Positions 1 to 64,000 of a stretch of DNA of 64,000 nt are shown here, piece by piece. The first letter of the stretch is position 1. Every line of letters begins with the position of its first letter. Made by a program: the position numbers and the translations under genes. Source of the stretch: Croceivirga lutea (GTDB lineage Bacteria > Bacteroidota > Bacteroidia > Flavobacteriales > Flavobacteriaceae); assembly GCF_014235875.1 (NCBI RefSeq), contig NZ_JACJUK010000002.1:496001-560000 (forward strand). The letters are read 5' to 3'. The notes below the pieces were generated by a model, which was given only the letters and a program-made list of their open reading frames with translations, made no database searches and was not told where the DNA came from.

Positions 1-3
1 TTA

Positions 4-933
4 ATGGGCAAACTTTTAATTGTCGGCACTCTTGCCTTCGACGCTATTGAATCTCCTTTTGGCAAAACAGACAAAATACTGGGGGGTGCAGCTACTTTTA
101 TTGGATTAGCTGCTTCTCATTTTAATGTTAAATCTGCAATTGTATCAGTTGTTGGCGATGACTTTCCTGATGAATATTTGAATCTTTTAGCTAAGAGAAA
201 TATTGATTTATCTGGTGTTGAAGTGGTTAACGGAGGAAAAACTTTCTTTTGGAGTGGAAAATACCATAACGATTTAAATACTAGAGATACGCTAGCAACA
301 GAATTAAACACACTTGCCGAATTTAACCCAGTGGTACCTGAAGAGTTTAAGGAGCCAGATGTGGTTATGCTAGGCAATCTAGACCCTACTATTCAACAAA
401 GTGTTATAGACCAACTAACTACTCGACCAAAGCTTATAGTTTTAGATACCATGAATTTTTGGATGGATAATACTTTAGATGCTTTGTTATCTGTTATAAA
501 AAATGTTGATGTTTTAACCATTAATGACGAAGAAGCAAGGCAACTAACCCAAGAACATTCTTTGGTAAGAGCTGCCGCTAAAATTCATAATATGGGGCCT
601 AAATATGTGGTGATAAAAAAAGGTGAACACGGTGCCTTATTATTTCAAGATACTAATGTGTTTTTTGCACCCGCATTGCCTTTGGAGGAAGTATTTGATC
701 CCACGGGCGCTGGTGATACTTTTGCTGGAGGTTTTAGTGGCTATTTAGCTTCAACCAAAAATAACTCTTTTGAAAACCTAAAGAATGCTGTTATTCATGG
801 TTCAAACCTAGCATCATTCTGTGTTGAAAAGTTTGGTACAGAACGTATGCAAAATTTGAGTAAGGAAGAAATAGAGCAACGACTAACAGAGTTCTCTAGC
901 TTAACACAATTTAATATTGAACTTCAAAGTTAA
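4..933 (+). CDS. PfkB-family carbohydrate/nucleoside kinase
   Basis: Cytoplasmic kinase of the ribokinase (PfkB) superfamily, 309 aa, the usual family length. The N-terminus carries a Gly-rich substrate loop (LGGAATFIGLAA, about residues 26-37) and the C-terminus has the signature DPTGAGDTFAGGF, in which Asp238 is the predicted catalytic base and the GAGD loop forms the anion hole. The substrate cannot be read from sequence; ribokinase-, fructokinase- and adenosine-kinase-like roles are all possible. The gene ends 26 nt before a PurF-like gene on the same strand, so the two probably form an operon, which leans the guess toward nucleoside or ribose metabolism (inference). The ATG lies at the very edge of the window, so its promoter is not visible. 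Confidence 0.9.
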   Translation: MGKLLIVGTLAFDAIESPFGKTDKILGGAATFIGLAASHFNVKSAIVSVVGDDFPDEYLNLLAKRNIDLSGVEVVNGGKTFFWSGKYHNDLNTRDTLATELNTLAEFNPVVPEEFKEPDVVMLGNLDPTIQQSVIDQLTTRPKLIVLDTMNFWMDNTLDALLSVIKNVDVLTINDEEARQLTQEHSLVRAAAKIHNMGPKYVVIKKGEHGALLFQDTNVFFAPALPLEEVFDPTGAGDTFAGGFSGYLASTKNNSFENLKNAVIHGSNLASFCVEKFGTERMQNLSKEEIEQRLTEFSSLTQFNIELQS

Positions 934-959
934 TAAACCAAAGAACTGAGGAAAAGGTC

Positions 960-2858
960 ATGAGTGATGCTATAAAGCACGAATGTGGGATTTCACTAAT
1001 TAGGTTATTAAAACCTTTAGAATATTATAAAGAAAAGTACGGTACAGCCTTTTATGGTGTAAATAAGATGTACTTAATGATGGAAAAACAGCACAATCGG
1101 GGTCAAGATGGTGCTGGTTTTGCTAGTATTAAGTTAGATATGAAACCCGGCCAGCGCTATATTAGTAGAATACGTTCTGCCAATCAGCAACCCATACAAG
1201 ATATTTTTTCTCAAATTAACGGCCGCATAAACTCAGAAATTGCACAACATCCGCAGTATTGGGATGATGTTGCCTATCAAAAAGAAAATATACCTTATAT
1301 AGGTGAGTTGCTGTTAGGGCATGTGCGCTACGGAACTTTTGGCAAGAACAGCATTGAAAGTGTACATCCTTTCTTAAGACAAAATAATTGGATGCACCGT
1401 AACTTAATTGTTGCTGGCAACTTTAATATGACCAATGTTGATGAATTATTTGGCAATTTGGTTGAATTAGGGCAGCACCCAAAAGAAATGGCTGACACCA
1501 TTACCGTAATGGAGCGTATTGGTCATTTTTTAGATGATGCGGTATCCAAACTGTATAAAGAAGTAAAAAAAGAAGGCTACACCAAGCGCCAAGCTTCGCC
1601 TCATATAGCAGAGCGTTTAAACGTGGGTAAAATTCTGAGAAAATCTGCGAAAAACTGGGATGGTGGTTACGCTATGGGTGGTTTATTTGGTCATGGTGAC
1701 GCATTTATGCTTAGAGACCCTGCAGGAATTCGACCAAGTTATTATTATAAAGATGATGAAATTGTAGTGGTTGCTTCTGAAAGACCAGTAATTCAAACCG
1801 TATTTAACGTAAAATATGATGCGGTACAAGAATTACCTCCGGGCAATGCTATTATTATAAAAAAGAACGGTAAGGTTACCCTTGAAGAAGTTCTGGAGCC
1901 GTTAGAGCTTAAAGCCTGTTCTTTTGAGCGAATTTATTTTTCTAGAGGAAGTGATAAAGAAATTTACCAAGAGCGTAAACTTCTGGGTAAGTTGGTTTTT
2001 CCTGAAATCTTGAAGGCAATAGATGATGATTTGAATAATACTGTATTTTCTTATATTCCAAATACTGCAGAAACATCTTTCTTTGGTATGGTTAAAGAAG
2101 CTCAAAGCTATCTTAATAAAAAGAAGGAAAAGCAAATTCTAGCACTTGGCTCAACTATTACTCCAGAAGAATTACATGAGATTTTAGATGTAAGGCCTCG
2201 TATAGAAAAGGTGGCAATTAAAGATGCTAAACTTAGAACTTTTATTACTCAAGATAGTAGTAGAGATGATTTAGTAACCCATGTTTATGATATTTCTTAC
2301 GGTTCAGTTAAAGAAACTGATAACCTTGTAATAATAGACGATAGTATTGTAAGAGGAACTACTTTAAAAAAGAGTATACTTAGAATGCTCGATCGTTTAA
2401 ATCCTAAGAAAATTGTTGTCGTTTCTTCTGCTCCACAAATTAGGTATCCAGATTGCTATGGTATAGACATGGCAAAACTAGAAGATTTCGTAGCGTTTAA
2501 GGCTGCAGTAGAATTACATAAGAAGAGAGGAACAGAAAACATCATAGAAGAAATTTATCAAAAGTGCTTAAAACAAGTTGGTAAAAAAGATTCTAAAGTG
2601 GTGAATTATGTAAAAGAACTTTATGAACCCTTTAGTGCTGATGAAATTTCTAAAGAGATAGCGTTATTATTAAGCCCAAAGGATATCAAGGCTGATGTTG
2701 AAGTCATCTATCAAACCATATATAACCTGCATGAAGCCTGTCCTAAAAATCTAGGTGACTGGTATTTTACAGGTGATTACCCAACCCCAGGAGGTAACCG
2801 AGTGGTTAATAAAGCATTTATCAATTTTTTTGAAGGAAATAACAAGAGAGCCTACTAA
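960..2858 (+). CDS. PurF-like amidophosphoribosyltransferase (long form)
   Basis: Class II glutamine amidotransferase fused to a phosphoribosyltransferase domain, 632 aa. Cys9 (in HECGIS) would be the N-terminal nucleophile after removal of an eight-residue propeptide. The PRPP-binding loop is IDDSIVRGTT at about residues 459-468. Known PurF catalyses PRPP plus glutamine to 5-phosphoribosylamine, the first step of purine synthesis. Classical PurF proteins are about 470-510 aa; this one has extra sequence in the glutaminase half (around residues 60-110) and a long C-terminal tail, so it may be a second, diverged PurF paralog. It follows a PfkB kinase by 26 nt. The purine-rich stretch before the ATG (GAGGAAAAGG) resembles a Shine-Dalgarno sequence but may be chance in this phylum. 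Confidence 0.85.
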   Translation: MSDAIKHECGISLIRLLKPLEYYKEKYGTAFYGVNKMYLMMEKQHNRGQDGAGFASIKLDMKPGQRYISRIRSANQQPIQDIFSQINGRINSEIAQHPQYWDDVAYQKENIPYIGELLLGHVRYGTFGKNSIESVHPFLRQNNWMHRNLIVAGNFNMTNVDELFGNLVELGQHPKEMADTITVMERIGHFLDDAVSKLYKEVKKEGYTKRQASPHIAERLNVGKILRKSAKNWDGGYAMGGLFGHGDAFMLRDPAGIRPSYYYKDDEIVVVASERPVIQTVFNVKYDAVQELPPGNAIIIKKNGKVTLEEVLEPLELKACSFERIYFSRGSDKEIYQERKLLGKLVFPEILKAIDDDLNNTVFSYIPNTAETSFFGMVKEAQSYLNKKKEKQILALGSTITPEELHEILDVRPRIEKVAIKDAKLRTFITQDSSRDDLVTHVYDISYGSVKETDNLVIIDDSIVRGTTLKKSILRMLDRLNPKKIVVVSSAPQIRYPDCYGIDMAKLEDFVAFKAAVELHKKRGTENIIEEIYQKCLKQVGKKDSKVVNYVKELYEPFSADEISKEIALLLSPKDIKADVEVIYQTIYNLHEACPKNLGDWYFTGDYPTPGGNRVVNKAFINFFEGNNKRAY

Positions 2859-2944
2859 AATTTACATTTATCGAAAGATATCTGCCATTCATCGACAAAA
2901 TTAACATTTTGGCGTCTTTTTAATTTAGGCTAATAAAAGCGATG

Positions 2945-3030
2945 TACTTTGGTATCACCATAGCATAAGTAGGTTAAGTTCATGGTAAGATTTGGGGCAA
3001 AAAAGGTGGAGTTTCTCCGCCTTTTTTATT
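2945..3030 (+). ncRNA. Tandem small RNA candidate, copy 1
   Basis: First of three near-identical units. A -7 box (TACTTTGG, 2945-2952) precedes a 40-nt conserved body (2958-2997, starting CCATAGCATAAG and ending AAGATTTGGGG). Then comes an intrinsic terminator, stem GGTGGAG / CTCCGCC, with flanking A and T tracts (2999-3027). The body is identical to copy 2. Its ends CCAT and ATGG can pair to close a hairpin. No start codon or plausible peptide lies in the body. Predicted transcript about 70 nt. It may belong to a known flavobacterial RNA family; I cannot test that here. Confidence 0.65.
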
Positions 3031-3152
3031 GCCCAATATTTTCCTGTACTACTTTTCTTAACGCCTTACACAGTAACTTCTTCAAGCAAAGTATTTTAAC
3101 TTATTTAAAGGGCGTTGGTCTAAAAACAAACATTAATAGCTGCTCTATAGCC

Positions 3153-3236
3153 TACATTTGAAGAACCATAGCATAAGTAGGTTAAGTTCATGGTAAGATT
3201 TGGGGTAAGAAGGCGGAGATTTCTCCGCCTTCTTTG
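3153..3236 (+). ncRNA. Tandem small RNA candidate, copy 2
   Basis: Second unit, 208 nt downstream of the first. It has a perfect TAnnTTTG -7 box (TACATTTG, 3153-3160) exactly 13 nt before the body, as in copy 1. The 40-nt body (3166-3205) is identical to copy 1. The terminator stem is GAAGGCGGAG / CTCCGCCTTC (3209-3232). Relative to copy 1 the stem replaces a G-U pair by G-C and A-T pairs by G-C pairs, so both arms change together. The intervening 110-nt spacer is not conserved, which argues for three independent transcription units rather than one transcript. Confidence 0.65.
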
Positions 3237-3323
3237 TATTGACAACCAACCTTTTAGTTGTTATAAATGTTAATTTTTTAACAAAACCAATCTTTAGTCT
3301 CCTAAAAATTTTCACGTTTATTT

Positions 3324-3434
3324 TTTGTTATTTAACACAATACCAGTAATTTAGTTTCGCCATAGCATAAGTAGGTTAAGTTTATGGTAAGATTTGGGAC
3401 GAAAAGGGTGGATGTATTTCCACCCTTTTCTATT
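3324..3434 (+). ncRNA. Tandem small RNA candidate, copy 3
   Basis: Third unit. A full promoter is visible: TTTG (3324-3327), 19 nt, then TAATTTAG (3347-3354, one mismatch to TAnnTTTG), again 13 nt before the body at 3360-3398. The body differs from copies 1 and 2 by a C-to-T change (TTTATGG for TTCATGG), which extends the closing helix to CCATA / TATGG, and by the last base. The terminator is a perfect 12-bp stem GAAAAGGGTGGA / TCCACCCTTTTC (3401-3430) with a different sequence from the other two copies. Confidence 0.65.
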
Positions 3435-3462
3435 TTTATAAATGATGCTCTTTTATCCATAA

Positions 3463-3490
3463 AAAAAGCCCCACAAATGCAGGGCTTTTC
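3463..3490 (-). terminator. Intrinsic terminator of the superoxide dismutase gene
   Basis: Read on the minus strand, AAAAGCCC pairs with GGGCTTTT across a short loop, followed by a run of T. It lies about 22 nt beyond the stop codon of the sod gene. Confidence 0.75.
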
Positions 3491-3511
3491 AAATACAATT
3501 ATTTGTGATTT

Positions 3512-4120
3512 TTATTTGTTTGCTTCATAATGTTCTGAAACCTTACTCCAATTAATTACGTTAAAGAAAGCAGACACATAATCTGGCCTTCTATTTTGAT
3601 AATTTAAATAGTAAGCATGCTCCCATACATCTAAACCTAATATTGGAGTTCCTTCACAACCAGTATCTGGCATTAGGGGGTTGTCTTGATTTGGAGTAGA
3701 ACAAACTTCTAGTTTTCCTCCTTTATGAACGCAAAGCCAAGCCCAACCAGAACCAAATCTGCTTCCTGCTGCTCCGCTAAACTCTTCTTTGAATTTATCA
3801 AAAGACCCAAAAGCAGCATTAATAGCATCAGCTAACGCACCAGAAGGGTTTCCGCCACCATCTGGAGACATTACCTCCCAAAATAAAGAGTGATTGTAAA
3901 AACCACCACCATTATTACGTACTGCACCATTAGACATGTCTAAGTTTGTAAGTATATCTTCAATACTCTTTCCGTCTAAATCAGTGTCTTTAATTGCAGC
4001 ATTAAGTTTTGTTGTATATCCGTTATGATGCTTTGTGTGGTGAATTTCCATAGTTCTAGCATCTATATGTGGTTCTAAAGCATCGTATGCATATGGTAAA
4101 TTAGGTAGTTCAAAAGCCAT
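3512..4120 (-). CDS. Superoxide dismutase, Mn/Fe type
   Basis: Dismutates superoxide to oxygen and hydrogen peroxide in the cytoplasm. The start chosen is the ATG giving [10 protein letters not shown] (202 aa); an upstream in-frame ATG would add a non-homologous 12 residues. Metal ligands are all visible: His27, His77 (NHSLFW), Asp164 and His168 ([18 protein letters not shown]). The [11 protein letters not shown] context and the Gln in [10 protein letters not shown] resemble Mn-type or cambialistic enzymes more than strict Fe-type; metal choice cannot be fixed from sequence. The gene is monocistronic, with its own terminator, and faces the tandem small RNA units across a short gap. No secretion signal. 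Confidence 0.95.
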
Positions 4121-4217
4121 TTTTTCGTGTTTTAAATTAATTTTCAATTCTTTCAAAAATACAATTTTAACATTTAAATGGCAGGTTTAGATGTGTTAAT
4201 AAGATGGTAAGATTTGT

Positions 4218-4224
4218 TACTTTG
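4218..4224 (+). promoter_or_regulatory. Candidate -7 box of the AddA-like gene
   Basis: TACTTTG ends 8 nt before the TTG start codon, so the mRNA would be leaderless or nearly so. The 13 nt just upstream (ATGGTAAGATTTG, 4204-4216) match the end of the tandem small-RNA body. Confidence 0.4.
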
Positions 4225-4232
4225 TAAACGTT

Positions 4233-7200
4233 TTGATAAAAGAAAGTTTTAAAATTTTAAGCGCATCGGCTGGCACAGGAAAAACCTATAGGTTAACCAA
4301 AGCATTTCTTGTTCGTTTACTTGAAAAAAACTCCCTTGCAAATTTTAGAAGTTTATTAGCAATCACTTTTACTAACAAGGCTGTTTCAGAAATGAAACAA
4401 CGTATTTTAGATAATCTTGTTTTTTTTAGTAAGGAAAGTATTCTTAGTAAGCCTACAACACTATTTTCTGAAATTGCTCTTGAACTCAACCTAAGTAATG
4501 CAGAACTTCAACAACGTGCAAAACATACTTTAAAAAATCTTTTGCATCACTATGCGTTTTTTGATATTTCTACCATTGATAGGTTCAATCACAGGTTGGT
4601 AAGAACGTTTGCAAAAGACCTTAATATTTCTCAAAACTTTAATGTTGAATTAGATATTGACTACATCTTAAGTCTTTCTGTTAATCAACTTTTGTCAAAA
4701 GCCGGATCCAATGATCTACTTACCAAAATATTTATAGATTTTGCGTTGAATAAGATTGAAGATGGCAAAAGTTGGGATATTGCTTATGACTTAAATAATA
4801 TAGGCCAACTGCTCTTTCAAGAAAATCATTATGCACATTTAAAAAGTCTAGAAGAAAAATCAATCGCTGATTTTTTCGATTTAAAAAAAGCGCTTTTAGC
4901 GCAAATAAACTCTTTAAAAAATGAAATGATTAACGCGGCTAAAAATTCAAATGCGTTAATTAAAACCAATGGATTAGAGCCAACAGATTTTACTAGAAAA
5001 TTATTCCCAGCTTTTCTAACTCAAGTTATTAATGACCCAACAATAATTAATTTTAACGCAGCTTGGAAACAAGAATTTGAAACCACCATACTGTACAATA
5101 AATCTACTAATGAGGCTGTAAAAACCACTATTGACGGCCTAAAAGCTGATTTTATGGTCGATTTTACGAAAATCAAAAATAGTTTTGATAAAATTTCTTT
5201 TTTAGAACGTGTTCTCAAAAATATTGTACCATTAACATTGTTAGCAGAAATTCAAAAAGAATTAACTGTACTAAAGAATGAAGAAGGCTTTTTAACCATT
5301 AATGAGTTCAATGAACTTATTGCTAAAGAGATAAAAAAACAGCCTATACCTTATATATATGAACGATTGGGTGAACGGTATAGACATTATTATATAGATG
5401 AATTCCAAGACACCTCATTTCTTCAATGGCACAACTTGATTCCTTTAGTAAGTCATGCTATTGAGAGTGAAGACCAAAAAGGCAACCAGGGTTCCATTTT
5501 ATTAGTAGGTGATGTAAAACAATCTATTTACAGATGGAGAGGCGGTGAACCTGAACAGTTTTTAAACCTGGTTTTACAAAAAGAAAATCCATTTACTATT
5601 ATCTCTTCCGTTGAGCAATTAAATAAAAATTGGAGAAGTCATGAAGAAATCATTCACTTCAACAACTCCTTTTTCACCTTTATTGCTAACAAGCTTACCA
5701 ATAGCAGCCATTCAGCTATTTTTACTGATGGTAATAAGCAACAAACCAATGAAAAGAAAGGAGGCTTTGTTAAACTTTCTTTTTTACCAAACGAAAAAAA
5801 TGAAGAATCTAACGAACATTGCTTTAAAACCCTTGAACATATCAATGAAATTATCAATTCTGGATACGCCTTAGAGGATATAACAATCTTAGTAAGAGAT
5901 AAAAAGAATGAAAAGAAAATTGCCAATTATTTAATTGAACAAAATATTCCTGTTGTTTCGAGTGATGCGCTATTACTAAATTCTAGTCTTGAAATTAAGT
6001 TTTTAATAGCCTTTGCTGAATGGATTTTAAATCCTGAAGAAAATGAACATCAATATGCAATTTTAGAATTTCTAGTTGTAGATGTTTTAAAGCAACATGA
6101 TTTTTATACTTCTCATTTAAACAACTTACCAACTTATTTAAACGATACTTACGACTTAGATTTAGGAGTACTCAAGCATTTAAATCTCATAGATTTTTTT
6201 GAACACCTCATCCTAAAATTTAAGTTAGCAGAACAAAATACAGCATATATTACTGCATTTTTAGATGAAGTTTTTCAATTTGATAGTGAGCGCCAAGAAG
6301 GTCTTTTTGCGTTTGTAGATTATTGGAAATTAAAACAAGACAAGCTTTCACTACCAATGCCCGCAGAAGTTGATGCAGTTAAAATATTTACGATACATAA
6401 ATCTAAAGGACTAGAATTTAAATTTGTAATCTTCCCTTTTGCAGACACCCAAATAAATGATAGCAGAAAACAAAATAATGTTTGGGTTAACGTTGAACCA
6501 AGTTCTTTTGCAGGGTTCTCAGAAGTAATGATTAAAAACCATATGGCTCTAGAGAATTATTCTGACAACTCCAAAGCGGTATATGAAGAAGAAAATCAAA
6601 AATCAGAATTAGATGACCTAAACGTATTGTATGTTGCATTGACTAGGGCGGTTTACGGACTTTATATCATATCAGTACCAGTAAAAGAAAAATCAACACA
6701 ACGCTCCTACGCATCATTTTTTAAAGATTATATCGAACAAACACAAAAAGAAAATGATGAGAATGCAGCATATCAATTTGGAAAAATTGAGAAAGTAGCA
6801 AAGAAGCAACTTGAGAAAACACCAAAACATTTATCATTTATTCAAAACAATAAAACGCAAAATGATTTTCCAATTGCAACGGTAGAATATATTGGCAACC
6901 AAGAAGTCAATGAAGCTATTTTATTCGGAAATAAAATTCACGATATTCTATCCAATATTAAAGTTGCTACTGATGTTGATGTAGCAGTAGATACTTATGT
7001 AACACGGTATAATATAGGCCAGTCAGAAAAAGAACAAATAAAACAAACAGTGTCTAAAGTGGTAAACAATAACCAGCTACAGCACTATTTTTCTGAAGGA
7101 CTAACCATTAAAAACGAAGTAGAAATTTTAACAGAAGATAATGTTGTTTTAAGACCAGATAGATTGGTAATAAAAGAGAATAGAGCCACAATTATAGATT

Positions 7201-7337
7201 ATAAAACTGGCATTCCATCTCACAATCATGAAATTCAACTAAATTCTTATGCCCATGCCATTCAACGAATGGGGTATCAAATTGAAGAAAAACTATTAGT
7301 ATATATCAACGAAGAAATAAAAACTCTAGCAATATAA
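4233..7337 (+). CDS. AddA-like UvrD-family helicase/nuclease
   Basis: Superfamily 1A helicase with a C-terminal RecB-like nuclease, 1034 aa, the usual architecture of AddA/RecB in this phylum. Walker A is SASAGTGKT (residues 10-18), Walker B-type YIDEFQDTS at about 385-393, motif III region [13 protein letters not shown], and motif [10 protein letters not shown] near residue 800. The PD-(D/E)XK nuclease signature IIDYKTG lies at residues 987-993 (Asp989, Lys991). It should process double-strand DNA ends for RecA-dependent repair together with the AddB-like protein encoded at 10073. The start is TTG: no ATG lies upstream of Walker A in frame. The stop is 2 nt from kbl, suggesting cotranscription. 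Confidence 0.88.
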
Positions 7338-7339
7338 TT

Positions 7340-8533
7340 ATGTACGGAAATATAAAAGAACATCTTCAAAAAGAACTGGAAGAAATTAAAGAAGCAGGTC
7401 TATTTAAAGAAGAACGTATAATTACTTCACCACAAGATGCCGTAATAAAACTAGATTCTGGAAAAGAAGTAATTAATTTTTGCGCAAATAACTATTTAGG
7501 ACTATCATCTCACCCTGAAGTTGTAAAAGCGGCTAAAGACACCCTAGACTCACACGGTTTTGGGATGTCATCAGTTAGGTTTATTTGTGGTACTCAAGAC
7601 ATTCACAAAACTCTCGAACAAAAAATAGCAGATTACTACAGTACAGAGGATACCATTTTATATGCCGCAGCTTTTGATGCTAATGGTGGTGTGTTTGAAC
7701 CGTTACTTACTGCAGAAGATGCTATTATTTCAGATTCTCTAAATCATGCCTCAATTATAGATGGTGTAAGATTATGCAAAGCCAAAAGATATAGATACGC
7801 AAATAATAACATGTCAGATTTAGAAGCTAAGTTAAAAGAAGCTAATAACGATGGTGCCAGATTCAAGATAATTGTAACTGATGGTGTGTTTTCTATGGAT
7901 GGTTTGTTAGCTCCATTAGACCTTATATGTGATTTAGCTGATAAATATGATGCCATGGTAATGATTGATGAATGCCATGCAGCAGGTTTTATTGGTGAAA
8001 CAGGGCGTGGAACTTTAGAAGAAAAAGGTGTTCTTGATAGAATTGATATTATAACAGGAACCTTGGGCAAAGCATTAGGTGGTGCAATGGGTGGTTACAC
8101 TACTGGTAAAAAAGAAATTATTGAAATGCTTAGACAGCGTTCTAGACCTTACTTATTTTCAAACTCTTTGGCCCCCGCAATTGTAGGTGCTTCCATTAAA
8201 GTGTTTGATATGCTTAAAACAGATACTAGCTTAAGAGATAAGCTCGAAAAGAATACGAAATATTTTAAAGAAGGAGTAAAAAAGGCCGGTTTTGATATCA
8301 TTGATGGTGATTCTGCTATTGTTCCAATTATGTTATACGATGCTAAATTGTCTCAAATAATGGCAAATAAACTTCTAGAAAAAGGTATTTATGTCATAGG
8401 ATTCTTTTATCCAGTAGTACCTAAAGGCAAAGCCAGAATTCGCGTGCAGCTCTCAGCAGCGCACAACAAAGAGCATTTAGACAAAGCAATTGAAGCATTT
8501 TCTGACGTAGGTAAAGAACTAAAAATCGTTTAA
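7340..8533 (+). CDS. kbl: Glycine C-acetyltransferase (2-amino-3-ketobutyrate CoA ligase)
   Basis: PLP-dependent alpha-oxoamine synthase, 397 aa, that cleaves 2-amino-3-ketobutyrate with CoA to glycine and acetyl-CoA, the second step of threonine degradation via threonine dehydrogenase. The Schiff-base lysine is Lys244 in [13 protein letters not shown], the same number as in the E. coli enzyme. Also visible are [11 protein letters not shown] near the N-terminus, [11 protein letters not shown] and [11 protein letters not shown] (PLP-contacting Asp and His). Family sisters (5-aminolevulinate synthase, BioF, serine palmitoyltransferase) are less likely given near-textbook Kbl spacing. Threonine dehydrogenase is not in the window. 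The gene starts 2 nt after the AddA-like gene. Confidence 0.93.
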
Positions 8534-8582
8534 CTGTTTTATTTTATCTATCAACCGTCTTTTTAAAAAAATAAGTAATGAT

Positions 8583-8613
8583 TTTGTTAATAATACTTAA
8601 CAACTTACATTTG
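8583..8613 (+). promoter_or_regulatory. Promoter of the OmpA-like gene
   Basis: Textbook Bacteroidota promoter: TTTG (8583-8586), 19 nt, TACATTTG (8606-8613). It predicts a 5' leader of about 25-30 nt before the ATG at 8648. Confidence 0.7.
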
Positions 8614-8647
8614 CAGCTGATAAACACTTAAACTTAAATTTTAGAAC

Positions 8648-10003
8648 ATGAAACATCTTAGCAAATTATTAGTTGTTGCACTATTGTTTATAGGTGCTAA
8701 CAATTTGCAAGCACAAGACGAGAATAATCCTTGGCAGGTGAGTTTTGGTGTGAACGCAATTGACGTTTATCCAACAAATACTGACGACGCCTTTACTAGT
8801 AGCTCTCTTTTTGATGAGTACTTCAATGCGACAGATCACTGGAACATTCTTCCTTCTGTTTCTTACATTGGAGTTTCTAAGTACGTAGGCGATGGTTTCT
8901 CTGTGGGAGCAAGAGGGTCTTTAAACAGAATTGATAAATTAGGTGACGCATCTGCTGATGATTTATCACACTACGCTATTGATGGTACAATTAAGTACAA
9001 TATCTTAAAGAATACTGTAGTAGATCCATTCGTAGAAGTCGGTGGTGGTTATACTTGGGTTGACGAGATTGGTGCTGGTACTGTTAACGGTGGTGTTGGT
9101 GTTAATTTCTGGTTTACAGATAACATTGGTTTTACTTTACAAACTCAATATAAGCACGCTTTTGAAGATTACGGTGTTAAGCATTTTCAACACTTAGGTG
9201 GTCTTAACGTACGTTTCGGAGGTACTGATACTGATGGCGATGGTATTTATGATAAAGACGATGCTTGCCCAGAAGTTGCTGGTTTAGAAGCATTCAACGG
9301 TTGTCCTGATTCTGACGGTGATGGTATCGAAGATGGTAAAGATGCTTGTCCTAACGAAGCTGGTTCAAAAGAAATGAACGGTTGTCCAGACGCTGACGGT
9401 GATGGTATCGCTGACAAAGATGATGCTTGTCCTAATGAAGCTGGTGAAGCTTCTTTAGCAGGTTGTCCAGATGCTGACGGTGATGGCGTTGCTGATAAAG
9501 ATGATCAATGTCCAAACGAAGCTGGTCCTGCTGATAACAACGGTTGTCCTTGGCCAGATTCTGATAACGATGGTGTATTAGATAAAGACGATGCTTGTCC
9601 AGAAGTTGCTGGTACTGTTGCTAACAATGGTTGCCCAGAAGTGACTGAAGAAGTTCAAAAGCAATTAAACGATTACGCTAGAACTATCTTATTTGACACT
9701 GGTAAATCTTCAATCAAAGCTGAGTCAACTTCAGTAATGGTAGACATCATCCAGATATTAAATGAATATCCTAATGCTAAATTTACAGTTGAAGGTCATA
9801 CTGATAGTGTAGGTAGTGCTAAATTAAACCAAGCTTTATCTGAAAAAAGAGCTAACTCTGTTCGTGATTTCTTAATCAACGAAGGTATTGGTTCAGACAG
9901 ATTAAGTGCTATTGGTTACGGTGAAGACAAGCCTATTACCACTAACAATACTAGAGCTGGTAGAAAGCAAAATAGAAGAGTTGAAATCAATTTGATTAAA
10001 TAA
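8648..10003 (+). CDS. OmpA-family outer membrane protein with TSP3 repeats
   Basis: Outer membrane protein, 451 aa, probably tethering the outer membrane to peptidoglycan. A signal peptide (cleaved after NNLQA, about residue 22) leads to an N-terminal beta-barrel of roughly residues 25-190. Five calcium-binding thrombospondin type 3 repeats follow (residues 194-330). A C-terminal OmpA/MotB domain (about 340-451) contains the peptidoglycan-binding signature [10 protein letters not shown]...LSEKRA and NRRVEINL. This barrel/TSP3/OmpA layout is common in Bacteroidota. Strong promoter and terminator flank the gene, and its codon use looks like that of a highly expressed gene, so it is probably an abundant surface protein. 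Confidence 0.93.
9227..9637 (+). repeat. Five thrombospondin type 3 repeats within the OmpA gene
   Basis: Five tandem units of 27, 27, 27, 29 and 27 codons, each of the form DxDGDGxxDxxDxCPxxAG....GCP. The fourth unit has an extra Trp-Pro and the fifth has Asn for one Gly-flanking Asp (DSDNDG). The DNA repeats are similar enough to permit slippage. Confidence 0.9.
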
Positions 10004-10036
10004 GTTTAAGTATTTATTTCACTTTATATAATTTTA

Positions 10037-10070
10037 AAGCCCTGACAATTGTCAGGGCTTTTTATTTTTT
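10037..10070 (+). terminator. Intrinsic terminator of ompA, abutting the next gene
   Basis: Perfect 10-bp stem AAGCCCTGAC / GTCAGGGCTT with a 4-nt loop, followed by a T-rich tail. The start codon of the AddB-like gene lies only 12 nt after the hairpin. Confidence 0.85.
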
Positions 10071-10072
10071 CA

Positions 10073-12763
10073 ATGTTTTTAAAAGAAGTTTTATCCGCTT
10101 TAACCTCTAAATTTTCGTCTTTTGAGAATTTGAACTTTATTTTGCCTTCCAATAGGTCAATTAGAGAGTTTAAGTCCTTAATAGCTTCAGAAAAGAACGC
10201 GCCTGTTTTTGCTCCTAAATGTTATACAATTGAGGCGTTTACAACCAAAATATCTGGTTTACAGCTTACAGACGCTACATATTTACAATTAAAACTCTTT
10301 GAAGTTTATAAGAATTTAGATGACAAAAACTTAGACGACTTTAAGATTTTTTCAACTTGGGCCAATAGTGTGCTTGGAGACTTCAATGAGATTGACCGTT
10401 ATCTAATTAACCCTCAGGATATCTTTAACTATTTAAGTGAAATTTCTAGTATTAAAAACTGGAATCCAAATCAGGAGCCTACTTCACTTTTGAATAGATA
10501 CATCAACTTCACCAAATCTCTTGAAACCTTATACTATAAATTAAATGAAGTTTTATTAAAAGAAAACCTTGGTTATCAAGGTATGAGATACAGAAAAGCC
10601 TCAGAGAATTGTGAACAATTTTTAAATGCGCATCATAATGAAAACTTCATTTTTGTTGGTCTAAATGCACTTAACAAAGCGGAATTAGAAATGCTTAAAG
10701 TATTTCTACAAAAAGAAAAAAACAGTATTTATTGGGATTTAGATAATTACTTCTTTACTGACAATTACCACGATGCAGGTTACTTTATGAGAAGTAATTT
10801 AAACCAATTTACCAATCATCAAAAGCAAATATATCGACTATCAAATGATACCTTTTTAAAAAAAGATATTATTAAAATTACTGGTGTTCCTAAAAACATA
10901 GGACAGACAAAAACTATTGGTGAAGAAATTGAAAAACTATCATCTGCTAATACATCTACTGCTATTGTTTTGGCTGACGAAAGTCTCTTAGCTCCCATTT
11001 TAAATGCACTCCCTGAGTCTGTTTTTGATTCAATTAACATTACTATGGGTTTACCTATAACCACTAGTAATAGCAGTAAATTAGTTATGTCACTATTTAA
11101 ACTGGTAAACTCAGACTTAGAAAAAGGACTTTACTATGCAGATATTCAGAAACTTGCTTACAATCCTATTTTAGAATTTTTAGTTCAACCAACTAAACTA
11201 AGAGCATTTATAAAAAAACTAAAATCTAATAATGAGGTGTTAGTAACCAAAGTACATTTAATAGCACTTTTTGAAAACCACCAAAGTCTTCTACAACTAA
11301 TTACGAACAAAATAATTCCAACAGAAATTTTACCTCAGTTTTCAGAAATACTGGTAAAGATTTATGCTTCTGAAATTCCAAATAAAATTGAAAAAGAATC
11401 ATTAAAACTTATACTAAAACGTTTTTCTGAGTTGCAAAAAATGCTTTTGCAAAGCAAACATACCTTCAACTTAACTGATGTTGAGCTTTTAGTTAACAAT
11501 GCACTCCAAGAACTTTCTATTTCATTTAAGAGTGATCCAACTAGTAGAATTCAAATTATGGGGCTTTTAGAAACTAGAGCCTTAGATTTCGACAACGTTG
11601 TTATATCATCTGTTAATGAAGGGGTTTTACCTGCTGGTAAATCTGACAACTCTTATATACCTTATGATGTTAAGCAAGAATTTGGCTTACCTACTACAAA
11701 AGAGAAAGATGCAGTTTACACCTATCATTTTTACAGATTATTACAGCGGGCAAAAAAAATTCACCTTATTTACAACACAGAACCAGATGTTTTAAAAGGC
11801 GGAGAACCAAGCAGGTTTATCTATCAAATAACCACAGATAGCAATCTTAGTCAATTACTAGAAAGAAACTATTTATCACAAGAGATAACACCACAGGTTA
11901 GTGGTCTAAAATCTATTTTGAAAACAAAAAGCTTAATAACCTCTTTATCTGAATTAGCTCAAACTGGTTATTCTCCCAGTTCATTGTCTAGCTACATTAG
12001 AGACCCATTTACTTTTTATAAACAACATATTCTTAAAATTGAATCTCCTGACACCATAGATGTAGATGTTGCTTATAATGTTTTGGGTACTATAATTCAT
12101 GATAGTTTAGAAAAATTGTATTTACCACTTATTGCTAAGGAATTAACGCAAAGCCATTTTAAAGCTTTAGAGCCCTTAGTTGAAGAATACGTATTTACTG
12201 AATTTGAAAAATACTATCCTAAGACAGCTATTCTAAAAGGAAAGAATTTTATTCTTTTCAATGTAATTATAAAGTATGTGCATTCTGTAATTCTACAAGA
12301 TATAGCGACTTTAAAACTCGGAGCATTAAAAATAATTAGTTTGGAAAAGAAGCTACGTTCTAAATTTACCTTACCAAATGGAGACAGCTTTGTTTTAAAA
12401 GGAAAGTTAGATAGAATCGATGTCTTTGAAGGACAAACCCGTGTAATCGATTATAAAACGGGCAGCGTAGAATCTTCTTCTTTAAAATTAAATGACATGA
12501 AGTTGATAGCTTCTGAAAACAAATATGACAAGGCTTTTCAACTTCTCTGCTACTCACTATTGTATAAAAAAGAAACGGGTAAAATACCCCATTCTGCTTT
12601 TATTCTTCCAATAAAACAAATACATAAAGGTCTTTTACCAGTTACCTATAACAAAAGCTCACTCATTACTACAGAACTTATTGAAGAATTTACCAAAGAA
12701 CTATATGGTTTAGTTCTTGAGCTCCATAATCCTGAAATACCCTTTTTAGAAAAAGAAATATAA
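10073..12763 (+). CDS. AddB-like PD-(D/E)XK nuclease family protein
   Basis: Probable partner subunit of the AddA-like helicase at 4233, 896 aa, for end resection in double-strand break repair. The start used is the ATG giving MFLKEVLSAL; a longer reading would begin inside the ompA terminator. The N-terminal half resembles an inactivated helicase: where AddB of Bacillus has a Walker A, this has NFILPSNRSIREF. The C-terminal nuclease has LDRIDVF and VIDYKTG (Asp793, Lys795). The Fe-S cluster cysteines of classical AddB are not seen; the equivalent motif reads SYIRDPFTFYKQHI. With a terminator just upstream and no room for a normal promoter, expression may depend on read-through from ompA. Confidence 0.8.
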   Translation: MFLKEVLSALTSKFSSFENLNFILPSNRSIREFKSLIASEKNAPVFAPKCYTIEAFTTKISGLQLTDATYLQLKLFEVYKNLDDKNLDDFKIFSTWANSVLGDFNEIDRYLINPQDIFNYLSEISSIKNWNPNQEPTSLLNRYINFTKSLETLYYKLNEVLLKENLGYQGMRYRKASENCEQFLNAHHNENFIFVGLNALNKAELEMLKVFLQKEKNSIYWDLDNYFFTDNYHDAGYFMRSNLNQFTNHQKQIYRLSNDTFLKKDIIKITGVPKNIGQTKTIGEEIEKLSSANTSTAIVLADESLLAPILNALPESVFDSINITMGLPITTSNSSKLVMSLFKLVNSDLEKGLYYADIQKLAYNPILEFLVQPTKLRAFIKKLKSNNEVLVTKVHLIALFENHQSLLQLITNKIIPTEILPQFSEILVKIYASEIPNKIEKESLKLILKRFSELQKMLLQSKHTFNLTDVELLVNNALQELSISFKSDPTSRIQIMGLLETRALDFDNVVISSVNEGVLPAGKSDNSYIPYDVKQEFGLPTTKEKDAVYTYHFYRLLQRAKKIHLIYNTEPDVLKGGEPSRFIYQITTDSNLSQLLERNYLSQEITPQVSGLKSILKTKSLITSLSELAQTGYSPSSLSSYIRDPFTFYKQHILKIESPDTIDVDVAYNVLGTIIHDSLEKLYLPLIAKELTQSHFKALEPLVEEYVFTEFEKYYPKTAILKGKNFILFNVIIKYVHSVILQDIATLKLGALKIISLEKKLRSKFTLPNGDSFVLKGKLDRIDVFEGQTRVIDYKTGSVESSSLKLNDMKLIASENKYDKAFQLLCYSLLYKKETGKIPHSAFILPIKQIHKGLLPVTYNKSSLITTELIEEFTKELYGLVLELHNPEIPFLEKEI

Positions 12764-13471
12764 CTACTTAAGGTCTGGTCTGGTTGGCCTTACTTCAATT
12801 TTACTTGGTAGCGTTCTTGGATGCATGGTTAGTAAATCAACAACCAATTTGCCAATATCTTCTGGTTGAATTTTCCAAGCATCTTTATCAGAAGGATTAT
12901 TACCATTAAAATGCGTAGCAACTGAACCTGGCATAATTGTAGTCACTTTAATACCATATTTGCGCAAATCTAACATGGCCGCTTGGGTAAACCCTACTAC
13001 GCCAAATTTAGTGGCATTGTAACCTGCTCCACTTGCAAAAAAATTAGTTCCAGCTAAACTTGCTAGGGTCATGTAATACCCTTTACTCTTTTTTAATTCA
13101 TCTACAGATGCTTTTAAGGTATTAAATACGCCGTTTAGGTTTGTATTTATCATTTGGTTCCAGTCTTCTATTTCCATCTCATCAATTGGCGCAAAATGGC
13201 CGACACCAGCATTTGCCAATACAACGTCTAAGGAACCCCAGTGGTTTTTAATTTTTGTCACCGCATCAACCTCATCATTAAGTAAAGTAACATCAGATAA
13301 CACACCTAAAACATTAGCATTGTTTAAAATAGAAATGGCATTATCTAAAGCTTCTTTATCTCGGCCACTTATGGCTACTTTCATTCCGTTTTCTAACAAA
13401 CTTTTTGCTACTCCAAGACCAATTCCTTTACTTCCGCCAGTTATATATGCTACTTTTCCTTCTAAGTTCAT
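12764..13471 (-). CDS. Short-chain dehydrogenase/reductase
   Basis: Classical SDR oxidoreductase, 235 aa, cytoplasmic. The Rossmann nucleotide motif is TGGSKGIGLG (about residues 10-19), the NAG motif is LANAGVGH, and the catalytic residues are the Ser of ASLAG and the Tyr/Lys of YNATKFG. Overall closest in style to 3-oxoacyl-ACP reductase-like enzymes, but the substrate is not predictable and the protein lies outside any fatty-acid cluster. The stop codon directly abuts that of the AddB-like gene on the other strand, so the two are convergent with no spacer. Confidence 0.88.
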   Translation of the reverse strand: MNLEGKVAYITGGSKGIGLGVAKSLLENGMKVAISGRDKEALDNAISILNNANVLGVLSDVTLLNDEVDAVTKIKNHWGSLDVVLANAGVGHFAPIDEMEIEDWNQMINTNLNGVFNTLKASVDELKKSKGYYMTLASLAGTNFFASGAGYNATKFGVVGFTQAAMLDLRKYGIKVTTIMPGSVATHFNGNNPSDKDAWKIQPEDIGKLVVDLLTMHPRTLPSKIEVRPTRPDLK

Positions 13472-13518
13472 GTTATTTTAATTTTAAGCTAAAGTTCTTA
13501 ATTGTATTAGCCAATTAC

Positions 13519-13540
13519 AAAAAAAGCATCCTAAAGGATG
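13519..13540 (-). terminator. Candidate terminator downstream of the small secreted protein
   Basis: On the minus strand, CATCC and GGATG form a short stem with a 4-nt loop, followed by a C and seven T. It lies about 160 nt beyond the stop of the minus-strand gene at 13701 and about 50 nt upstream of the SDR start. Confidence 0.5.
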
Positions 13541-13630
13541 GTTAAGATTTGAGGAAAATATCAAGTTCTAAATTTCACTTTTTTGAGAACAATACTGTTA
13601 CCTTTTATAGAACGTAATTAGATGAACTTC

Positions 13631-13652
13631 CTTTAGCTTAAATAAGCTAAAG
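13631..13652. repeat. Perfect inverted repeat in an intergenic region
   Basis: CTTTAGCTTA and TAAGCTAAAG form a 22-nt palindrome with a 2-nt centre, in the gap between the SDR gene and the small secreted protein. No T-tract follows on either strand, so it is not a clear terminator. It could be an operator; no function assigned. Confidence 0.45.
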
Positions 13653-13700
13653 ATTTGAAAACATAATTTCTTGTTAACCAGCTCGTCTAAAATTAAAGTG

Positions 13701-14018
13701 CTAAGGCAATACCTTTTGCAAACGAATTATGGTTACTTTTTTTTCTCTTTTTTCTTCAAGTATTATCTCTCTTTCAATGTAAGAGATTATAAAATGTTCC
13801 CCTATATGTTTTTGCAGATGTATAGGATATCTATCTAAAATAACAGAAAGAATATCATCAAAATAAACAGTTTCATCATTCCCGATTGTTGATTTTATAC
13901 AAAATGAATAGGAATTCTCTACTTTTCCTAGGTAAATACCTTCTAACCTATTTAATTTATTGGATTCTTGGCTTGGATAGCCTAAAGAGGTCAAAACTAT
14001 TAGAAGGAGTATTCGCAT
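13701..14018 (-). CDS. Small hypothetical secreted protein
   Basis: Not recognised. 105 aa with a probable N-terminal signal sequence (MRILLLIVLTSLGYPSQES). The mature part is predicted to be mostly beta: alternating hydrophobic segments such as GIYLGKVENSYSFCIKS and EHFIISYIEREIILEE, ending in a basic KKVTIIRLQKV. One cysteine. It is flanked by long non-coding stretches on both sides and shows no operon partner. Codon use is AT-rich like the neighbouring bS21 operon. Likely real because of the clean signal peptide and start, but its role is unknown. Confidence 0.55.
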   Translation of the reverse strand: MRILLLIVLTSLGYPSQESNKLNRLEGIYLGKVENSYSFCIKSTIGNDETVYFDDILSVILDRYPIHLQKHIGEHFIISYIEREIILEEKREKKVTIIRLQKVLP

Positions 14019-14789
14019 AATTATCTTACTGTTCGTTTTCTTAAAATTTAACTGTTAGTATTTGAGTACGAGCAGCTTATTCTGGTTTGTAGCTTGTTCT
14101 GGAGATGGAAGTTGAAACTCCGTTTAAAAATTGAAAACTGGTATTTAATAGAGCTTAAACTACTTTAAAGCACTGCCAGTAACATCAGTTAAATTTTAAG
14201 TAGTTACCTACAGATTATATAATATTTCCAGTTCAACTAAATTGGTTGTATTATAAATTACCTCAAAGTAACGTATGATTGTACTTAACGCTTTAGTTTA
14301 ATTTGCTTAAAGAGAAGGGCTAAATGCATTGAGAGTTAAAAATGTTTGTGCGTCTCAATATTTTATTGGAAAGATGAAAGGTACAACTAGAATTAGAAGT
14401 ATTCTCTAAACGTTTGTTAATGTTTACGAATGTAATTTAAGACTTTAGCTGTGTTCTTCTAAAAACAACTGCTATAGGATAGAAAAATAAAAGAGGTAAA
14501 ACATCCTGCTTCAGATTTAAATCCGTTTCTTTACAAATATTACGGCTTGTAAGCAGTATGATTGCATCCCTTAAATAATAAAGCAAGCTCTCTCCTTTAT
14601 CCATAATCTATTTCCAAGGACTGCTTTTTAATTATTTTTTGCTTGTCTCAACTAATTTCAAAAGACTTTTAAACCAAATTGAACTATTGGTTTAAAACGA
14701 TACAATCACCTTAGCTGTACCTGACTAATACTGTAATTGCTCTTGTCATAAAAACATCATCCAATAAAACCAATTTAATAAGATTAGAT
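14019..14789. other. Long intergenic stretch upstream of the bS21 paralog operon
   Basis: About 770 bp with no convincing gene in any frame and no recognisable degenerate gene. It holds an imperfect direct repeat (AGCTTATTCTGG and AGCTTGTTCTGG near 14075-14105) and the 11-bp inverted repeat at 14667-14697. Much of it may be leader and control sequence for the operon starting at 14790, or a decayed gene too far gone to read. Confidence 0.5.
14667..14697 (+). promoter_or_regulatory. Perfect inverted repeat upstream of the bS21 paralog operon
   Basis: TTTTAAACCAA (14667-14677) and TTGGTTTAAAA (14687-14697) are perfect complements around a 9-nt centre. The element lies 93 nt upstream of the first ATG of the operon. 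It could be an operator for a dimeric regulator or an RNA hairpin in the leader. Confidence 0.45.
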
Positions 14790-14984
14790 ATGCTAAAAAT
14801 TAAAATATTACCTGGAGAAAACATTGAAAGAGCTTTAAAAAGATATAAAAGAAAAGTCCGAAAAACCAAGCAGATGAACATACTTAAAAAAAACCAGGAG
14901 TTCACCAAAAAATCTAAACAAAAAAGAGATGAATTGGCCAAGGCAGTATATCGAAATCAATATTTAATAAACCAAGAAGAATAA
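14790..14984 (+). CDS. Divergent ribosomal protein bS21 paralog
   Basis: 64 aa, recognised as bS21 from its overall pattern: beta-strand start MLKIKILPGENIERALKRYKRK, then a long basic helical tail. Flavobacterial housekeeping bS21 has the same length. Residue Tyr54 (KAVYRNQY) aligns with the conserved tyrosine that, in Flavobacterium ribosome structures, helps to hold the 16S anti-Shine-Dalgarno tail. The middle (residues 23-48) is Lys-rich and diverged. Housekeeping flavobacterial rpsU usually carries a strong Shine-Dalgarno sequence used for autoregulation; here the bases before ATG (AAGATTAGAT) have none. It is the first gene of a tight operon with a NYN/LOTUS protein 3 nt downstream and a sigma factor. 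I infer an alternative, conditionally used bS21. Confidence 0.8.
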   Translation: MLKIKILPGENIERALKRYKRKVRKTKQMNILKKNQEFTKKSKQKRDELAKAVYRNQYLINQEE

Positions 14985-14987
14985 AAT

Positions 14988-15722
14988 ATGGACAAAGACC
15001 TTAATCTAGCTGTTTTAATAGACGGTGACAATATTCCATCAAAATATGTCAAGGAAATGTTAGAAGAAATTGCAAAATATGGGAATCCAAGTATAAAAAG
15101 AATTTATGGTGATTGGACAAAACCTAGTTTAGCAAAATGGAAAGATGTTCTTCTAAAAAATGCTATTACTCCAATTCAACAATACGGCTACACTACTGGA
15201 AAGAATGCAACCGATAGTGCAATGATAATAGACGCCATGGATATATTATATTCTGGTAAGGTAAATGGGTTTGCTTTAGTATCTAGTGATAGTGATTTTA
15301 CACGATTAGCCGTTAGACTTAGAGAAGCCGGAATGAAAGTTTTCGGAATTGGAGAGAAGAAAACTCCGGACCCCTTTATAGTTTCATGTGACAAATTTAT
15401 TTATCTAGAAATTCTAAGGAACAATCATTTAGATGAAACTAGTCTTCCACAAAAAAACAATAAAGATAAGGTTGATAGCATCACAAATAAGGTTATTAGC
15501 TTAATTCTAAGCACCATTTCAGATGTAGAGGATGAAGATGGCTGGGCATTTTTGGGAGAAGTTGGAAAGCTTTTACAAAAGAAACAGCCAAATTTTGATC
15601 CTAGAAACTATGGCTTTCGTAAGCTCACTCCACTTGTAAAATCATTAAATCAAATACAAATTGAATCACGAAAAAATCCAAAAGGCAGTGGAAACCTTAT
15701 TTATGTTAGAATTAATTCTTAA
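14988..15722 (+). CDS. NYN-domain (LabA-like) protein with C-terminal OST-HTH/LOTUS domain
   Basis: 244 aa, cytoplasmic. Residues about 5-145 form a NYN/PIN-like RNase fold with the expected acidic cluster: Asp12 and Asp14 in LIDGDN, Asp76 in NATDSAM, Asp101 and Asp103 in SSDSDF. Residues about 165-244 match an OST-HTH/LOTUS RNA-binding domain (DGWAFLGEVGKLLQ...NYGFRKLTPLVKSL). Such proteins are predicted to bind or cut RNA; LabA itself affects circadian output in cyanobacteria. It lies 3 nt after the bS21 paralog and 6 nt before a sigma-70-like gene, so the three are almost certainly cotranscribed. A role in ribosome- or RNA-level control is inferred from the neighbours. Confidence 0.88.
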   Translation: MDKDLNLAVLIDGDNIPSKYVKEMLEEIAKYGNPSIKRIYGDWTKPSLAKWKDVLLKNAITPIQQYGYTTGKNATDSAMIIDAMDILYSGKVNGFALVSSDSDFTRLAVRLREAGMKVFGIGEKKTPDPFIVSCDKFIYLEILRNNHLDETSLPQKNNKDKVDSITNKVISLILSTISDVEDEDGWAFLGEVGKLLQKKQPNFDPRNYGFRKLTPLVKSLNQIQIESRKNPKGSGNLIYVRINS

Positions 15723-15728
15723 AGAAAA

Positions 15729-16586
15729 ATGAAGCCCCTAACAATTTCAAAACAAATTACAAATAGAGATAGCCCATCTCTCATTAAATACCTCAACGAT
15801 GTTGGGCGTATCCCTATGATTACAAGTGAAGAAGAGGTGAATCTGGCAGTTATAATTAGACAGGGTGATAAAAAAGCCTTAGAAAAATTGGTTTCGGCAA
15901 ATCTAAGGTTTGTTGTTTCAGTTGCCAAACAATATCAATTTAGAGGATTAATTCTTCATGACTTAATTAATGAAGGAAATCTTGGCCTTGTAAAAGCGGC
16001 AGAAAAATTTGATGAAACAAGAGGGTTCAAATTTATTTCATACGCGGTTTGGTGGATACGTCAAGGAATGATTCAGGCAATTTCAGAAAAGTCAAGAATT
16101 GTTAGACTACCCTTGAATAAATTGGAGGCTTTAAATAAAATTTCTTCACAGTTTGAGCAATTAAACCAAAGAGAACCTTCTGCTCAGGAAATTTCAGAGT
16201 TAACAGATTTGTCAATGAACGAAATTCAATTTTGTTTAACAAACGGTTCCTCAACATTATCAATGGATGATTCTTTAAAAAATATCGATGGAGAATTAAT
16301 TTACAGAGACATTATGCGCTCAGATAGTTCTACAAACCCAGAAAACAAACTTTTCTCAGACTCCATGAAATCTGAAATTGAGAAACTTCTTAACATTCTA
16401 CCATCACGTGAATCTTATATTATAAAAATGTGCTTTGGTATTGGTGTTTTAGTTCCCTTAACATTGAATGAAATAGGTAGTACATTAGCTATTACTCCTG
16501 AAAGAACTAGGCAGCTCAAAATGTCAGCGTTGGTACGCTTAAGACAATTATCTTCTTATAATAACTTAGAAAGTTATCTGGATTAA
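15729..16586 (+). CDS. RpoD-like sigma-70 factor (diverged paralog)
   Basis: 285 aa, the length of the Bacteroidota primary sigma factor, and clearly its paralog. Region 1.2/2 is nearly intact (SANLRFVVSVAKQYQFRGL, DLINEGNLGLVKAAEKFDETRGFKFISYAVWWIRQ, about residues 54-117), so -7 recognition and DNA melting should resemble the housekeeping factor. Regions 3 and 4 are diverged. In region 4.2 the recognition helix reads ITPERTRQLKMSAL, where primary factors have LTRERVRQIKEKA: the Arg equivalent to E. coli Arg584 is Pro, while the Glu, Arg and Gln contacts are kept. It is the third gene of the bS21-paralog operon. Inference: an alternative sigma factor, perhaps with altered -33 preference. Confidence 0.85.
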   Translation: MKPLTISKQITNRDSPSLIKYLNDVGRIPMITSEEEVNLAVIIRQGDKKALEKLVSANLRFVVSVAKQYQFRGLILHDLINEGNLGLVKAAEKFDETRGFKFISYAVWWIRQGMIQAISEKSRIVRLPLNKLEALNKISSQFEQLNQREPSAQEISELTDLSMNEIQFCLTNGSSTLSMDDSLKNIDGELIYRDIMRSDSSTNPENKLFSDSMKSEIEKLLNILPSRESYIIKMCFGIGVLVPLTLNEIGSTLAITPERTRQLKMSALVRLRQLSSYNNLESYLD

Positions 16587-16630
16587 TCATCAAAATCTAT
16601 GATGTATATTGGTAATTCTGAATTAAAATA

Positions 16631-16657
16631 GCTTCAAAAGTCAAATACTCTTGAAGC
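16631..16657. terminator. Candidate hairpin between sigma gene and tRNA-Ala
   Basis: GCTTCAA and TTGAAGC pair with one internal mismatch and two further pairs. The gene on the left is plus strand and the tRNA on the right is minus strand, so it could serve both. The T-tract is weak on both sides. Confidence 0.4.
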
Positions 16658-16668
16658 GTTATAATAAC

Positions 16669-16745
16669 TGGTGGAGAATACCGGATTCGAACCGGTGGCC
16701 TCTTGCCTGCCAGGCAAGCGCTCTAGCCAACTGAGCTAATCCCCC
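16669..16745 (-). tRNA. tRNA-Ala (anticodon GGC)
   Basis: Complete cloverleaf on the minus strand. The acceptor stem GGGGGAT pairs with ATTCTCC and includes the G3-U70 wobble that specifies alanine. D-arm is TAGCTCAGTTGG, anticodon arm CTTGC-CTGGCAG-GCAAG with anticodon GGC, T-arm ACCGG-TTCGAAT-CCGGT. The 3' CCA is encoded in the DNA (16669-16671). Confidence 0.95.
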
Positions 16746-16789
16746 ATTGTAAGTTCGCAAAGGAACTACTTTTTACGATGTTGTCAAAA

Positions 16790-17587
16790 TCAAAACTTTT
16801 TTACACTCAAAACTAGTACCGGAACTGGCGCAAAGAATTCAGACTTTGAAATAGTGCTTTTTTCCCATAGTTTTTTAAAGAACCCTCTTTTTCTTCTAAA
16901 AACACATAACATATCTGGTTGTTTGCTATGAAAGTGCTCCAACACACCCAAATATGTTGTTTGATTTTCTGAAATACTTACGTTCTTACTTAAGTCTAAC
17001 AAGGCCGTGTTTATTTGCAAATCTTCTTCTGAATATCCTGGAGTTTTTACCAACAACAATTCAATTTCAGCTTTGAATTTATTTTTAATTGTTGTTAATG
17101 GCTGTAAAACCTTGTTTCGTTTTACAATACCTGACTTAAAAGCTACCAAAATGTTTTTCAAAGGCTTATACTCCGTTCCTTTAGGAACAATTAATAAAGG
17201 CACATTGGTTTTCTTAACTATTTTACCAGAAGTTCTCCCCAGGTACATCTCTTCATTAACTTCATTACTTCTCGGTGATAAAATAACCAAGTCTATCGCC
17301 AACTCTTCATTTAACGTGTTTAAACCATCTATGATTTCACCATTATAGGTTGCTACTTTAATATCTAACCCTTTAGTGTCAACTTGTTTAATAATCTCTT
17401 TAGCATGCTCTTTGTTCGCCATAGCAACTTTTTCTTCGGCTCTACCCAAATTACCAGCAGCAGTTGTAAAACTAAACACCTCCATTACATAAATGTTTGC
17501 ACCAAAATCTTTAGCAAAATCTATAGCATATTGTAATGTTTTGTGAGCATTTGATGAAGTGCCTAAAGGCACTAAAATATTATTCAT
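16790..17587 (-). CDS. Universal stress protein, tandem UspA domains
   Basis: 265 aa, cytoplasmic, two UspA-type domains (about residues 1-145 and 150-265). The first has the typical start NNILVPLGTSSNAHKTLQYAIDFA and a nucleotide-loop-like region GRTSGKIVKKTNVPLLIVP near residues 120-138; the second is more degenerate (NILVAFKSG). Usp proteins bind ATP or AMP and support survival under stress; the specific role cannot be inferred. Divergent from the GNAT gene across a gap of about 50 nt that probably contains both promoters. Confidence 0.88.
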   Translation of the reverse strand: MNNILVPLGTSSNAHKTLQYAIDFAKDFGANIYVMEVFSFTTAAGNLGRAEEKVAMANKEHAKEIIKQVDTKGLDIKVATYNGEIIDGLNTLNEELAIDLVILSPRSNEVNEEMYLGRTSGKIVKKTNVPLLIVPKGTEYKPLKNILVAFKSGIVKRNKVLQPLTTIKNKFKAEIELLLVKTPGYSEEDLQINTALLDLSKNVSISENQTTYLGVLEHFHSKQPDMLCVFRRKRGFFKKLWEKSTISKSEFFAPVPVLVLSVKKF

Positions 17588-17640
17588 AATTGGTTACTTA
17601 TGTTATTCCTCTAAATTTACAACGAATTCAAGATGTTGAG

Positions 17641-18144
17641 ATGATTCGTAAAGCAAAGTTATCAGAAATACCTGAAATTTTAGCGATTACTAAAGCATGT
17701 GCTTTAAAAATGATTTCCAATGAAATACATCAATGGAATGAACACTACCCTTCAAAAGAAGCTTTTGTAAAAGATATTGAACGAGACGAGTTGTACGTTC
17801 TCGAAAAAAACAATGGTATTATTGCCGGAGTTACCATTTCAACCTTTATGGATGCAGAATATATTCCCGTAAAATGGCTCACAGCAAATACAAATAATAT
17901 ATACATACACAGACTCTACGTACACCCCAAAGAACAAGCTAAAGGGTTGGCCCAACAACTTATGGATTATGCAGAAAATTATGCGAAATCAAATGGGGCT
18001 ACATCTGTAAGACTTGATACTTTTTCACAAAACACCAGAAATCAAAAGTTTTATGAAAAAAGAGGCTACTTTAAACTAGGTGACATCTTTTTTCCGAAAC
18101 AAAGTAAACACCCATTTCACTGTTATGAATTGGTTTTAAAATAG
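17641..18144 (+). CDS. GNAT-family N-acetyltransferase
   Basis: 167 aa from the ATG giving MIRKAKLSEIPEIL, the usual start of GNAT domains; the longer reading adds unrelated residues. The acetyl-CoA-binding motif A is YVHPKEQAKGLAQQLMDYAENYA (QAKGLA loop), followed by VRLDTFSQNTRNQKFYEKRGYF, typical of motif B. The substrate is unknown; candidates include small amines or protein N-termini. It is 2 nt before the MATE gene, so the two are cotranscribed; a detoxification pairing is possible but not demonstrated. Confidence 0.88.
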   Translation: MIRKAKLSEIPEILAITKACALKMISNEIHQWNEHYPSKEAFVKDIERDELYVLEKNNGIIAGVTISTFMDAEYIPVKWLTANTNNIYIHRLYVHPKEQAKGLAQQLMDYAENYAKSNGATSVRLDTFSQNTRNQKFYEKRGYFKLGDIFFPKQSKHPFHCYELVLK

Positions 18145-18146
18145 AT

Positions 18147-19487
18147 ATGAAAACTAAGCTAAAAGTAGAGTTTATATCAATTAATCGTTTGGCAATACCT
18201 GCTACCATTTCTGGTATTGCAGAACCTCTTCTATCTATTACAGATACTGCAGTTGTTGGTAATATTCCTATTGATGGTTTAGAGTCTTTAGCGGCTGCCG
18301 GTATCGTGGGTTCTTTTTTATCTATGCTTATATGGGTCTTAGGCCAAACTAGAAGTGCAATATCTGCTATTATTTCCCAATATTTAGGAGCCAATAAACT
18401 CAATGAAGTGCGCGATTTACCTGCTCAGGCAATTTTTCTAAATATTACTTTAAGCCTAGTAATTTTACTTTCTACCTTTTTTATTGCAGAAGATATTTTT
18501 CGCCTGTTTGAGGCAAAAGGTAAAATTTTAAGTTATGCTGTTGACTATTATAAAATTAGGGTTTGGGGTTTTCCTTTAACCCTATTCACTTTTGCTGTAT
18601 TTGGTATTTTTAGAGGTTTACAAAACACCTTCTATCCTATGCTTGTGGCAATAATTGGCGCGGTTTTGAACATTGTTTTAGATTTTATTTTAGTTTACGG
18701 CGTAGAAGATGTTTTACCACCTATGTATCTAAAAGGTGCCGCTTGGGCAAGTTTAATAGCTCAGGCAATAATGGCTTTACTTGCCTTTATTTTATTAAAA
18801 GTTAAAAGTAATATCAGCCTAAAACTTACCTTGCCTTTTAATAAAGAACTGCCCCAACTCATTTACATGAGTCTCAATTTATTTGTAAGAACTTTAGCCC
18901 TAAATTTAGCTTTGATGCTTGCCGTAAGAGAAGCAACTTCATTAGGAGACCGCTATATAGGAGCACACACCATTGCAATTAATCTATGGTTATTTTCTGC
19001 TTTTTTTATTGATGGTTATTCAGCTGCAGGTAATAGTATGGCTGGTAGACTACTTGGTTCTAAAGATTACCAAGGTTTGTGGTCTTTAGCTAAAAAAGTG
19101 AATGTATACGGTAGTGTAGTCAGCTTAGTTTTATTGTTCTTCGGTTTTGTTTTCTACAATCAATTAGGTCGTCTTTTTTCGCAAGAATCAGAAGTTTTAA
19201 CTGCATTTTATCAAGTTTTTTACTTAGTGCTATTGGCTTTACCAATTAATACAATTGCATTTTTGTTTGATGGTATTTTTAAAGGTATGGGTAAAATGAA
19301 ATTTCTAAGAAACGTATTATTAATCGCCACACTATTAGGTTTTATTCCTACACTATATATTGGAAAGTATTTGAATTTGGGTTTGCATGCTATTTGGATA
19401 GCATTTATTGTTTGGATGGTACTAAGAGGTGCTCCACTGGTTATTAAATTCCGCAATACTTTTAAACCACTATTAAAAGAATCCTAA
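18147..19487 (+). CDS. MATE-family multidrug/toxin efflux transporter
   Basis: 446 aa inner-membrane protein with about 12 hydrophobic segments arranged as two similar halves, as in the MATE/DinF group. N-terminal signature: INRLAIPATISGIAEPLLSITDTAVVGNI; central AAWASLIAQAIMALLAFILL. Members export cationic drugs or metabolites in exchange for Na+ or H+; this subgroup often resembles DinF. It starts 2 nt after the GNAT gene. Confidence 0.9.
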   Translation: MKTKLKVEFISINRLAIPATISGIAEPLLSITDTAVVGNIPIDGLESLAAAGIVGSFLSMLIWVLGQTRSAISAIISQYLGANKLNEVRDLPAQAIFLNITLSLVILLSTFFIAEDIFRLFEAKGKILSYAVDYYKIRVWGFPLTLFTFAVFGIFRGLQNTFYPMLVAIIGAVLNIVLDFILVYGVEDVLPPMYLKGAAWASLIAQAIMALLAFILLKVKSNISLKLTLPFNKELPQLIYMSLNLFVRTLALNLALMLAVREATSLGDRYIGAHTIAINLWLFSAFFIDGYSAAGNSMAGRLLGSKDYQGLWSLAKKVNVYGSVVSLVLLFFGFVFYNQLGRLFSQESEVLTAFYQVFYLVLLALPINTIAFLFDGIFKGMGKMKFLRNVLLIATLLGFIPTLYIGKYLNLGLHAIWIAFIVWMVLRGAPLVIKFRNTFKPLLKES

Positions 19488-19532
19488 GTAATTTTAGGGT
19501 AAATTAAACGCATAGTTAAAGAAGTTACTATT

Positions 19533-20300
19533 ATGACTACGGAAAGACAAAACGGAAGCTTATACACTAATATTGAAAACAGAATTGCTTATGTAGAATT
19601 TGGTCATCCAGCTAGTAATTCTTTTGTTTCAGAACTGTTAGACCGTTTAGCACAAACCATTAGTGATTTATCTAAAAACGTTGATGTAAACGCAATTCTC
19701 TTAAAATCTGAAGGTGAAAAAGCATTTTGCGCAGGAGCTTCTTTTGATGAATTAGTAGCTATTAGCAATCTAGAAGAGGGAAAAGCATTTTTTAGTGGCT
19801 TTGCCAAAGTCATCAACGCTATGCGTGTTTGCTCAAAGCCAATTATTGGACGTATTCAAGGTAAAACAGTTGGTGGAGGTGTAGGATTAGCCTCTGCTTG
19901 CGATTACGTTTATGCTACTGAAGCGGCTGCCATAAAACTCTCAGAAATTTCTATTGGTATTGGCCCCTTTGTTATTGCGCCAGCAGTTGAACGCAAAATT
20001 GGCAAAGCGGCACTAGCTGAACTTTCTTTTTATCCTACAGAATGGAAAAATGCCTATTGGGCTAAAGAGAAAGGTCTTTATGCCAAAGTATATGATTCTA
20101 TTTCTGAAATGGATAAGAATATTGAAATACATCTAGAAAAACTAGCGTCATATAACCCTGAAGCTCTTGCTGCCATGAAAAAAGTACTTTGGGAAGGTAC
20201 TGAAAACTGGTCTCAAACGTTAGCAGATAGAGCAGCGCTTTCTGGTAAACTGGCTTTATCTGAAGCAACCAAATCTGCTTTAGCAAAATTTAAAAAGTAA
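19533..20300 (+). CDS. Enoyl-CoA hydratase/isomerase family protein
   Basis: 255 aa crotonase-fold enzyme, cytoplasmic. The oxyanion-hole segments are visible: AFCAGASFDEL near residue 66 and GKTVGGGVGLASACDYVYATE around 108-128. The hydratase Glu pair is not fully evident: the position after GGG has Val-Gly-Leu-Ala, and SEISIGIGPFV replaces the common ExxxGxxP. Beta-oxidation, phenylacetate or other CoA pathways are possible; no pathway neighbour is present. It is followed at once by a 37-codon membrane ORF. Confidence 0.87.
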   Translation: MTTERQNGSLYTNIENRIAYVEFGHPASNSFVSELLDRLAQTISDLSKNVDVNAILLKSEGEKAFCAGASFDELVAISNLEEGKAFFSGFAKVINAMRVCSKPIIGRIQGKTVGGGVGLASACDYVYATEAAAIKLSEISIGIGPFVIAPAVERKIGKAALAELSFYPTEWKNAYWAKEKGLYAKVYDSISEMDKNIEIHLEKLASYNPEALAAMKKVLWEGTENWSQTLADRAALSGKLALSEATKSALAKFKK

Positions 20301-20301
20301 T

Positions 20302-20415
20302 ATGGATATTCTCTCCCTTTTAAACAGCGATATTGTTTTCCCCCTTTTAGCGTTATTGGTTATAGCCATTTATATTTTTACGAGAATGAGAAATAACAGA
20401 AGGTTTAAGCGTTAA
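20302..20415 (+). CDS. 37-aa single-pass membrane miniprotein
   Basis: Begins 1 nt after the enoyl-CoA hydratase stop and ends 5 nt before the DUF3592 gene, so it sits in a gapless gene chain. It encodes a short N-terminus, one hydrophobic helix (IVFPLLALLVIAIYIFT, about residues 11-27) and a basic tail (RMRNNRRFKR), a classical inside-positive small membrane protein. Not recognised. The tight spacing on both sides and the sensible topology argue that it is translated. Confidence 0.6.
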   Translation: MDILSLLNSDIVFPLLALLVIAIYIFTRMRNNRRFKR

Positions 20416-20420
20416 TTTCA

Positions 20421-20852
20421 ATGATTAAAAAGCACCGACCTATGTTGTGGTTACTTTTTTATGGTTTTCTCTTTTTAATAGGCATTGTAATTCTATATTT
20501 TACTTACAACCAATACGCTAAAACACAGCGTTTACTTGAAAATGGTATTAAAACTACAGGAACCGTTGAAAGCTATATTACCTCATCTGGTGATAATGGA
20601 ACCATGTACAAACCAGTAATCACATTTAAAGACAAAAGAGGCAGGCAGCGAGAGTTTGTTAGTGAGATTTCATCTAAACCACCAGCCTATGAAATTGGTG
20701 AAAAAGTTAAACTGGTGTATGATATTAGAAAAGATAGCAATGTTAAAACCGTTTCTTTCTGGGGGTTGTACAGAGGTGTAGTTATCCCAGCTATGATTGC
20801 CTCTCCATTTTTAGTAATTGGGGCAGCATATCTTCTTTATAGATTATACTAA
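20421..20852 (+). CDS. DUF3592-like membrane protein
   Basis: 143 aa. Two hydrophobic segments (about residues 9-28 and 120-140) flank an extracytoplasmic beta-rich domain with the pattern GTVESYITSSGDNGTMYKPVITFKDKRGRQREFVS and FEIGEKVKLVYD-like elements (YEIGEKVKLVYDIRKDSNVK), typical of DUF3592. Function unknown in the family. It belongs to a chain starting with the enoyl-CoA hydratase and the 37-aa membrane peptide. Confidence 0.75.
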   Translation: MIKKHRPMLWLLFYGFLFLIGIVILYFTYNQYAKTQRLLENGIKTTGTVESYITSSGDNGTMYKPVITFKDKRGRQREFVSEISSKPPAYEIGEKVKLVYDIRKDSNVKTVSFWGLYRGVVIPAMIASPFLVIGAAYLLYRLY

Positions 20853-20864
20853 TCTAATTTTAAA

Positions 20865-20872
20865 TACTTTTG
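20865..20872 (+). promoter_or_regulatory. -7 box placing lpxH on a leaderless mRNA
   Basis: TACTTTTG, a perfect TAnnTTTG, ends 6 nt before the ATG at 20879, so transcription should begin at or within a few nt of the start codon. Confidence 0.5.
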
Positions 20873-20878
20873 TTTTCA

Positions 20879-21646
20879 ATGGAAAACATTTCATTTGAGG
20901 CTGGTAAAAAAATCTATTTTTCTAGTGACAATCATTTAGGGGCGCCAACCTTTAAAGAGAGCTTACCCCGAGAGAAAAAATTTATAGCTTGGTTAGATTT
21001 TGTAAAAAAAGATGCTGCAGCTATTTTTCTTATGGGCGACTTATTCGACTTTTGGTTTGAGTATAAAACGGTTGTCCCTAAAGGGTTTACGAGAACACTT
21101 GGTAAACTTGCTGAACTCACAGACGCTGGTATTCCTATCTATTATTTCGTTGGTAACCACGACCTTTGGATGAATGGTTATTTTGAAGAAGAACTCAACA
21201 TTCCGGTTTATCATAAACCACAACAACTTAGCATAAACAACAAACAATTTTTTATTGGTCACGGAGATGGTTTAGGACCCGGCGATTTGGGGTTCAAACG
21301 AATGAAAAAGGTATTTACCAACCCTTTAGCTAAGTGGTTTTTTAGATGGTTACACCCCGATTTAGGTGTGCGTTTGGCGCAACACTTATCTGTTAATAAT
21401 AAAATTATTTCTGGTGATGCTGATGCTACTTTTCTTGGTGAAGATAAAGAATGGTTAATACAATATTGTAAACGCAAATTAGAAACTGATCATTACGATT
21501 ATTTTATTTTTGGCCATAGGCATTTGCCGTTAGAAATTGATTTAAAAGAACGTTCTAAATACATCAATTTAGGAGATTGGGTTCAATATTTTACGTATGC
21601 TGTTTTTGATGGAAATGAATTGAAATTAGAGACCTTTTCAAAATAG
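20879..21646 (+). CDS. lpxH: UDP-2,3-diacylglucosamine diphosphatase family phosphoesterase
   Basis: 255 aa calcineurin-like metallophosphoesterase of the LpxH group, peripheral on the inner membrane, which hydrolyses UDP-2,3-diacylglucosamine to lipid X in lipid A synthesis. The metal-site blocks are all present: SDNHLGAP (Asp, with Asn where many have Ile/Leu-His), GDLFDFWFEY, GNHDLWM, IGHGDGLGPGD and FGHRHLPL. The ATG at 20879 is preferred over an upstream TTG because it lies just after a good -7 box. No other lipid A genes are nearby, as is usual for lpxH. Confidence 0.85.
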   Translation: MENISFEAGKKIYFSSDNHLGAPTFKESLPREKKFIAWLDFVKKDAAAIFLMGDLFDFWFEYKTVVPKGFTRTLGKLAELTDAGIPIYYFVGNHDLWMNGYFEEELNIPVYHKPQQLSINNKQFFIGHGDGLGPGDLGFKRMKKVFTNPLAKWFFRWLHPDLGVRLAQHLSVNNKIISGDADATFLGEDKEWLIQYCKRKLETDHYDYFIFGHRHLPLEIDLKERSKYINLGDWVQYFTYAVFDGNELKLETFSK

Positions 21647-21682
21647 AATATCATCAATTTATTTACATGGTATACTTTTTTA

Positions 21683-22954
21683 CTAATCCATATCACTCTG
21701 CTCTTCAACATCTTTAGATAAATCTAGTTTTCTAAAACTTGGTGATAAAATGGCCATTCCACCAACCGTTAACAAGGTCATACATCCGCCAAAAACCACC
21801 GCAGTTACCGTACCCATAAGTTTAGCGGTTACTCCACTTTCAAAAGCACCTAATTCATTTGAAGAGCCCACAAAAATTGAGTTGACAGATGCTACCCTAC
21901 CACGCATATTATCAGGCGTTTTTAATTGCAAAATAGTTTGCCTGATAATCATAGAAACGCCATCTACAGCTCCACTGGCAAATAAAGCTATTACAGATAA
22001 CCAAAAATATTTTGATAAGCCAAATATTATGATGCATACGCCAAATGCAAAAACGGCAATCAACAATTTTTTACCCGCATTTTTGTGAAGAGGAAAACGG
22101 GTAGAGGCTATCATAATTAATGATGCTCCAACCGCAGGTGCCGCTCTTAATATACCAAAGCCTTCTGAACCTACTTTCAATATATCTTGTGCAAAAATAG
22201 GTAGAAGTGCAACTGCGCCTCCAAAAAGTACTGCAATCATATCTAAAGTAAGCGCTCCTAAAATAGCTTTGGTACTAAACACAAATCTTAATCCATCTTT
22301 CAAACTTTGCAGTACAGGTTCACCTAATTTGGGATTTAAAATGGGTTTTCTTTTTATCTGAGACAAGAATACTAATGCCAAAAGTGAAAAGCCAAAGATT
22401 ACACATAAAGACCAGTGAACACCAATCCAACCTATTGAAAAGCCCGCAAATGCAGGACCTACAACAGCGGCAACTTGCCAAGTTGAGCTACTCCAAGTTG
22501 CTGCGTTAGGATATATCTTCTTTGGAACAATTAAGGCAATTAAAGAGAAAATTGTTGGCCCAATAAAAGCCCTAACCAAGCCTCCAAGAAATACCAATGC
22601 ATATACGGTGTATAAAATTGATTTTTCTGAATAGGTAGCTTCAACACTGGGTAAGGTTACTAAAAAAAGACCAAGGCTAATTACTGAAAATCCTAAAATA
22701 CATTTAACCAATAAGTTTCGTTTTTCATTTTGATCAACAATATGACCCGCAAAAAGGGCAATGCTTACGGCAGGAATTATCTCCATTAAACCAATAATAC
22801 CTAAACTTAAAGGGTCTTTAGTTAAAGAATATACTTGCCACTCTATAACTATAAACTGCATGCTCCAAGCAAAAACCATAGCAAACCGAACCAATAAAAA
22901 TATATTGAATTCTTTATAACGCAAGGCAGCATAAGGATCCAAAGGTTTTGCCAT
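21683..22954 (-). CDS. MFS transporter (EntS/MFS_3-like)
   Basis: 423 aa inner-membrane protein with about 12 transmembrane segments. Typical MFS features: an N-terminal FNIFLLVRFAMVFAWSMQFIVIEWQVYSLTKDPLSLGIIGLMEIIPAV and the loop 2-3 element GHIVDQNEKRN (compare GxxxDRxxRR). It resembles the enterobactin-exporter-like MFS_3 group, which exports siderophores or drugs; the substrate here is unknown. Its start is 2 nt after the VOC-protein stop, so recJ, the VOC gene and this gene form one operon. Confidence 0.87.
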   Translation of the reverse strand: MAKPLDPYAALRYKEFNIFLLVRFAMVFAWSMQFIVIEWQVYSLTKDPLSLGIIGLMEIIPAVSIALFAGHIVDQNEKRNLLVKCILGFSVISLGLFLVTLPSVEATYSEKSILYTVYALVFLGGLVRAFIGPTIFSLIALIVPKKIYPNAATWSSSTWQVAAVVGPAFAGFSIGWIGVHWSLCVIFGFSLLALVFLSQIKRKPILNPKLGEPVLQSLKDGLRFVFSTKAILGALTLDMIAVLFGGAVALLPIFAQDILKVGSEGFGILRAAPAVGASLIMIASTRFPLHKNAGKKLLIAVFAFGVCIIIFGLSKYFWLSVIALFASGAVDGVSMIIRQTILQLKTPDNMRGRVASVNSIFVGSSNELGAFESGVTAKLMGTVTAVVFGGCMTLLTVGGMAILSPSFRKLDLSKDVEEQSDMD

Positions 22955-22956
22955 AA

Positions 22957-23343
22957 TTAAATTGTTATTTCAATTCGGTTACCTTCAGGGTCTAAAATTA
23001 CACTTTCATAAAACCCGTCTCCTGTTGTTCGTGGTTCACCAACTACGGTAAACCCTTCTTGTATTATTTGGTTGGTCAGCATATCTACTTTTTTCTTAGA
23101 ACCCACAGATATTGCAAAGTGAGTTAAACCAGTATGCTCAATTTCTTTTGCTTCTAATACCGGTATTTCGGGTTTGTGCATAAGTTCTAATTGTGCACCA
23201 TCAGCAAATGAAATAAAGTAAGATTTAAAATTCTTTTTAGGGTTATAATAGAGTGCATTAGATTTGCCGTTAAAATATCTTTCATAAAAAGATTTACTCT
23301 TCTCTAAATCTTGTACCCAAATGGCTATATGCGCTATCCTCAT
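22957..23343 (-). CDS. VOC-family (glyoxalase/bleomycin resistance-like) protein
   Basis: 128 aa with two beta-alpha-beta-beta-beta modules: IAHIAIWVQDLEKSKSFYERYF at the N-terminus and GLTHFAISVGSKKKVDMLTNQI in the second half, ending ILDPEGNRIEI. Candidate metal ligands are the His of IAHIAIW, Glu in QLELM, His in LTHFAIS and Glu in RIEITI, as in glyoxalase I-type enzymes. The substrate is unknown. The ATG overlaps the recJ stop by 4 nt, giving translational coupling. Confidence 0.87.
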   Translation of the reverse strand: MRIAHIAIWVQDLEKSKSFYERYFNGKSNALYYNPKKNFKSYFISFADGAQLELMHKPEIPVLEAKEIEHTGLTHFAISVGSKKKVDMLTNQIIQEGFTVVGEPRTTGDGFYESVILDPEGNRIEITI

Positions 23344-25028
23344 CTAATATCTTTTATTCGCAGCTGAAGGTTAACTTGGCCATTCCATTCATTTTCTTCA
23401 ATTACATAAGCAATATCAAACTGCTGTCTACCTTTTATCAGTGCTATTTTGTCTCCCAAACCAAAACCAATACAACCAATAGGTTGACTACCGTTTTTAG
23501 TAACGGCTATTTTTAGGTGTTTTTCTTTTTCTCCTACCCCTTTGCCATAACCAGTGTCTACAACACCTCTAGTCATAAAAACAGGCGCCATATTCCCTGG
23601 TCCAAATGGCGCAAATTGTTTAAGAATTCTGTAAAATTTAGGAGTAATTTCTTCGAGTTCTAACTCAGCATCAATATGAATTTCTGGAGTTAACAATTGT
23701 GGGTCTATAGTCTCTGCAACTACTTTTTCAAATTGTTGTTTAAAGGTTTCAAATTGTTCTTCTAGCAATGTTAAGCCTGCTGCATATTTGTGCCCTCCAA
23801 ATTGCTCAATACAATCGGCACAACCTTCTAAGGCTTCATATACATCAAAACCCTTTACAGACCGTGCAGAAGCCGCCAACTTATTTCCACTTTTAGTGAA
23901 CACAAGTGTAGGCCTATAATACGTTTCTGTTAGTCTTGATGCCACAATACCAATAACACCTTTATGCCAGTCTTCTTGATAAACCACAGAGGTAAAGCGC
24001 TCTTCTTCTTTATTTTGTTTGATTTGTAGTAATGCGGCTTCAGTTATTTCTTTATCCATGTCTCGCCGATCAGAATTAAACTGTTCTATTTCAGCGGCAA
24101 TAGCATTTGCTTTTTCAATTTCTGATGCCATCAAAAGATTAACTGCAAACTGGCCATGTTCCATTCTACCAGCAGCATTAATTCTAGGGGCTAGAATAAA
24201 AACAACATCTGTAATAGTAAGCTGTTCTTTTTTTATCTGATTAGCAATGGCTTTTATTCCTATTCGTGGATTACTATTAATTATTTGTAGGCCGTAATAG
24301 GCTAAAACACGATTTTCCCCTGTAATGGGAACGATATCTGCAGCGATTGCAGTTGCTACTAAATCTAAATAGGGTAGCAAATCATTAATGTCTTCACCAT
24401 AACGTTGACCTATAGCTTGAATTAATTTAAAACCCACCCCACAACCACAAAGTTCTTTATAAGGGTAATTACAGTCTTTTCTTTTGGGGTCTAATACAGC
24501 TACTGCATCTGGAATTTCATTTCCTGGTCTATGGTGGTCACAAATAATAAAATCAATAGCCTTTTGCTTGGCATATTCTACCTTATCAAGAGCTTTTATA
24601 CCACAGTCTAAAGCTATGATTAAAGAAAAGTTGTTGTCCTCAGCAAAATCAATTCCTTGGATAGAAACTCCATATCCTTCAGTGTATCTATCTGGAATAT
24701 AGGTAGCAACATTCGGATACTTGTCTAGTAAATAACTACCTACCAAGGCCACACTTGTGGTACCATCTACATCATAATCACCATAGACCAAGATATTTTC
24801 CCCTGCCTGGATGGCTTTCTCAATTCTACCCACTGCAACATCCATATCTTGTAACAAGAAAGGGTCATGTAAATCTGTTAACTGCGGGCGAAAAAATTTC
24901 TTTGCCTGTTCAAAATTGCTAATATTGCGCTGTATCAAAAGTTGTGCAATATTTTTATCTACCTGCAACGATTTTGATAACTGTAAAATATTTTCCTTTT
25001 GTGGTTTTGGTTTAAGTGTCCAGCGCAT
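23340..25028 (-). CDS. recJ: Single-stranded-DNA-specific exonuclease RecJ
   Basis: 562 aa from the ATG giving MRWTLKPKPQ; 5'-to-3' ssDNA exonuclease in recombination and mismatch repair. DHH-family motifs are intact: I DYDVDGTTS (about 81-89), II ALDCGI, III ICDHHRPG and IV region LDPKRKD...CGCGVGFKL. The DHHA1 domain has GGHKYAAGL around residue 415 and the C-terminal OB domain follows. First gene of an operon with a VOC protein and an MFS transporter, partners without evident functional link. A one-mismatch -7 box (TAAACTTG on the minus strand, 25035-25042) ends 6 nt before the ATG. Confidence 0.95.
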   Translation of the reverse strand: MRWTLKPKPQKENILQLSKSLQVDKNIAQLLIQRNISNFEQAKKFFRPQLTDLHDPFLLQDMDVAVGRIEKAIQAGENILVYGDYDVDGTTSVALVGSYLLDKYPNVATYIPDRYTEGYGVSIQGIDFAEDNNFSLIIALDCGIKALDKVEYAKQKAIDFIICDHHRPGNEIPDAVAVLDPKRKDCNYPYKELCGCGVGFKLIQAIGQRYGEDINDLLPYLDLVATAIAADIVPITGENRVLAYYGLQIINSNPRIGIKAIANQIKKEQLTITDVVFILAPRINAAGRMEHGQFAVNLLMASEIEKANAIAAEIEQFNSDRRDMDKEITEAALLQIKQNKEEERFTSVVYQEDWHKGVIGIVASRLTETYYRPTLVFTKSGNKLAASARSVKGFDVYEALEGCADCIEQFGGHKYAAGLTLLEEQFETFKQQFEKVVAETIDPQLLTPEIHIDAELELEEITPKFYRILKQFAPFGPGNMAPVFMTRGVVDTGYGKGVGEKEKHLKIAVTKNGSQPIGCIGFGLGDKIALIKGRQQFDIAYVIEENEWNGQVNLQLRIKDIR

Positions 25029-25034
25029 GGTTTT

Positions 25035-25042
25035 CAAGTTTA
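25035..25042 (-). promoter_or_regulatory. Candidate -7 box of recJ
   Basis: TAAACTTG on the minus strand, one mismatch to TAnnTTTG, 6 nt before the recJ ATG; predicts a leaderless or near-leaderless transcript. Confidence 0.35.
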
Positions 25043-25140
25043 TTGTCGTAATTTAAGAGGATTCCCATTTTTAGAAAACAATACCATGAATAAGACTATC
25101 GATACCATCAACTTAACTTTTTAGCTGTTTAAAGTAAATG

Positions 25141-25569
25141 TTATTTATGATGAAAAATAGTTTCAATTTCCATGGTAGCAAATTGCCTAAACATTTCCAT
25201 AACCCCGCAATATTTCTCTACAGATAAATTAACTGCTTTTGTAAGTTTAGCTTCGTCTAAAGCTTTGCCATAGAAATGATACTCAACCTTAACCTTGTGA
25301 TAGTACTTTGGGTGCTCCTCTGTTAATTCGCCAATAGTTTCAATGGTAAAATCTTCTACGGCCAACTTCATCTTACGAATCAGCATTGCTATATCTAAAC
25401 CTGAACAACCTGCTAAAGAAGAAAGCATTAACGCTTTTGGTCTATACCCCAAGCCCTCACCACCGTCGTCAAGGCTTGCATCAATATTTAAGTCTAAACC
25501 TGATGGATTATTACTTTGCAAGGCCATTTTACCTAACCATTTGGTGGTCACGTGATTATTAACTGCCAT
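25141..25569 (-). CDS. OsmC-family protein
   Basis: 142 aa. OsmC/Ohr-like fold with the two expected reactive cysteines in SSLAGCSGLDIAMLIRKM (about residue 55) and VEKYCGVMEMF (about residue 119). Some members are thiol peroxidases for organic hydroperoxides; this YhfA-like subgroup is less well defined. The gene is monocistronic, divergent from the AhpD-like gene 115 nt away, so two putative peroxidase-type genes share this intergenic region. Confidence 0.88.
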   Translation of the reverse strand: MAVNNHVTTKWLGKMALQSNNPSGLDLNIDASLDDGGEGLGYRPKALMLSSLAGCSGLDIAMLIRKMKLAVEDFTIETIGELTEEHPKYYHKVKVEYHFYGKALDEAKLTKAVNLSVEKYCGVMEMFRQFATMEIETIFHHK

Positions 25570-25684
25570 TAGTTTTGTTTTTGTGATTGATAAAAATACG
25601 ACTTAAATTAGGAGTCATTGTCCCCTATTCTTATACATCCTTAACTTTTATTCTTCTGGCAATTTATTAACTAAACTAAACTTC

Positions 25685-26287
25685 ATGGCGCTTGTAAATC
25701 CGTTAGACCCCAACCACGACACAGACACTAAAAAACTAGCTGAATTTTTTAATGAAACTCTTGGCTTTTGTCCTAATTCTGTGTTAACCATGCAGCACAG
25801 GCCAGCCATTTCTAAGGCCTTTATCAACTTAAATATGGCGGTTATGGCTAATGAAGGCAAGGTTACTTCTGCACTTAAGCGAATGATTGCTTGGGTAAGT
25901 AGCAATGCTACTGGTTGCCGGTATTGCCAAGCTCATGCCATTAGAGCCGCTGAACGCTATGGTGCAGAACAAGAACAATTAGACAACATTTGGGAATACC
26001 GTACTCACCCGGCCTTTTCAGAAGCAGAACGCGCGGCATTAGATTTTTCATTGGCAGCTTCTCAAGTACCTAACACTGTTAGTGCCGAAATAAAAGAACG
26101 TCTACATGAACATTGGACAGATGGTGAAATTGTAGAAATGTTAGGGGTAATTTCTTTATTTGGTTACCTGAATAGGTGGAATGATAGTATGGGTACAACT
26201 ATTGAAGATGGTGCTGTCGACAGTGCCAACCAATACTTAGGCAAGTACGGCTGGGAAAAAGGAAAACATGATGGGAGTATTTACTAA
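25685..26287 (+). CDS. Carboxymuconolactone decarboxylase/AhpD-like protein
   Basis: 200 aa, all-helical CMD fold. The redox motif CRYCQAHAIRAAERYG (CxxC followed by His) sits at about residues 78-93, matching AhpD-like peroxidase-related proteins that reduce hydroperoxides through a Cys pair. The C-terminal half (ERAALDFSLAASQVPNTV, GEIVEMLGVISLFGYLNRWND) matches the same family. No known reductase partner nearby. Divergent from OsmC, so both may respond to oxidative stress (inference). Confidence 0.85.
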   Translation: MALVNPLDPNHDTDTKKLAEFFNETLGFCPNSVLTMQHRPAISKAFINLNMAVMANEGKVTSALKRMIAWVSSNATGCRYCQAHAIRAAERYGAEQEQLDNIWEYRTHPAFSEAERAALDFSLAASQVPNTVSAEIKERLHEHWTDGEIVEMLGVISLFGYLNRWNDSMGTTIEDGAVDSANQYLGKYGWEKGKHDGSIY

Positions 26288-26304
26288 ATGGTTGTAAAAG
26301 ACAT

Positions 26305-26976
26305 TTATTTCTTTCCTTTTACTACAAGAACAAATTCTCCTTTAGGTGGTTTTACTGTAAAATGAGCCAACACCTCTTTTATGGTACCTCTTATGGTTTC
26401 CTCATACATTTTGGTTAATTCTCTTGATGCTGAAATTGATCTTTCTTCTCCGAAGTATTCTGCAAAATGAGTGAGCGTTTTTATGAGTTTATGCGGACTT
26501 TCATAAAAAACCATTGTTCTGGTTTCCTCTGCCAGTTGTATTAATCTTGTTTGCCTTCCTTTTTTTATGGGTAAAAATCCTTCGAATACAAAACGGTCGT
26601 TAGGCAATCCGCTGTTTACCAATGCCGGAACAAATGCCGTAGCCCCTGGTAAGCATTCTACCGCTATATTATTTTCTATACAAGCTCTGGTTAATAAAAA
26701 CCCTGGGTCTGAGATTGCTGGTGTTCCCGCATCAGAAATTAACGCCAACTGTGCCCCAGATTGTAGTTTTTTAACCAAACTATCAACCATCTTATGCTCG
26801 TTGTGCATGTGATGACTCTGTAATGGAGTGGTTATCTCAAAATGTTTTAAAAGCTTGCCACTAGTTCTAGTATCTTCTGCCAAGATTACATCTACCTCAT
26901 TCAAAACTTTTATTGCTCTAAATGTTATGTCTTCTAAATTGCCTATTGGCGTTGGAACCAGATATAATTTTCCCAT
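26305..26976 (-). CDS. rsmI: 16S rRNA (cytidine(1402)-2'-O)-methyltransferase
   Basis: 223 aa SAM-dependent tetrapyrrole-methylase-fold enzyme that 2'-O-methylates C1402 in the 16S rRNA decoding site. Motifs: KLYLVPTPIGNLEDITFRA at the N-terminus, AEDTRTSGKLL, ISDAGTPAISDPG (SAM pocket) and FYESPHKL. Slightly shorter than E. coli RsmI because the C-terminal helical extension is missing, as is common in this phylum. A -7-like TACTTTTA lies 4 nt before the ATG. Confidence 0.93.
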   Translation of the reverse strand: MGKLYLVPTPIGNLEDITFRAIKVLNEVDVILAEDTRTSGKLLKHFEITTPLQSHHMHNEHKMVDSLVKKLQSGAQLALISDAGTPAISDPGFLLTRACIENNIAVECLPGATAFVPALVNSGLPNDRFVFEGFLPIKKGRQTRLIQLAEETRTMVFYESPHKLIKTLTHFAEYFGEERSISASRELTKMYEETIRGTIKEVLAHFTVKPPKGEFVLVVKGKK

Positions 26977-26980
26977 ACTG

Positions 26981-26988
26981 TAAAAGTA
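26981..26988 (-). promoter_or_regulatory. Candidate -7 box of rsmI
   Basis: TACTTTTA on the minus strand (last base differs from TAnnTTTG) ends 4 nt before the rsmI ATG; a leaderless transcript is predicted. Confidence 0.4.
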
Positions 26989-27020
26989 AATGGATTTTTA
27001 ATTCTAAATCTCAAGCACAA

Positions 27021-27050
27021 AAAAACCGACTGTTACTAACAATCGGTTTT
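27021..27050 (-). terminator. Intrinsic terminator downstream of the 226-aa unknown gene
   Basis: AAACCGA and TCGGTTT pair, with a one-base mismatch and a further 4-bp TGTT/AACA stem, closed by a 3-nt loop. A/T tracts on both sides could make it work in both directions. Confidence 0.75.
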
Positions 27051-27072
27051 ATTAAAACGTTTAGATTTCTAT

Positions 27073-27753
27073 TTAGGCAAACTTTCTTTCAATCAGTGCT
27101 TTGAATCTATTCTCATATTCTTCTTTCCCCGCCCAATTATTATATTCTGGTTTAACCATATTATCAATAAAAGACATTGATTTTTCTTCAGAATCAATGG
27201 TGTTTAATTCTTCTATAACACGCTGATATTCGTGTATGTTATCATTAAATAAGTGCTTAATAAAAGCGAGCTTATCATTTAAGCCAATTTGTATGGTTTT
27301 GCTACTTAAGCTATCATTTAAAGATTTTGGTTTTGCAACTTTAGCGGTCACTGTTTCGGTTACACTAGTTATCACCTCTGTTTTTGTTGCCTCTGGTTTT
27401 GCCACAAATTCTCCAAAAATATACTCTAAGGCTTCACTAGGCATTTCAGAAACCATTTCTTTAATGGTGTGCATACCTGGTGTTATAATGTCTTCTTGAT
27501 GTGGGTTGTTTTCTGGAACAGTTTTGTTTCCGCTTAACACTCTATTTGCCATGGTCTCAAACCTACTTGCTAAAACATTTTTAGAAACATCAACCTCAAC
27601 ATCACTCAACTTTTCATCAATAAACTTAAGCACCGCTAACTTTTCGTAAAGGTCTTTAGCAGTGTCATAAATTTCAGTAAGTTCTTTATCTTCTCTAGAT
27701 GTAATTATATCTGTGGCAATCTTTACTAATTCTTCTCTAAGTTTACGTTTCAT
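27073..27753 (-). CDS. Conserved-looking protein of unknown function
   Basis: 226 aa, not assigned to a named family. No signal peptide or membrane segment. Mostly helical and charged: residues 1-75 are helix-rich (KLREELVKIATDIITSRED, TAKDLYEKLAVLKFIDEKL), a low-complexity Thr/Val/Lys linker spans about 125-155 (TKTEVITSVTETVTAKVAK), and the C-terminus (QIGLNDKLAFIKHLFNDNIHEYQRVIEELNTIDS) is helical again. The C-terminal segment looks like one often seen in flavobacterial proteins of unknown role. Divergent from tdk with its own terminator. Confidence 0.75.
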   Translation of the reverse strand: MKRKLREELVKIATDIITSREDKELTEIYDTAKDLYEKLAVLKFIDEKLSDVEVDVSKNVLASRFETMANRVLSGNKTVPENNPHQEDIITPGMHTIKEMVSEMPSEALEYIFGEFVAKPEATKTEVITSVTETVTAKVAKPKSLNDSLSSKTIQIGLNDKLAFIKHLFNDNIHEYQRVIEELNTIDSEEKSMSFIDNMVKPEYNNWAGKEEYENRFKALIERKFA

Positions 27754-27910
27754 AGCCCTAAATCTTTATCTTTTAAAGTTAAAATCAAATTCCGTGCCCG
27801 ATTAAGAAGAAAAGGTTAAATTTTTCGAAATGGGTTTGGGGGTCTTTTTTGTAATTTCGTTTCTTCTAATTAAAAACGGAGAATTCTAAAATTTCGTTTA
27901 AAAGTACGCT

Positions 27911-28555
27911 ATGTTTCTTGAAAACACTATAAACCATGAAGAACAATTTGGGTGGATTGAGGTTATCTGTGGCTCTATGTTTTCAGGAAAAACTGAAGAA
28001 TTAATTCGGCGCTTAAAACGAGCAAAGTTTGCTCAACTTAACGTTGAAATTTTTAAACCTCAGGTTGATATAAGGTATGACGAAGATATGGTGGTGTCTC
28101 ATGATGCTAATGAAATACGTTCTACCCCAGTACCTGCGGCTGCAAATATTAGGCTATTAGCCGACAATTGTGATGTTGTTGGTATAGATGAAGCTCAATT
28201 TTTTGATGATGAGATTGTATCTGTCTGTAACGATTTAGCCAACAAAGGTATTCGTGTAATTGTTGCTGGCTTGGATATGGATTTTAAAGGAAATCCGTTT
28301 GGGCCCATGCCTGCACTTATGGCTACGGCAGAATACGTGACTAAGGTACATGCCATATGCACACGAACAGGCAATCTAGCCAACTATAGCTTTAGAAAAT
28401 CTAAAAATGACAAATTGGTGTTGTTGGGTGAAACCGAAGAATATGAACCCCTAAGTAGAGCTGCATACTATAAAGCTATGTTGACAGAGAAAGTCAATAA
28501 AATGAAGGTTGATTCAGAAGAAATTAAGCCCAATAAAAAGGTGGCAAATGAATAA
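27911..28555 (+). CDS. tdk: Thymidine kinase
   Basis: 214 aa type II thymidine kinase that phosphorylates thymidine with ATP in pyrimidine salvage. P-loop [14 protein letters not shown] (about residues 24-37), Walker B-like [12 protein letters not shown] (Asp/Glu of DEAQFF), and lasso-domain [10 protein letters not shown]. The zinc-finger cysteines are only partly retained (GxC in HAICTRTGN), as in many members. Its stop overlaps the alr start by 8 nt, so the genes are cotranscribed and coupled. Confidence 0.94.
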
Positions 28556-29657
28556 AATTTCTGAGACTATACTTGAAATTAATCTGGATGCCTTAGCACA
28601 TAATTTCAGCTTTCTTAAAAATAAACTCAAGGCCAATACCCTTTTTTTGGGGGTGGTTAAGGCTTTTGCCTATGGTAGTGATATGGTGACAATGGCAAAA
28701 GAATTGGAGCTTTTAGGAGCTGACTATTTAGCTGTTGCTTATGCTAAAGAAGGTGTTTTGCTTCGCGATGCAGGCATAAGATTGCCCATACTGGTACTAC
28801 ACCCCCAGCCCATCAATTTTCAAGAAATTATTGATAGGTGTTTAGAACCCAATATATATTCTCGCAAAATATTTGAAGAATTTGAAGCCGTTGCATCTCA
28901 AAAAAATCAAAAGCACTATCCCATACATGTAAAATTCAATACGGGTTTAAATCGTTTAGGTTTTACTGTAAAAGATGTAGATTGGATAGCTTCTCAATTA
29001 AACCAAACTACTGCTGTAAAAATTAAGACTGTTTTCTCACACTTAGCTGCTTCAGAAGATTTAAATGAAAAAGCATATTCTCTTGGTCAAATTGAAACTT
29101 TTAAAAAAGTAAGTAAAAACCTTTCTGATAATATAGGTTACCAACCTATTAGACATACCTTAAATACCTCAGGTATTCTTAATTATCCAGAAGCACAATT
29201 TGAAATGGTACGTAGTGGTATTGGTTTGCATGGTTATAGTAACGATAGTAAAATTGATTTGGAGCTTAAGCCAATAGCTAGTTTAAAAACTATTATTTCT
29301 CAATTACATAAGGTAGAGGCTAATGAATCTGTTGGTTATAATAGAGCCTTCACCTCTAATGAAAGGCGAATTACTGCAACTTTACCTCTAGGCCATGCAG
29401 ATGGTATTGGTAGACAATATGGTGGTGGTAATACCTATGTGTTTGTAAATGGTGCTAAAGCACCCATAATAGGTAATGTTTGTATGGATATGATTATGAT
29501 AGACGTTACCGGTATTACTTGTAAAGAAGGTGATGAAGTACTAATTTTTGGTGGTAAGGCATCTGCAGAAAAATTTGCGAATACGGCAAACTCCATTTCA
29601 TACGAAATTTTAACAGCTGTTTCTCAGCGAGTTAAAAGAATATTTGTTAAAACATAG
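28548..29657 (+). CDS. alr: Alanine racemase
   Basis: 369 aa PLP enzyme that makes D-alanine for peptidoglycan. The start used is the ATG giving [19 protein letters not shown], within the tdk 3' end. The PLP lysine sits in GVVKAFAYG, where most racemases have KANAYG (Asn to Phe, a change often seen in this phylum). The second catalytic base region reads VGYNRAFTS...[11 protein letters not shown], and the conserved VCMDMIMID follows. Many Bacteroidota fuse Alr to a MurF-like ligase; this one stands alone. Confidence 0.93.
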
Positions 29658-29714
29658 CCATAGTTTTAATTTTTTTTTAACTTTTGCGCTTGTAACCAGT
29701 TTAAACTATAAAAC

Positions 29715-30122
29715 ATGCTTAAGGAATTTAAAGATTTTATCATGACCGGCAACGTTATCGACTTTGCCGTTGCAGTAATTATGGCAGGTGCTGTTGGCCT
29801 TGTTGTTAATGGATTTGTTGCTGACATTGTAATGCCAGTTGTAGGTCATTTTGCTGGAGGTCTCGATTTTTCTGAAATGAAAGTTGTGCTAGACGAAGCA
29901 GTAGTAGCTGCTGATGGATCAGTAACAACACCTGAAAACGCCATTAGATGGGGTTCTTGGGTAAACACAATTGTTAACTTAATTATTGTTGGCTTTGTAA
30001 TGTTTTTGATTGTTAAAGCTTATAACAAATCAAAGAAGAAAAAAGAGGAGGAGCCTGCTGCAGATCCAGGTCCATCAGAAGTTGATTTATTAAAAGAGAT
30101 TAGAGACGCTCTAAAAAAGTAA
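29715..30122 (+). CDS. mscL: Large-conductance mechanosensitive channel
   Basis: 135 aa inner-membrane channel that opens under membrane tension to release solutes on hypo-osmotic shock. N-terminal amphipathic helix and TM1: MLKEFKDFIMTGNVIDFAVAVIMAGAVGLVVNGFVADIVMPVVG; TM2 is about residues 75-98; a charged tail (KSKKKKEEEPAA) ends the protein. Promoter-like sequence TAACTTTTG lies upstream near 29680. A strong terminator follows. Confidence 0.96.
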   Translation: MLKEFKDFIMTGNVIDFAVAVIMAGAVGLVVNGFVADIVMPVVGHFAGGLDFSEMKVVLDEAVVAADGSVTTPENAIRWGSWVNTIVNLIIVGFVMFLIVKAYNKSKKKKEEEPAADPGPSEVDLLKEIRDALKK

Positions 30123-30173
30123 ACGTAGTTCTTAATAGTTAAGAACTAACCGCTACATCACACATTAATTAAA

Positions 30174-30209
30174 GCCGCTTAGGGGTATTCCCTTAAGCGG
30201 TATTTTTTT
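30174..30209 (+). terminator. Intrinsic terminator of mscL
   Basis: CCGCTTAGGG pairs with CCCTTAAGCGG (one bulge), followed by TATTTTTTTT. Confidence 0.85.
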
Positions 30210-30292
30210 TGAAGTAAAAGCTGTAGAAACTATTATACAATTGTTATAAATAAAACTTTTTGTTATTTATTTAGCATAACGCCATTTTTTAC

Positions 30293-30322
30293 TTGTGCAA
30301 TCCATAAGCTAGTCTACCTTTG
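30293..30322 (+). promoter_or_regulatory. Promoter of asd
   Basis: TTG (30293-30295), 19 nt, TACCTTTG (30315-30322); leader about 15-20 nt to the ATG. Confidence 0.65.
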
Positions 30323-30342
30323 TACGCTCAAATTTTATTCTG

Positions 30343-31350
30343 ATGAAAGTAGCTATAGTTGGCGCCACTGGTATGGTGGGCGAAGTTATGTTGAAAGTAT
30401 TAGCGGAACGCAATTTTCCAATTTCTGAATTGTTATTGGTTGCTTCAGAACGCTCTGTTGGTAAAACACTTTCTTTTAAAGGGCAAGAACACACCGTTAT
30501 TGGTTTACAAACAGCTGTTGAAGCTAGACCAGATATTGCCATTTTCTCAGCAGGTGGTGACACCTCATTAACTTGGGCTCCTAAATTTGCAGAAGTAGGT
30601 ACAACAGTAGTTGACAACTCTTCTGCTTGGCGTATGGACCCTGATAAAAAATTAGTGGTTCCAGAAATTAATGCAGCGGTACTAACCGCTACTGATAAAA
30701 TCATCGCCAACCCAAATTGCTCTACCATACAATTAGTTATGGCGCTAAATCCACTTCATAAAAAATATGGTATGAAAAGGGTTGTTGTTTCTACCTATCA
30801 GTCGGTTTCCGGAACTGGTGTTAAAGCCGTTGAACAAATGGAAAACGAAGCGCAAGGGATAAAAGGAGAAATGGCATATCCGTACCCTATCAATAAAAAT
30901 GCTTTGCCACATTGTGATGTGTTTATGGAAAATGGTTATACTAAAGAAGAAATGAAACTTGCTCGTGAACCTCAAAAAATACTAGATGATAGAACCTTCT
31001 CTATTTCTGCAACTGCTGTTAGAATCCCTACTGCAGGTGGCCATTCAGAATCTGTGAATGTAGAGTTTCATAACGATTTCGATTTAAATGAAATTCGCGA
31101 AATATTAAATAATACTCCAGGTGTTGTGGTTCAAGATAATCCGGAAACCAATTCCTATCCAATGCCAATTTATGCTCATGATAAAGATGAAGTATTCGTA
31201 GGAAGAATTCGTAGAGACGAAACTCAGCCCAATACCTTAAACATGTGGATTGTTGCTGATAATTTACGAAAAGGTGCTGCTACTAATGCCGTGCAGATTG
31301 CTGAATATTTGGTTGAAAACGAGCTTGTAGGAGCAAAAGCGTTAAGTTAA
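30343..31350 (+). CDS. asd: Aspartate-semialdehyde dehydrogenase
   Basis: 335 aa NADP-dependent enzyme converting aspartyl phosphate to aspartate semialdehyde for lysine, diaminopimelate, threonine and methionine. GATGMVGEVML is the Rossmann loop at residues 7-17, NPNCSTIQL carries the catalytic Cys (about residue 128), and RIPTAGGHSESVNVEF contains the catalytic His. Stand-alone gene with its own promoter. Confidence 0.96.
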   Translation: MKVAIVGATGMVGEVMLKVLAERNFPISELLLVASERSVGKTLSFKGQEHTVIGLQTAVEARPDIAIFSAGGDTSLTWAPKFAEVGTTVVDNSSAWRMDPDKKLVVPEINAAVLTATDKIIANPNCSTIQLVMALNPLHKKYGMKRVVVSTYQSVSGTGVKAVEQMENEAQGIKGEMAYPYPINKNALPHCDVFMENGYTKEEMKLAREPQKILDDRTFSISATAVRIPTAGGHSESVNVEFHNDFDLNEIREILNNTPGVVVQDNPETNSYPMPIYAHDKDEVFVGRIRRDETQPNTLNMWIVADNLRKGAATNAVQIAEYLVENELVGAKALS

Positions 31351-31427
31351 AACGTTAAGCATCTCAAAAAATGATTTAGCGTCTTAGGTTTTAGCATTAA
31401 TTTTAAGAAATTACTAACTCTTAAAAA

Positions 31428-33581
31428 ATGCGAAAACTCACTTTGTTATTAGCTGTAATTGGTTTTACTGCTTGTGAAACAGAAAAAAAACGCGAACCTA
31501 TTGCTGTGAATTATCCAACAACTAAAAAGGTTGATACCGTAGATCATTATTTCGGAAAAGATGTTCCTGACCCTTACCGCTGGCTTGAAGATGATATGAG
31601 TGAAGAAACCGGTGATTGGGTAAAGTCTCAAAACGCCGTTACATTTGGTTATTTAGACAACATACCTTTTAGAAAAGATTTAAAAAAACGTCTAGAAGAT
31701 TTATGGAACTACGAAAAATTAAGTTCACCCTTTAAAGAAGGAGACTATACGTATTTCTATAAAAATAATGGTCTTCAAAACCAGTATGTAGTGTATCGAA
31801 AAAAAGGGGATGATGAGGCAGAAGTATTCTTAGATCCAAATACGTTTTCAGATGATGGTACTACATCTTTAGCTGGTTTAAGTTTTACCAAAGATGGTAA
31901 AATGGCTACCTACCTTATATCTGAAGGTGGTAGTGATTGGCGTAAGGCTATTGTAATAAACGCCGAAACCAAAGAACAAATAGAAGACACTTTAGTTGAC
32001 ATTAAATTCAGTGGAATATCTTGGAAAGGTAATGATGGTTTTTTCTATTCTAGTTATGATAAGCCTAAAGGCAGTGAATTATCAGCTAAAACTGACCAAC
32101 ATAAATTATACTATCATAAACTAGGAACTCCTCAATCAGAAGATGAAGTTATATTTGGTGGCTCTGAAGCAGAAAAACATAGATACGTAGGGGGTTATGT
32201 ATCTGAAGACCAACGCTATTTATTTATCTCTGCATCTATTTCCACATCAGGCAACAAACTGTTTCTTAAAGACTTAACTGAAAAAAACAGCCAGCTTGTA
32301 ACTGTATTAGACCATACAGATTCTGACACTTACGTTATTGAAAATGAAGAATCAAAATTATGGTTAGTAACCAATTTAGACGCTCCAAATAAGAAAATTG
32401 TAGTAACAAATGCTGAATCGCCTACCCCAGAAAATTGGGAAGACTTTATTCCAGAAACCGAAAATGTGTTAACTGCTGGTACAGGCGGAGGCTACTTTTT
32501 TACAGAATATATGGTAGACGCCATTTCTAAAGTTTTACAATATAATTATAATGGCGAACTGGTGAGAGAAGTAGAATTGCCCGGTGTAGGCAGTGCGGGC
32601 GGTTTTGGTGGAAAAAAAGAAGACAAAGATTTCTATTTTTCGTTTACCAACTATAATACTCCTGGCTCTACATATAAATACAATGTAGAATCAGGTGAAT
32701 ACGAGCAATACTGGAAACCAGAAATAGATTTTAATCCGTCTGATTATGCGTCAACTCAGGTTTTTTATACGTCAAAAGATGGCACAAAAGTTCCAATGAT
32801 TATAACCCATAAAAAGGGAATTGAATTAAATGGAAAGAACCCGACCATTTTATATGGTTACGGTGGTTTTAATATTAGCTTAACACCTTCTTTCAGCATT
32901 ACTAATGCGGTATGGATGGAACAAGGTGGTGTATACGCTGTACCAAATTTACGAGGCGGTGGAGAATATGGTAAAAAATGGCACAATGCTGGTACAAAAA
33001 TGCAAAAGCAAAATGTCTTTGACGACTTTATTGCTGCAGCAGAATATTTAATTGAAAACAAATACACTTCAAAGGATTATTTGGCCATAAGAGGAGGTTC
33101 TAACGGTGGACTACTAGTTGGGGCAACTATGACACAAAGACCAGATTTAATGAAAGTTGCTTTGCCGGCTGTTGGTGTTTTAGATATGCTACGTTACCAT
33201 ACTTTTACTGCTGGGGCAGGGTGGGCTTACGATTATGGCACATCAGAAGACAATGAAGAAATGTTTGAATATTTAAAAGGGTATTCTCCCGTTCATAATG
33301 TTAAAGAAGGGGTTGCATACCCTGCAACTTTGGTGACAACTGGCGACCATGACGACCGCGTGGTACCCGCACATAGTTTTAAATTTGCAGCTGAACTACA
33401 AGAAAAGCAAGCTGGTGAAAATCCAACATTGATTAGAATTGAAACAAACGCTGGTCATGGAGCAGGAACCCCAGTTAGTAAAACTATTGAACAATATTCA
33501 GATATTTTTGGCTTTACGCTTTATAATATGGGGTACGACGAATTGCCCAACCAAGCAGTCGTAAATAAAATAAAAGGGTAA
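31428..33581 (+). CDS. Prolyl oligopeptidase family lipoprotein (S9A)
   Basis: 717 aa. N-terminal lipobox GFTAC (Cys16) predicts a lipoprotein on the periplasmic face of a membrane. Residues about 25-430 form the seven-bladed propeller that gates access; the alpha/beta hydrolase follows. Catalytic triad by alignment to porcine enzyme: Ser558 (GGSNGG), Asp642 (DHDDRVVP) and His677 (NAGHGAG). Expected to cleave short peptides after proline. It is isolated, with a terminator 20 nt after the stop. Confidence 0.94.
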
Positions 33582-33601
33582 ACAAAATAAATTTTTAACT
33601 T

Positions 33602-33635
33602 AAAATCCGTTTCTTTTGAAGCGGATTTTTATTTT
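33602..33635 (+). terminator. Intrinsic terminator of the prolyl oligopeptidase gene
   Basis: AATCCGTTTC pairs with GAAGCGGATT (one G-U) around a TTTT loop, followed by a T-rich tail. The ABC ATPase start codon is 13 nt beyond the hairpin. Confidence 0.8.
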
Positions 33636-33640
33636 CACGC

Positions 33641-34627
33641 ATGCTTGAAGTACTAAATATTAATTTTTCATACGACAAGAAACCCACTTTAAAAGGCATT
33701 TCTTTCAATTTAGAGGATAGAAAGCATTTGGCAATTATGGGTGAAAGTGGCTCTGGTAAAAGTACTTTACTAAAAATAATCTATGGCTTACTTGCACCAG
33801 ATAAAGGTGAATGTTATTGGAGAGGTAAAAAAATATTAGGTCCAAACTTTCAATTGATACCTGGAGAATCTTCGATGAAATTGGTTTTCCAAGAATTGAA
33901 TTTAATGCCACATACAACCGTATTTGAAAACATAAGAAAAAATCTTTCTGTATTTGAACAAGAAAACCATACAGAACGCATTGAAGAGCTTCTAAACATT
34001 GTAGAAATGCAAGAATTTGCTCACACTAAAACCAAATATTTAAGTGGAGGTCAAAAACAAAGAATAGCTCTGGCACAAGCCATTGCGCAAGAACCAGAAG
34101 TTCTATTACTAGATGAACCGTTTAGTAATATAGACCAGTTTTTAAAAAATAAATTAAGACTGCAATTCTTCTCTAATCTAAAAGAGAAGGGCATAACGCT
34201 AATAACGGCAAGTCATGACCCAGAAGACGTTATACCTTTTGCAGACCAAGTATTGGTTATTAAAAACGGACAAACGGTGGCCATAGATACTCCAAAAATG
34301 TTGTTTGATAAGCCTAAGAATAGGTATACCGCTTCATTATTTGGCTATGTAAATGAATTACCTATAGACTTATTAAGTGCCTATGACCCTAATGACACCA
34401 ACATATTAATTTACCCGCATGAATTTCAATTATCTAGTGACGAAGGTATTCAGGCTTTTGTAGTAAATAATCACTTTTACGGTGGTCATTATTTAATAGA
34501 ATCGGTTTCAAAAAAAGGGCATACAATCTATTTTACAAACCCAAATGCACTTAAAATACACACACTAGTTTTTTTAAACGTACCCTTATCATTAGTTAAC
34601 AAAAGGATGGTTCAAAAAGAAGTGTAG
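33641..34627 (+). CDS. ABC transporter ATP-binding protein
   Basis: 328 aa ATPase subunit of an importer-like ABC system. Walker A GESGSGKST (about residues 33-41), Q-loop VFQELNLMPHT, signature LSGGQKQRIALAQA, Walker B VLLLDEPFSNID, H-loop TASHDPEDV. The C-terminal 100 residues resemble a TOBE-like regulatory domain of iron/spermidine-type ATPases. No permease or binding protein is adjacent. The ArfB gene begins at the base after its stop. Confidence 0.88.
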   Translation: MLEVLNINFSYDKKPTLKGISFNLEDRKHLAIMGESGSGKSTLLKIIYGLLAPDKGECYWRGKKILGPNFQLIPGESSMKLVFQELNLMPHTTVFENIRKNLSVFEQENHTERIEELLNIVEMQEFAHTKTKYLSGGQKQRIALAQAIAQEPEVLLLDEPFSNIDQFLKNKLRLQFFSNLKEKGITLITASHDPEDVIPFADQVLVIKNGQTVAIDTPKMLFDKPKNRYTASLFGYVNELPIDLLSAYDPNDTNILIYPHEFQLSSDEGIQAFVVNNHFYGGHYLIESVSKKGHTIYFTNPNALKIHTLVFLNVPLSLVNKRMVQKEV

Positions 34628-35029
34628 TTGGATATTGAAACTATCATAAAAGAACTTCAATTCAAGGCGGTAAGAAGCAGCGGGCCCGGTGGTCAACATG
34701 CTAATAAGGTGTCTTCTAAGATTCAATTAACTTTTGATTTAAATGCTTCTAACGGATTATCTGAAAAGGAAAAAGGCATTTTACTAAGAAAGCTTGAAAA
34801 CTTTTTAACAAAAGAAGGAGTTTTAACATTACAGGCTCAAGACTATAGAAGTCAACACAAGAATAAAGACTTGGTTATTAAACGCTTTGTAATCTTATTA
34901 AAAAAGGCCTTGAAGCAACCTAAAAAAAGGAAAACTACAAAGCCTTCTAAATCTGCAATTGAAAAAAGATTAAAGTCAAAAAAATTAATTTCAGACAAGA
35001 AACAATCTCGACAAAAGCCTAAGATTTAA
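34628..35029 (+). CDS. arfB: Alternative ribosome-rescue factor ArfB-like peptidyl-tRNA hydrolase
   Basis: 133 aa, release-factor-like protein that frees stalled ribosomes. The GGQ motif is at residues 21-23 in RSSGPGGQHANKVSSKIQL, followed by a basic tail (KKRKTTKPSKSAIEKRLKSKK, residues about 108-128) that in E. coli YaeJ enters the empty mRNA channel. Most family members read GAGGQ; here Pro20 replaces Ala. The start is TTG, placed directly after the ABC gene stop with no spacer, and the residue order MDIETI matches the family start. Convergent with the SnoaL-like gene, overlapping by 4 nt. Confidence 0.85.
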   Translation: MDIETIIKELQFKAVRSSGPGGQHANKVSSKIQLTFDLNASNGLSEKEKGILLRKLENFLTKEGVLTLQAQDYRSQHKNKDLVIKRFVILLKKALKQPKKRKTTKPSKSAIEKRLKSKKLISDKKQSRQKPKI

Positions 35030-35397
35030 CCCATTTCTGGCACTTCATAAAAGTATTGTGCTTTTTTAATCTTACCGTCAGCCACCTCATACATACACAA
35101 TTCGTCAAAAGCCCATCTGCCTTGTTCTTTAAAAGTAGCATCCATAGACATTGGTACTACAAAATGATTTGCAGCAACAACAGGATTACCAACAGCTCCG
35201 CCATGTATCTCTTCAATACTTTCTTCCCACTGTTGATAGGCATTCCAAATATTTTCTTTACCCTTGGTTATTTGTTCACCGGGTGCACCCTCCATTTCAA
35301 TACTTATGGCATCTTCGGCGTATAAGTCATACGCTTCTTTGTACTTGCCTTCTCTACAATAGGCTACTAATTTGTTGGCTACTTCGTTTGTGGTCAT
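35026..35397 (-). CDS. SnoaL/NTF2-like domain protein
   Basis: 123 aa of the NTF2-like (cystatin-alpha+beta barrel) fold: N-terminal helix pair (VANKLVAYCREGKYKEAYDLY), then EDAISIEMEG, WNAYQQWEESIEEIHGG and WAFDELCMYEVADGKIKKAQYFYE. Members range from isomerases to binding proteins; no catalytic residues can be assigned. Its 3' end overlaps the ArfB gene by 4 nt on the opposite strand. Confidence 0.8.
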   Translation of the reverse strand: MTTNEVANKLVAYCREGKYKEAYDLYAEDAISIEMEGAPGEQITKGKENIWNAYQQWEESIEEIHGGAVGNPVVAANHFVVPMSMDATFKEQGRWAFDELCMYEVADGKIKKAQYFYEVPEMG

Positions 35398-35475
35398 GAT
35401 ATTCGTTTTTTAGTTAACTAATTAAATATAAGAAAGATAACTAAACAAAAGCTTACTAAATGATTATTTTATAGC

Positions 35476-35931
35476 CTAGTAAACGTTACGTATTTCATAC
35501 TCCTTATTATTAAATTCAAATCTATCATCTTCACTCTTTCCCATAAGTAATTGTCCAATTGGAGAAACGTTAGAAATACAAAAAATGACCCTATTGTTTA
35601 CTTGGTATTTACCCGCAAAAACCGAAATAAAATAATTACCGTTTGAAGTGAAAACCAAACTTCCAAGACCAACTTTTGAGTTTGAAGCTTCTAAATTAAT
35701 ACGATGTAAAAAGCTAATACTTTTCTCAGCATCGGCAAGTTGATTTCCTAACTTTTCTCGTTCTAATTGAAGCATGGCCCTACCAGTTTCGTGCTTATCA
35801 CCTGCGGTACTTTTAGTTTCAGAATTTAAGGCTTCTACTAGTTGTGATAACTGATTATTGATGTTTTTCACTTTTTGAGTACTGTAGGAATGTACAAACG
35901 CAAAAGCTTGTTTTTTTAAATTACTGCTCAT
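35476..35931 (-). CDS. GreA/GreB-like transcription factor
   Basis: 151 aa with the two-part Gre layout. Residues about 5-75 form a helical hairpin (STQKVKNINNQLSQLVEALN ... GRAMLQLEREKLGNQLADAEKS) whose tip AGDKHETGR has acidic residues; the C-terminal FKBP-like domain contains VSPIGQLLMGKSEDDRFEFNNKEYEI, the hallmark SPIGxxLxGKxxxD. Gre factors stimulate transcript cleavage in backtracked RNA polymerase; this short form may instead be a secondary-channel binder. Its ATG overlaps the stop of the FAD oxidoreductase (4 nt). Confidence 0.78.
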   Translation of the reverse strand: MSSNLKKQAFAFVHSYSTQKVKNINNQLSQLVEALNSETKSTAGDKHETGRAMLQLEREKLGNQLADAEKSISFLHRINLEASNSKVGLGSLVFTSNGNYFISVFAGKYQVNNRVIFCISNVSPIGQLLMGKSEDDRFEFNNKEYEIRNVY

Positions 35932-37040
35932 ACCATTTCAGCTAAGTTTTTACCAACCGTACTGCCAATAGCTACTCCCATACCGCCCATTCTTACACCA
36001 CAATAAACATTGTTTGAAAGCTGTTTTATTATTGGTTTTTTTTGTGCTCCAACGCCCATAATACCGCTCCAGCGGTGTTCTATTTCTACCGCTATGTCTG
36101 GTAAAATAACCTCAGCTAATAATCGCTCTAATTCTTTTTGAATTAGCTCCGTATGGCCAAAGTTGGTTGTTTCTTCGGTTTTAAAGTCTAAGTTTCTACC
36201 GCCACCTAGTAAAATTCTATTGTCTATATTTCTAAAATAATAATAGCCTTGGTCTAGATGAAAAGTACCTTTTATTTTAAGGTTGTTTATTGGCTTAGTT
36301 ATTAATACCTGTGCTCTAGCTGGTACAACGTTCTCGTTAATTAATTGGCTAGCAAATCCATTAGTGGTTACAAATAGTTTCGACGTTGAAAACTTAAACT
36401 TAGTTGTGGTTACCTCAACTTTATTTTGAAGCTGAGTAAAGCCATTAACTTTACTATTACTAAGTAGTATAACCCCCTTGCTTACAACTTTTTTTAGAAG
36501 CGCGTGCATTAATTTGCCTGTATCTAATTGGCCCTCAAACTTGTGAGAAATATAGTTGTTTGCAATATTTTGAAAACCAAAATGGTTTGGTGTTTCTAGA
36601 AATGGACTCTGTTTAAAAACGGGTTTTAGCAAACTATTAATGTAAGCCAATTGCTCTAAACTGTTTTGATATAACTCTTCTTGAGTATCTAGAAATAGTT
36701 CATGCCCACCGTTAATTTGTAGGTCTATTTGCTTTTTACCAACAATAGAGCAAAGCAAATTAACGCCTTTAAAACGCTGTTCTACCAACGTAACAACTTC
36801 TTCTTCGGTATGTGATTTTAAATCTGATAAAACCTCTGAAGCGCTTCCAAAACAAGCAAAACCAGCATTCTTAGTACTTGCCCCCTGTGGTAGCATGCCT
36901 TTTTCTAGGATGAGAACTTTTGAATTGGGAAATTTTTCTTTTAAAAAATATGCGGCTGAAAGCCCTACTATACCGCTTCCAACAATAGTAAAGTCAATGT
37001 TTGACAACCACTGCTTATATTCCCAATAACTATAATTCAT
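35928..37040 (-). CDS. FAD-dependent oxidoreductase (DAO family)
   Basis: 370 aa amine/amino-acid oxidase-like flavoprotein. N-terminal dinucleotide loop is FTIVGSGIVGLSAAYFLKE (about residues 17-35), with LILEKGMLPQGAS following; the C-terminal segment HRWSGIMGVGAQKKPI and YCGVRMGGMGVAIG completes the FAD site. The substrate is unknown. The start codon lies 9 nt after a strong hairpin that terminates accC, so its expression may be read-through or hairpin-controlled. Translationally coupled to the Gre-like gene. Confidence 0.87.
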   Translation of the reverse strand: MNYSYWEYKQWLSNIDFTIVGSGIVGLSAAYFLKEKFPNSKVLILEKGMLPQGASTKNAGFACFGSASEVLSDLKSHTEEEVVTLVEQRFKGVNLLCSIVGKKQIDLQINGGHELFLDTQEELYQNSLEQLAYINSLLKPVFKQSPFLETPNHFGFQNIANNYISHKFEGQLDTGKLMHALLKKVVSKGVILLSNSKVNGFTQLQNKVEVTTTKFKFSTSKLFVTTNGFASQLINENVVPARAQVLITKPINNLKIKGTFHLDQGYYYFRNIDNRILLGGGRNLDFKTEETTNFGHTELIQKELERLLAEVILPDIAVEIEHRWSGIMGVGAQKKPIIKQLSNNVYCGVRMGGMGVAIGSTVGKNLAEMV

Positions 37041-37043
37041 AAG

Positions 37044-37073
37044 AAAAAACCCTGATAAATTAGTTTATCAGGG
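37044..37073 (-). terminator. Intrinsic terminator of accC, abutting the next gene
   Basis: On the minus strand CCCTGATAAA and TTTATCAGGG form a perfect 10-bp stem with a 4-nt loop, then TTTTTT. The FAD oxidoreductase ATG is at 37040. Confidence 0.85.
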
Positions 37074-37081
37074 CTGTATTA

Positions 37082-38434
37082 TTAATATGCATATTTTTCG
37101 TCAATTTCAAAATCTTCCATGAATTTAGTGGTATAATTACCCGCTAAATAATCTGGATGTTCCATTAGTTGACGGTGGAATGGTATTGTTGTTTTGATAC
37201 CTTCTATTACGAACTCATCTAAAGCTCTTTTCATTTTTTTAATTGCCTCTTCACGCGTTTGTGCAGTGGTAATTAATTTGGCTATCATTGAGTCATAATT
37301 TGGTGGAATAATATATCCACTGTAAACATGTGTATCTAAACGTACACCATGGCCACCAGGCATGTGTAAAGTTGTTATTTTTCCAGGAGAAGGTCTAAAA
37401 TCATTATAAGGATCTTCTGCGTTAATTCTAACCTCTATAGAATGTAATTTAGGATAATAATTGGTGCCTGAAATTGGAACCCCAGCGGCAACCAAAATTT
37501 GCTCTCTAATTAAATCGTAATCAACTACTTGTTCTGTAATTGGATGTTCAACCTGAATACGTGTATTCATCTCCATAAAATAGAAGTTGCGGTGTTTGTC
37601 TACCAAGAACTCAACAGTACCAGCACCTTCATACTTTATATATTCTGCAGCTTTTATTGCTGCCTGACCCATTTCTTCACGCAATTTATCTGTCATAAAA
37701 GGTGAAGGTGTCTCTTCAGTAAGTTTTTGGTGTCTTCTCTGAACTGAGCAATCTCTTTCAGATAGGTGACAAGCTTTACCAAACTGGTCTCCAACAATTT
37801 GAATTTCGATATGGCGAGGTTCTTCTATTAGCTTCTCCATATACATGCCGCCATTACCAAAAGCTGCTTTAGCTTCATTCACTGCGCTCTCGAAATTCTT
37901 TTCAATTTCTTCTTCTGACCAAATGGCACGCATACCCTTACCACCGCCACCGGCAGTAGCTTTTATCATTACAGGGTATCCCATTTTTGCTGCTTCTTCT
38001 TTAGCGTGGGCAACATCTTTTAATATGCCATCAGAACCAGGTACAGTAGGTACGCCGGCTTCTCTCATGGTTTGCTTTGCTGTTGCTTTATCACCCATTC
38101 TTTCTATCTGTTCTCCTGAAGCACCAATAAATTTAATATCGTGTTCAGCACAAATTTTTGAGAATTTGGCGTTTTCTGATAAGAACCCGTATCCTGGATG
38201 AATTGCATCTGCATTAGTAATTTCTGCTGCTGCAATAATATTTGGAATTTTTAAATAGGATTCTGAACTAGGAGCTGGACCAATACAAACTGCTTCATCT
38301 GCAAAACGTACGTGCAAACTTTCTTCATCAGCTTTTGAATAAACAGCTACAGTTTTTATCCCCATTTCTTTGCAGGTACGTATAACACGTAATGCAATTT
38401 CTCCCCTATTTGCAATGAGTATTTTCTTGAACAT
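37082..38434 (-). CDS. accC: Biotin carboxylase subunit of acetyl-CoA carboxylase
   Basis: 450 aa, carboxylates biotin on BCCP with ATP and bicarbonate, the first half of malonyl-CoA synthesis. N-terminal [34 protein letters not shown] (ATP-grasp glycine loop), [17 protein letters not shown] (active site Glu, Arg) and [12 protein letters not shown]. Follows accB by 76 nt and is followed by a terminator. Confidence 0.97.
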
Positions 38435-38510
38435 ATTGTTTAGTTTAAGGAACCAAAATTTCCATTAAAACCACTATCAATACTTGGATTGATAACAGAA
38501 ATGTGGAATT

Positions 38511-39002
38511 TTAGCTAGGATCTACTAAGAAAAGTGGTTGATCAAATTCAACCGGTGTAGCATCGTCTACTAATACTTTAACAATCTTACCTGATACTTC
38601 AGATTCAATATCGTTAAATAACTTCATTGCTTCAATAACGCAAAGTACATCACCAGGTTTAATGTCTGAACCAACTTCAACAAACGTTGGCTTGTCTGGC
38701 GATGGTTTTCTATAGAAAGTTCCAATAATTGGTGACTTAATGGTAACGTATTTAGAATCATCTGATTCCGCTGAACTAGATACTTCAGCTTTTGGAGCTT
38801 CAGCTGTTGGAGCTGGTGCTGGAGCGGCAGGAGCTTGTGGCGCTGCTGCGACAGGAATTTGCTGAACAAACGTAGTTTCAGCTTTACCAGAACTACTACC
38901 TGTTCTAATAGTAATCTTAAGGTCTTCCAACTCTAGCTTTACCTCACTTGCACCCGACTTGGCTACAAATTTGATTAAACTCTGAATTTCTTTGATGTCC
39001 AT
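38511..39002 (-). CDS. accB: Biotin carboxyl carrier protein of acetyl-CoA carboxylase
   Basis: 163 aa. N-terminal helical domain (MDIKEIQSLIKFVAKSGASE), an Ala/Pro-rich flexible linker (about residues 50-75), and a C-terminal biotinyl domain with Lys127 in EAMKLFNDIES as the biotin attachment site. Works with the accC product. Located between fabH (24 nt upstream) and accC. Confidence 0.97.
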   Translation of the reverse strand: MDIKEIQSLIKFVAKSGASEVKLELEDLKITIRTGSSSGKAETTFVQQIPVAAAPQAPAAPAPAPTAEAPKAEVSSSAESDDSKYVTIKSPIIGTFYRKPSPDKPTFVEVGSDIKPGDVLCVIEAMKLFNDIESEVSGKIVKVLVDDATPVEFDQPLFLVDPS

Positions 39003-39026
39003 CCTATTTTTGATTTAGTAAGTTGA

Positions 39027-40022
39027 TTATTTTGAATAAGCCCATTTTAAATATATTGAGCCCCATGTAAAACCACCACCGAAGGCAGCAAAAATTAAAT
39101 TATCTCCTTTTTTGAGTTGACTTTCATAGTCGAACAACAATAAAGGTAACGTAGCCGATGTAGTATTTCCATAGTGTTGAATGTTCATCATAACCTTGTC
39201 ATGGTCAACACCCATTCTATTAGCGGTTGCATCAATAATACGTTTATTGGCTTGATGCGGCACTAACCAATCTACATCTTCATGGCTCAAATTATTGCGT
39301 TTCATTATTTCAGCAGAAACATCAGCCATATTAGAAACTGCAAACTTAAATACTGTCTTACCGTCTTGATAAACGTAATGCTGCTTGTTTTCAACTGTTT
39401 CTTTAGACGCTGGTAAAATAGAGCCGCCGGCATCAATTTTTAAAAATTGTCTTCCAACACCATCCGTCCTTAAATACTCGTCTTGCAACCCAAGGCCTTC
39501 TTCATTAGGTTCAAATAAAACTGCACCTGCTCCATCTCCAAAAATTATACAAGTAGTACGGTCTGTGTAGTCAATGATTGATGACATTTTATCAGCGCCT
39601 ATTAACAGCACCTTCTTATACCTGCCAGATTCTATATAGCTAGCTGCAGTCGACATTCCGAATAAGAAACTTGAACATGCAGCTTGTAAATCATAAGAAA
39701 AAGCGTTTACAGCGCCTATTTCTGAAGCAACAAAAGCTGCGGTAGCGGCAACAGGCAAGTCTGGTGTTGCTGTAGCTAAAAGCACCATGTCTATTTCTTC
39801 AGGGTTTAACCCTCTTTTTGCAATAAGGTCTTCAGCAGCTTTAATGGCAAGAAAAGAGGTTCCTGCCCCTTCTTGTTTTAAAATTCTTCTTTCTTTAATT
39901 CCGGTTCTTGATGTAATCCATTCGTCATTTGTGTCAACCATAGTCTCAAGAACTTTATTGGTTAACTTAAAATCTGGCACATACCCACCTACAGCGGTAA
40001 TCGCTGCTGTCCTTTTTGTCAT
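39027..40022 (-). CDS. fabH: 3-oxoacyl-ACP synthase III
   Basis: 331 aa, condenses acetyl-CoA (or branched acyl-CoA) with malonyl-ACP to start fatty-acid synthesis. Catalytic Cys116 (QAACSSFLFG), His256 (VPHQANKRI) and Asn286 (YGNTTSATLP). In this phylum FabH usually accepts branched primers; that cannot be read here. Part of the pdxA-to-accC run. Confidence 0.96.
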   Translation of the reverse strand: MTKRTAAITAVGGYVPDFKLTNKVLETMVDTNDEWITSRTGIKERRILKQEGAGTSFLAIKAAEDLIAKRGLNPEEIDMVLLATATPDLPVAATAAFVASEIGAVNAFSYDLQAACSSFLFGMSTAASYIESGRYKKVLLIGADKMSSIIDYTDRTTCIIFGDGAGAVLFEPNEEGLGLQDEYLRTDGVGRQFLKIDAGGSILPASKETVENKQHYVYQDGKTVFKFAVSNMADVSAEIMKRNNLSHEDVDWLVPHQANKRIIDATANRMGVDHDKVMMNIQHYGNTTSATLPLLLFDYESQLKKGDNLIFAAFGGGFTWGSIYLKWAYSK

Positions 40023-40138
40023 TCTAATTTTGGTTTTTGATTAAAATGAATGAAAATTGGCGCAAAAGCATCGAAAAATAGTGATTTTTTACGAGTTTTT
40101 AAGCAAAAATGAGCCAATTAGCATTTTTTTGACTGAAA

Positions 40139-40180
40139 TAAAAAACTCCCAAATCCAAAACTGGAATTGGGAGTTAAATT
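40139..40180 (-). terminator. Hairpin between rpmF and fabH
   Basis: On the minus strand, AACTCCCAA and TTGGGAGTT flank a smaller stem TCCA / TGGA, then T-rich sequence. It may terminate the DUF177-rpmF transcript or act as an attenuator, since fabH lies about 120 nt further on. Confidence 0.65.
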
Positions 40181-40195
40181 TGTTTCAACTACTGA

Positions 40196-40393
40196 TTAAA
40201 CTGTTTCTTCTTCAGCTTGATCAATTAGCACTTTACCTCTGTAGTAAAGTTTACCTTCATGCCAGTGTGCACGATGGTACAAGTGAATTTCACCAGTAGT
40301 ACTATCTGTTGCCAAAGTTGGAGCAACAGCTTTATAATGCGTACGTCTTTTGTCTCTTCTAGTTTTTGATATTTTTCTTTTAGGATGTGCCAT
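40196..40393 (-). CDS. rpmF: 50S ribosomal protein bL32
   Basis: 65 aa: [21 protein letters not shown] is a near-canonical bL32 start. The zinc-binding Cys pairs of many bL32 proteins are absent (C- form). Located 6 nt after the DUF177 gene, the common rpmF partner. Confidence 0.97.
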
Positions 40394-40399
40394 GGTTTC

Positions 40400-40927
40400 C
40401 TACTTATCTGTTAATAATTTTTTTAAATCGTCCCACCTAGGGTCCGTATCCTTGTTTTTCTTTTCTTCCTTTAGTTGTAATTCTTCAAGCTTTTCAAGAA
40501 CTTCAGATTTCAATGTGCCATCTTCTACACCAGGATGTACTCTTTTTTGAGGTACTGCCAAGACGAGCATTTCATAAATATATTGCGAAATGTCTACTTG
40601 ACTTTCTCCATGAGGTAAAATCAATATTTCATCATCTAAATCATCATACTCTTCGCCAAACTTAATTATCAAATGTAAATTGCCAGCAACTGGGAGATTA
40701 AATGGTTCTCCGGTAACATCGCAATCTACATTAACATCACCATTTGCTTGTAAACTAAGCTCCATCATGGTGCTGGTTTTAGTAAGATTAGCCTTGACCT
40801 CTATTGAAGCCGAGTTAAACTCTTGATAATCAAAAGACTCAAAGAACGAATTGTCAATATTGTAATCAAACCCGTGGCTTCCAATCTTTAATCCTGAAAA
40901 AGGAATTGTAAACTCCTTTGCCCTCAT
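40400..40927 (-). CDS. DUF177/YceD-family protein
   Basis: 175 aa, typical neighbour of rpmF and implicated in 23S rRNA metabolism in plants and bacteria. The DVDCDVTGEPFNLPVAG segment (about residues 68-84) and the downstream acidic EEYDDLDDE are characteristic, and the C-terminal VPQKRVHPG with an acidic/basic tail follows. Translated 6 nt ahead of rpmF. Confidence 0.85.
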   Translation of the reverse strand: MRAKEFTIPFSGLKIGSHGFDYNIDNSFFESFDYQEFNSASIEVKANLTKTSTMMELSLQANGDVNVDCDVTGEPFNLPVAGNLHLIIKFGEEYDDLDDEILILPHGESQVDISQYIYEMLVLAVPQKRVHPGVEDGTLKSEVLEKLEELQLKEEKKNKDTDPRWDDLKKLLTDK

Positions 40928-41029
40928 CTTTTGCTTCTTTGGTTTGACCCTACCCTAAAAGGCGGGTGCAAAGATACTATTAATTGACAAATAGCCAATT
41001 ATCTTTAAATGAATTTACTAAACAATTTT

Positions 41030-42082
41030 TTAAGCTGACTTTTTAGTTGGCTGTTTCTTAAGTGGATTCTTAGTTAATTCTAAATAGTCTAGTCTATTCT
41101 TATAAATTTCCAATGCAGAAAAAACTGCTTCTTTAAAAGAGTTGTGGTCTGCTTTACCTTGTCCTGCTATTTCATATGCTGTTCCGTGGTCTGGCGAAGT
41201 TCTCACTTTTGACAACCCTGCCGTATAATTAACACCTTTGCCAAAAGAAAGTGTTTTAAAGGGGATTAACCCTTGATCGTGATAAGCCGCTAAAATTGCA
41301 TCAAAATTTTGATGATTATTAGAACCAAAAAAGCTATCTGCAGAATATGGACCGTACACTAAATTTCCTTCGTTAAATAACTTTTCAATAGCTGGCTTTA
41401 CAATTTTGTCGTCTTCTAATCCTATGGTACCATTATCACCACTATGTGGGTTTATACCCAATAGTGCAATTTTTGGCTTGCGAATACCAAAGTCCATTTT
41501 AAGTGACGCCATCATTGTTCTAACCTTATCACAGATGAGTTTTGTTGTAATGGCTTTAGCCACATCTTTAACAGCAATATGGTCTGTTAATAATCCTACT
41601 CTTAACTTATCGGTAACCATAAACATTAAACTCTGACCATTTAATTCTTGAGCTAAAAAGTCTGTATGGCCTGGAAATTTAAAATCGTCAGCTTGAATAT
41701 TGTTTTTATTTATGGGTGCTGTTACCAAAACATCAATCTCATTATTTTTTAATGCATTTACAGCAGCTCTTAGAGATTTTATTGCATATTTACCTCCATC
41801 TGGTGTAGCTTTACCAAATTCAGTTTTGATATTTTCTTTCCAAACATTAACAACATTTAGTTTATTATCTAAAGCTTTTGATGCGTTATCAACTCCATTA
41901 AAGTCAATAGTGATGCCTAACTGTTTCTTTTGAAAAGAAATTACTTTATTAGAAGCAAACAAAACTGGTGTGCAAAAATCAAACATTCTGTTATCTTCGA
42001 ATGTTCTCAAAGCTACTTCACAACCAATACCATTTAAATCTCCTATTGAAACCCCTAAACGAATCTTTTTTTCTTCTTCCAT
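41030..42082 (-). CDS. pdxA: 4-hydroxythreonine-4-phosphate dehydrogenase
   Basis: 350 aa, oxidises 4-phosphohydroxy-L-threonine in pyridoxal phosphate synthesis. Typical PdxA elements: IRLGVSIGDLNGIGCEV at the N-terminus, FPGHTDFLAQEL (metal-binding His), LGINPHSGDNGTIG and AAYHDQGLIPFK (metal His). Divergent from ribE over 57 nt, with overlapping promoters. Confidence 0.95.
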   Translation of the reverse strand: MEEEKKIRLGVSIGDLNGIGCEVALRTFEDNRMFDFCTPVLFASNKVISFQKKQLGITIDFNGVDNASKALDNKLNVVNVWKENIKTEFGKATPDGGKYAIKSLRAAVNALKNNEIDVLVTAPINKNNIQADDFKFPGHTDFLAQELNGQSLMFMVTDKLRVGLLTDHIAVKDVAKAITTKLICDKVRTMMASLKMDFGIRKPKIALLGINPHSGDNGTIGLEDDKIVKPAIEKLFNEGNLVYGPYSADSFFGSNNHQNFDAILAAYHDQGLIPFKTLSFGKGVNYTAGLSKVRTSPDHGTAYEIAGQGKADHNSFKEAVFSALEIYKNRLDYLELTKNPLKKQPTKKSA

Positions 42083-42100
42083 AGCTATTTCTCGAATGCC

Positions 42101-42121
42101 TACTTTTGTAACACAAAACTA
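42101..42121. promoter_or_regulatory. Face-to-face -7 boxes of ribE and pdxA
   Basis: TACTTTTG on the plus strand (42101-42108) serves ribE; TAGTTTTG on the minus strand (42114-42121) serves pdxA. The boxes point toward each other with 5 nt between them, so the predicted start sites cross over. Confidence 0.55.
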
Positions 42122-42139
42122 GGCAATTTCAGATTTTTC

Positions 42140-42727
42140 ATGTTTACAGGTATTATAGAGAATTTAGGAAGAGTAGCAGATTTAAAAAAAGAAGCTGAAA
42201 ATTTACATATCACTATTACATCTAATTTGGCTTCTGAATTGCAGATAGACCAAAGCGTCTCACACAATGGTGTTTGCTTAACCGTGGTTGAAATTAGCGA
42301 CAACAATTATACCGTTACGGCTATACAAGAAACCTTAATAAAAACCAATTTGGGTGAATTACAAATTGGTGATGTGGTTAACCTAGAACGGGCAATGCAA
42401 CTTGGAGCTCGATTGGATGGCCACATTGTTCAAGGGCATGTAGACCAAACCGCCACTTGTACCGCTATTACTGAACAAGATGGCAGTTGGATGTTTACAT
42501 TTGATTATGATAAGACCAAAAATAATGTAACCATTGAAAAAGGCTCCATTACTGTTGATGGTGTTAGTTTAACAGTTGTGAATTCTAAACACCATAGTTT
42601 TTCTGTAGCTATTATACCTTACACCTATGAACACACCAGATTTCAGCACTATAAAGTGGGTGATACCGTTAATTTAGAGTTTGATGTTATTGGTAAATAT
42701 GTGGCGCGCTTAATGGGTAAAAACTAG
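42140..42727 (+). CDS. ribE: Riboflavin synthase alpha chain
   Basis: 195 aa with two lumazine-binding repeats (residues about 1-95 and 96-195), making riboflavin from two 6,7-dimethyl-8-ribityllumazine molecules. MFTGIIENLGRV is the standard start; SHNGVCLTVVEI and ITVDGVSLTVVNSKHHSFSV are the two repeat cores. No FMN riboswitch fits in the 57-nt gap. The last codons overlap by 4 nt the large DUF3857 gene on the other strand. Confidence 0.95.
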   Translation: MFTGIIENLGRVADLKKEAENLHITITSNLASELQIDQSVSHNGVCLTVVEISDNNYTVTAIQETLIKTNLGELQIGDVVNLERAMQLGARLDGHIVQGHVDQTATCTAITEQDGSWMFTFDYDKTKNNVTIEKGSITVDGVSLTVVNSKHHSFSVAIIPYTYEHTRFQHYKVGDTVNLEFDVIGKYVARLMGKN

Positions 42728-45700
42728 CCATTAATTCTCTTAAAGCCTACCATACGTTTACGGGCATCTAAGAATGACTTTACATATTTTCTGAACTCTG
42801 GATACTCTTCAACCTCTATTCTACGCTTTGGTGTTTTTGCTTCACTAATAATTTGCAAGTTTCCATTACTCAATATTTTATACTGAATAGAATAACTATG
42901 GTCTTTAAAGCTCATAGCCACATCTTTGGGTACCTCAACAAATGTTTCACCGTTACCCGGAATTACATCTATAACCGTTTTGTAACTATCTGCATTTTCG
43001 TATAAGACATATTCTATTGGGTAAGCTCTTTTTTCGTATTTAATTAAATCAGAATCATACGGGTTAGCTATAAATGGAACCTTAAAAATTTTGGTGTTGC
43101 CAAATTCTTCAAGTTTTTCATTTAACTTCAATTTTGATGTAAACCTAAATTCTGGGTTTAAATAATCAGAAGTAACCTTATAAATTGAATCTAAACTAAC
43201 ATCAGCATTTATTCTAGATTGAAAATCTTCTTCCAATTGTTTATTAACGACCTCTCCTTGGTTCTCTTTAAATACTCTACGATACGCTGAACTAATACTA
43301 CCCCCCATAATAGTTTCAACCTCCATAGGCTGAACGGTATCATCACCAAGGTATATTCTAACATTTGAGCTGTTGGTCGATAGTATTCTATCTGGGTTTT
43401 CTGTTATGTAAATGCCTTCTTTAACCTGTTGTACTCTATGATTAGGTATATCTAAAAAAGTTGCATACTCTAAACTTGGTGGCAATGCTTTAAAGGGCAT
43501 TGTATTATCTGTTAGTTCTAAATATTGTTCTTTACCATCTATAAACACTTTTACAATACAGTGATTAAAATCTTGATTTGGTAAAATCATGGCTTGTTTG
43601 CCGTAATCAGATGTAAGTACTAATACCAAATGGGAATCTAAATTTGCTTTATCTGCCAATACCACAAATAGAGTAGAAAGATCTTTACAATCACCCAACT
43701 TAGTTTTTATAGTTTTAGAAGGCTTTTGAGGAACGTAACCACTTTGTTTAAAGGTTACAAAACTGTATGATAAGTTTTCTGCTATATAGTTATAAATTAA
43801 CTCTGCTTTTTGGTTGTCTGTATACGAGCTTAAAGGTTTGGTGAAAATTTGCTTAAAAACTTTATCAACCTCATCATTATATTTCATTTGTGGTCTAACC
43901 AGGTCTGAATACCATAAGGCAATATCATTCCAGCTTTTTATAGATCCCACGTGAACATATCTACCAACCTCACTTATACCAGGCATGTAATCTTCATAGG
44001 TTGGCAATGGCTTTTCATTAGTAAATTTCCATTCGTAAATCTTGTAATCACCTTCTGTTTTTTCAACTAAAGGTACCTCACCATTAACAACGCGGTAGTC
44101 AAAACTATGCGATTTTGGAGCCATCACCACTACTCTTTGCTCTAAGGTTGGGTGATAACTATCTACTTGAAAATAATCTACGTAATCTCTAAAAAATCTG
44201 CCGCTGTTAGACCAATTGGTACTGTATTCTATATTTATTACATCACCGACTTCTAGATCATTAAATACCAGGTTAGAACCGCTTCTAGAGGCTGGTTTTA
44301 TAGAATTATCTTCTTTAACTATTTCTGACTTTATAATTGAGTATCCCCCAGATAAACCAAGATTAAATTCTTTAAGTGATTCTATTCCGTTTTTAGAAGT
44401 CACTTTAATGATATATCTATTCATTGATGTTCCTCCACCTTGCTCATACAGCTGTACTAGCATTTCGTCTAATAGGTAGTTGTAGCCATAGTTGTTTGGG
44501 GTCTCATCTACTCTTTTCTCTTCTATGAACGCGTACACATCTTCTATTTGAAGTTTTTTTAGTTGACCACCATTTTTTTGAATGTCTTCTACTTTTTTAC
44601 GTACGGCACTATACCCACCATTATGTTGCAAACAGTTTTTAAAATAAGCTAGTGCTTTCTCTTTGTTATCTAATTGATAATAGATATCTCCTAGCTTTTG
44701 CATGGTGGTAAAAGAATATGGATAATTCTCTAGGGCTCGGTTGTATAGCTCAATTGCTTTGTCATACTTTTTGTATTTAGACAGGTAACTAGCATAATCT
44801 AACAAATAGTTATTGTCATAATTTAAGTTAGCATACAAATTTTCAAAAAGCTTAAGTACTTTGGGTTGTTGCCCCTTTTCATCATAAATACGGGCTAATG
44901 TTTTTAATGTGCTATAATCAAAATGCTTCTTAAGATGGTTTTCGTAGAAGTTCTGTTCTTTTTCTGGTTTTGATAAGAACGAGGAGTAAAAGGTTACAAA
45001 AGTTTTTAAAATAGAAAAATGGTCTATGTGATTTGATGTTAAATCGTCCATAAATTGTTCTATTTCCTCTTTATCATTTTTACGTACAGCCATAAATAAG
45101 TCGGCCGTAATGGTAATCATATCATAATCTGTGGCTTTTCTAAACCCATCAACAAATTCTTCAAACTCTTCCATAGACATTTTAAAAAGCTTGTTTGTTT
45201 CTTGAAGACGGTATACATAAGACATGTAATACTCCTTATCGTCTTTTACAATGTTTTTCTCTAATTCATTAGCAGAATTGGTGTCAGACTCTAAGTTGTA
45301 ACAAAGAATCATTAGACCTCGTAGAAAGGAACTCTCAGGAAACTCTCTTAATAAATCACCTACTATAGGTTTAGCTTCAATATATTTTGAATTTCTTAAA
45401 TACGTTCGAACTAAAGCTATCTTATTGAAATAATTGTCAGGATTGGCAGCAATTTTTTTTGCAAAATACTCCTCAATAGGGTGTGATTGTTCTGTTGGCT
45501 TCACCACATTTTTGCTACTTTTTTTGTACGTTCTAGGTTTTGCTGAAGTAGTAATATTGGTTACTGCCTTACCATTTTCATCAGTAACTCTAACTATAAA
45601 ATAGGGTGTGCTGGCTACATCACTTAACTTTAATAAAAACCTACTGCTACCTTGAGGTATGGTTACTGCTACAACATGGGCGTCAATATCATTAGTATAA

Positions 45701-46500
45701 TTATCCTCCTTCTCTATAATTTCAACATCATTAAGCCACGCTTTAAAAGCTGCAGAAGCTCCTATTCTTATGGTTACACGTTGTTCTACAGGGCTTTCAA
45801 TAAATGTTTGTGCGTAGTTTATACTGCTCCCGTACTCTGTATGATTGCCAATAAACTGATATGATTCACTCTTAAAATTTGTATTGTTATACCAATTAAT
45901 GGTACCATTGCTATTAGCATCATAACCGGTAGTGGAAGATACGCTAGATTCTGGTGCATAAGCTGTGGATAATCCGCTACCATTTAAGTTCTCAAATGCA
46001 CCACAAAACTGCCATTCTCTTATTGCAGGTATTGAAGCGTTTAAAGAATTGTACTTGTCCCACTCATTTTTATATCGATAAGCCACAGATTGCAGATAAA
46101 CTAAAGCTTCTTTGGTAAGTGGTTCATTTATTTCTTTGGCATCAAATTCATAAATACTTTTAAGGTTGGTATTATTAAACCCCGAGCTCAAATAATCTTG
46201 AAATAAGAAATGACTCGACCAAAATGCGTAGAGAAAATACTCAAAATCTTCTTGTTGTTTAAATCTGCTTGCAAACTTTTCATCAGTTGAAAACAATCCA
46301 TTTTCATTTTTAACCATTTCTTTGGTTATCATATGCATGGCATTATCTTCAGAAAGATCTTGGGCAAGAGTTAATGCTTGCTTTCTGTCATTTTTAAAAA
46401 CGGCTTCCCAAACTGCATTAATTTCTTGGTTTGTGGTCTGTCCAAAAAATTGAAGCGTAAAAAATAATGCAAGAAGATTGAGGTAGTAATTGTATCTCAT
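42724..46500 (-). CDS. Large secreted DUF3857 / transglutaminase-like protein with TPR region
   Basis: 1258 aa. A signal peptide (about 1-22) predicts export. Residues about 130-330 are beta-rich (lectin-like appearance), about 340-650 contain tetratricopeptide-like helices (DKAIELYNRALENYPYSFTTMQKLGDIYYQLDNKEKALAYFKNCL), and about 660-830 match DUF3857. The transglutaminase-like core follows, with a complete Cys938 (GDCKDLST), His980 (FNHCIVKV), Asp998 (LTDNT) triad. Such proteins are common in Bacteroidota but their substrates are unknown; protein crosslinking or amidase activity is possible. Only gene on its side of the ribE junction. Confidence 0.85.
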   Translation of the reverse strand: MRYNYYLNLLALFFTLQFFGQTTNQEINAVWEAVFKNDRKQALTLAQDLSEDNAMHMITKEMVKNENGLFSTDEKFASRFKQQEDFEYFLYAFWSSHFLFQDYLSSGFNNTNLKSIYEFDAKEINEPLTKEALVYLQSVAYRYKNEWDKYNSLNASIPAIREWQFCGAFENLNGSGLSTAYAPESSVSSTTGYDANSNGTINWYNNTNFKSESYQFIGNHTEYGSSINYAQTFIESPVEQRVTIRIGASAAFKAWLNDVEIIEKEDNYTNDIDAHVVAVTIPQGSSRFLLKLSDVASTPYFIVRVTDENGKAVTNITTSAKPRTYKKSSKNVVKPTEQSHPIEEYFAKKIAANPDNYFNKIALVRTYLRNSKYIEAKPIVGDLLREFPESSFLRGLMILCYNLESDTNSANELEKNIVKDDKEYYMSYVYRLQETNKLFKMSMEEFEEFVDGFRKATDYDMITITADLFMAVRKNDKEEIEQFMDDLTSNHIDHFSILKTFVTFYSSFLSKPEKEQNFYENHLKKHFDYSTLKTLARIYDEKGQQPKVLKLFENLYANLNYDNNYLLDYASYLSKYKKYDKAIELYNRALENYPYSFTTMQKLGDIYYQLDNKEKALAYFKNCLQHNGGYSAVRKKVEDIQKNGGQLKKLQIEDVYAFIEEKRVDETPNNYGYNYLLDEMLVQLYEQGGGTSMNRYIIKVTSKNGIESLKEFNLGLSGGYSIIKSEIVKEDNSIKPASRSGSNLVFNDLEVGDVINIEYSTNWSNSGRFFRDYVDYFQVDSYHPTLEQRVVVMAPKSHSFDYRVVNGEVPLVEKTEGDYKIYEWKFTNEKPLPTYEDYMPGISEVGRYVHVGSIKSWNDIALWYSDLVRPQMKYNDEVDKVFKQIFTKPLSSYTDNQKAELIYNYIAENLSYSFVTFKQSGYVPQKPSKTIKTKLGDCKDLSTLFVVLADKANLDSHLVLVLTSDYGKQAMILPNQDFNHCIVKVFIDGKEQYLELTDNTMPFKALPPSLEYATFLDIPNHRVQQVKEGIYITENPDRILSTNSSNVRIYLGDDTVQPMEVETIMGGSISSAYRRVFKENQGEVVNKQLEEDFQSRINADVSLDSIYKVTSDYLNPEFRFTSKLKLNEKLEEFGNTKIFKVPFIANPYDSDLIKYEKRAYPIEYVLYENADSYKTVIDVIPGNGETFVEVPKDVAMSFKDHSYSIQYKILSNGNLQIISEAKTPKRRIEVEEYPEFRKYVKSFLDARKRMVGFKRING

Positions 46501-46560
46501 GTAGAATTTGGTTTGAAATACTAACGTACAATTAGCTTTTTTCTTACATTTTGTGGTGAT

Positions 46561-47649
46561 TCAGACTTTAATAAATATTTTCTTTTTGTATAATACGTAA
46601 GCCAACAAACAATAAAAAGCTACTACAGATAAGCCATATAATAAAGATGACATTTGTCCAGACAAGAAAGGTTGTTCATAAATGGTTGTGAATAACCAAC
46701 CGTGAAATGATTGCTCATTATTCATTTTTATTTGCCCAAAAATCTTAGCTATAAAGCTTGATAAAAAGTATAGAATTATGGCATTTGCGCCTGCATATCT
46801 AAAAATACTTCCAAATTGAAGCTTCTTAACGTCTGTAATATAGTAGATAAGCGCTAGTACAATATTAGCCCAACCAGCTGTAACCAGCACAAAACTACTT
46901 GTCCATAAAGCTTTATTAATAGGAAAGACCAAATTCCACAAATAACCAATAAGTAAAAAACTGCCTCCTATACCAAATAAAATGGTAGCTTTTTTGGGCT
47001 GTCTTGAGATTAAAATTAAGCCGGTAAATATGCCTAGTAAAGAACTGGCAACTGCAGGAAGTGTACTTAAAAAACCTTCAGGGTCATAGTCTGGTTTATA
47101 ATTGTGTGTTCCAAACACCTTTACATCTAACCAATTGGCTAGGTTATTAGGTGCTCGCTCTAAAGTTGAAGCCACACCTTCAACAGGAACTAAAATCATA
47201 AGTAACCAATATCCAACCAAAAGGGTAGCCGTAACAGCAATTAACTTTTTCCAGTCTAGATTTAAAAACAATATTGCTGCTATAAAGAAAACCACTCCAA
47301 TACGTTGTAATACCCCAGGAAAACGTATTTCAGCAAAAGGTTTTACAAACGGGGGTTCAATTAAAAACGCCCCTAAAAAGATACCTAACCCAATTAACTT
47401 TAGTGCTCTCAATGTAATTTTCTTATAGGTTTTGGGTGTGGTCTCTTTGTTCTTGTAAGCAAAAACTATAGAGCATCCAACAATAAATAAAAAAAACGGA
47501 AACACTAAATCTGTAGGTGTGTATCCATGCCACTCGGCGTGTCGTAGTGGACCGTAAACATAGGTCCATGTACCTGGAGTATTAACCAAAATCATGAGAA
47601 CAATGGTCATGCCTCTAAAAATATCTACAGCTAAAATTCGCTCTTTCAT
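46561..47649 (-). CDS. NagX/HGSNAT-like membrane acyltransferase (DUF5009)
   Basis: 362 aa with about ten transmembrane segments. The N-terminus RILAVDIFRGMTIVLMILVN and the loop HAEWHGYTPTDLVFPFFLFIVG (about residues 37-58) match heparan-alpha-glucosaminide N-acetyltransferase-like proteins; His37 is a candidate acetyl carrier. In marine bacteria NagX is usually linked to amino-sugar use. The start codon overlaps the stop of the sodium-solute symporter by one base (TAATG), so they are coupled. Confidence 0.85.
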   Translation of the reverse strand: MKERILAVDIFRGMTIVLMILVNTPGTWTYVYGPLRHAEWHGYTPTDLVFPFFLFIVGCSIVFAYKNKETTPKTYKKITLRALKLIGLGIFLGAFLIEPPFVKPFAEIRFPGVLQRIGVVFFIAAILFLNLDWKKLIAVTATLLVGYWLLMILVPVEGVASTLERAPNNLANWLDVKVFGTHNYKPDYDPEGFLSTLPAVASSLLGIFTGLILISRQPKKATILFGIGGSFLLIGYLWNLVFPINKALWTSSFVLVTAGWANIVLALIYYITDVKKLQFGSIFRYAGANAIILYFLSSFIAKIFGQIKMNNEQSFHGWLFTTIYEQPFLSGQMSSLLYGLSVVAFYCLLAYVLYKKKIFIKV

Positions 47650-49433
47650 TAGAATACATTTTTCATTTTAGACCAAACTCTTATTAAGATAAATGCTGAA
47701 ACTATAACCAGTACCGTTAAACCACTAGCCAAGCCATAGTTACCGTAAATCCAATTTCCGGTAGCAAATAAACAACCATAAACTAGCACACAACCTACTA
47801 GCATGGCAATTATACCAGAAGGCACGGTCCATTTTTGCTTATCTACAATATTGCATTGTTCTCTTATATGTTTCCAACCAGGACCTCCAGGCTGGGTTTT
47901 TTCATAAAACCTTTTTAAAACATCATTAGATTCTGGTTTTGTAAAATAGGTAACTGCTATCCACAAAATAGTTGTTAACAACACCACTAATGGAAACTTA
48001 GACCAGGCTGGAAATACAGCCTCTACCCCTGAAAACAAAGGTTCATCTAATTGCCAAAAAACAATTGAGATAAAACCTGAAAAAAACATAGCAACAATCT
48101 CACTCCACGCATTTATTCTCCACCAGAACCAACGAAGAATAAAAATTAATCCAGTGCCAGCGCCAAACATTATAATAATATCAAACAACTCTGTTGCATG
48201 TGTTAGGGCCAAAGCAAAAAGTGCGCTTAGTACCATTAATACCACCGTGGTTATTCTACCTACGTTTACCAACTCTTTTTCGCTTGCTTTTTTATTTACC
48301 TGCTGTTTATAAAAATCGTTTACAACATAAGATGAGCCCCAATTTAAATGTGTAGAAATGGTAGACATATAAGCAGCTCCTAGAGATGCTAGTACAATAC
48401 CCAACAGACCTGTCGGAAGTTTAGTTAGCATGGCTGAATATGCTAAATCATGACCTAATTTACTCTCTTCAATGTTAGGAAAAGCTGTTTTTATACTTTC
48501 TAAATCTGGGAAAACAACTAATGAGGCTAAAGCCACCAAAATCCATGGCCATGGTCTTAATGCATAATGTAAAATATTAAAGAAAAATGTTGCTCCTACA
48601 GCATGATTCTCATCTTTAGCCGCTAACATACGCTGGGCAATGTAACCCCCGCCACCAGGTTCTCCACCGGGATACCATGCGCTCCACCACTGAACCGCTA
48701 ACGGAATTATCAATATGGTTATTAAAGCTTCTGTATTTGAAAAATCTGGTAGAATAGACATTTTACTTCGCACCAATTCATTTTCCAAAATGGCAGAAAC
48801 TCCTCCCACTTCGGGCATATTTACTAAATATATTGCTGCGCCAATAGCGCCAATCATTGCTACAAAAAACAATACAAAATCTGTATAAACTACACCTCTA
48901 AAACCACCTATAGCACTGAATACTACCGTTATAGTTCCAGCGACCAGAACAGTCTGTATGGGAGTTACGCCTAACATAACTTGTCCAATCTTTATAGCCG
49001 CTAGTGTTACAGCAGACATGGCCATTACATTAAAAATAATACCTAAATAAATGGATCGAAAACCTCTTAAAAAGGCTGCAGGTTTGCCGCCATAACGCAA
49101 TTCATAAAATTCCATGTCTGTTTTTACATCTGACTTACGCCATAATTTGGCATAAACAAAAACGGTCAATAGACCTGTAAGCAAAAACACCCACCAGCCC
49201 CAGTTGCCTGAGACTCCATCGGTACGTACAAAATCGGTTACCAAGTTTGGGGTGTCTGTTGAAAAAGTGGTTGCCACCATAGAAAAACCCAGCAACCACC
49301 AAGGCATATTTCGACCAGATAAAAAGTATTCTGTTGTATTTTTTCCTGATTTTTTAGAGACGTAAACCCCAATAAATAGAACTAGTGCGAAGAAGCCGAA
49401 AATTATGGCGTAGTCTAGCGTTTGAATATTCAT
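47649..49433 (-). CDS. Sodium:solute symporter (SSS family)
   Basis: 594 aa inner-membrane transporter with 13-14 transmembrane segments. MNIQTLDYAIIFGFFALVLFIGVYVSKKSG, then GRNMPWWLLGFSMVATTFSTDTPNLV (SSS motif) and a longer than usual C-terminal part ending in additional membrane segments. The start giving MNIQTLDYAII is preferred over an ATG 11 codons upstream because a -7-like TATCTTTA falls between them and the shorter N-terminus is typical. With the coupled NagX-like acyltransferase, a sugar or amino-sugar substrate is plausible (inference). Confidence 0.88.
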   Translation of the reverse strand: MNIQTLDYAIIFGFFALVLFIGVYVSKKSGKNTTEYFLSGRNMPWWLLGFSMVATTFSTDTPNLVTDFVRTDGVSGNWGWWVFLLTGLLTVFVYAKLWRKSDVKTDMEFYELRYGGKPAAFLRGFRSIYLGIIFNVMAMSAVTLAAIKIGQVMLGVTPIQTVLVAGTITVVFSAIGGFRGVVYTDFVLFFVAMIGAIGAAIYLVNMPEVGGVSAILENELVRSKMSILPDFSNTEALITILIIPLAVQWWSAWYPGGEPGGGGYIAQRMLAAKDENHAVGATFFFNILHYALRPWPWILVALASLVVFPDLESIKTAFPNIEESKLGHDLAYSAMLTKLPTGLLGIVLASLGAAYMSTISTHLNWGSSYVVNDFYKQQVNKKASEKELVNVGRITTVVLMVLSALFALALTHATELFDIIIMFGAGTGLIFILRWFWWRINAWSEIVAMFFSGFISIVFWQLDEPLFSGVEAVFPAWSKFPLVVLLTTILWIAVTYFTKPESNDVLKRFYEKTQPGGPGWKHIREQCNIVDKQKWTVPSGIIAMLVGCVLVYGCLFATGNWIYGNYGLASGLTVLVIVSAFILIRVWSKMKNVF

Positions 49434-49474
49434 AATTTCAGTTTGGTTGAACTCTAAAGATAGCATTTATTAAA

Positions 49475-49482
49475 TATTTTTG
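49475..49482 (+). promoter_or_regulatory. -7 box placing the TauE gene on a leaderless mRNA
   Basis: TATTTTTG, a perfect TAnnTTTG, ends 5 nt before the ATG at 49488. Confidence 0.5.
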
Positions 49483-49487
49483 CATTT

Positions 49488-50234
49488 ATGCCAACCAACG
49501 AAATTACATTGGCCGCTTGGGCCATGGCTTACACCTCAATTTTTTTACTTGGGGTTTCTAAAGCCGGTTTAAAAGGACTATCCATATTCAACGTTACCCT
49601 ATTAGCTCTTGCTTTTGGTGCCAAAGAATCTACAGGTATTTTAATGCCTTTACTCTTGGTGGGAGATATTATTGCCGTAATATATTACAACAGACACACC
49701 CAGTGGAAGTATATTTTTCAATTTTTACCATGGATGATTGCCGGAATTTTAATTGGTGTTTTGTTAGGGAAAGACTTACCCGAAAAACAATTTAAAATTG
49801 GAATGGTAATCGTTATTTTTCTTAGTCTAGCTATTTTAATTTACTGGGACCAAAGAAAATCTAAAAGCGTTCCAGAACATTGGTCATTTGCTGGTGGGGT
49901 AGGTATTTTGGCTGGTATTTGTACTATGATAGGCAATCTTGCTGGTGCTTTTAGTAATATATTTTTCTTAGCGATGCGTTTACCTAAAAACGAATTTGTA
50001 GGTACAGCCGCTTGGCTTTTTTTGATAACGAATGCCTTTAAAATGCCCTTCCATATTTTTGTTTGGAAAACTATTTCCTGGGAAAGTTTACGAATTGATT
50101 TAAGACTGTTACCTGCCATTTTTGTAGGTATGGTAATTGGAATTCAACTAGTAAAAATCATTCAAGAAAAACAGTATCGCCGATTTATATTGGTTGTAAC
50201 TGCCATTGGGGCCATTGCAATACTGTTTCGTTAA
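49488..50234 (+). CDS. TauE/SafE-family anion exporter
   Basis: 248 aa, about eight transmembrane segments. YTSIFLLGVSKAGLKGLSIFNVTLL and later LAGICTMIGNLAGAFSNIFFLAMRLPKNEF form the two inverted repeats of the TauE/SafE family (sulfite, sulfonate or related anion export). The substrate is not predictable. Divergent from the symporter gene over a gap of about 50 nt. Confidence 0.88.
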   Translation: MPTNEITLAAWAMAYTSIFLLGVSKAGLKGLSIFNVTLLALAFGAKESTGILMPLLLVGDIIAVIYYNRHTQWKYIFQFLPWMIAGILIGVLLGKDLPEKQFKIGMVIVIFLSLAILIYWDQRKSKSVPEHWSFAGGVGILAGICTMIGNLAGAFSNIFFLAMRLPKNEFVGTAAWLFLITNAFKMPFHIFVWKTISWESLRIDLRLLPAIFVGMVIGIQLVKIIQEKQYRRFILVVTAIGAIAILFR

Positions 50235-50305
50235 ATTACCCCAACTTCTAAACATTTTGTTAAATCAATTAAATTTGTTAACTTACTCTTAACAAATTGG
50301 ATGGG

Positions 50306-50482
50306 ATGGAAGATTTAAGAAATAGTGAAGAGTTTCGAATTTTAGTGTTTGCTATACTTTTAAGTATAACTATTCTTTTTTATGGAATGTTTGAAGCTTA
50401 CTCACAAGATGTTTCAGAAAAAATAACTGAAACTCTAGTGGCATATATACCTCCAATTAGTAATGCAGTGGCGGGGAGATAA
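50306..50482 (+). CDS. 58-aa single-pass membrane protein
   Basis: Short charged N-terminus (MEDLRNSEEFR), one hydrophobic helix (ILVFAILLSITILFYGMF, about 12-29), then a 29-residue polar tail. Not recognised. A terminator follows 8 nt after the stop, which supports a real gene. The ATG at 50306 is used rather than a TTG three codons earlier. Confidence 0.55.
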   Translation: MEDLRNSEEFRILVFAILLSITILFYGMFEAYSQDVSEKITETLVAYIPPISNAVAGR

Positions 50483-50489
50483 AAAAATA

Positions 50490-50517
50490 AAGCCTTCACA
50501 AATGTGAAGGCTTTTTT
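50490..50517 (+). terminator. Intrinsic terminator of the 58-aa membrane protein
   Basis: AAGCCTTCACA pairs with TGTGAAGGCTT, followed by TTTT. It also sits on the 3' side of the convergent carbonic anhydrase gene. Confidence 0.85.
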
Positions 50518-50575
50518 AGTATTTGGAAGACTTACTTAAAACCAAATACTTACATTTTTTAAATTGGTAAATAAA

Positions 50576-51343
50576 TTATTGTACTTGTATACTTTCCATG
50601 TCTATTTTATCTTCAAGAAAGTTAACCACTCCGGTATCCATATCATAAACAGCACCTCTAATTTCAACCTCTCCTTTCTCAACCATTTCTTTAATTAGCA
50701 AACTATTTTCAATAATCTTTTGCATGGTCAGTTTCACATTATTTTCACTTACCTCATGCACAAACAAACGATTGTCTGAAGTTTTAGGTCCTTCCGAAAG
50801 TGTTGAAGTCTTAACTGCTGGCCGAATATTTTTAAGCATGTTAGTAATATTTCCCAGTTTTACATCATCTATAGCAGCGTGTATGGCTCCACAGTTTTCA
50901 TGACCCAACACTAAAATTAATTTTGCTCCTGAAACCTTTGTTGCGAACTCCATGCTTCCTAAAATATCTTTATTCACAAAGTTTCCTGCTATTCTTGAAA
51001 CAAAAATATCACCAATACCTTTATCAAAAACATCTTCTACCGGCACTCTACTATCAACGCAAGAAAGTACCATTGCCTTAGGATATTGGGCTTTAACACT
51101 CTCCCTGATTTGTACTGAATGGTCTCTTGCCGTAAGGTCGCTTCTAACAAATCTTTCGTTACCTAGTTGTAAACTTTCAAAAACCTGTTGTGGTGTTAAA
51201 GCCTGTTGTTCTTCTTTAGTTAATACAGATTCTACCAAAATTTGACTTGTATTTAATTCAATAACCTCTGTATTTAAATCTTGAGAAAAAATCGATGCAC
51301 TCAGTACCGACAATCCCATAGTCATAATAAAATTCTTTTTCAT
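50576..51343 (-). CDS. Periplasmic beta-carbonic anhydrase
   Basis: 255 aa with an N-terminal signal peptide (MKKNFIMTMGLSVLSASIFS). Zinc ligands Cys95 and Asp97 (LSCVDSRVP), His148 and Cys151 (GHENCGAI) are complete, so it should interconvert CO2 and bicarbonate, in the periplasm if exported. Beta-CAs are usually cytoplasmic; a secreted one is less common but known. The promoter -7 TATATTTG lies about 13 nt before the ATG. Confidence 0.9.
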   Translation of the reverse strand: MKKNFIMTMGLSVLSASIFSQDLNTEVIELNTSQILVESVLTKEEQQALTPQQVFESLQLGNERFVRSDLTARDHSVQIRESVKAQYPKAMVLSCVDSRVPVEDVFDKGIGDIFVSRIAGNFVNKDILGSMEFATKVSGAKLILVLGHENCGAIHAAIDDVKLGNITNMLKNIRPAVKTSTLSEGPKTSDNRLFVHEVSENNVKLTMQKIIENSLLIKEMVEKGEVEIRGAVYDMDTGVVNFLEDKIDMESIQVQ

Positions 51344-51542
51344 TCTTTTTTTTTGGCAAATATATAATACAAAACCACCATTAAAAGTAATACTTATTAT
51401 AAATAATAGTTAAATATTCTTTTTTAATAGTTTTACTTTTATTTAAATAAATTATAAGTAGTGGAATGACATGTTCAATTGAACCGCATATTTAAAATTT
51501 AACCCTTATGAATTGTGCTAGTAAAACTTTTTAGAAAACAAA

Positions 51543-51570
51543 AAGCCCGACACTTATGCGTCGGGCTTCA
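51543..51570 (-). terminator. Intrinsic terminator after the CAT tRNA
   Basis: GCCCGAC pairs with GTCGGGC with an A/T tract on both sides; it lies just beyond the 3' end of the minus-strand tRNA. Confidence 0.75.
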
Positions 51571-51578
51571 ATTTAATG

Positions 51579-51652
51579 TGGTCCCACCTGGGCTCGAACC
51601 AGGGACCAACTGATTATGAGTCAGCTACTCTAACCAACTGAGCTATAGGACC
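51579..51652 (-). tRNA. tRNA with CAT anticodon (Met or Ile2)
   Basis: Minus-strand cloverleaf: acceptor GGTCCTA / TGGGACC, D-arm TAGCTCAGTTGG, anticodon loop CTCATAA (CAT), T-arm CCTGG-TTCGAGC-CCAGG. CCA is not encoded. A CAT anticodon may be elongator Met or, if modified by TilS to lysidine, Ile2 for AUA codons; I cannot decide. It lacks initiator hallmarks (no C1-A72 mismatch). Confidence 0.92.
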
Positions 51653-51771
51653 ATGCTGTGAAACAGCTTTTCGGCAAAATTGCAATTCCTGTAAAAGAAA
51701 TCCAATTTTCGGATGGCAAAATTACATTTTTCTTTTAATATAACAGCATATTCCGTTAGAATTAAGTACTG

Positions 51772-52185
51772 CTATTTTTTTGAAGCTGGGTCGTCTTGGC
51801 ACAATTCTATTAAAACTCCATTTGTAGTTTTTGGGTGAACAAAAGCTATTAACTTATTATCAGCTCCTTTTTTTGGTGTTTTATGTAATAGCGTAAAACC
51901 CTCTTTTTCTAACCTTGCTAGCTCTTTTTCAATATCATCAACGGCAAAAGCAATGTGATGCACCCCCTCACCCTTTTTAGCAATAAATTTAGCTATAGGG
52001 CTATCTTGTTTCATTGCTTCTAATAACTCTATCTTGTTTGGCCCTGTTTTAAAGAAAGCGGTTTTTACCCCCTCTGAAACAACTTCTTCGGTTTTATAAC
52101 AAGGTACACCAAGCAGTTTTTCAAACAATGTATTAGAAACTTCTAAATCTTTGACTGCGATACCTATATGTTCTATTTTTTGCAT
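51772..52185 (-). CDS. mce: Methylmalonyl-CoA epimerase
   Basis: 137 aa VOC-fold enzyme that converts (2R)- and (2S)-methylmalonyl-CoA in propionate/succinate metabolism. Two repeats: HIGIAVKDLEVSNTLFEKLLG and HHIAFAVDDIEKELARLEKEG, ending GVLIELCQ; ligands His6 (near start), Glu, His and Glu are in place. No mutase gene nearby. Confidence 0.9.
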   Translation of the reverse strand: MQKIEHIGIAVKDLEVSNTLFEKLLGVPCYKTEEVVSEGVKTAFFKTGPNKIELLEAMKQDSPIAKFIAKKGEGVHHIAFAVDDIEKELARLEKEGFTLLHKTPKKGADNKLIAFVHPKTTNGVLIELCQDDPASKK

Positions 52186-52311
52186 AGCCTATTCCTTTAA
52201 CTTCTTTGTGCCAAATTAATTGAATCTCTTTTGAAATACCATTTCTAGAAAGAAAACAACTAAATTACATATAGGTTTAGGCTAAATGGCAATGTTTGCC
52301 TAGGTTTTCAA

Positions 52312-52319
52312 TACTTTTG
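52312..52319 (+). promoter_or_regulatory. -7 box placing rbfA on a leaderless mRNA
   Basis: TACTTTTG, a perfect TAnnTTTG, ends 5 nt before the ATG at 52325. Confidence 0.5.
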
Positions 52320-52324
52320 CACTT

Positions 52325-52717
52325 ATGGAAACACCTAGACAACAAAAGATAGCAAGTGTAATACAAAAAGACATGGTAGATGTATTACAACGTGCCGCTA
52401 CAGATGGCGGTTTAAAAGGTGTGTTAATATCTGTAACTAAAGTAAAAGTTACCGTAGACCTTTCTATTGCAAAAGTCTATTTGAGTATATTTCCTAATAC
52501 TAAGGCTCCAGAGCTACTAGAAGGCATAAGATCTAATGAGCCCCTTATTAAACATGAAATTGCACAGCGTACAAAAAATCAGCTACGCAGAATGCCTAAT
52601 CTAAATTTTTATTTGGATGATTCTTTAGAATATATTGATAAGATTGAAAAATCTTTAAAAGGAAGCGAGAATCCAATAGACAACCCTGACTTGTTAGATA
52701 AAAGAAAGAAATCCTGA
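52325..52717 (+). CDS. rbfA: Ribosome-binding factor A
   Basis: 130 aa KH-fold protein for maturation of the 16S rRNA 5' end and 30S assembly. RQQKIASVIQKDMVDVLQRAA, ISVTKVKVTVDLSIAKVYLSIFP and the AxG-type helix kink region (KHEIAQRTKNQLRRMPNLNFYLDDSLEYIDKIEKSL) match the family. Followed 2 nt later by an FtsX-type permease. Confidence 0.92.
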   Translation: METPRQQKIASVIQKDMVDVLQRAATDGGLKGVLISVTKVKVTVDLSIAKVYLSIFPNTKAPELLEGIRSNEPLIKHEIAQRTKNQLRRMPNLNFYLDDSLEYIDKIEKSLKGSENPIDNPDLLDKRKKS

Positions 52718-52719
52718 TT

Positions 52720-53931
52720 TTGAATTTTCCACTGTACATAGCTAAGCGTTACCTACGCTCAAAAAGCAGTCAGAATGCAGTGAATATCATCAATTTCATT
52801 ACTTTCTTTGTTATTGTAGTTGGTTCTGCGGCTTTGTTTATTGTGCTATCTGCATTTTCCGGATTAAAAACATTTAGCCTGCAATTTACCAATGCTTTTG
52901 ACCCAGATTTAAAAGCAATAACAACAACCGGTAAATTCTTTGAAGTTACACCACAAGAAGAAAAAGAACTTCAAGCATTAGCAACCATTGCCTCATATTC
53001 CAAAGAACTAGAAGAACGCGTTTACCTTACGTATAGAGAAAAAAGTCATTTAGCCACTATAAAAGGTGTGGACGCAAATTTTAATTCTGCCACAGGGGTA
53101 GATAGTACACTCTATTTTGGAAATTGGGGCGTTACTGAATATAATAGTGTTATCGGAATCGGCATTTTTAACCTTCTTGGTGTTCCCTTGAATAACTATC
53201 AGCGACCAATGATTGCTTTAGCTCCAAAACCGGGTAAGGGCTCTATAAATCAGCAAGTTTTAAATTCAAAACCTTATAACGATTTACCCCTTGTTGTTAG
53301 TGGTGTGTATGCTGTTGAAGAAGAACTTGATAGAAAATATGTTTTTACTACACTACCACTTGTTCAGCAATTTTTAGAAAAGGATAGCCTTACTGTATCG
53401 GCTATAAGTTTTAAGCTTGCTGATGGTAAGAACTTAAAGGAAGCCAAAGCTGAAATAATAGCTGTTTTAGGTAATAAGATTACTATCTTGAGCAGAAAAG
53501 AACTAAATGGCAGCTTACATAAAATGCTAAATACTGAAAATTTTGCTACCTATTTAATATTTACTTTGGTGTTAATAATTGCCCTTTTTAATGTCGTTGG
53601 AGCTATTATAATGATGATTTTAGATAAACAGCAGAATCTAAGAACGCTATATGCTTTAGGTACTCCACTCAAAAACTTAAGACGAATTTACTTTTTACAA
53701 GGCTTGCTTACTACCGCTTTTGGCGGATTAATTGGTGTACTTATTGGTACTATAATTGTATTGCTACAGTTCTATTTTGGCTTGATAAAAATCACGCCAA
53801 GTCTAGCCTATCCGGTATCGTTTGATTGGATAAACTTAGGTACCGTTATACTCACCATTCTTATTTTAGGAATTATCTCTGCAAAAATTGCCAGTAGTAG
53901 AATTAATCAGAAATTGGTGGCAATAAACTAA
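52720..53931 (+). CDS. FtsX/LolC-E-like ABC transporter permease
   Basis: 403 aa inner-membrane protein with the LolC/E or MacB layout: TM1 at about 22-48, a periplasmic domain (about 50-265), then three transmembrane segments (about 275-300, 325-350, 370-390) forming the FtsX domain. N-terminus FPLYIAKRYLRSKSSQNAVNIINFITF is typical. Likely lipoprotein export to the outer membrane. The start is TTG, 2 nt after the rbfA stop. Confidence 0.87.
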   Translation: MNFPLYIAKRYLRSKSSQNAVNIINFITFFVIVVGSAALFIVLSAFSGLKTFSLQFTNAFDPDLKAITTTGKFFEVTPQEEKELQALATIASYSKELEERVYLTYREKSHLATIKGVDANFNSATGVDSTLYFGNWGVTEYNSVIGIGIFNLLGVPLNNYQRPMIALAPKPGKGSINQQVLNSKPYNDLPLVVSGVYAVEEELDRKYVFTTLPLVQQFLEKDSLTVSAISFKLADGKNLKEAKAEIIAVLGNKITILSRKELNGSLHKMLNTENFATYLIFTLVLIIALFNVVGAIIMMILDKQQNLRTLYALGTPLKNLRRIYFLQGLLTTAFGGLIGVLIGTIIVLLQFYFGLIKITPSLAYPVSFDWINLGTVILTILILGIISAKIASSRINQKLVAIN

Positions 53932-53935
53932 AGCT

Positions 53936-54928
53936 CTACACAAATTGATGGTTACCAAATTTTTCTAAAACCTCATCAAAAGCAGCAAAAACGTCAGAAG
54001 CATCATCACTAGTCACCATTTTCATGCGGTACTCTTTAAAATGCGGTATGCCTTTAAAATAGTTGGTGTAGTGTCTACGTGTTTCAAAAACACCGAGTTT
54101 TTCACCTTTCCAATCTATAGACATTTGCAAATGTCTTCGTGCAGCTTGCACACGTTGTTCCATTGTAGGAGGGGCTAAATGCTCGCCAGTCTTAAAAAAA
54201 TGTTTTACTTCATTAAAAAACCAAGGATTACCAATACTAGCGCGCCCAATCATTGCACCGTCTAATCCATACTCATCGCGCATTTTAACAGCAGCTTCCG
54301 GCGTAGCTACATCACCATTACCAAACACCGGAATATGCATTCTCGGGTTGTTCTTTACCTCAGCTATTGGTTTCCAGTCTGCCTCACCCTTATACATTTG
54401 AACTCGGGTTCTACCGTGTATAGAAATAGCTTTGATACCCACATCTTGTAATCGTTCTGCAACATCTACAATTTGAATAGAATTACTATCCCAGCCTAAT
54501 CTAGTTTTTACAGTGACCGGCAGTTTGGTGCGTTTAACCATAGCTTCGGTTAGCTTTACCATTAAGGGTATATCTCTTAAAATACCCGCCCCAGCATTTT
54601 TACAAACCACTTTTTTTACTGGACACCCAAAATTTATATCGATAATATCAGGATTTGATTTCTCAACAATATCAATGGCTTGTAGCATAGAGTCTAACTC
54701 TGAGCCAAATATTTGAATACCTACCGGGCGTTCTTTTTCGTAAATGTCTAGTTTAATTACGCTTTTTGCTGCATCTCTAATCAAACCTTCAGAAGAAATG
54801 AACTCCGTATACACAACATCCGCACCATTTTCTTTACATAACGCTCTAAAAGGTGGGTCACTAACATCTTCCATTGGTGCTAACAACAATGGAAAATTGG
54901 GTAGTTGTATATTGCCGATTTTGGGCAT
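53936..54928 (-). CDS. dusB: tRNA-dihydrouridine synthase (Dus)
   Basis: 330 aa FMN enzyme that reduces uridine in tRNA D-loops. TIM-barrel motifs: LLLAPMEDVSDPPFRALCKENG, DIINFGCPVKKVVCKNAGAGILRD (the catalytic Cys region), VKTRLGWD, SIHGRTRVQMYKGEADW and GNGDVATPEAAVKM. Best match is the DusB group, so the symbol is provisional. Convergent with the FtsX gene, 4 nt apart. Confidence 0.9.
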   Translation of the reverse strand: MPKIGNIQLPNFPLLLAPMEDVSDPPFRALCKENGADVVYTEFISSEGLIRDAAKSVIKLDIYEKERPVGIQIFGSELDSMLQAIDIVEKSNPDIIDINFGCPVKKVVCKNAGAGILRDIPLMVKLTEAMVKRTKLPVTVKTRLGWDSNSIQIVDVAERLQDVGIKAISIHGRTRVQMYKGEADWKPIAEVKNNPRMHIPVFGNGDVATPEAAVKMRDEYGLDGAMIGRASIGNPWFFNEVKHFFKTGEHLAPPTMEQRVQAARRHLQMSIDWKGEKLGVFETRRHYTNYFKGIPHFKEYRMKMVTSDDASDVFAAFDEVLEKFGNHQFV

Positions 54929-54973
54929 TTCAATTTTTTTTGGGGTGCGAAATTACAAAAAACTGAAAAACAA

Positions 54974-57391
54974 TCAGTCTTTAGATTCCAATCGCTCACG
55001 CTCTTTCTTACTGATTTCGCGTTCGTTATCTTCTAATCTAAAGTTTCCGAAGTTATAGGTAAAGCCTACGCGCACAAATTGTGTTTCTGGTCTTCTACGG
55101 TAAAAATTATCCTGATTAAAATATTTAGAAGTATACGTGGGTATGTATTGCTCTAAAATATCTTCAGCAGTAATAGATACAACGGCTCTATTACTCCATA
55201 ACGATTTTCGAAGCCCTACAGATAAGTTTAACTGTTCATCTTGCAAATAGGTTCCAAAAATAAAATCAGACAAATACGTAAGGGTTACTTCACCAGAAAA
55301 AGTACCATCGTTAGATAATGTTAAATAATTAGCCCAATAAGCGTAGACCCCATCTACCTCATTTGTGAATACCTCATTGTTACTTTCTACGGCAGTAATA
55401 TCTAAATCTTCATGAAAAAGAGAAACATACGCATATACATACCACGGGTCTAAAATGCTTTTGCTTAACGTTATATCTAGACCATAAGAGGTACTGCCTA
55501 ATACATTTTGCTTGAGTTCTCTCAAGGTTAGATTTTGATTGTCTTGAAAAACCAAATCATCTATAAGACGGCCATTGTCTCTATAATACACATCAAAAAA
55601 CAGCTCGCTATTAAAAGTGTAATTAAAATTAAAATTGTTAGTAAAACTGGCCTGTAAACCGGCATTACCTTCTTCAAAATCATTTTCATTAAAGAAGTTT
55701 CTAAAGGGATTTAAATCGTTATATTTTGGTCTGTCTAAACCCCTGCTATAGTCTATAGCAAAGCTATGCTTGTCTGATGGTGAGTGTAAAATATAAACTG
55801 AAGGAAATAGTTCAAAAAACTCTTGGTTATTTACCGCTCCAAGACTTAAAGAGGTTCCTTTAGCATCTGTATACTCTCCTCTAAGCCCCGCTTTAATCGA
55901 CCATTTATCCCAACTTTGAACCATGGAAACGTAACCTGCATAAACCGTTTCATCATATAAAAAGTTATCAGATAAACCCGCATTCACAGACTCGTCTGAG
56001 CCTTGAAAATTTAAGTAATCAATCTGGTTTTGAGAATCTATCACTGAAGCTTTTACCCCAGTATCAAAAGAGCCTTGACCAACTGGAGTGGTAAAATCTA
56101 TCTGGCCGGTGTAAATATTTATGTCTTGATTAGAATCTGTATCAAAACTAAAATCTCTTAAAAATTGACCTGAATCATCAAAATAATTTGAAGCTATAGT
56201 TTGAAAAAACTGTTGATTAAAATCTGTAAAATGGCCATTTACATCCAACTTTGTTCCTGGATTTTTAAAGCGATGCGTATACGTTACATCAGCGGCAAAA
56301 TTTACATTATCAGCACTAATTGAATTAGCTGTGGTAAATGTTGAATCTAAGGTGTTTTGGTTGTTTAAAATAGTGGTTAATACATCACTACTCCATGTCT
56401 GATTTGGATTGTTTAGATAGTTTGCAGTTACATTAATGCTGTTATTATCATCAAAATAATAATCAATAATTGTGGTAGCATTATGTGCTTTAGAACGTTT
56501 AATCTCTTCAATATTAGTGTCCCAACTAGAAAAGATTTCATCAGAATCATTAATAAAATTTATACCCTTTGCTGTTTTACGCAATTCCTTTTTTGGATTA
56601 AAACTATAATTTGCAAAGAGGTTGAGTTTTTCGGTTTTAAAATAATGACTGGTTCCAAGACTATATTTAGGAAAAACCGCTTGGGTGTAGGTTCCGTTCA
56701 CATTGCCCTTATAACCCGGTGTTAATCCTTTATTAGTGATTATGTTTAAAACTGGCCCGCCTTCAGCATCAAAATTTGCAGGCGGATTAGGTATTACTTC
56801 AATAGATTTTACGTTTTGACCAGAGAACCCTTCCAGTAAATCTTTTACCTCATCACTACTTAATTGTACTTTTCTGCCATTTAAGTACACCGTAGCATCA
56901 TTACCTCTTATGGTTAAAGCATCTTGGTTTATTATTACCCCAGGCGTATTTCTTAAAATATCCCATGATGTTCCTTGAGAGACAACAGTATTTTCGACCG
57001 TAAAAACCAAACGGTCATTTAATCGCTCAACTTTTGGTTTTGTGGCAGTGACCACAACCTCATCTAAGTTTTCTGTAGCATTAGGTATTATTAAAGCACC
57101 TAAAGAAATATTGTCTTTTACATCAATAGCCAAGGGCGTAGAGCCTGTACCAACATAACTTGCTTGTAATAAATACAAGTTTGGTGAAATTCCTTCTAAG
57201 GTAAATAGCCCTTCATCATCTGCTGATGTGCCGTTTACAAATGTTGAATCTGCGGCGTTTAACAACAAAACGTTTGCAAATGCTACAGGTTGATTGTCTT
57301 GGTCAATTACTTTGCCCTTAATGTAAAATTCTTGAGAATTTGCATAAAGAGTGCAGGCAAGCACAGCAATTAAGGTTAGTGCCTGTTTCAT
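54974..57391 (-). CDS. TonB-dependent-receptor-like outer membrane protein
   Basis: 805 aa with signal peptide (cleaved near Ser19-Gln20), an N-terminal CarboxypepD_reg-like domain (GKVIDQDNQPVAFANVLLLNAADSTFV, about residues 25-95), a plug domain (NTPGVIINQDALTIRGNDATVYLNGRKVQL), and a beta-barrel to the C-terminal YTFNFGNFRL-like strand. Resembles outer-membrane beta-barrel family 3 proteins of Bacteroidota; ligand unknown. No SusD partner. Promoter: TAGATTTG on the minus strand at 57412-57419. Confidence 0.87.
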   Translation of the reverse strand: MKQALTLIAVLACTLYANSQEFYIKGKVIDQDNQPVAFANVLLLNAADSTFVNGTSADDEGLFTLEGISPNLYLLQASYVGTGSTPLAIDVKDNISLGALIIPNATENLDEVVVTATKPKVERLNDRLVFTVENTVVSQGTSWDILRNTPGVIINQDALTIRGNDATVYLNGRKVQLSSDEVKDLLEGFSGQNVKSIEVIPNPPANFDAEGGPVLNIITNKGLTPGYKGNVNGTYTQAVFPKYSLGTSHYFKTEKLNLFANYSFNPKKELRKTAKGINFINDSDEIFSSWDTNIEEIKRSKAHNATTIIDYYFDDNNSINVTANYLNNPNQTWSSDVLTTILNNQNTLDSTFTTANSISADNVNFAADVTYTHRFKNPGTKLDVNGHFTDFNQQFFQTIASNYFDDSGQFLRDFSFDTDSNQDINIYTGQIDFTTPVGQGSFDTGVKASVIDSQNQIDYLNFQGSDESVNAGLSDNFLYDETVYAGYVSMVQSWDKWSIKAGLRGEYTDAKGTSLSLGAVNNQEFFELFPSVYILHSPSDKHSFAIDYSRGLDRPKYNDLNPFRNFFNENDFEEGNAGLQASFTNNFNFNYTFNSELFFDVYYRDNGRLIDDLVFQDNQNLTLRELKQNVLGSTSYGLDITLSKSILDPWYVYAYVSLFHEDLDITAVESNNEVFTNEVDGVYAYWANYLTLSNDGTFSGEVTLTYLSDFIFGTYLQDEQLNLSVGLRKSLWSNRAVVSITAEDILEQYIPTYTSKYFNQDNFYRRRPETQFVRVGFTYNFGNFRLEDNEREISKKERERLESKD

Positions 57392-57411
57392 ATAGTGTTT
57401 GGGTTTCCTGT

Positions 57412-57419
57412 CAAATCTA
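57412..57419 (-). promoter_or_regulatory. -7 box of the TonB-receptor-like gene
   Basis: TAGATTTG, a perfect TAnnTTTG on the minus strand, with a leader of about 15 nt to the ATG. Confidence 0.5.
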
Positions 57420-57473
57420 CTAAAATAATTGAATGTGTAATTACAAGAAGCATTAAAGGGCGTTCAAATAAAC

Positions 57474-57481
57474 TATATTTG
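57474..57481 (+). promoter_or_regulatory. -7 box of lepA
   Basis: TATATTTG, a perfect TAnnTTTG, with about 25-30 nt of leader before the ATG at 57514. Confidence 0.5.
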
Positions 57482-57513
57482 CACATTGCAAAGAATGCTC
57501 TTTAGAAGTTGCT

Positions 57514-59310
57514 ATGAAGAATATCAGAAACTTTTGCATTATTGCTCATATAGACCATGGTAAAAGTACTTTGGCTGACCGCCTTTTAGATTTTACCGGT
57601 TCGGTTACTGAGCGAGAAAAGCAAGACCAGTTATTAGACAGTATGGATTTGGAGCGTGAGCGAGGTATTACCATAAAAAGCCACGCCATTCAAATGGAAT
57701 ATATATACGAAGGTGAAACGTATGTGCTTAATCTTATTGACACCCCTGGACATGTAGATTTCTCTTATGAAGTTTCACGATCTATTGCAGCCTGTGAAGG
57801 GGCGCTATTGGTTGTAGATGCCGCGCAAAGTATTCAAGCACAGACCATTTCTAACTTATACTTGGCACTAGAAAACGACTTAGAGATTATACCAGTGCTG
57901 AATAAGGTTGATTTACCAAGTGCTAACCCTGAAGAAGTAACAGACGATATTGTTGATTTATTGGGCTGTGACCCTGAAGAAGTTATTCCGGCCAGTGCTA
58001 AAACAGGTATTGGTATAGAAGAAATTTTAAAAGCAATTATTGAGCGTGTTCCTGCTCCTAAAGGTGACCCAGCTGCACCTTTACAAGCCTTGGTTTTTGA
58101 CTCTGTTTACAACCCATTTAGGGGGGTAGAAACGTATTTCAGAATTTTAAATGGTGAACTTAAAAAAGGACAAAAAATTAAATTCATGGCAACTGGCAAA
58201 AGCTACTTTGCTGATGAAATTGGCACTTTAAAATTAGTGCAACACCCAAAACAAAAAGTTTCTACTGGTGACGTAGGGTATTTAATTACCGGTATTAAAG
58301 ATGCTCGTGAGGTTAAAGTAGGTGATACCATTACGCTAAATGAGAATCCTTCTCAAAATCCTATAGCTGGTTTTGAAGATGTAAAACCAATGGTTTTTGC
58401 GGGTATTTATCCTGTAGATACAGAAGATTTTGAAGAACTGCGTTCTTCAATGGAAAAATTACAGCTTAATGATGCTTCTCTTGTTTTTACTCCTGAAAGT
58501 AGTGCTGCATTAGGATTTGGTTTCCGTTGCGGATTCTTAGGAATGCTGCACATGGAGATTATTCAAGAGCGCTTAGAACGTGAGTTTAACATGACAGTTA
58601 TAACCACGGTACCAAACGTTAGTTATCACGCATTTACTACTAAAAATACAGAAGAAGCTGTTATTGTTAATAATCCTTCTGATTTACCAGACCCCTCAAC
58701 TTTAGACCGCGTTGAAGAGCCTTATATTAAGGCTACTATAATTACAAAGTCTGACTTTGTGGGCAATGTTATGTCTTTGTGTATTGATAAACGAGGGCAA
58801 ATTACCAACCAAACATATTTAACCACAGAGCGTGTTGAATTAACTTTTGATATGCCATTGGCAGAAATTGTTTTTGACTTTTATGACCGCCTAAAAACCG
58901 TATCAAAAGGCTACGCCTCTTTTGACTATGCGCCTATTGGTATGCGTGTTTCTAAATTAGTTCGTGTAGACATTTTATTAAATGCACAACCTGTTGATGC
59001 ATTGTCTGCCTTAGTTCATTTTGATAACGCTCACACCATTGGAAAGAAAATGTGTGAAAAGTTAAAAGAATTAATACCAAGACAGCAATTTGATATTCCG
59101 ATACAGGCCGCAATTGGTTCAAAAATTATTTCTAGAGAGACCATAAAAGCGTTACGAAAAGACGTTACTGCAAAATGTTACGGTGGTGATATTTCACGTA
59201 AACGTAAGTTGTTAGAAAAGCAGAAAAAAGGTAAAAAACGTATGAGGCAAGTAGGTAATGTTGAAATACCGCAACAAGCGTTTATGGCCGTTTTAAAACT
59301 CAATGATTAA
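57514..59310 (+). CDS. lepA: Elongation factor 4
   Basis: 598 aa translational GTPase that acts on stalled or mis-translocated ribosomes and in 30S biogenesis. G1 [13 protein letters not shown]2 [12 protein letters not shown]3 [10 protein letters not shown]4 NKVDLP, G5 SAKTGIGI, then EF-G-like domains II, III, V and the LepA-specific C-terminal domain ([24 protein letters not shown]). Full length. Confidence 0.97.
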
Positions 59311-59742
59311 TTAATTTCTTTGACAGGAAAGGCCCTCAAACTCAATATCGTTATTTGGGTTTGAAATAAAAACATCGATGGCACTGTCTAACGAAACACC
59401 TTGTGTATTAGAAAGTAGTTGCCCGTCTATAGTTACACCTTCATCAGTGCTACAAACCTCAAATTCATTTACATTGGGGCCGTCACAAATGGCGCATGCA
59501 CTTGAAACCGATATGCTCTCACATACTGTATTTGCGGCCTCCTCAAAAGAAATGTCTTCTACAAGTTCTCCTGTTTCAATAGTTTCTCCTTCAACTACTA
59601 AAGATATTTGACCCATACCGTCTGTACAGATTTCAACTCCTTCTACCTCACAGCTAATACATCTGCTACCAGAATCTCCTTTTTCACAAGAGAAAAAAAC
59701 TATTGAGGCCAGCATTACTATTTTAAAATTTTTTACTTCCAT
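59311..59742 (-). CDS. Cysteine-rich hypothetical lipoprotein
   Basis: 143 aa from the ATG giving MEVKNFKIVMLAS; an upstream in-frame ATG would add a non-signal tail. The lipobox VFFSC (Cys19) suggests a lipoprotein. The mature protein carries further cysteines arranged as CISC, ICTD, VCES and ACAICDGP, plus EVCSTD and LSCQ near the C-terminus, spacing that suggests disulfides or metal binding. Family not recognised. Stop codon directly abuts lepA. Confidence 0.65.
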   Translation of the reverse strand: MEVKNFKIVMLASIVFFSCEKGDSGSRCISCEVEGVEICTDGMGQISLVVEGETIETGELVEDISFEEAANTVCESISVSSACAICDGPNVNEFEVCSTDEGVTIDGQLLSNTQGVSLDSAIDVFISNPNNDIEFEGLSCQRN

Positions 59743-59943
59743 AGTGTTGATAATTAATGGCTTATTACTGGAAATAAAAGTATTGTCTGTATGTAGATTT
59801 TGAAATACCTTGTTAGTTGTATTTTTTTCTAATGGTTTTCCTTTAGATTCTAGAAAAATAAATATGCTGGGCAAAAAAGAGGCAATACCCTTTTAATGTT
59901 TACTGTAGTAAAACACTTATTTACTTAAAAGAAGTAGCAGGTC

Positions 59944-61794
59944 TTAAACCGTTTCTACATCTTCATCATTATCAGTGTCTAAAACTTTGCCGAGGTATAC
60001 CAGTTTGTAACCTTCGGTAATGTCGTTAAATTCTTTGCTGAAAGAGGGTATTATTTTTAAATCGCCTTCTGGGTCTTTTAAAAATATGGGAACGGTATTA
60101 TTATCTGCCTTAGTAATTTCAATTAAGGCATCATATTCCTCTTTATTTTTTATTTCTATTTCGTTAACTGATGGGTAGCTTCGAACAGCATCTGTAAGCT
60201 TTATAAAATCATCTGTATGACTAAACAAACCTATTTCTGGGTTATTGTTTGGGTCATTCATTTCATCAGCATCAATAAGTCTAAACGCTCCATTTTCACC
60301 AAAATCTTTAGTGAACTTTTCAATGGCGTATTTATTAATATCTGAGTTGCCGGTCATTGCCATTACATACCCCACATCACTTAATTCCAAAAAATCGGTT
60401 AACGAATCTGAATAAATATTTGCATTAATGGCTTCTATGCCTAATTTTTTGGCCTTATCTACGTTGCTTTGATTATTATCAATCAACACCACATGGCGGT
60501 TGTTCTTTTTTAAATAATTCGCTATTAATCTAGAAAGTTTTGACGCTCCAATAATTAAAATACCTTCTGATTTACTCAAGAAAACACCAACCAATTTAGC
60601 AACCAATCTAGCCGTAGTAGCATTTAATAAAACCGTTCCTAATACTATCATGAATACTAGGGGAACTATGTATTCTGCGCCTTTTACCCCTTGTTGTAAT
60701 AATTTGGAGCCAAAAAGAGACGCAATACCTGCGGCTACAATACCTCTGGGACCTACCCACCCAATAAAAACTTTTTCATTCCATTTTAAACCAGACCCTT
60801 GCGTGCTTAAGAAAACCCCTAGCGGTCTTACCACAAAGACAACAACAACAAACAACAAAATTGTTTTCCAGTCTAATAATAGTTCTAGGTCAGCTGTATC
60901 AATATTTGCTGCAAGCAATATAAATAAGATAGATATTAATAGTACACTAAGCGATTCTTTAAAATAGAGTAATTCTTTAAGGTTTGGTAAATTCTTGTTA
61001 CCCAATACCATACCCATAACCACAACGGCCAATAAACCAGATTCGTGAGCAAACAAATCTGATTCTACAAACACCAATAAAACTGCGGATAAAGACACTA
61101 CATTTAATAAGTAATGCGGAATAAAATTCTTTTTAATAGCAAAGGCCAGCGCATGTGCAAAAGTGAAACCAAAAGTGGTTCCAAACAATACTATTTTACC
61201 AAACTCTATAAGCGCTGTTTGTGTATAACCAGCATCACCACCTACACTTATAAATTCAAATACCAAAACAGCTACTAACGCACCTATAGGATCAATTAAA
61301 ATACCTTCCCATTTTAATACTGTTGAGACATCTTTTTTTAACGGAATGTTTCTTAAAATTGGGGTAATTACTGTTGGGCCGGTAACTATAATTAAGGCTG
61401 CGAACAAAAATGAAATTTGCCAAGACAAGTCAAAGATAAAATGAGCTGCCATACCTGCTCCAAAAAAGGTTATCACAGACCCTAATGTTATCAGTTTTGT
61501 TATTACCGGTCCTACATTGGCAATTTCGGCTCTTTTTAGGGTTAAACCACCTTCAAAAAGAATGATACTTATAGCTAAAGAAGTAAAATAATAGAGCGTT
61601 TCACCTGGGAACAATCCCTTTTTGCCTGTCCATATTGGCTCTATTAGTTTAGTACCATCTTCTGTATATAAAGTAGAGATAGGGCCGACTAATAATCCTA
61701 TCAAAATTAAAGGAAGTATAGCAGGTAGTTTTAAACGCCATGCTACCCATTGAGCTATGATACCTAAGATTACAATTCCGGCAAGTTCGAGCAT
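59944..61794 (-). CDS. Monovalent cation:proton antiporter with TrkA-N domain (CPA family)
   Basis: 616 aa. Residues about 1-400 contain 12-13 transmembrane segments of the Na+/H+ exchanger fold (GLLVGPISTLY, LFEGGLTLKRAEI, VTGPTVITPILR). From about residue 413 a cytoplasmic Rossmann TrkA-N domain follows (GILIIGASKLSRLIANYLKKNN..VVLIDNNQ), and a short C-terminal part may be TrkA-C-like. Layout resembles CPA1-type NhaP/KefB-like K+ or Na+ antiporters; the ion is unknown. Gene stands alone. Confidence 0.88.
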   Translation of the reverse strand: MLELAGIVILGIIAQWVAWRLKLPAILPLILIGLLVGPISTLYTEDGTKLIEPIWTGKKGLFPGETLYYFTSLAISIILFEGGLTLKRAEIANVGPVITKLITLGSVITFFGAGMAAHFIFDLSWQISFLFAALIIVTGPTVITPILRNIPLKKDVSTVLKWEGILIDPIGALVAVLVFEFISVGGDAGYTQTALIEFGKIVLFGTTFGFTFAHALAFAIKKNFIPHYLLNVVSLSAVLLVFVESDLFAHESGLLAVVVMGMVLGNKNLPNLKELLYFKESLSVLLISILFILLAANIDTADLELLLDWKTILLFVVVVFVVRPLGVFLSTQGSGLKWNEKVFIGWVGPRGIVAAGIASLFGSKLLQQGVKGAEYIVPLVFMIVLGTVLLNATTARLVAKLVGVFLSKSEGILIIGASKLSRLIANYLKKNNRHVVLIDNNQSNVDKAKKLGIEAINANIYSDSLTDFLELSDVGYVMAMTGNSDINKYAIEKFTKDFGENGAFRLIDADEMNDPNNNPEIGLFSHTDDFIKLTDAVRSYPSVNEIEIKNKEEYDALIEITKADNNTVPIFLKDPEGDLKIIPSFSKEFNDITEGYKLVYLGKVLDTDNDEDVETV

Positions 61795-61976
61795 TTCAAA
61801 AAATTTGAATCGGTAAAATAATGCTTTTATTTAAAAGATATGTTGAGCGTATTTTAAGTTTACCACCTAAAAAATAACTTAAACCCATTGGATTTTGTTA
61901 AAAATCAAATAATAAAACCGTGTTTTTAAGGCAAATACTAAATGCATTCTTATTTTGCATGTCACTTAAAAACTGA

Positions 61977-62840
61977 ATGAAACTATATACTGTAGAAAAC
62001 GGGAACTTTAAACTCGATGGTGGCGCTATGTTTGGCGTTGTTCCCAAAACCTTATGGTCAAGAACAAACCCTGCAGACCAAAACAATCAAATTGATATTG
62101 CTGCGCGAAGTTTACTCATTGAAGATGGTAACCGATTAATTTTAGTCGACACCGGATTAGGCAATAAACAATCTGAAAAGTTTTTTAGTTACTACAACCA
62201 ATGGGGAGACTACAATCTTGATGATTCTCTTAAAAAGCATGGTTTTCATCGAGATGATATTACTGATATCTTTTTAACCCATTTGCATTTTGACCATTGT
62301 GGCGGTTGTATACAATGGAATAAAGACCGAACTGGTTATGAACCCGCGTTTAAAAACGCTCAGTTTTGGACCAATAAAGACCACTGGAAATGGGCAACAG
62401 AACCTAACGCTAGAGAAAAGGCCTCTTTTTTAAAAGAAAATTTACTGCCCATGCAAGAAAGTGGTAGACTTAATTTTATTGAAAAAGGGGAGTCTCGTTG
62501 GTTAGAAAACTCAGAATTGGGTTTTGATATTTTATTTGTTGACGGTCATACAGACAAACAAATGCTACCTATTCTTAATTACAAGGGGCATAAAGTGGTT
62601 TTTATGGCTGATTTAATTGCTACTGCAGGTCATATTCCTTTACCGTATGTAATGGGGTATGATACCAGACCACTATTAACATTAGACGAAAAAAATGACT
62701 TTTTAAATAAAGCCGTGTCTGATAATTACATACTCTTATTTGAGCACGATGCTCATAATGAGTGTTGTACACTTAAAAATACCGAAAAAGGAGTGCGATT
62801 GAACGAAATCTACTCTTTTGACGAAATATTTAATTCATAA
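61977..62840 (+). CDS. MBL-fold metallohydrolase
   Basis: 287 aa metallo-beta-lactamase-fold hydrolase. Metal motif HLHFDH gives His102, His104, Asp106 and His107; downstream DGHTDKQMLPI and the C-terminal FEHDAHNE supply the remaining ligands. Resembles quorum-lactonase or RNase-like soluble MBL proteins rather than true beta-lactamases; substrate unknown. Just upstream of the S8 protease gene (27 nt). Confidence 0.88.
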   Translation: MKLYTVENGNFKLDGGAMFGVVPKTLWSRTNPADQNNQIDIAARSLLIEDGNRLILVDTGLGNKQSEKFFSYYNQWGDYNLDDSLKKHGFHRDDITDIFLTHLHFDHCGGCIQWNKDRTGYEPAFKNAQFWTNKDHWKWATEPNAREKASFLKENLLPMQESGRLNFIEKGESRWLENSELGFDILFVDGHTDKQMLPILNYKGHKVVFMADLIATAGHIPLPYVMGYDTRPLLTLDEKNDFLNKAVSDNYILLFEHDAHNECCTLKNTEKGVRLNEIYSFDEIFNS

Positions 62841-62866
62841 TAAAAGTTTTAGTTTAAAATATTAAC

Positions 62867-64000
62867 ATGAAAATCATCTCATTTAAAAATGTGTTGCTCG
62901 CCGGTTCTTCAGCCATTCTATTTGGTTGCGGCGCTACCAATTTAGTTTCAACCCCTGTTGAAAATATAGATACCGTTCCTTTAAAAGTTGCCGAATTAAC
63001 TGAATACGAAAAAAAGAACTGGGGGCATTTAGACCTGATAAAAGACACTATTCCAGGTATGAGTGTTGACAAGGCTTACAATGAAATTATCAAAAACAAA
63101 AAAGGAAAAACAGTAATAGTAGCGGTACTAGACGCAGGAGTTGACCTTGACCATGAAGATTTAGATGATGTGCTTTGGGTGAATAAAGATGAAATTGCTG
63201 GTAACGGAATTGACGATGATAACAACGGCTATGTTGACGATATTCACGGCTACAACTTTTTAGGCGAATCTTACAATGAACAATTAGAGTATGCCCGTAT
63301 TCTAAGATTACAACTAGGTGATGCTACTATGCAAGCAAATGCTAAAGCTGAACTAGAAAAAGAATACAACGAATCTTTAGCAAACAAACAACAATATGAG
63401 CAAATCTACCAAGTGGTTAGTAATGCCCATGAAGCAGTTTCTAAGCATTTGGGTAAAGTAGATTATACCAAAACAGAATTAGCTGCTTTGGAAGCCAAAA
63501 CAGAAGAAATGCAGCAAAATAAATCTGTATTAACGCAAATGTTTCAATACTCAGATAACATGAATACGTTTGTTGATGAAATTAAAGATGGTGTTGCCTA
63601 CTTTACAGAAAAATTAAATTACAACTTAAACATTGATTTTAATGGTAGAGAAGTTGTTGGCGATAATCCTTACGATATTAATGACACTCAGTACGGTAAC
63701 GGAAATCCAGATGCTCGGTTAGAAGATGAAAGTCATGGTACCCACGTTGCTGGCATTATAGCCGCAGAACGCAATAATGGTAAAGGCGTAAATGGCGTTG
63801 CCAATAACGTTCAAATTATGTCTATTAGAGCAGTGCCAAATGGTGATGAATACGATAAAGATATTGCACTTGGTATACGTTATGCCGTTGATAATGGCGC
63901 AAAAATTATCAATTGTAGTTTTGGAAAATCTTTTTCTCCTTACGCTGAATGGGTTTGGGATGCTATAAAATACGCAGCTTCTAAAGATGTATTAATTGTT
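62867..64000 (+). CDS. Subtilisin-like (S8) serine protease lipoprotein, partial
   Basis: The first 378 codons; the gene runs off the window. Lipobox LFGC (Cys21) predicts a lipoprotein. Catalytic Asp89 (VAVLDAGVDLDHEDL) and His290 (SHGTHVAGII) are visible; the catalytic Ser lies beyond the edge. About 200 residues separate Asp and His, much more than the usual 30-60, with a charged, helix-rich segment (about residues 140-240). Acts on extracytoplasmic peptides. Confidence 0.88.
   Translation, partial: MKIISFKNVLLAGSSAILFGCGATNLVSTPVENIDTVPLKVAELTEYEKKNWGHLDLIKDTIPGMSVDKAYNEIIKNKKGKTVIVAVLDAGVDLDHEDLDDVLWVNKDEIAGNGIDDDNNGYVDDIHGYNFLGESYNEQLEYARILRLQLGDATMQANAKAELEKEYNESLANKQQYEQIYQVVSNAHEAVSKHLGKVDYTKTELAALEAKTEEMQQNKSVLTQMFQYSDNMNTFVDEIKDGVAYFTEKLNYNLNIDFNGREVVGDNPYDINDTQYGNGNPDARLEDESHGTHVAGIIAAERNNGKGVNGVANNVQIMSIRAVPNGDEYDKDIALGIRYAVDNGAKIINCSFGKSFSPYAEWVWDAIKYAASKDVLIV

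Follow-up and report, generated by a model that had tools for sequence, protein, structure and literature searches.

The window analysed here, a stretch of 64,000 nucleotides of Croceivirga lutea DNA, contains three tandem units that very probably belong to a new family of small RNAs (sRNAs). All three are on the + strand, with a purF-like gene on one side and a convergently oriented superoxide dismutase gene (sod) on the other (Table 1). On balance, the reading favoured for these sRNAs is antisense control, at the start codon, of genes for the type IX secretion system (T9SS) and gliding. Comparison among genomes shows the RNA gene family, its locus, its conserved segments and a conserved complementarity at named genes.

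The three copies of the body are located at 2958-2997, 3166-3205 and 3360-3399. As had been noticed in a first, sequence-only reading, copies 1 and 2 are identical over 40 nt and copy 3 differs at two positions, namely C to T at body position 24 and G to A at position 40. A 38-nt body pattern allowing up to three mismatches matched the window three times, versus no match in 100 shuffles. A TAnnTTTG-like box had been claimed 13 nt upstream of each body; the boxes do start at 2945, 3153 and 3347, although that of copy 1, TACTTTGG, matches the motif more weakly. Since the available text of PMC9723704 places the flavobacterial sigma-A box at -12 to -5, the transcription start sites are predicted to be at 2957, 3165 and 3359, one base 5′ of CCATA. 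Two hairpins were predicted in each unit, one at the 5′ end and one forming the terminator (z = -3.80, -4.07 and -4.92 for copies 1 to 3). Folding also bore out the covariation reported for the terminators, the stem letters of which vary among the three copies while pairing is retained, and the lengthening of the CCATA/TATGG helix by the body change in copy 3. The spacers are unrelated, as had been stated, with no clear similarity between copies beyond box, body and terminator. In the draft genome of this strain (3.45 Mb, 19 contigs) only these three full copies were found (E = 2e-37, 2e-21 and 6e-19); the partial matches L004-L008 were judged to be coding sequence or lone seeds and were not accepted as further copies.

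Table 1. Predicted and annotated features in and around the sRNA locus (window coordinates; R2, score with model R2, described in the text).
Feature	Position	Strand	Remarks
purF-like amidophosphoribosyltransferase gene, conserved upstream neighbour	960..2858	+	TIGR01134, 117.8 bits, below the cut-off of 350
-7 promoter box of copy 1, TACTTTGG, TAnnTTTG-like, -12 to -5	2945..2952	+	Position compared with the available text of PMC9723704
Predicted sRNA copy 1, type A, tail GGGGCAAAA, from +1 to the U run	2957..3030	+	R2, 94.7 bits
Exposed loop segment AGTAGGTTAAG, copy 1	2968..2978	+	Recurs at 3176-3186 and 3370-3380
Single-stranded tail AGATTTGGGG, copy 1, proposed seed	2988..2997	+	
Intrinsic terminator hairpin, copy 1	2999..3027	+	Folding
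-7 promoter box of copy 2, TACATTTG	3153..3160	+	
Predicted sRNA copy 2, type B, tail GGGGTAAG	3165..3238	+	R2, 80.2 bits
Intrinsic terminator hairpin, copy 2	3207..3234	+	Folding
Conserved upstream region of copy 3 (-50 to -13)	3309..3346	+	83% mean identity, 27 type-C copies
-7 promoter box of copy 3, TAATTTAG	3347..3354	+	Letters are the consensus (at least 80% per position) of 27 type-C copies
Predicted sRNA copy 3, type C, U at body position 24, tail GGGACGAAAA	3359..3432	+	R2, 86.2 bits
Intrinsic terminator hairpin, copy 3	3401..3430	+	Folding
Fe/Mn superoxide dismutase gene, conserved convergent neighbour	3512..4156	-	Sod_Fe_C, Sod_Fe_N

Shorter stretches resembling parts of the units were seen at other sites. 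A 13-nt exact fragment of the body, ATGGTAAGATTTG, is present at 4204-4216, just upstream of a helicase-like ORF (4233-7337). At C11:255776-255849 of the same genome (- strand; L209:15776-15849), TTAGGTTAAAGATTTGGG is followed by a terminator, the two conserved sRNA segments lying close together. This element matches model R2 with E = 3e-4 and adjoins, downstream, a gene that by eye resembles those of the PorP/SprF type of the T9SS; it may be a 3′-UTR-derived relative of the sRNAs. The reverse complement of the sRNA tail, CCCCAAATCTTACC, occurs in two diverged elements (L188 and L189, at C1:5183 and C11:760796) near genes resembling, by eye, a recombinase and a relaxase, where it is possibly a transfer-origin motif, or a chance occurrence.

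The body is retained in relatives. Of the first 39 positions, 36 do not vary at all among 81 copies, drawn from 29 genomes (28 genera) that matched well. This count leans high because the gathering of copies for this alignment (A2, 81 of the 101 gathered) allowed up to six substitutions and no insertions, and so excluded divergent copies such as one in L019. The terminators, the spacers and most of the promoter sequence vary among the 81 copies, the terminators still pairing. Relatives keep the body and vary the terminators, the reverse of a body that varies freely while only the terminators persist. This bears on a further explanation, that the units are a repeat or terminator array devoid of any trans RNA function, or that they serve purF or sod in cis. 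The mostly fixed position between these two genes, and the terminator that ends every unit in the window, would suit it. However, the body is kept while terminators and spacers drift, a promoter box precedes the copies, the genome holds no other full unit and just one partial relative, and an exact-pattern scan of viral contigs returned no match, all of which makes such an array or cis element highly improbable.

In a broader set of 64 copies (alignment A3 takes in 64 of 84 references), most loop and tail positions are at least 90% conserved. Outside the close relatives, mainly the loop GUAGGUUAAG and the tail AGAUUUGGGG are retained; the hairpin stem has diverged in Flavobacterium and further genera, which also lack one A before GATTTGGGG, the best-kept parts being the loop GTAGGTTAAG and the tail AGATTTGGGG. 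The 5′ hairpin pairs in 89.9% of alignment cells, versus 16-55% for slid versions. Four of its 11 pairs are changed on both sides, a number as high being seen in 2 of 500 shuffles, but slid controls were equally rich in double changes (up to five pairs); the covariation thus weighs little, and it is the fold and the sequence identity that carry the structure. The sequence-only reading had proposed separate trans-acting sRNAs of about 70 nt. The exposed segment and the retention of the body in relatives agree with this, the predicted length is about 74 nt, and transcription stands as a prediction.

A body so strictly kept might instead be bound by a protein (of the RRM type or another RNA chaperone), the RNA acting as a decoy or cofactor of the CsrB or 6S type. 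Near the window the 36 unchanged positions include the stem and go beyond what a seed requires, several copies per genome would suit titration, and, according to the available text of PMC11697453, an RRM protein binds paralogous sRNAs in Bacteroides. Set against this, the stem varies more freely in other genera than the two exposed segments do, and these segments are complementary to conserved start-region elements, so a role confined to protein binding is considered rather improbable.

Subtypes A, B and then, in last position, C recur in most close loci, and A stands alone in a few. Upstream of the promoter box (-50 to -13), mean identity was 83% for type C (n = 27), versus 48% for type A (n = 31) and 55% for type B (n = 42). 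The type-C consensus in this region is ..TTATTTc.CaCAATACCAG, followed by TAATTTAG. Such strong conservation suggests a regulator or control signal of its own for this type, and a regulator site is likely to lie upstream of copy 3, at 3309-3346. Second copies in L086, L087, L097, L101, L118 and L132 are much altered in their 5′ half and keep GTAGGTT and AGATTTGGGGCAAA, as if these were the sole required modules, although the search pattern itself favoured both.

The family was found throughout much of the Flavobacteriaceae. A DNA search with the 74-nt unit matched 163 of 199 sampled genomes of the GTDB family of C. lutea at E ≤ 0.01, and model R2, built from 64 diverse copies, matched 165 at E ≤ 0.001. 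A first model, R1, was run on two samples, 196 genomes of the order and 198 of the class, family members included; its matches with E < 1e-8 were confined to the family. Six weak matches at the order level lay outside it (E = 3.4e-5 to 0.009), and those at the class level outside the family (L060-L063) were discarded as terminators lacking the body. All named matches, on at least 118 stretches, were to Flavobacteriaceae genera or to Bacteroidetes/Flavobacteriia bins. The matches listed include Maribacter, Zobellia, Arenibacter, Muricauda, Winogradskyella, Aquimarina, Algibacter and many Flavobacterium; F. psychrophilum is absent from the 80 named loci among them. Copy number at these listed loci ranges from one to six, and purF and/or sod flank the sRNA in 76 of the 80; of the remaining four, one (L081) is found at a stretch edge, and three may lie elsewhere in the genome. 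The sRNA was not found in 34 of the 199 sampled genomes of the family, some of them incomplete. Its presence changes six times on a tree of GldM from 54 genomes, and well-supported branches require at least five of these changes, pointing to several losses.

The following mode of action is proposed. Each unit would give rise to a separately transcribed, trans-acting antisense sRNA of about 74 nt, made up of a 5′ hairpin, a single-stranded tail and a terminator, and preceded by its own promoter. The exposed loop AGUAGGUUAAG and the tail AGAUUUGGGG would pair around the start codons of the targets, the fullest order of target elements being 5′-CCCAAATC ... ATG ... ACCTACTT-3′. Pairing in the cell would block the initiation of translation of T9SS and gliding genes, i.e. 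those for a small sorting-domain protein, gldM and gldL; the sRNAs would repress rather than activate them, with a putative physiological role in secretion and gliding. A PorP/SprF gene and a gene for a T9SS-sorted subtilase are possible further targets in this genome. The tandem copies would supply dose, and the separately conserved promoter of copy 3 suggests that this copy may answer to a control signal of its own. A broader version, in which the body is an antisense image of a T9SS start region, little altered across the Flavobacteriaceae, and serves throughout the family as a switch for both the motor (gldL, gldM) and the cargo, is more tentative; it is quite possible, if not the favoured view.

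The search for targets read 1.2 Mb (about 35%) of the C. lutea genome and 0.8 Mb (about 21%) of a second genome, G032, and took the start regions of 1028 and 665 ORFs, respectively, as predicted by simple ORF calling (ATG start, 80 aa or more). CCCAAAT, the complement of the tail, was present in 17 of the 1028 regions of C. lutea (mean 5.0, rank 1 of 140 letter permutations) and in 8 of the 665 of G032 (mean 3.0, rank 4 of 140), where CCAAATC was present in nine (rank 2). About 40 body k-mers were examined, the ranks being uncorrected for their number, and other k-mers also ranked high, e.g. TTTGCCC and TGCTATG. The enrichment of TTTGCCC was set aside because it coincided with promoter boxes at the gene inspected; k-mers containing ATG were set aside likewise. 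CCCAAAT is shared by both members of two of the 245 reciprocal-best pairs, versus an expected 0.08. One pair is gldM; the other codes for a 108-aa protein consisting of hardly anything beyond a T9SS type A sorting domain. The ordered pair CCCAAAT..CTACT was found seven times, versus a mean of 0.25 when both seeds were permuted (0/300) and of 1.2 when the first was held fixed (rank 1 of 30); the reverse order was found once. Two of these seven genes are orthologues. Twenty-two C. lutea genes carry CCCAAAT or CCAAATC; 12 were checked against protein families, and five were T9SS genes (gldM, gldL, and the genes for the sorting-domain protein, a PorP/SprF protein and a T9SS-sorted subtilase). Genes for T9SS cargo, counted by regular expressions, made up 2 of the 17 CCCAAAT matches in C. 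lutea versus 8 of all 1028 regions (p = 0.007), and 2 of 8 versus 3 of 665 in G032 (p = 0.0004), although these numbers are small.

In a test over all start regions, duplex energies of -17 kcal/mol or lower were obtained for 16 of the 1693 regions, while 17 shuffled sRNAs gave 0-17 (two of them 16 or more). The top 50 regions included 24 signal peptides, inside the range of nine shuffles (15-29), and the bipartite pattern CCCAAATN{0,13}ACCTAC matched 161 times in 60 genomes versus 136 for reversed-pattern controls (p = 0.16). With energy and signal-peptide and bipartite counts not exceeding their controls, the case for the targets rests on conservation at single genes. The 10-nt tail alone yielded five start regions at -13 or below (shuffles: mean 2.7, maximum 9), and its complement CCCCAAATCT occurs at nine sites in the C. 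lutea genome (two of them the sRNAs; control, five), with no concentration at starts. CCCAAATC followed by ATG was counted 70 times versus 55 for the control in G000, and 117 times versus 29 in G032, sRNA sites included.

Upstream of the start of the sorting-domain gene, CCCAAAT was found in nine of the 11 best-scoring genomes (33 ORFs in all), in seven of them inside TTGATCCC(C)AAATCAA. It stands directly after a promoter box recognized by eye, in a leader that is otherwise altered. A second sorting-domain paralogue and distant homologues lack it, except for weaker seed-like matches in L431 and L443. Predicted duplexes between the sRNA and this gene reached -22.0 (C. lutea), -25.3, -20.3 and -24.3 kcal/mol, none being equalled in 200 shuffles, and base pairs continue beyond the AUG, reaching an element that reads ACC/ATC-TAC-TT or CCTACTTATG. 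When reverse-complemented, the body gives CCCCAAATCTTACC-ATG-AACTTAACCTACTTATGC, which resembles the leader and the opening codons of the gene, e.g. ..TTGATCCCAAATCAATACCCA-ATG-AAAATAACCTACCTG.. in L419. When all 1693 start regions were ranked by energy over a uniform window (-45 to +45), the gene came fifth in G032 and eighth in C. lutea, the genes above it having no known link to the T9SS.

In eight genomes of other lineages (L269, L272, L274, L275, L277, L278, L448 and L449), the leader of gldL contains TTAACCTACTTA, which complements 12 nt of the loop perfectly. Two of the four duplexes tested for gldL beat all shuffles, while those of L278 (5/200) and L271 (42/200, a weak result) did not; the C. 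lutea duplexes reached -15.1 kcal/mol for gldL (3/200) and -7.2 kcal/mol for gldM (5/200). Sites at gldL were present in 22 of 37 genomes with the sRNA versus 2 of 16 without it, and sites at gldM in 14 of 37 versus 0 of 17 (Fisher's p = 0.002 in each case, ancestry ignored), the loci counted being 53 and 54 of 60, respectively, after omission of those with no start recognized by the regular expression. This comparison is confounded by ancestry (six changes on the tree versus a shuffled mean of 14.6), and some of the genomes scored as lacking the sRNA are incomplete. The gldL leader element was also seen to be partly palindromic (CTACTTAAGTAG), e.g. in L271 and L274, so a hairpin or the binding of a protein would be possible there too.

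A base-pairing sRNA family might instead have other main targets, e.g. envelope or metabolic genes in general, the T9SS matches being a by-product of having searched there once a first match had been seen. T9SS genes do not stand out in the energies computed for all start regions, and target sites are not retained over the full range of the sRNA, those in gldM and the sorting-domain gene being missing from most of the more distant genomes that have it. The share of the two genomes that was read, and of the seed-bearing genes that was checked, likewise leaves room for other targets. Nevertheless, both orthologous pairs sharing CCCAAAT are T9SS genes, gldL carries the loop complement in other lineages, and the site in the sorting-domain gene survives in an altered leader. 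Other main targets are unlikely, and start-codon control of T9SS and gliding genes is preferred as slightly more probable than not.

If true, this control would make gliding motility and type IX secretion accessible at the post-transcriptional level. In our judgement, which was not benchmarked, the sRNA family is unusually strictly conserved. These bacteria mostly lack Shine-Dalgarno sites, and the finding of sRNA targets in them becomes testable at named nucleotides. No title or abstract reporting sRNA control of gldL or gldM was found among the open-licence papers listed, which is not proof of absence.

Although the family is present in most of the Flavobacteriaceae genomes sampled, no Rfam 15 model matched it: none reached its gathering score, and the suggestion that the unit might belong to a known flavobacterial family was not upheld. 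Flavo-1 (RF01705) is a flavobacterial RNA motif to which Rfam scans of these units gave no match, either at gathering or in permissive lists up to E = 10. Among the candidates rejected, STnc40 (RF02057) scored 34.4 bits versus a gathering score of 45, with the close agreement in the terminator hairpin; RmaA and sraA matched below their gathering scores in a permissive scan; and FopS (RF04319), absent at gathering, scored 16.9 bits versus 56 (E = 6.1, in a search with 651 bases). In keeping with what is generally expected of trans-acting sRNAs, each unit has its own predicted promoter and terminator, and conserved exposed segments. Adjacent, near-identical sRNAs are known from PrrF1/PrrF2, which take part in iron control, and from other tandem pairs; PrrF1/PrrF2 resemble the present units in this adjacency but are unrelated to them.

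According to the available text of PMC11697453, the FopS sRNAs of Bacteroides thetaiotaomicron comprise 14 paralogues of about 65-70 nt with canonical Bacteroides promoters and a conserved seed, which pair with the start regions of outer-membrane genes, mostly SusC genes, and block their translation, an effect that RbpB counters. As far as that text allows a comparison, the likeness lies in multicopy paralogous sRNAs of the Bacteroidota with a conserved seed, the start-region pairing being a prediction for the units described here. The differences are that three full copies, all at one locus, stand against 14 members, the copies of relatives also being tandem, and that the proposed targets are T9SS rather than SusC genes. 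Candidate sRNAs have also been reported for F. columnare (available text of PMC5395568). Among published flavobacterial sRNAs with a phenotype, the closest one found is Rfp18 of Flavobacterium psychrophilum. In the available text of PMC9723704, its predicted targets are secreted-type metalloproteases and an adhesin, and its deletion lowers the mRNA of two metalloproteases, i.e. its effect is positive. Compared by that description only, Rfp18 pairs via a third stem-loop, whereas the present units have two, and the sign of its effect is opposite to the repression proposed here; Rfp18 does touch secreted proteins. Should Rfp18 be a member of the family, the novelty of the latter would fall and the support for its role in secreted proteins would rise.
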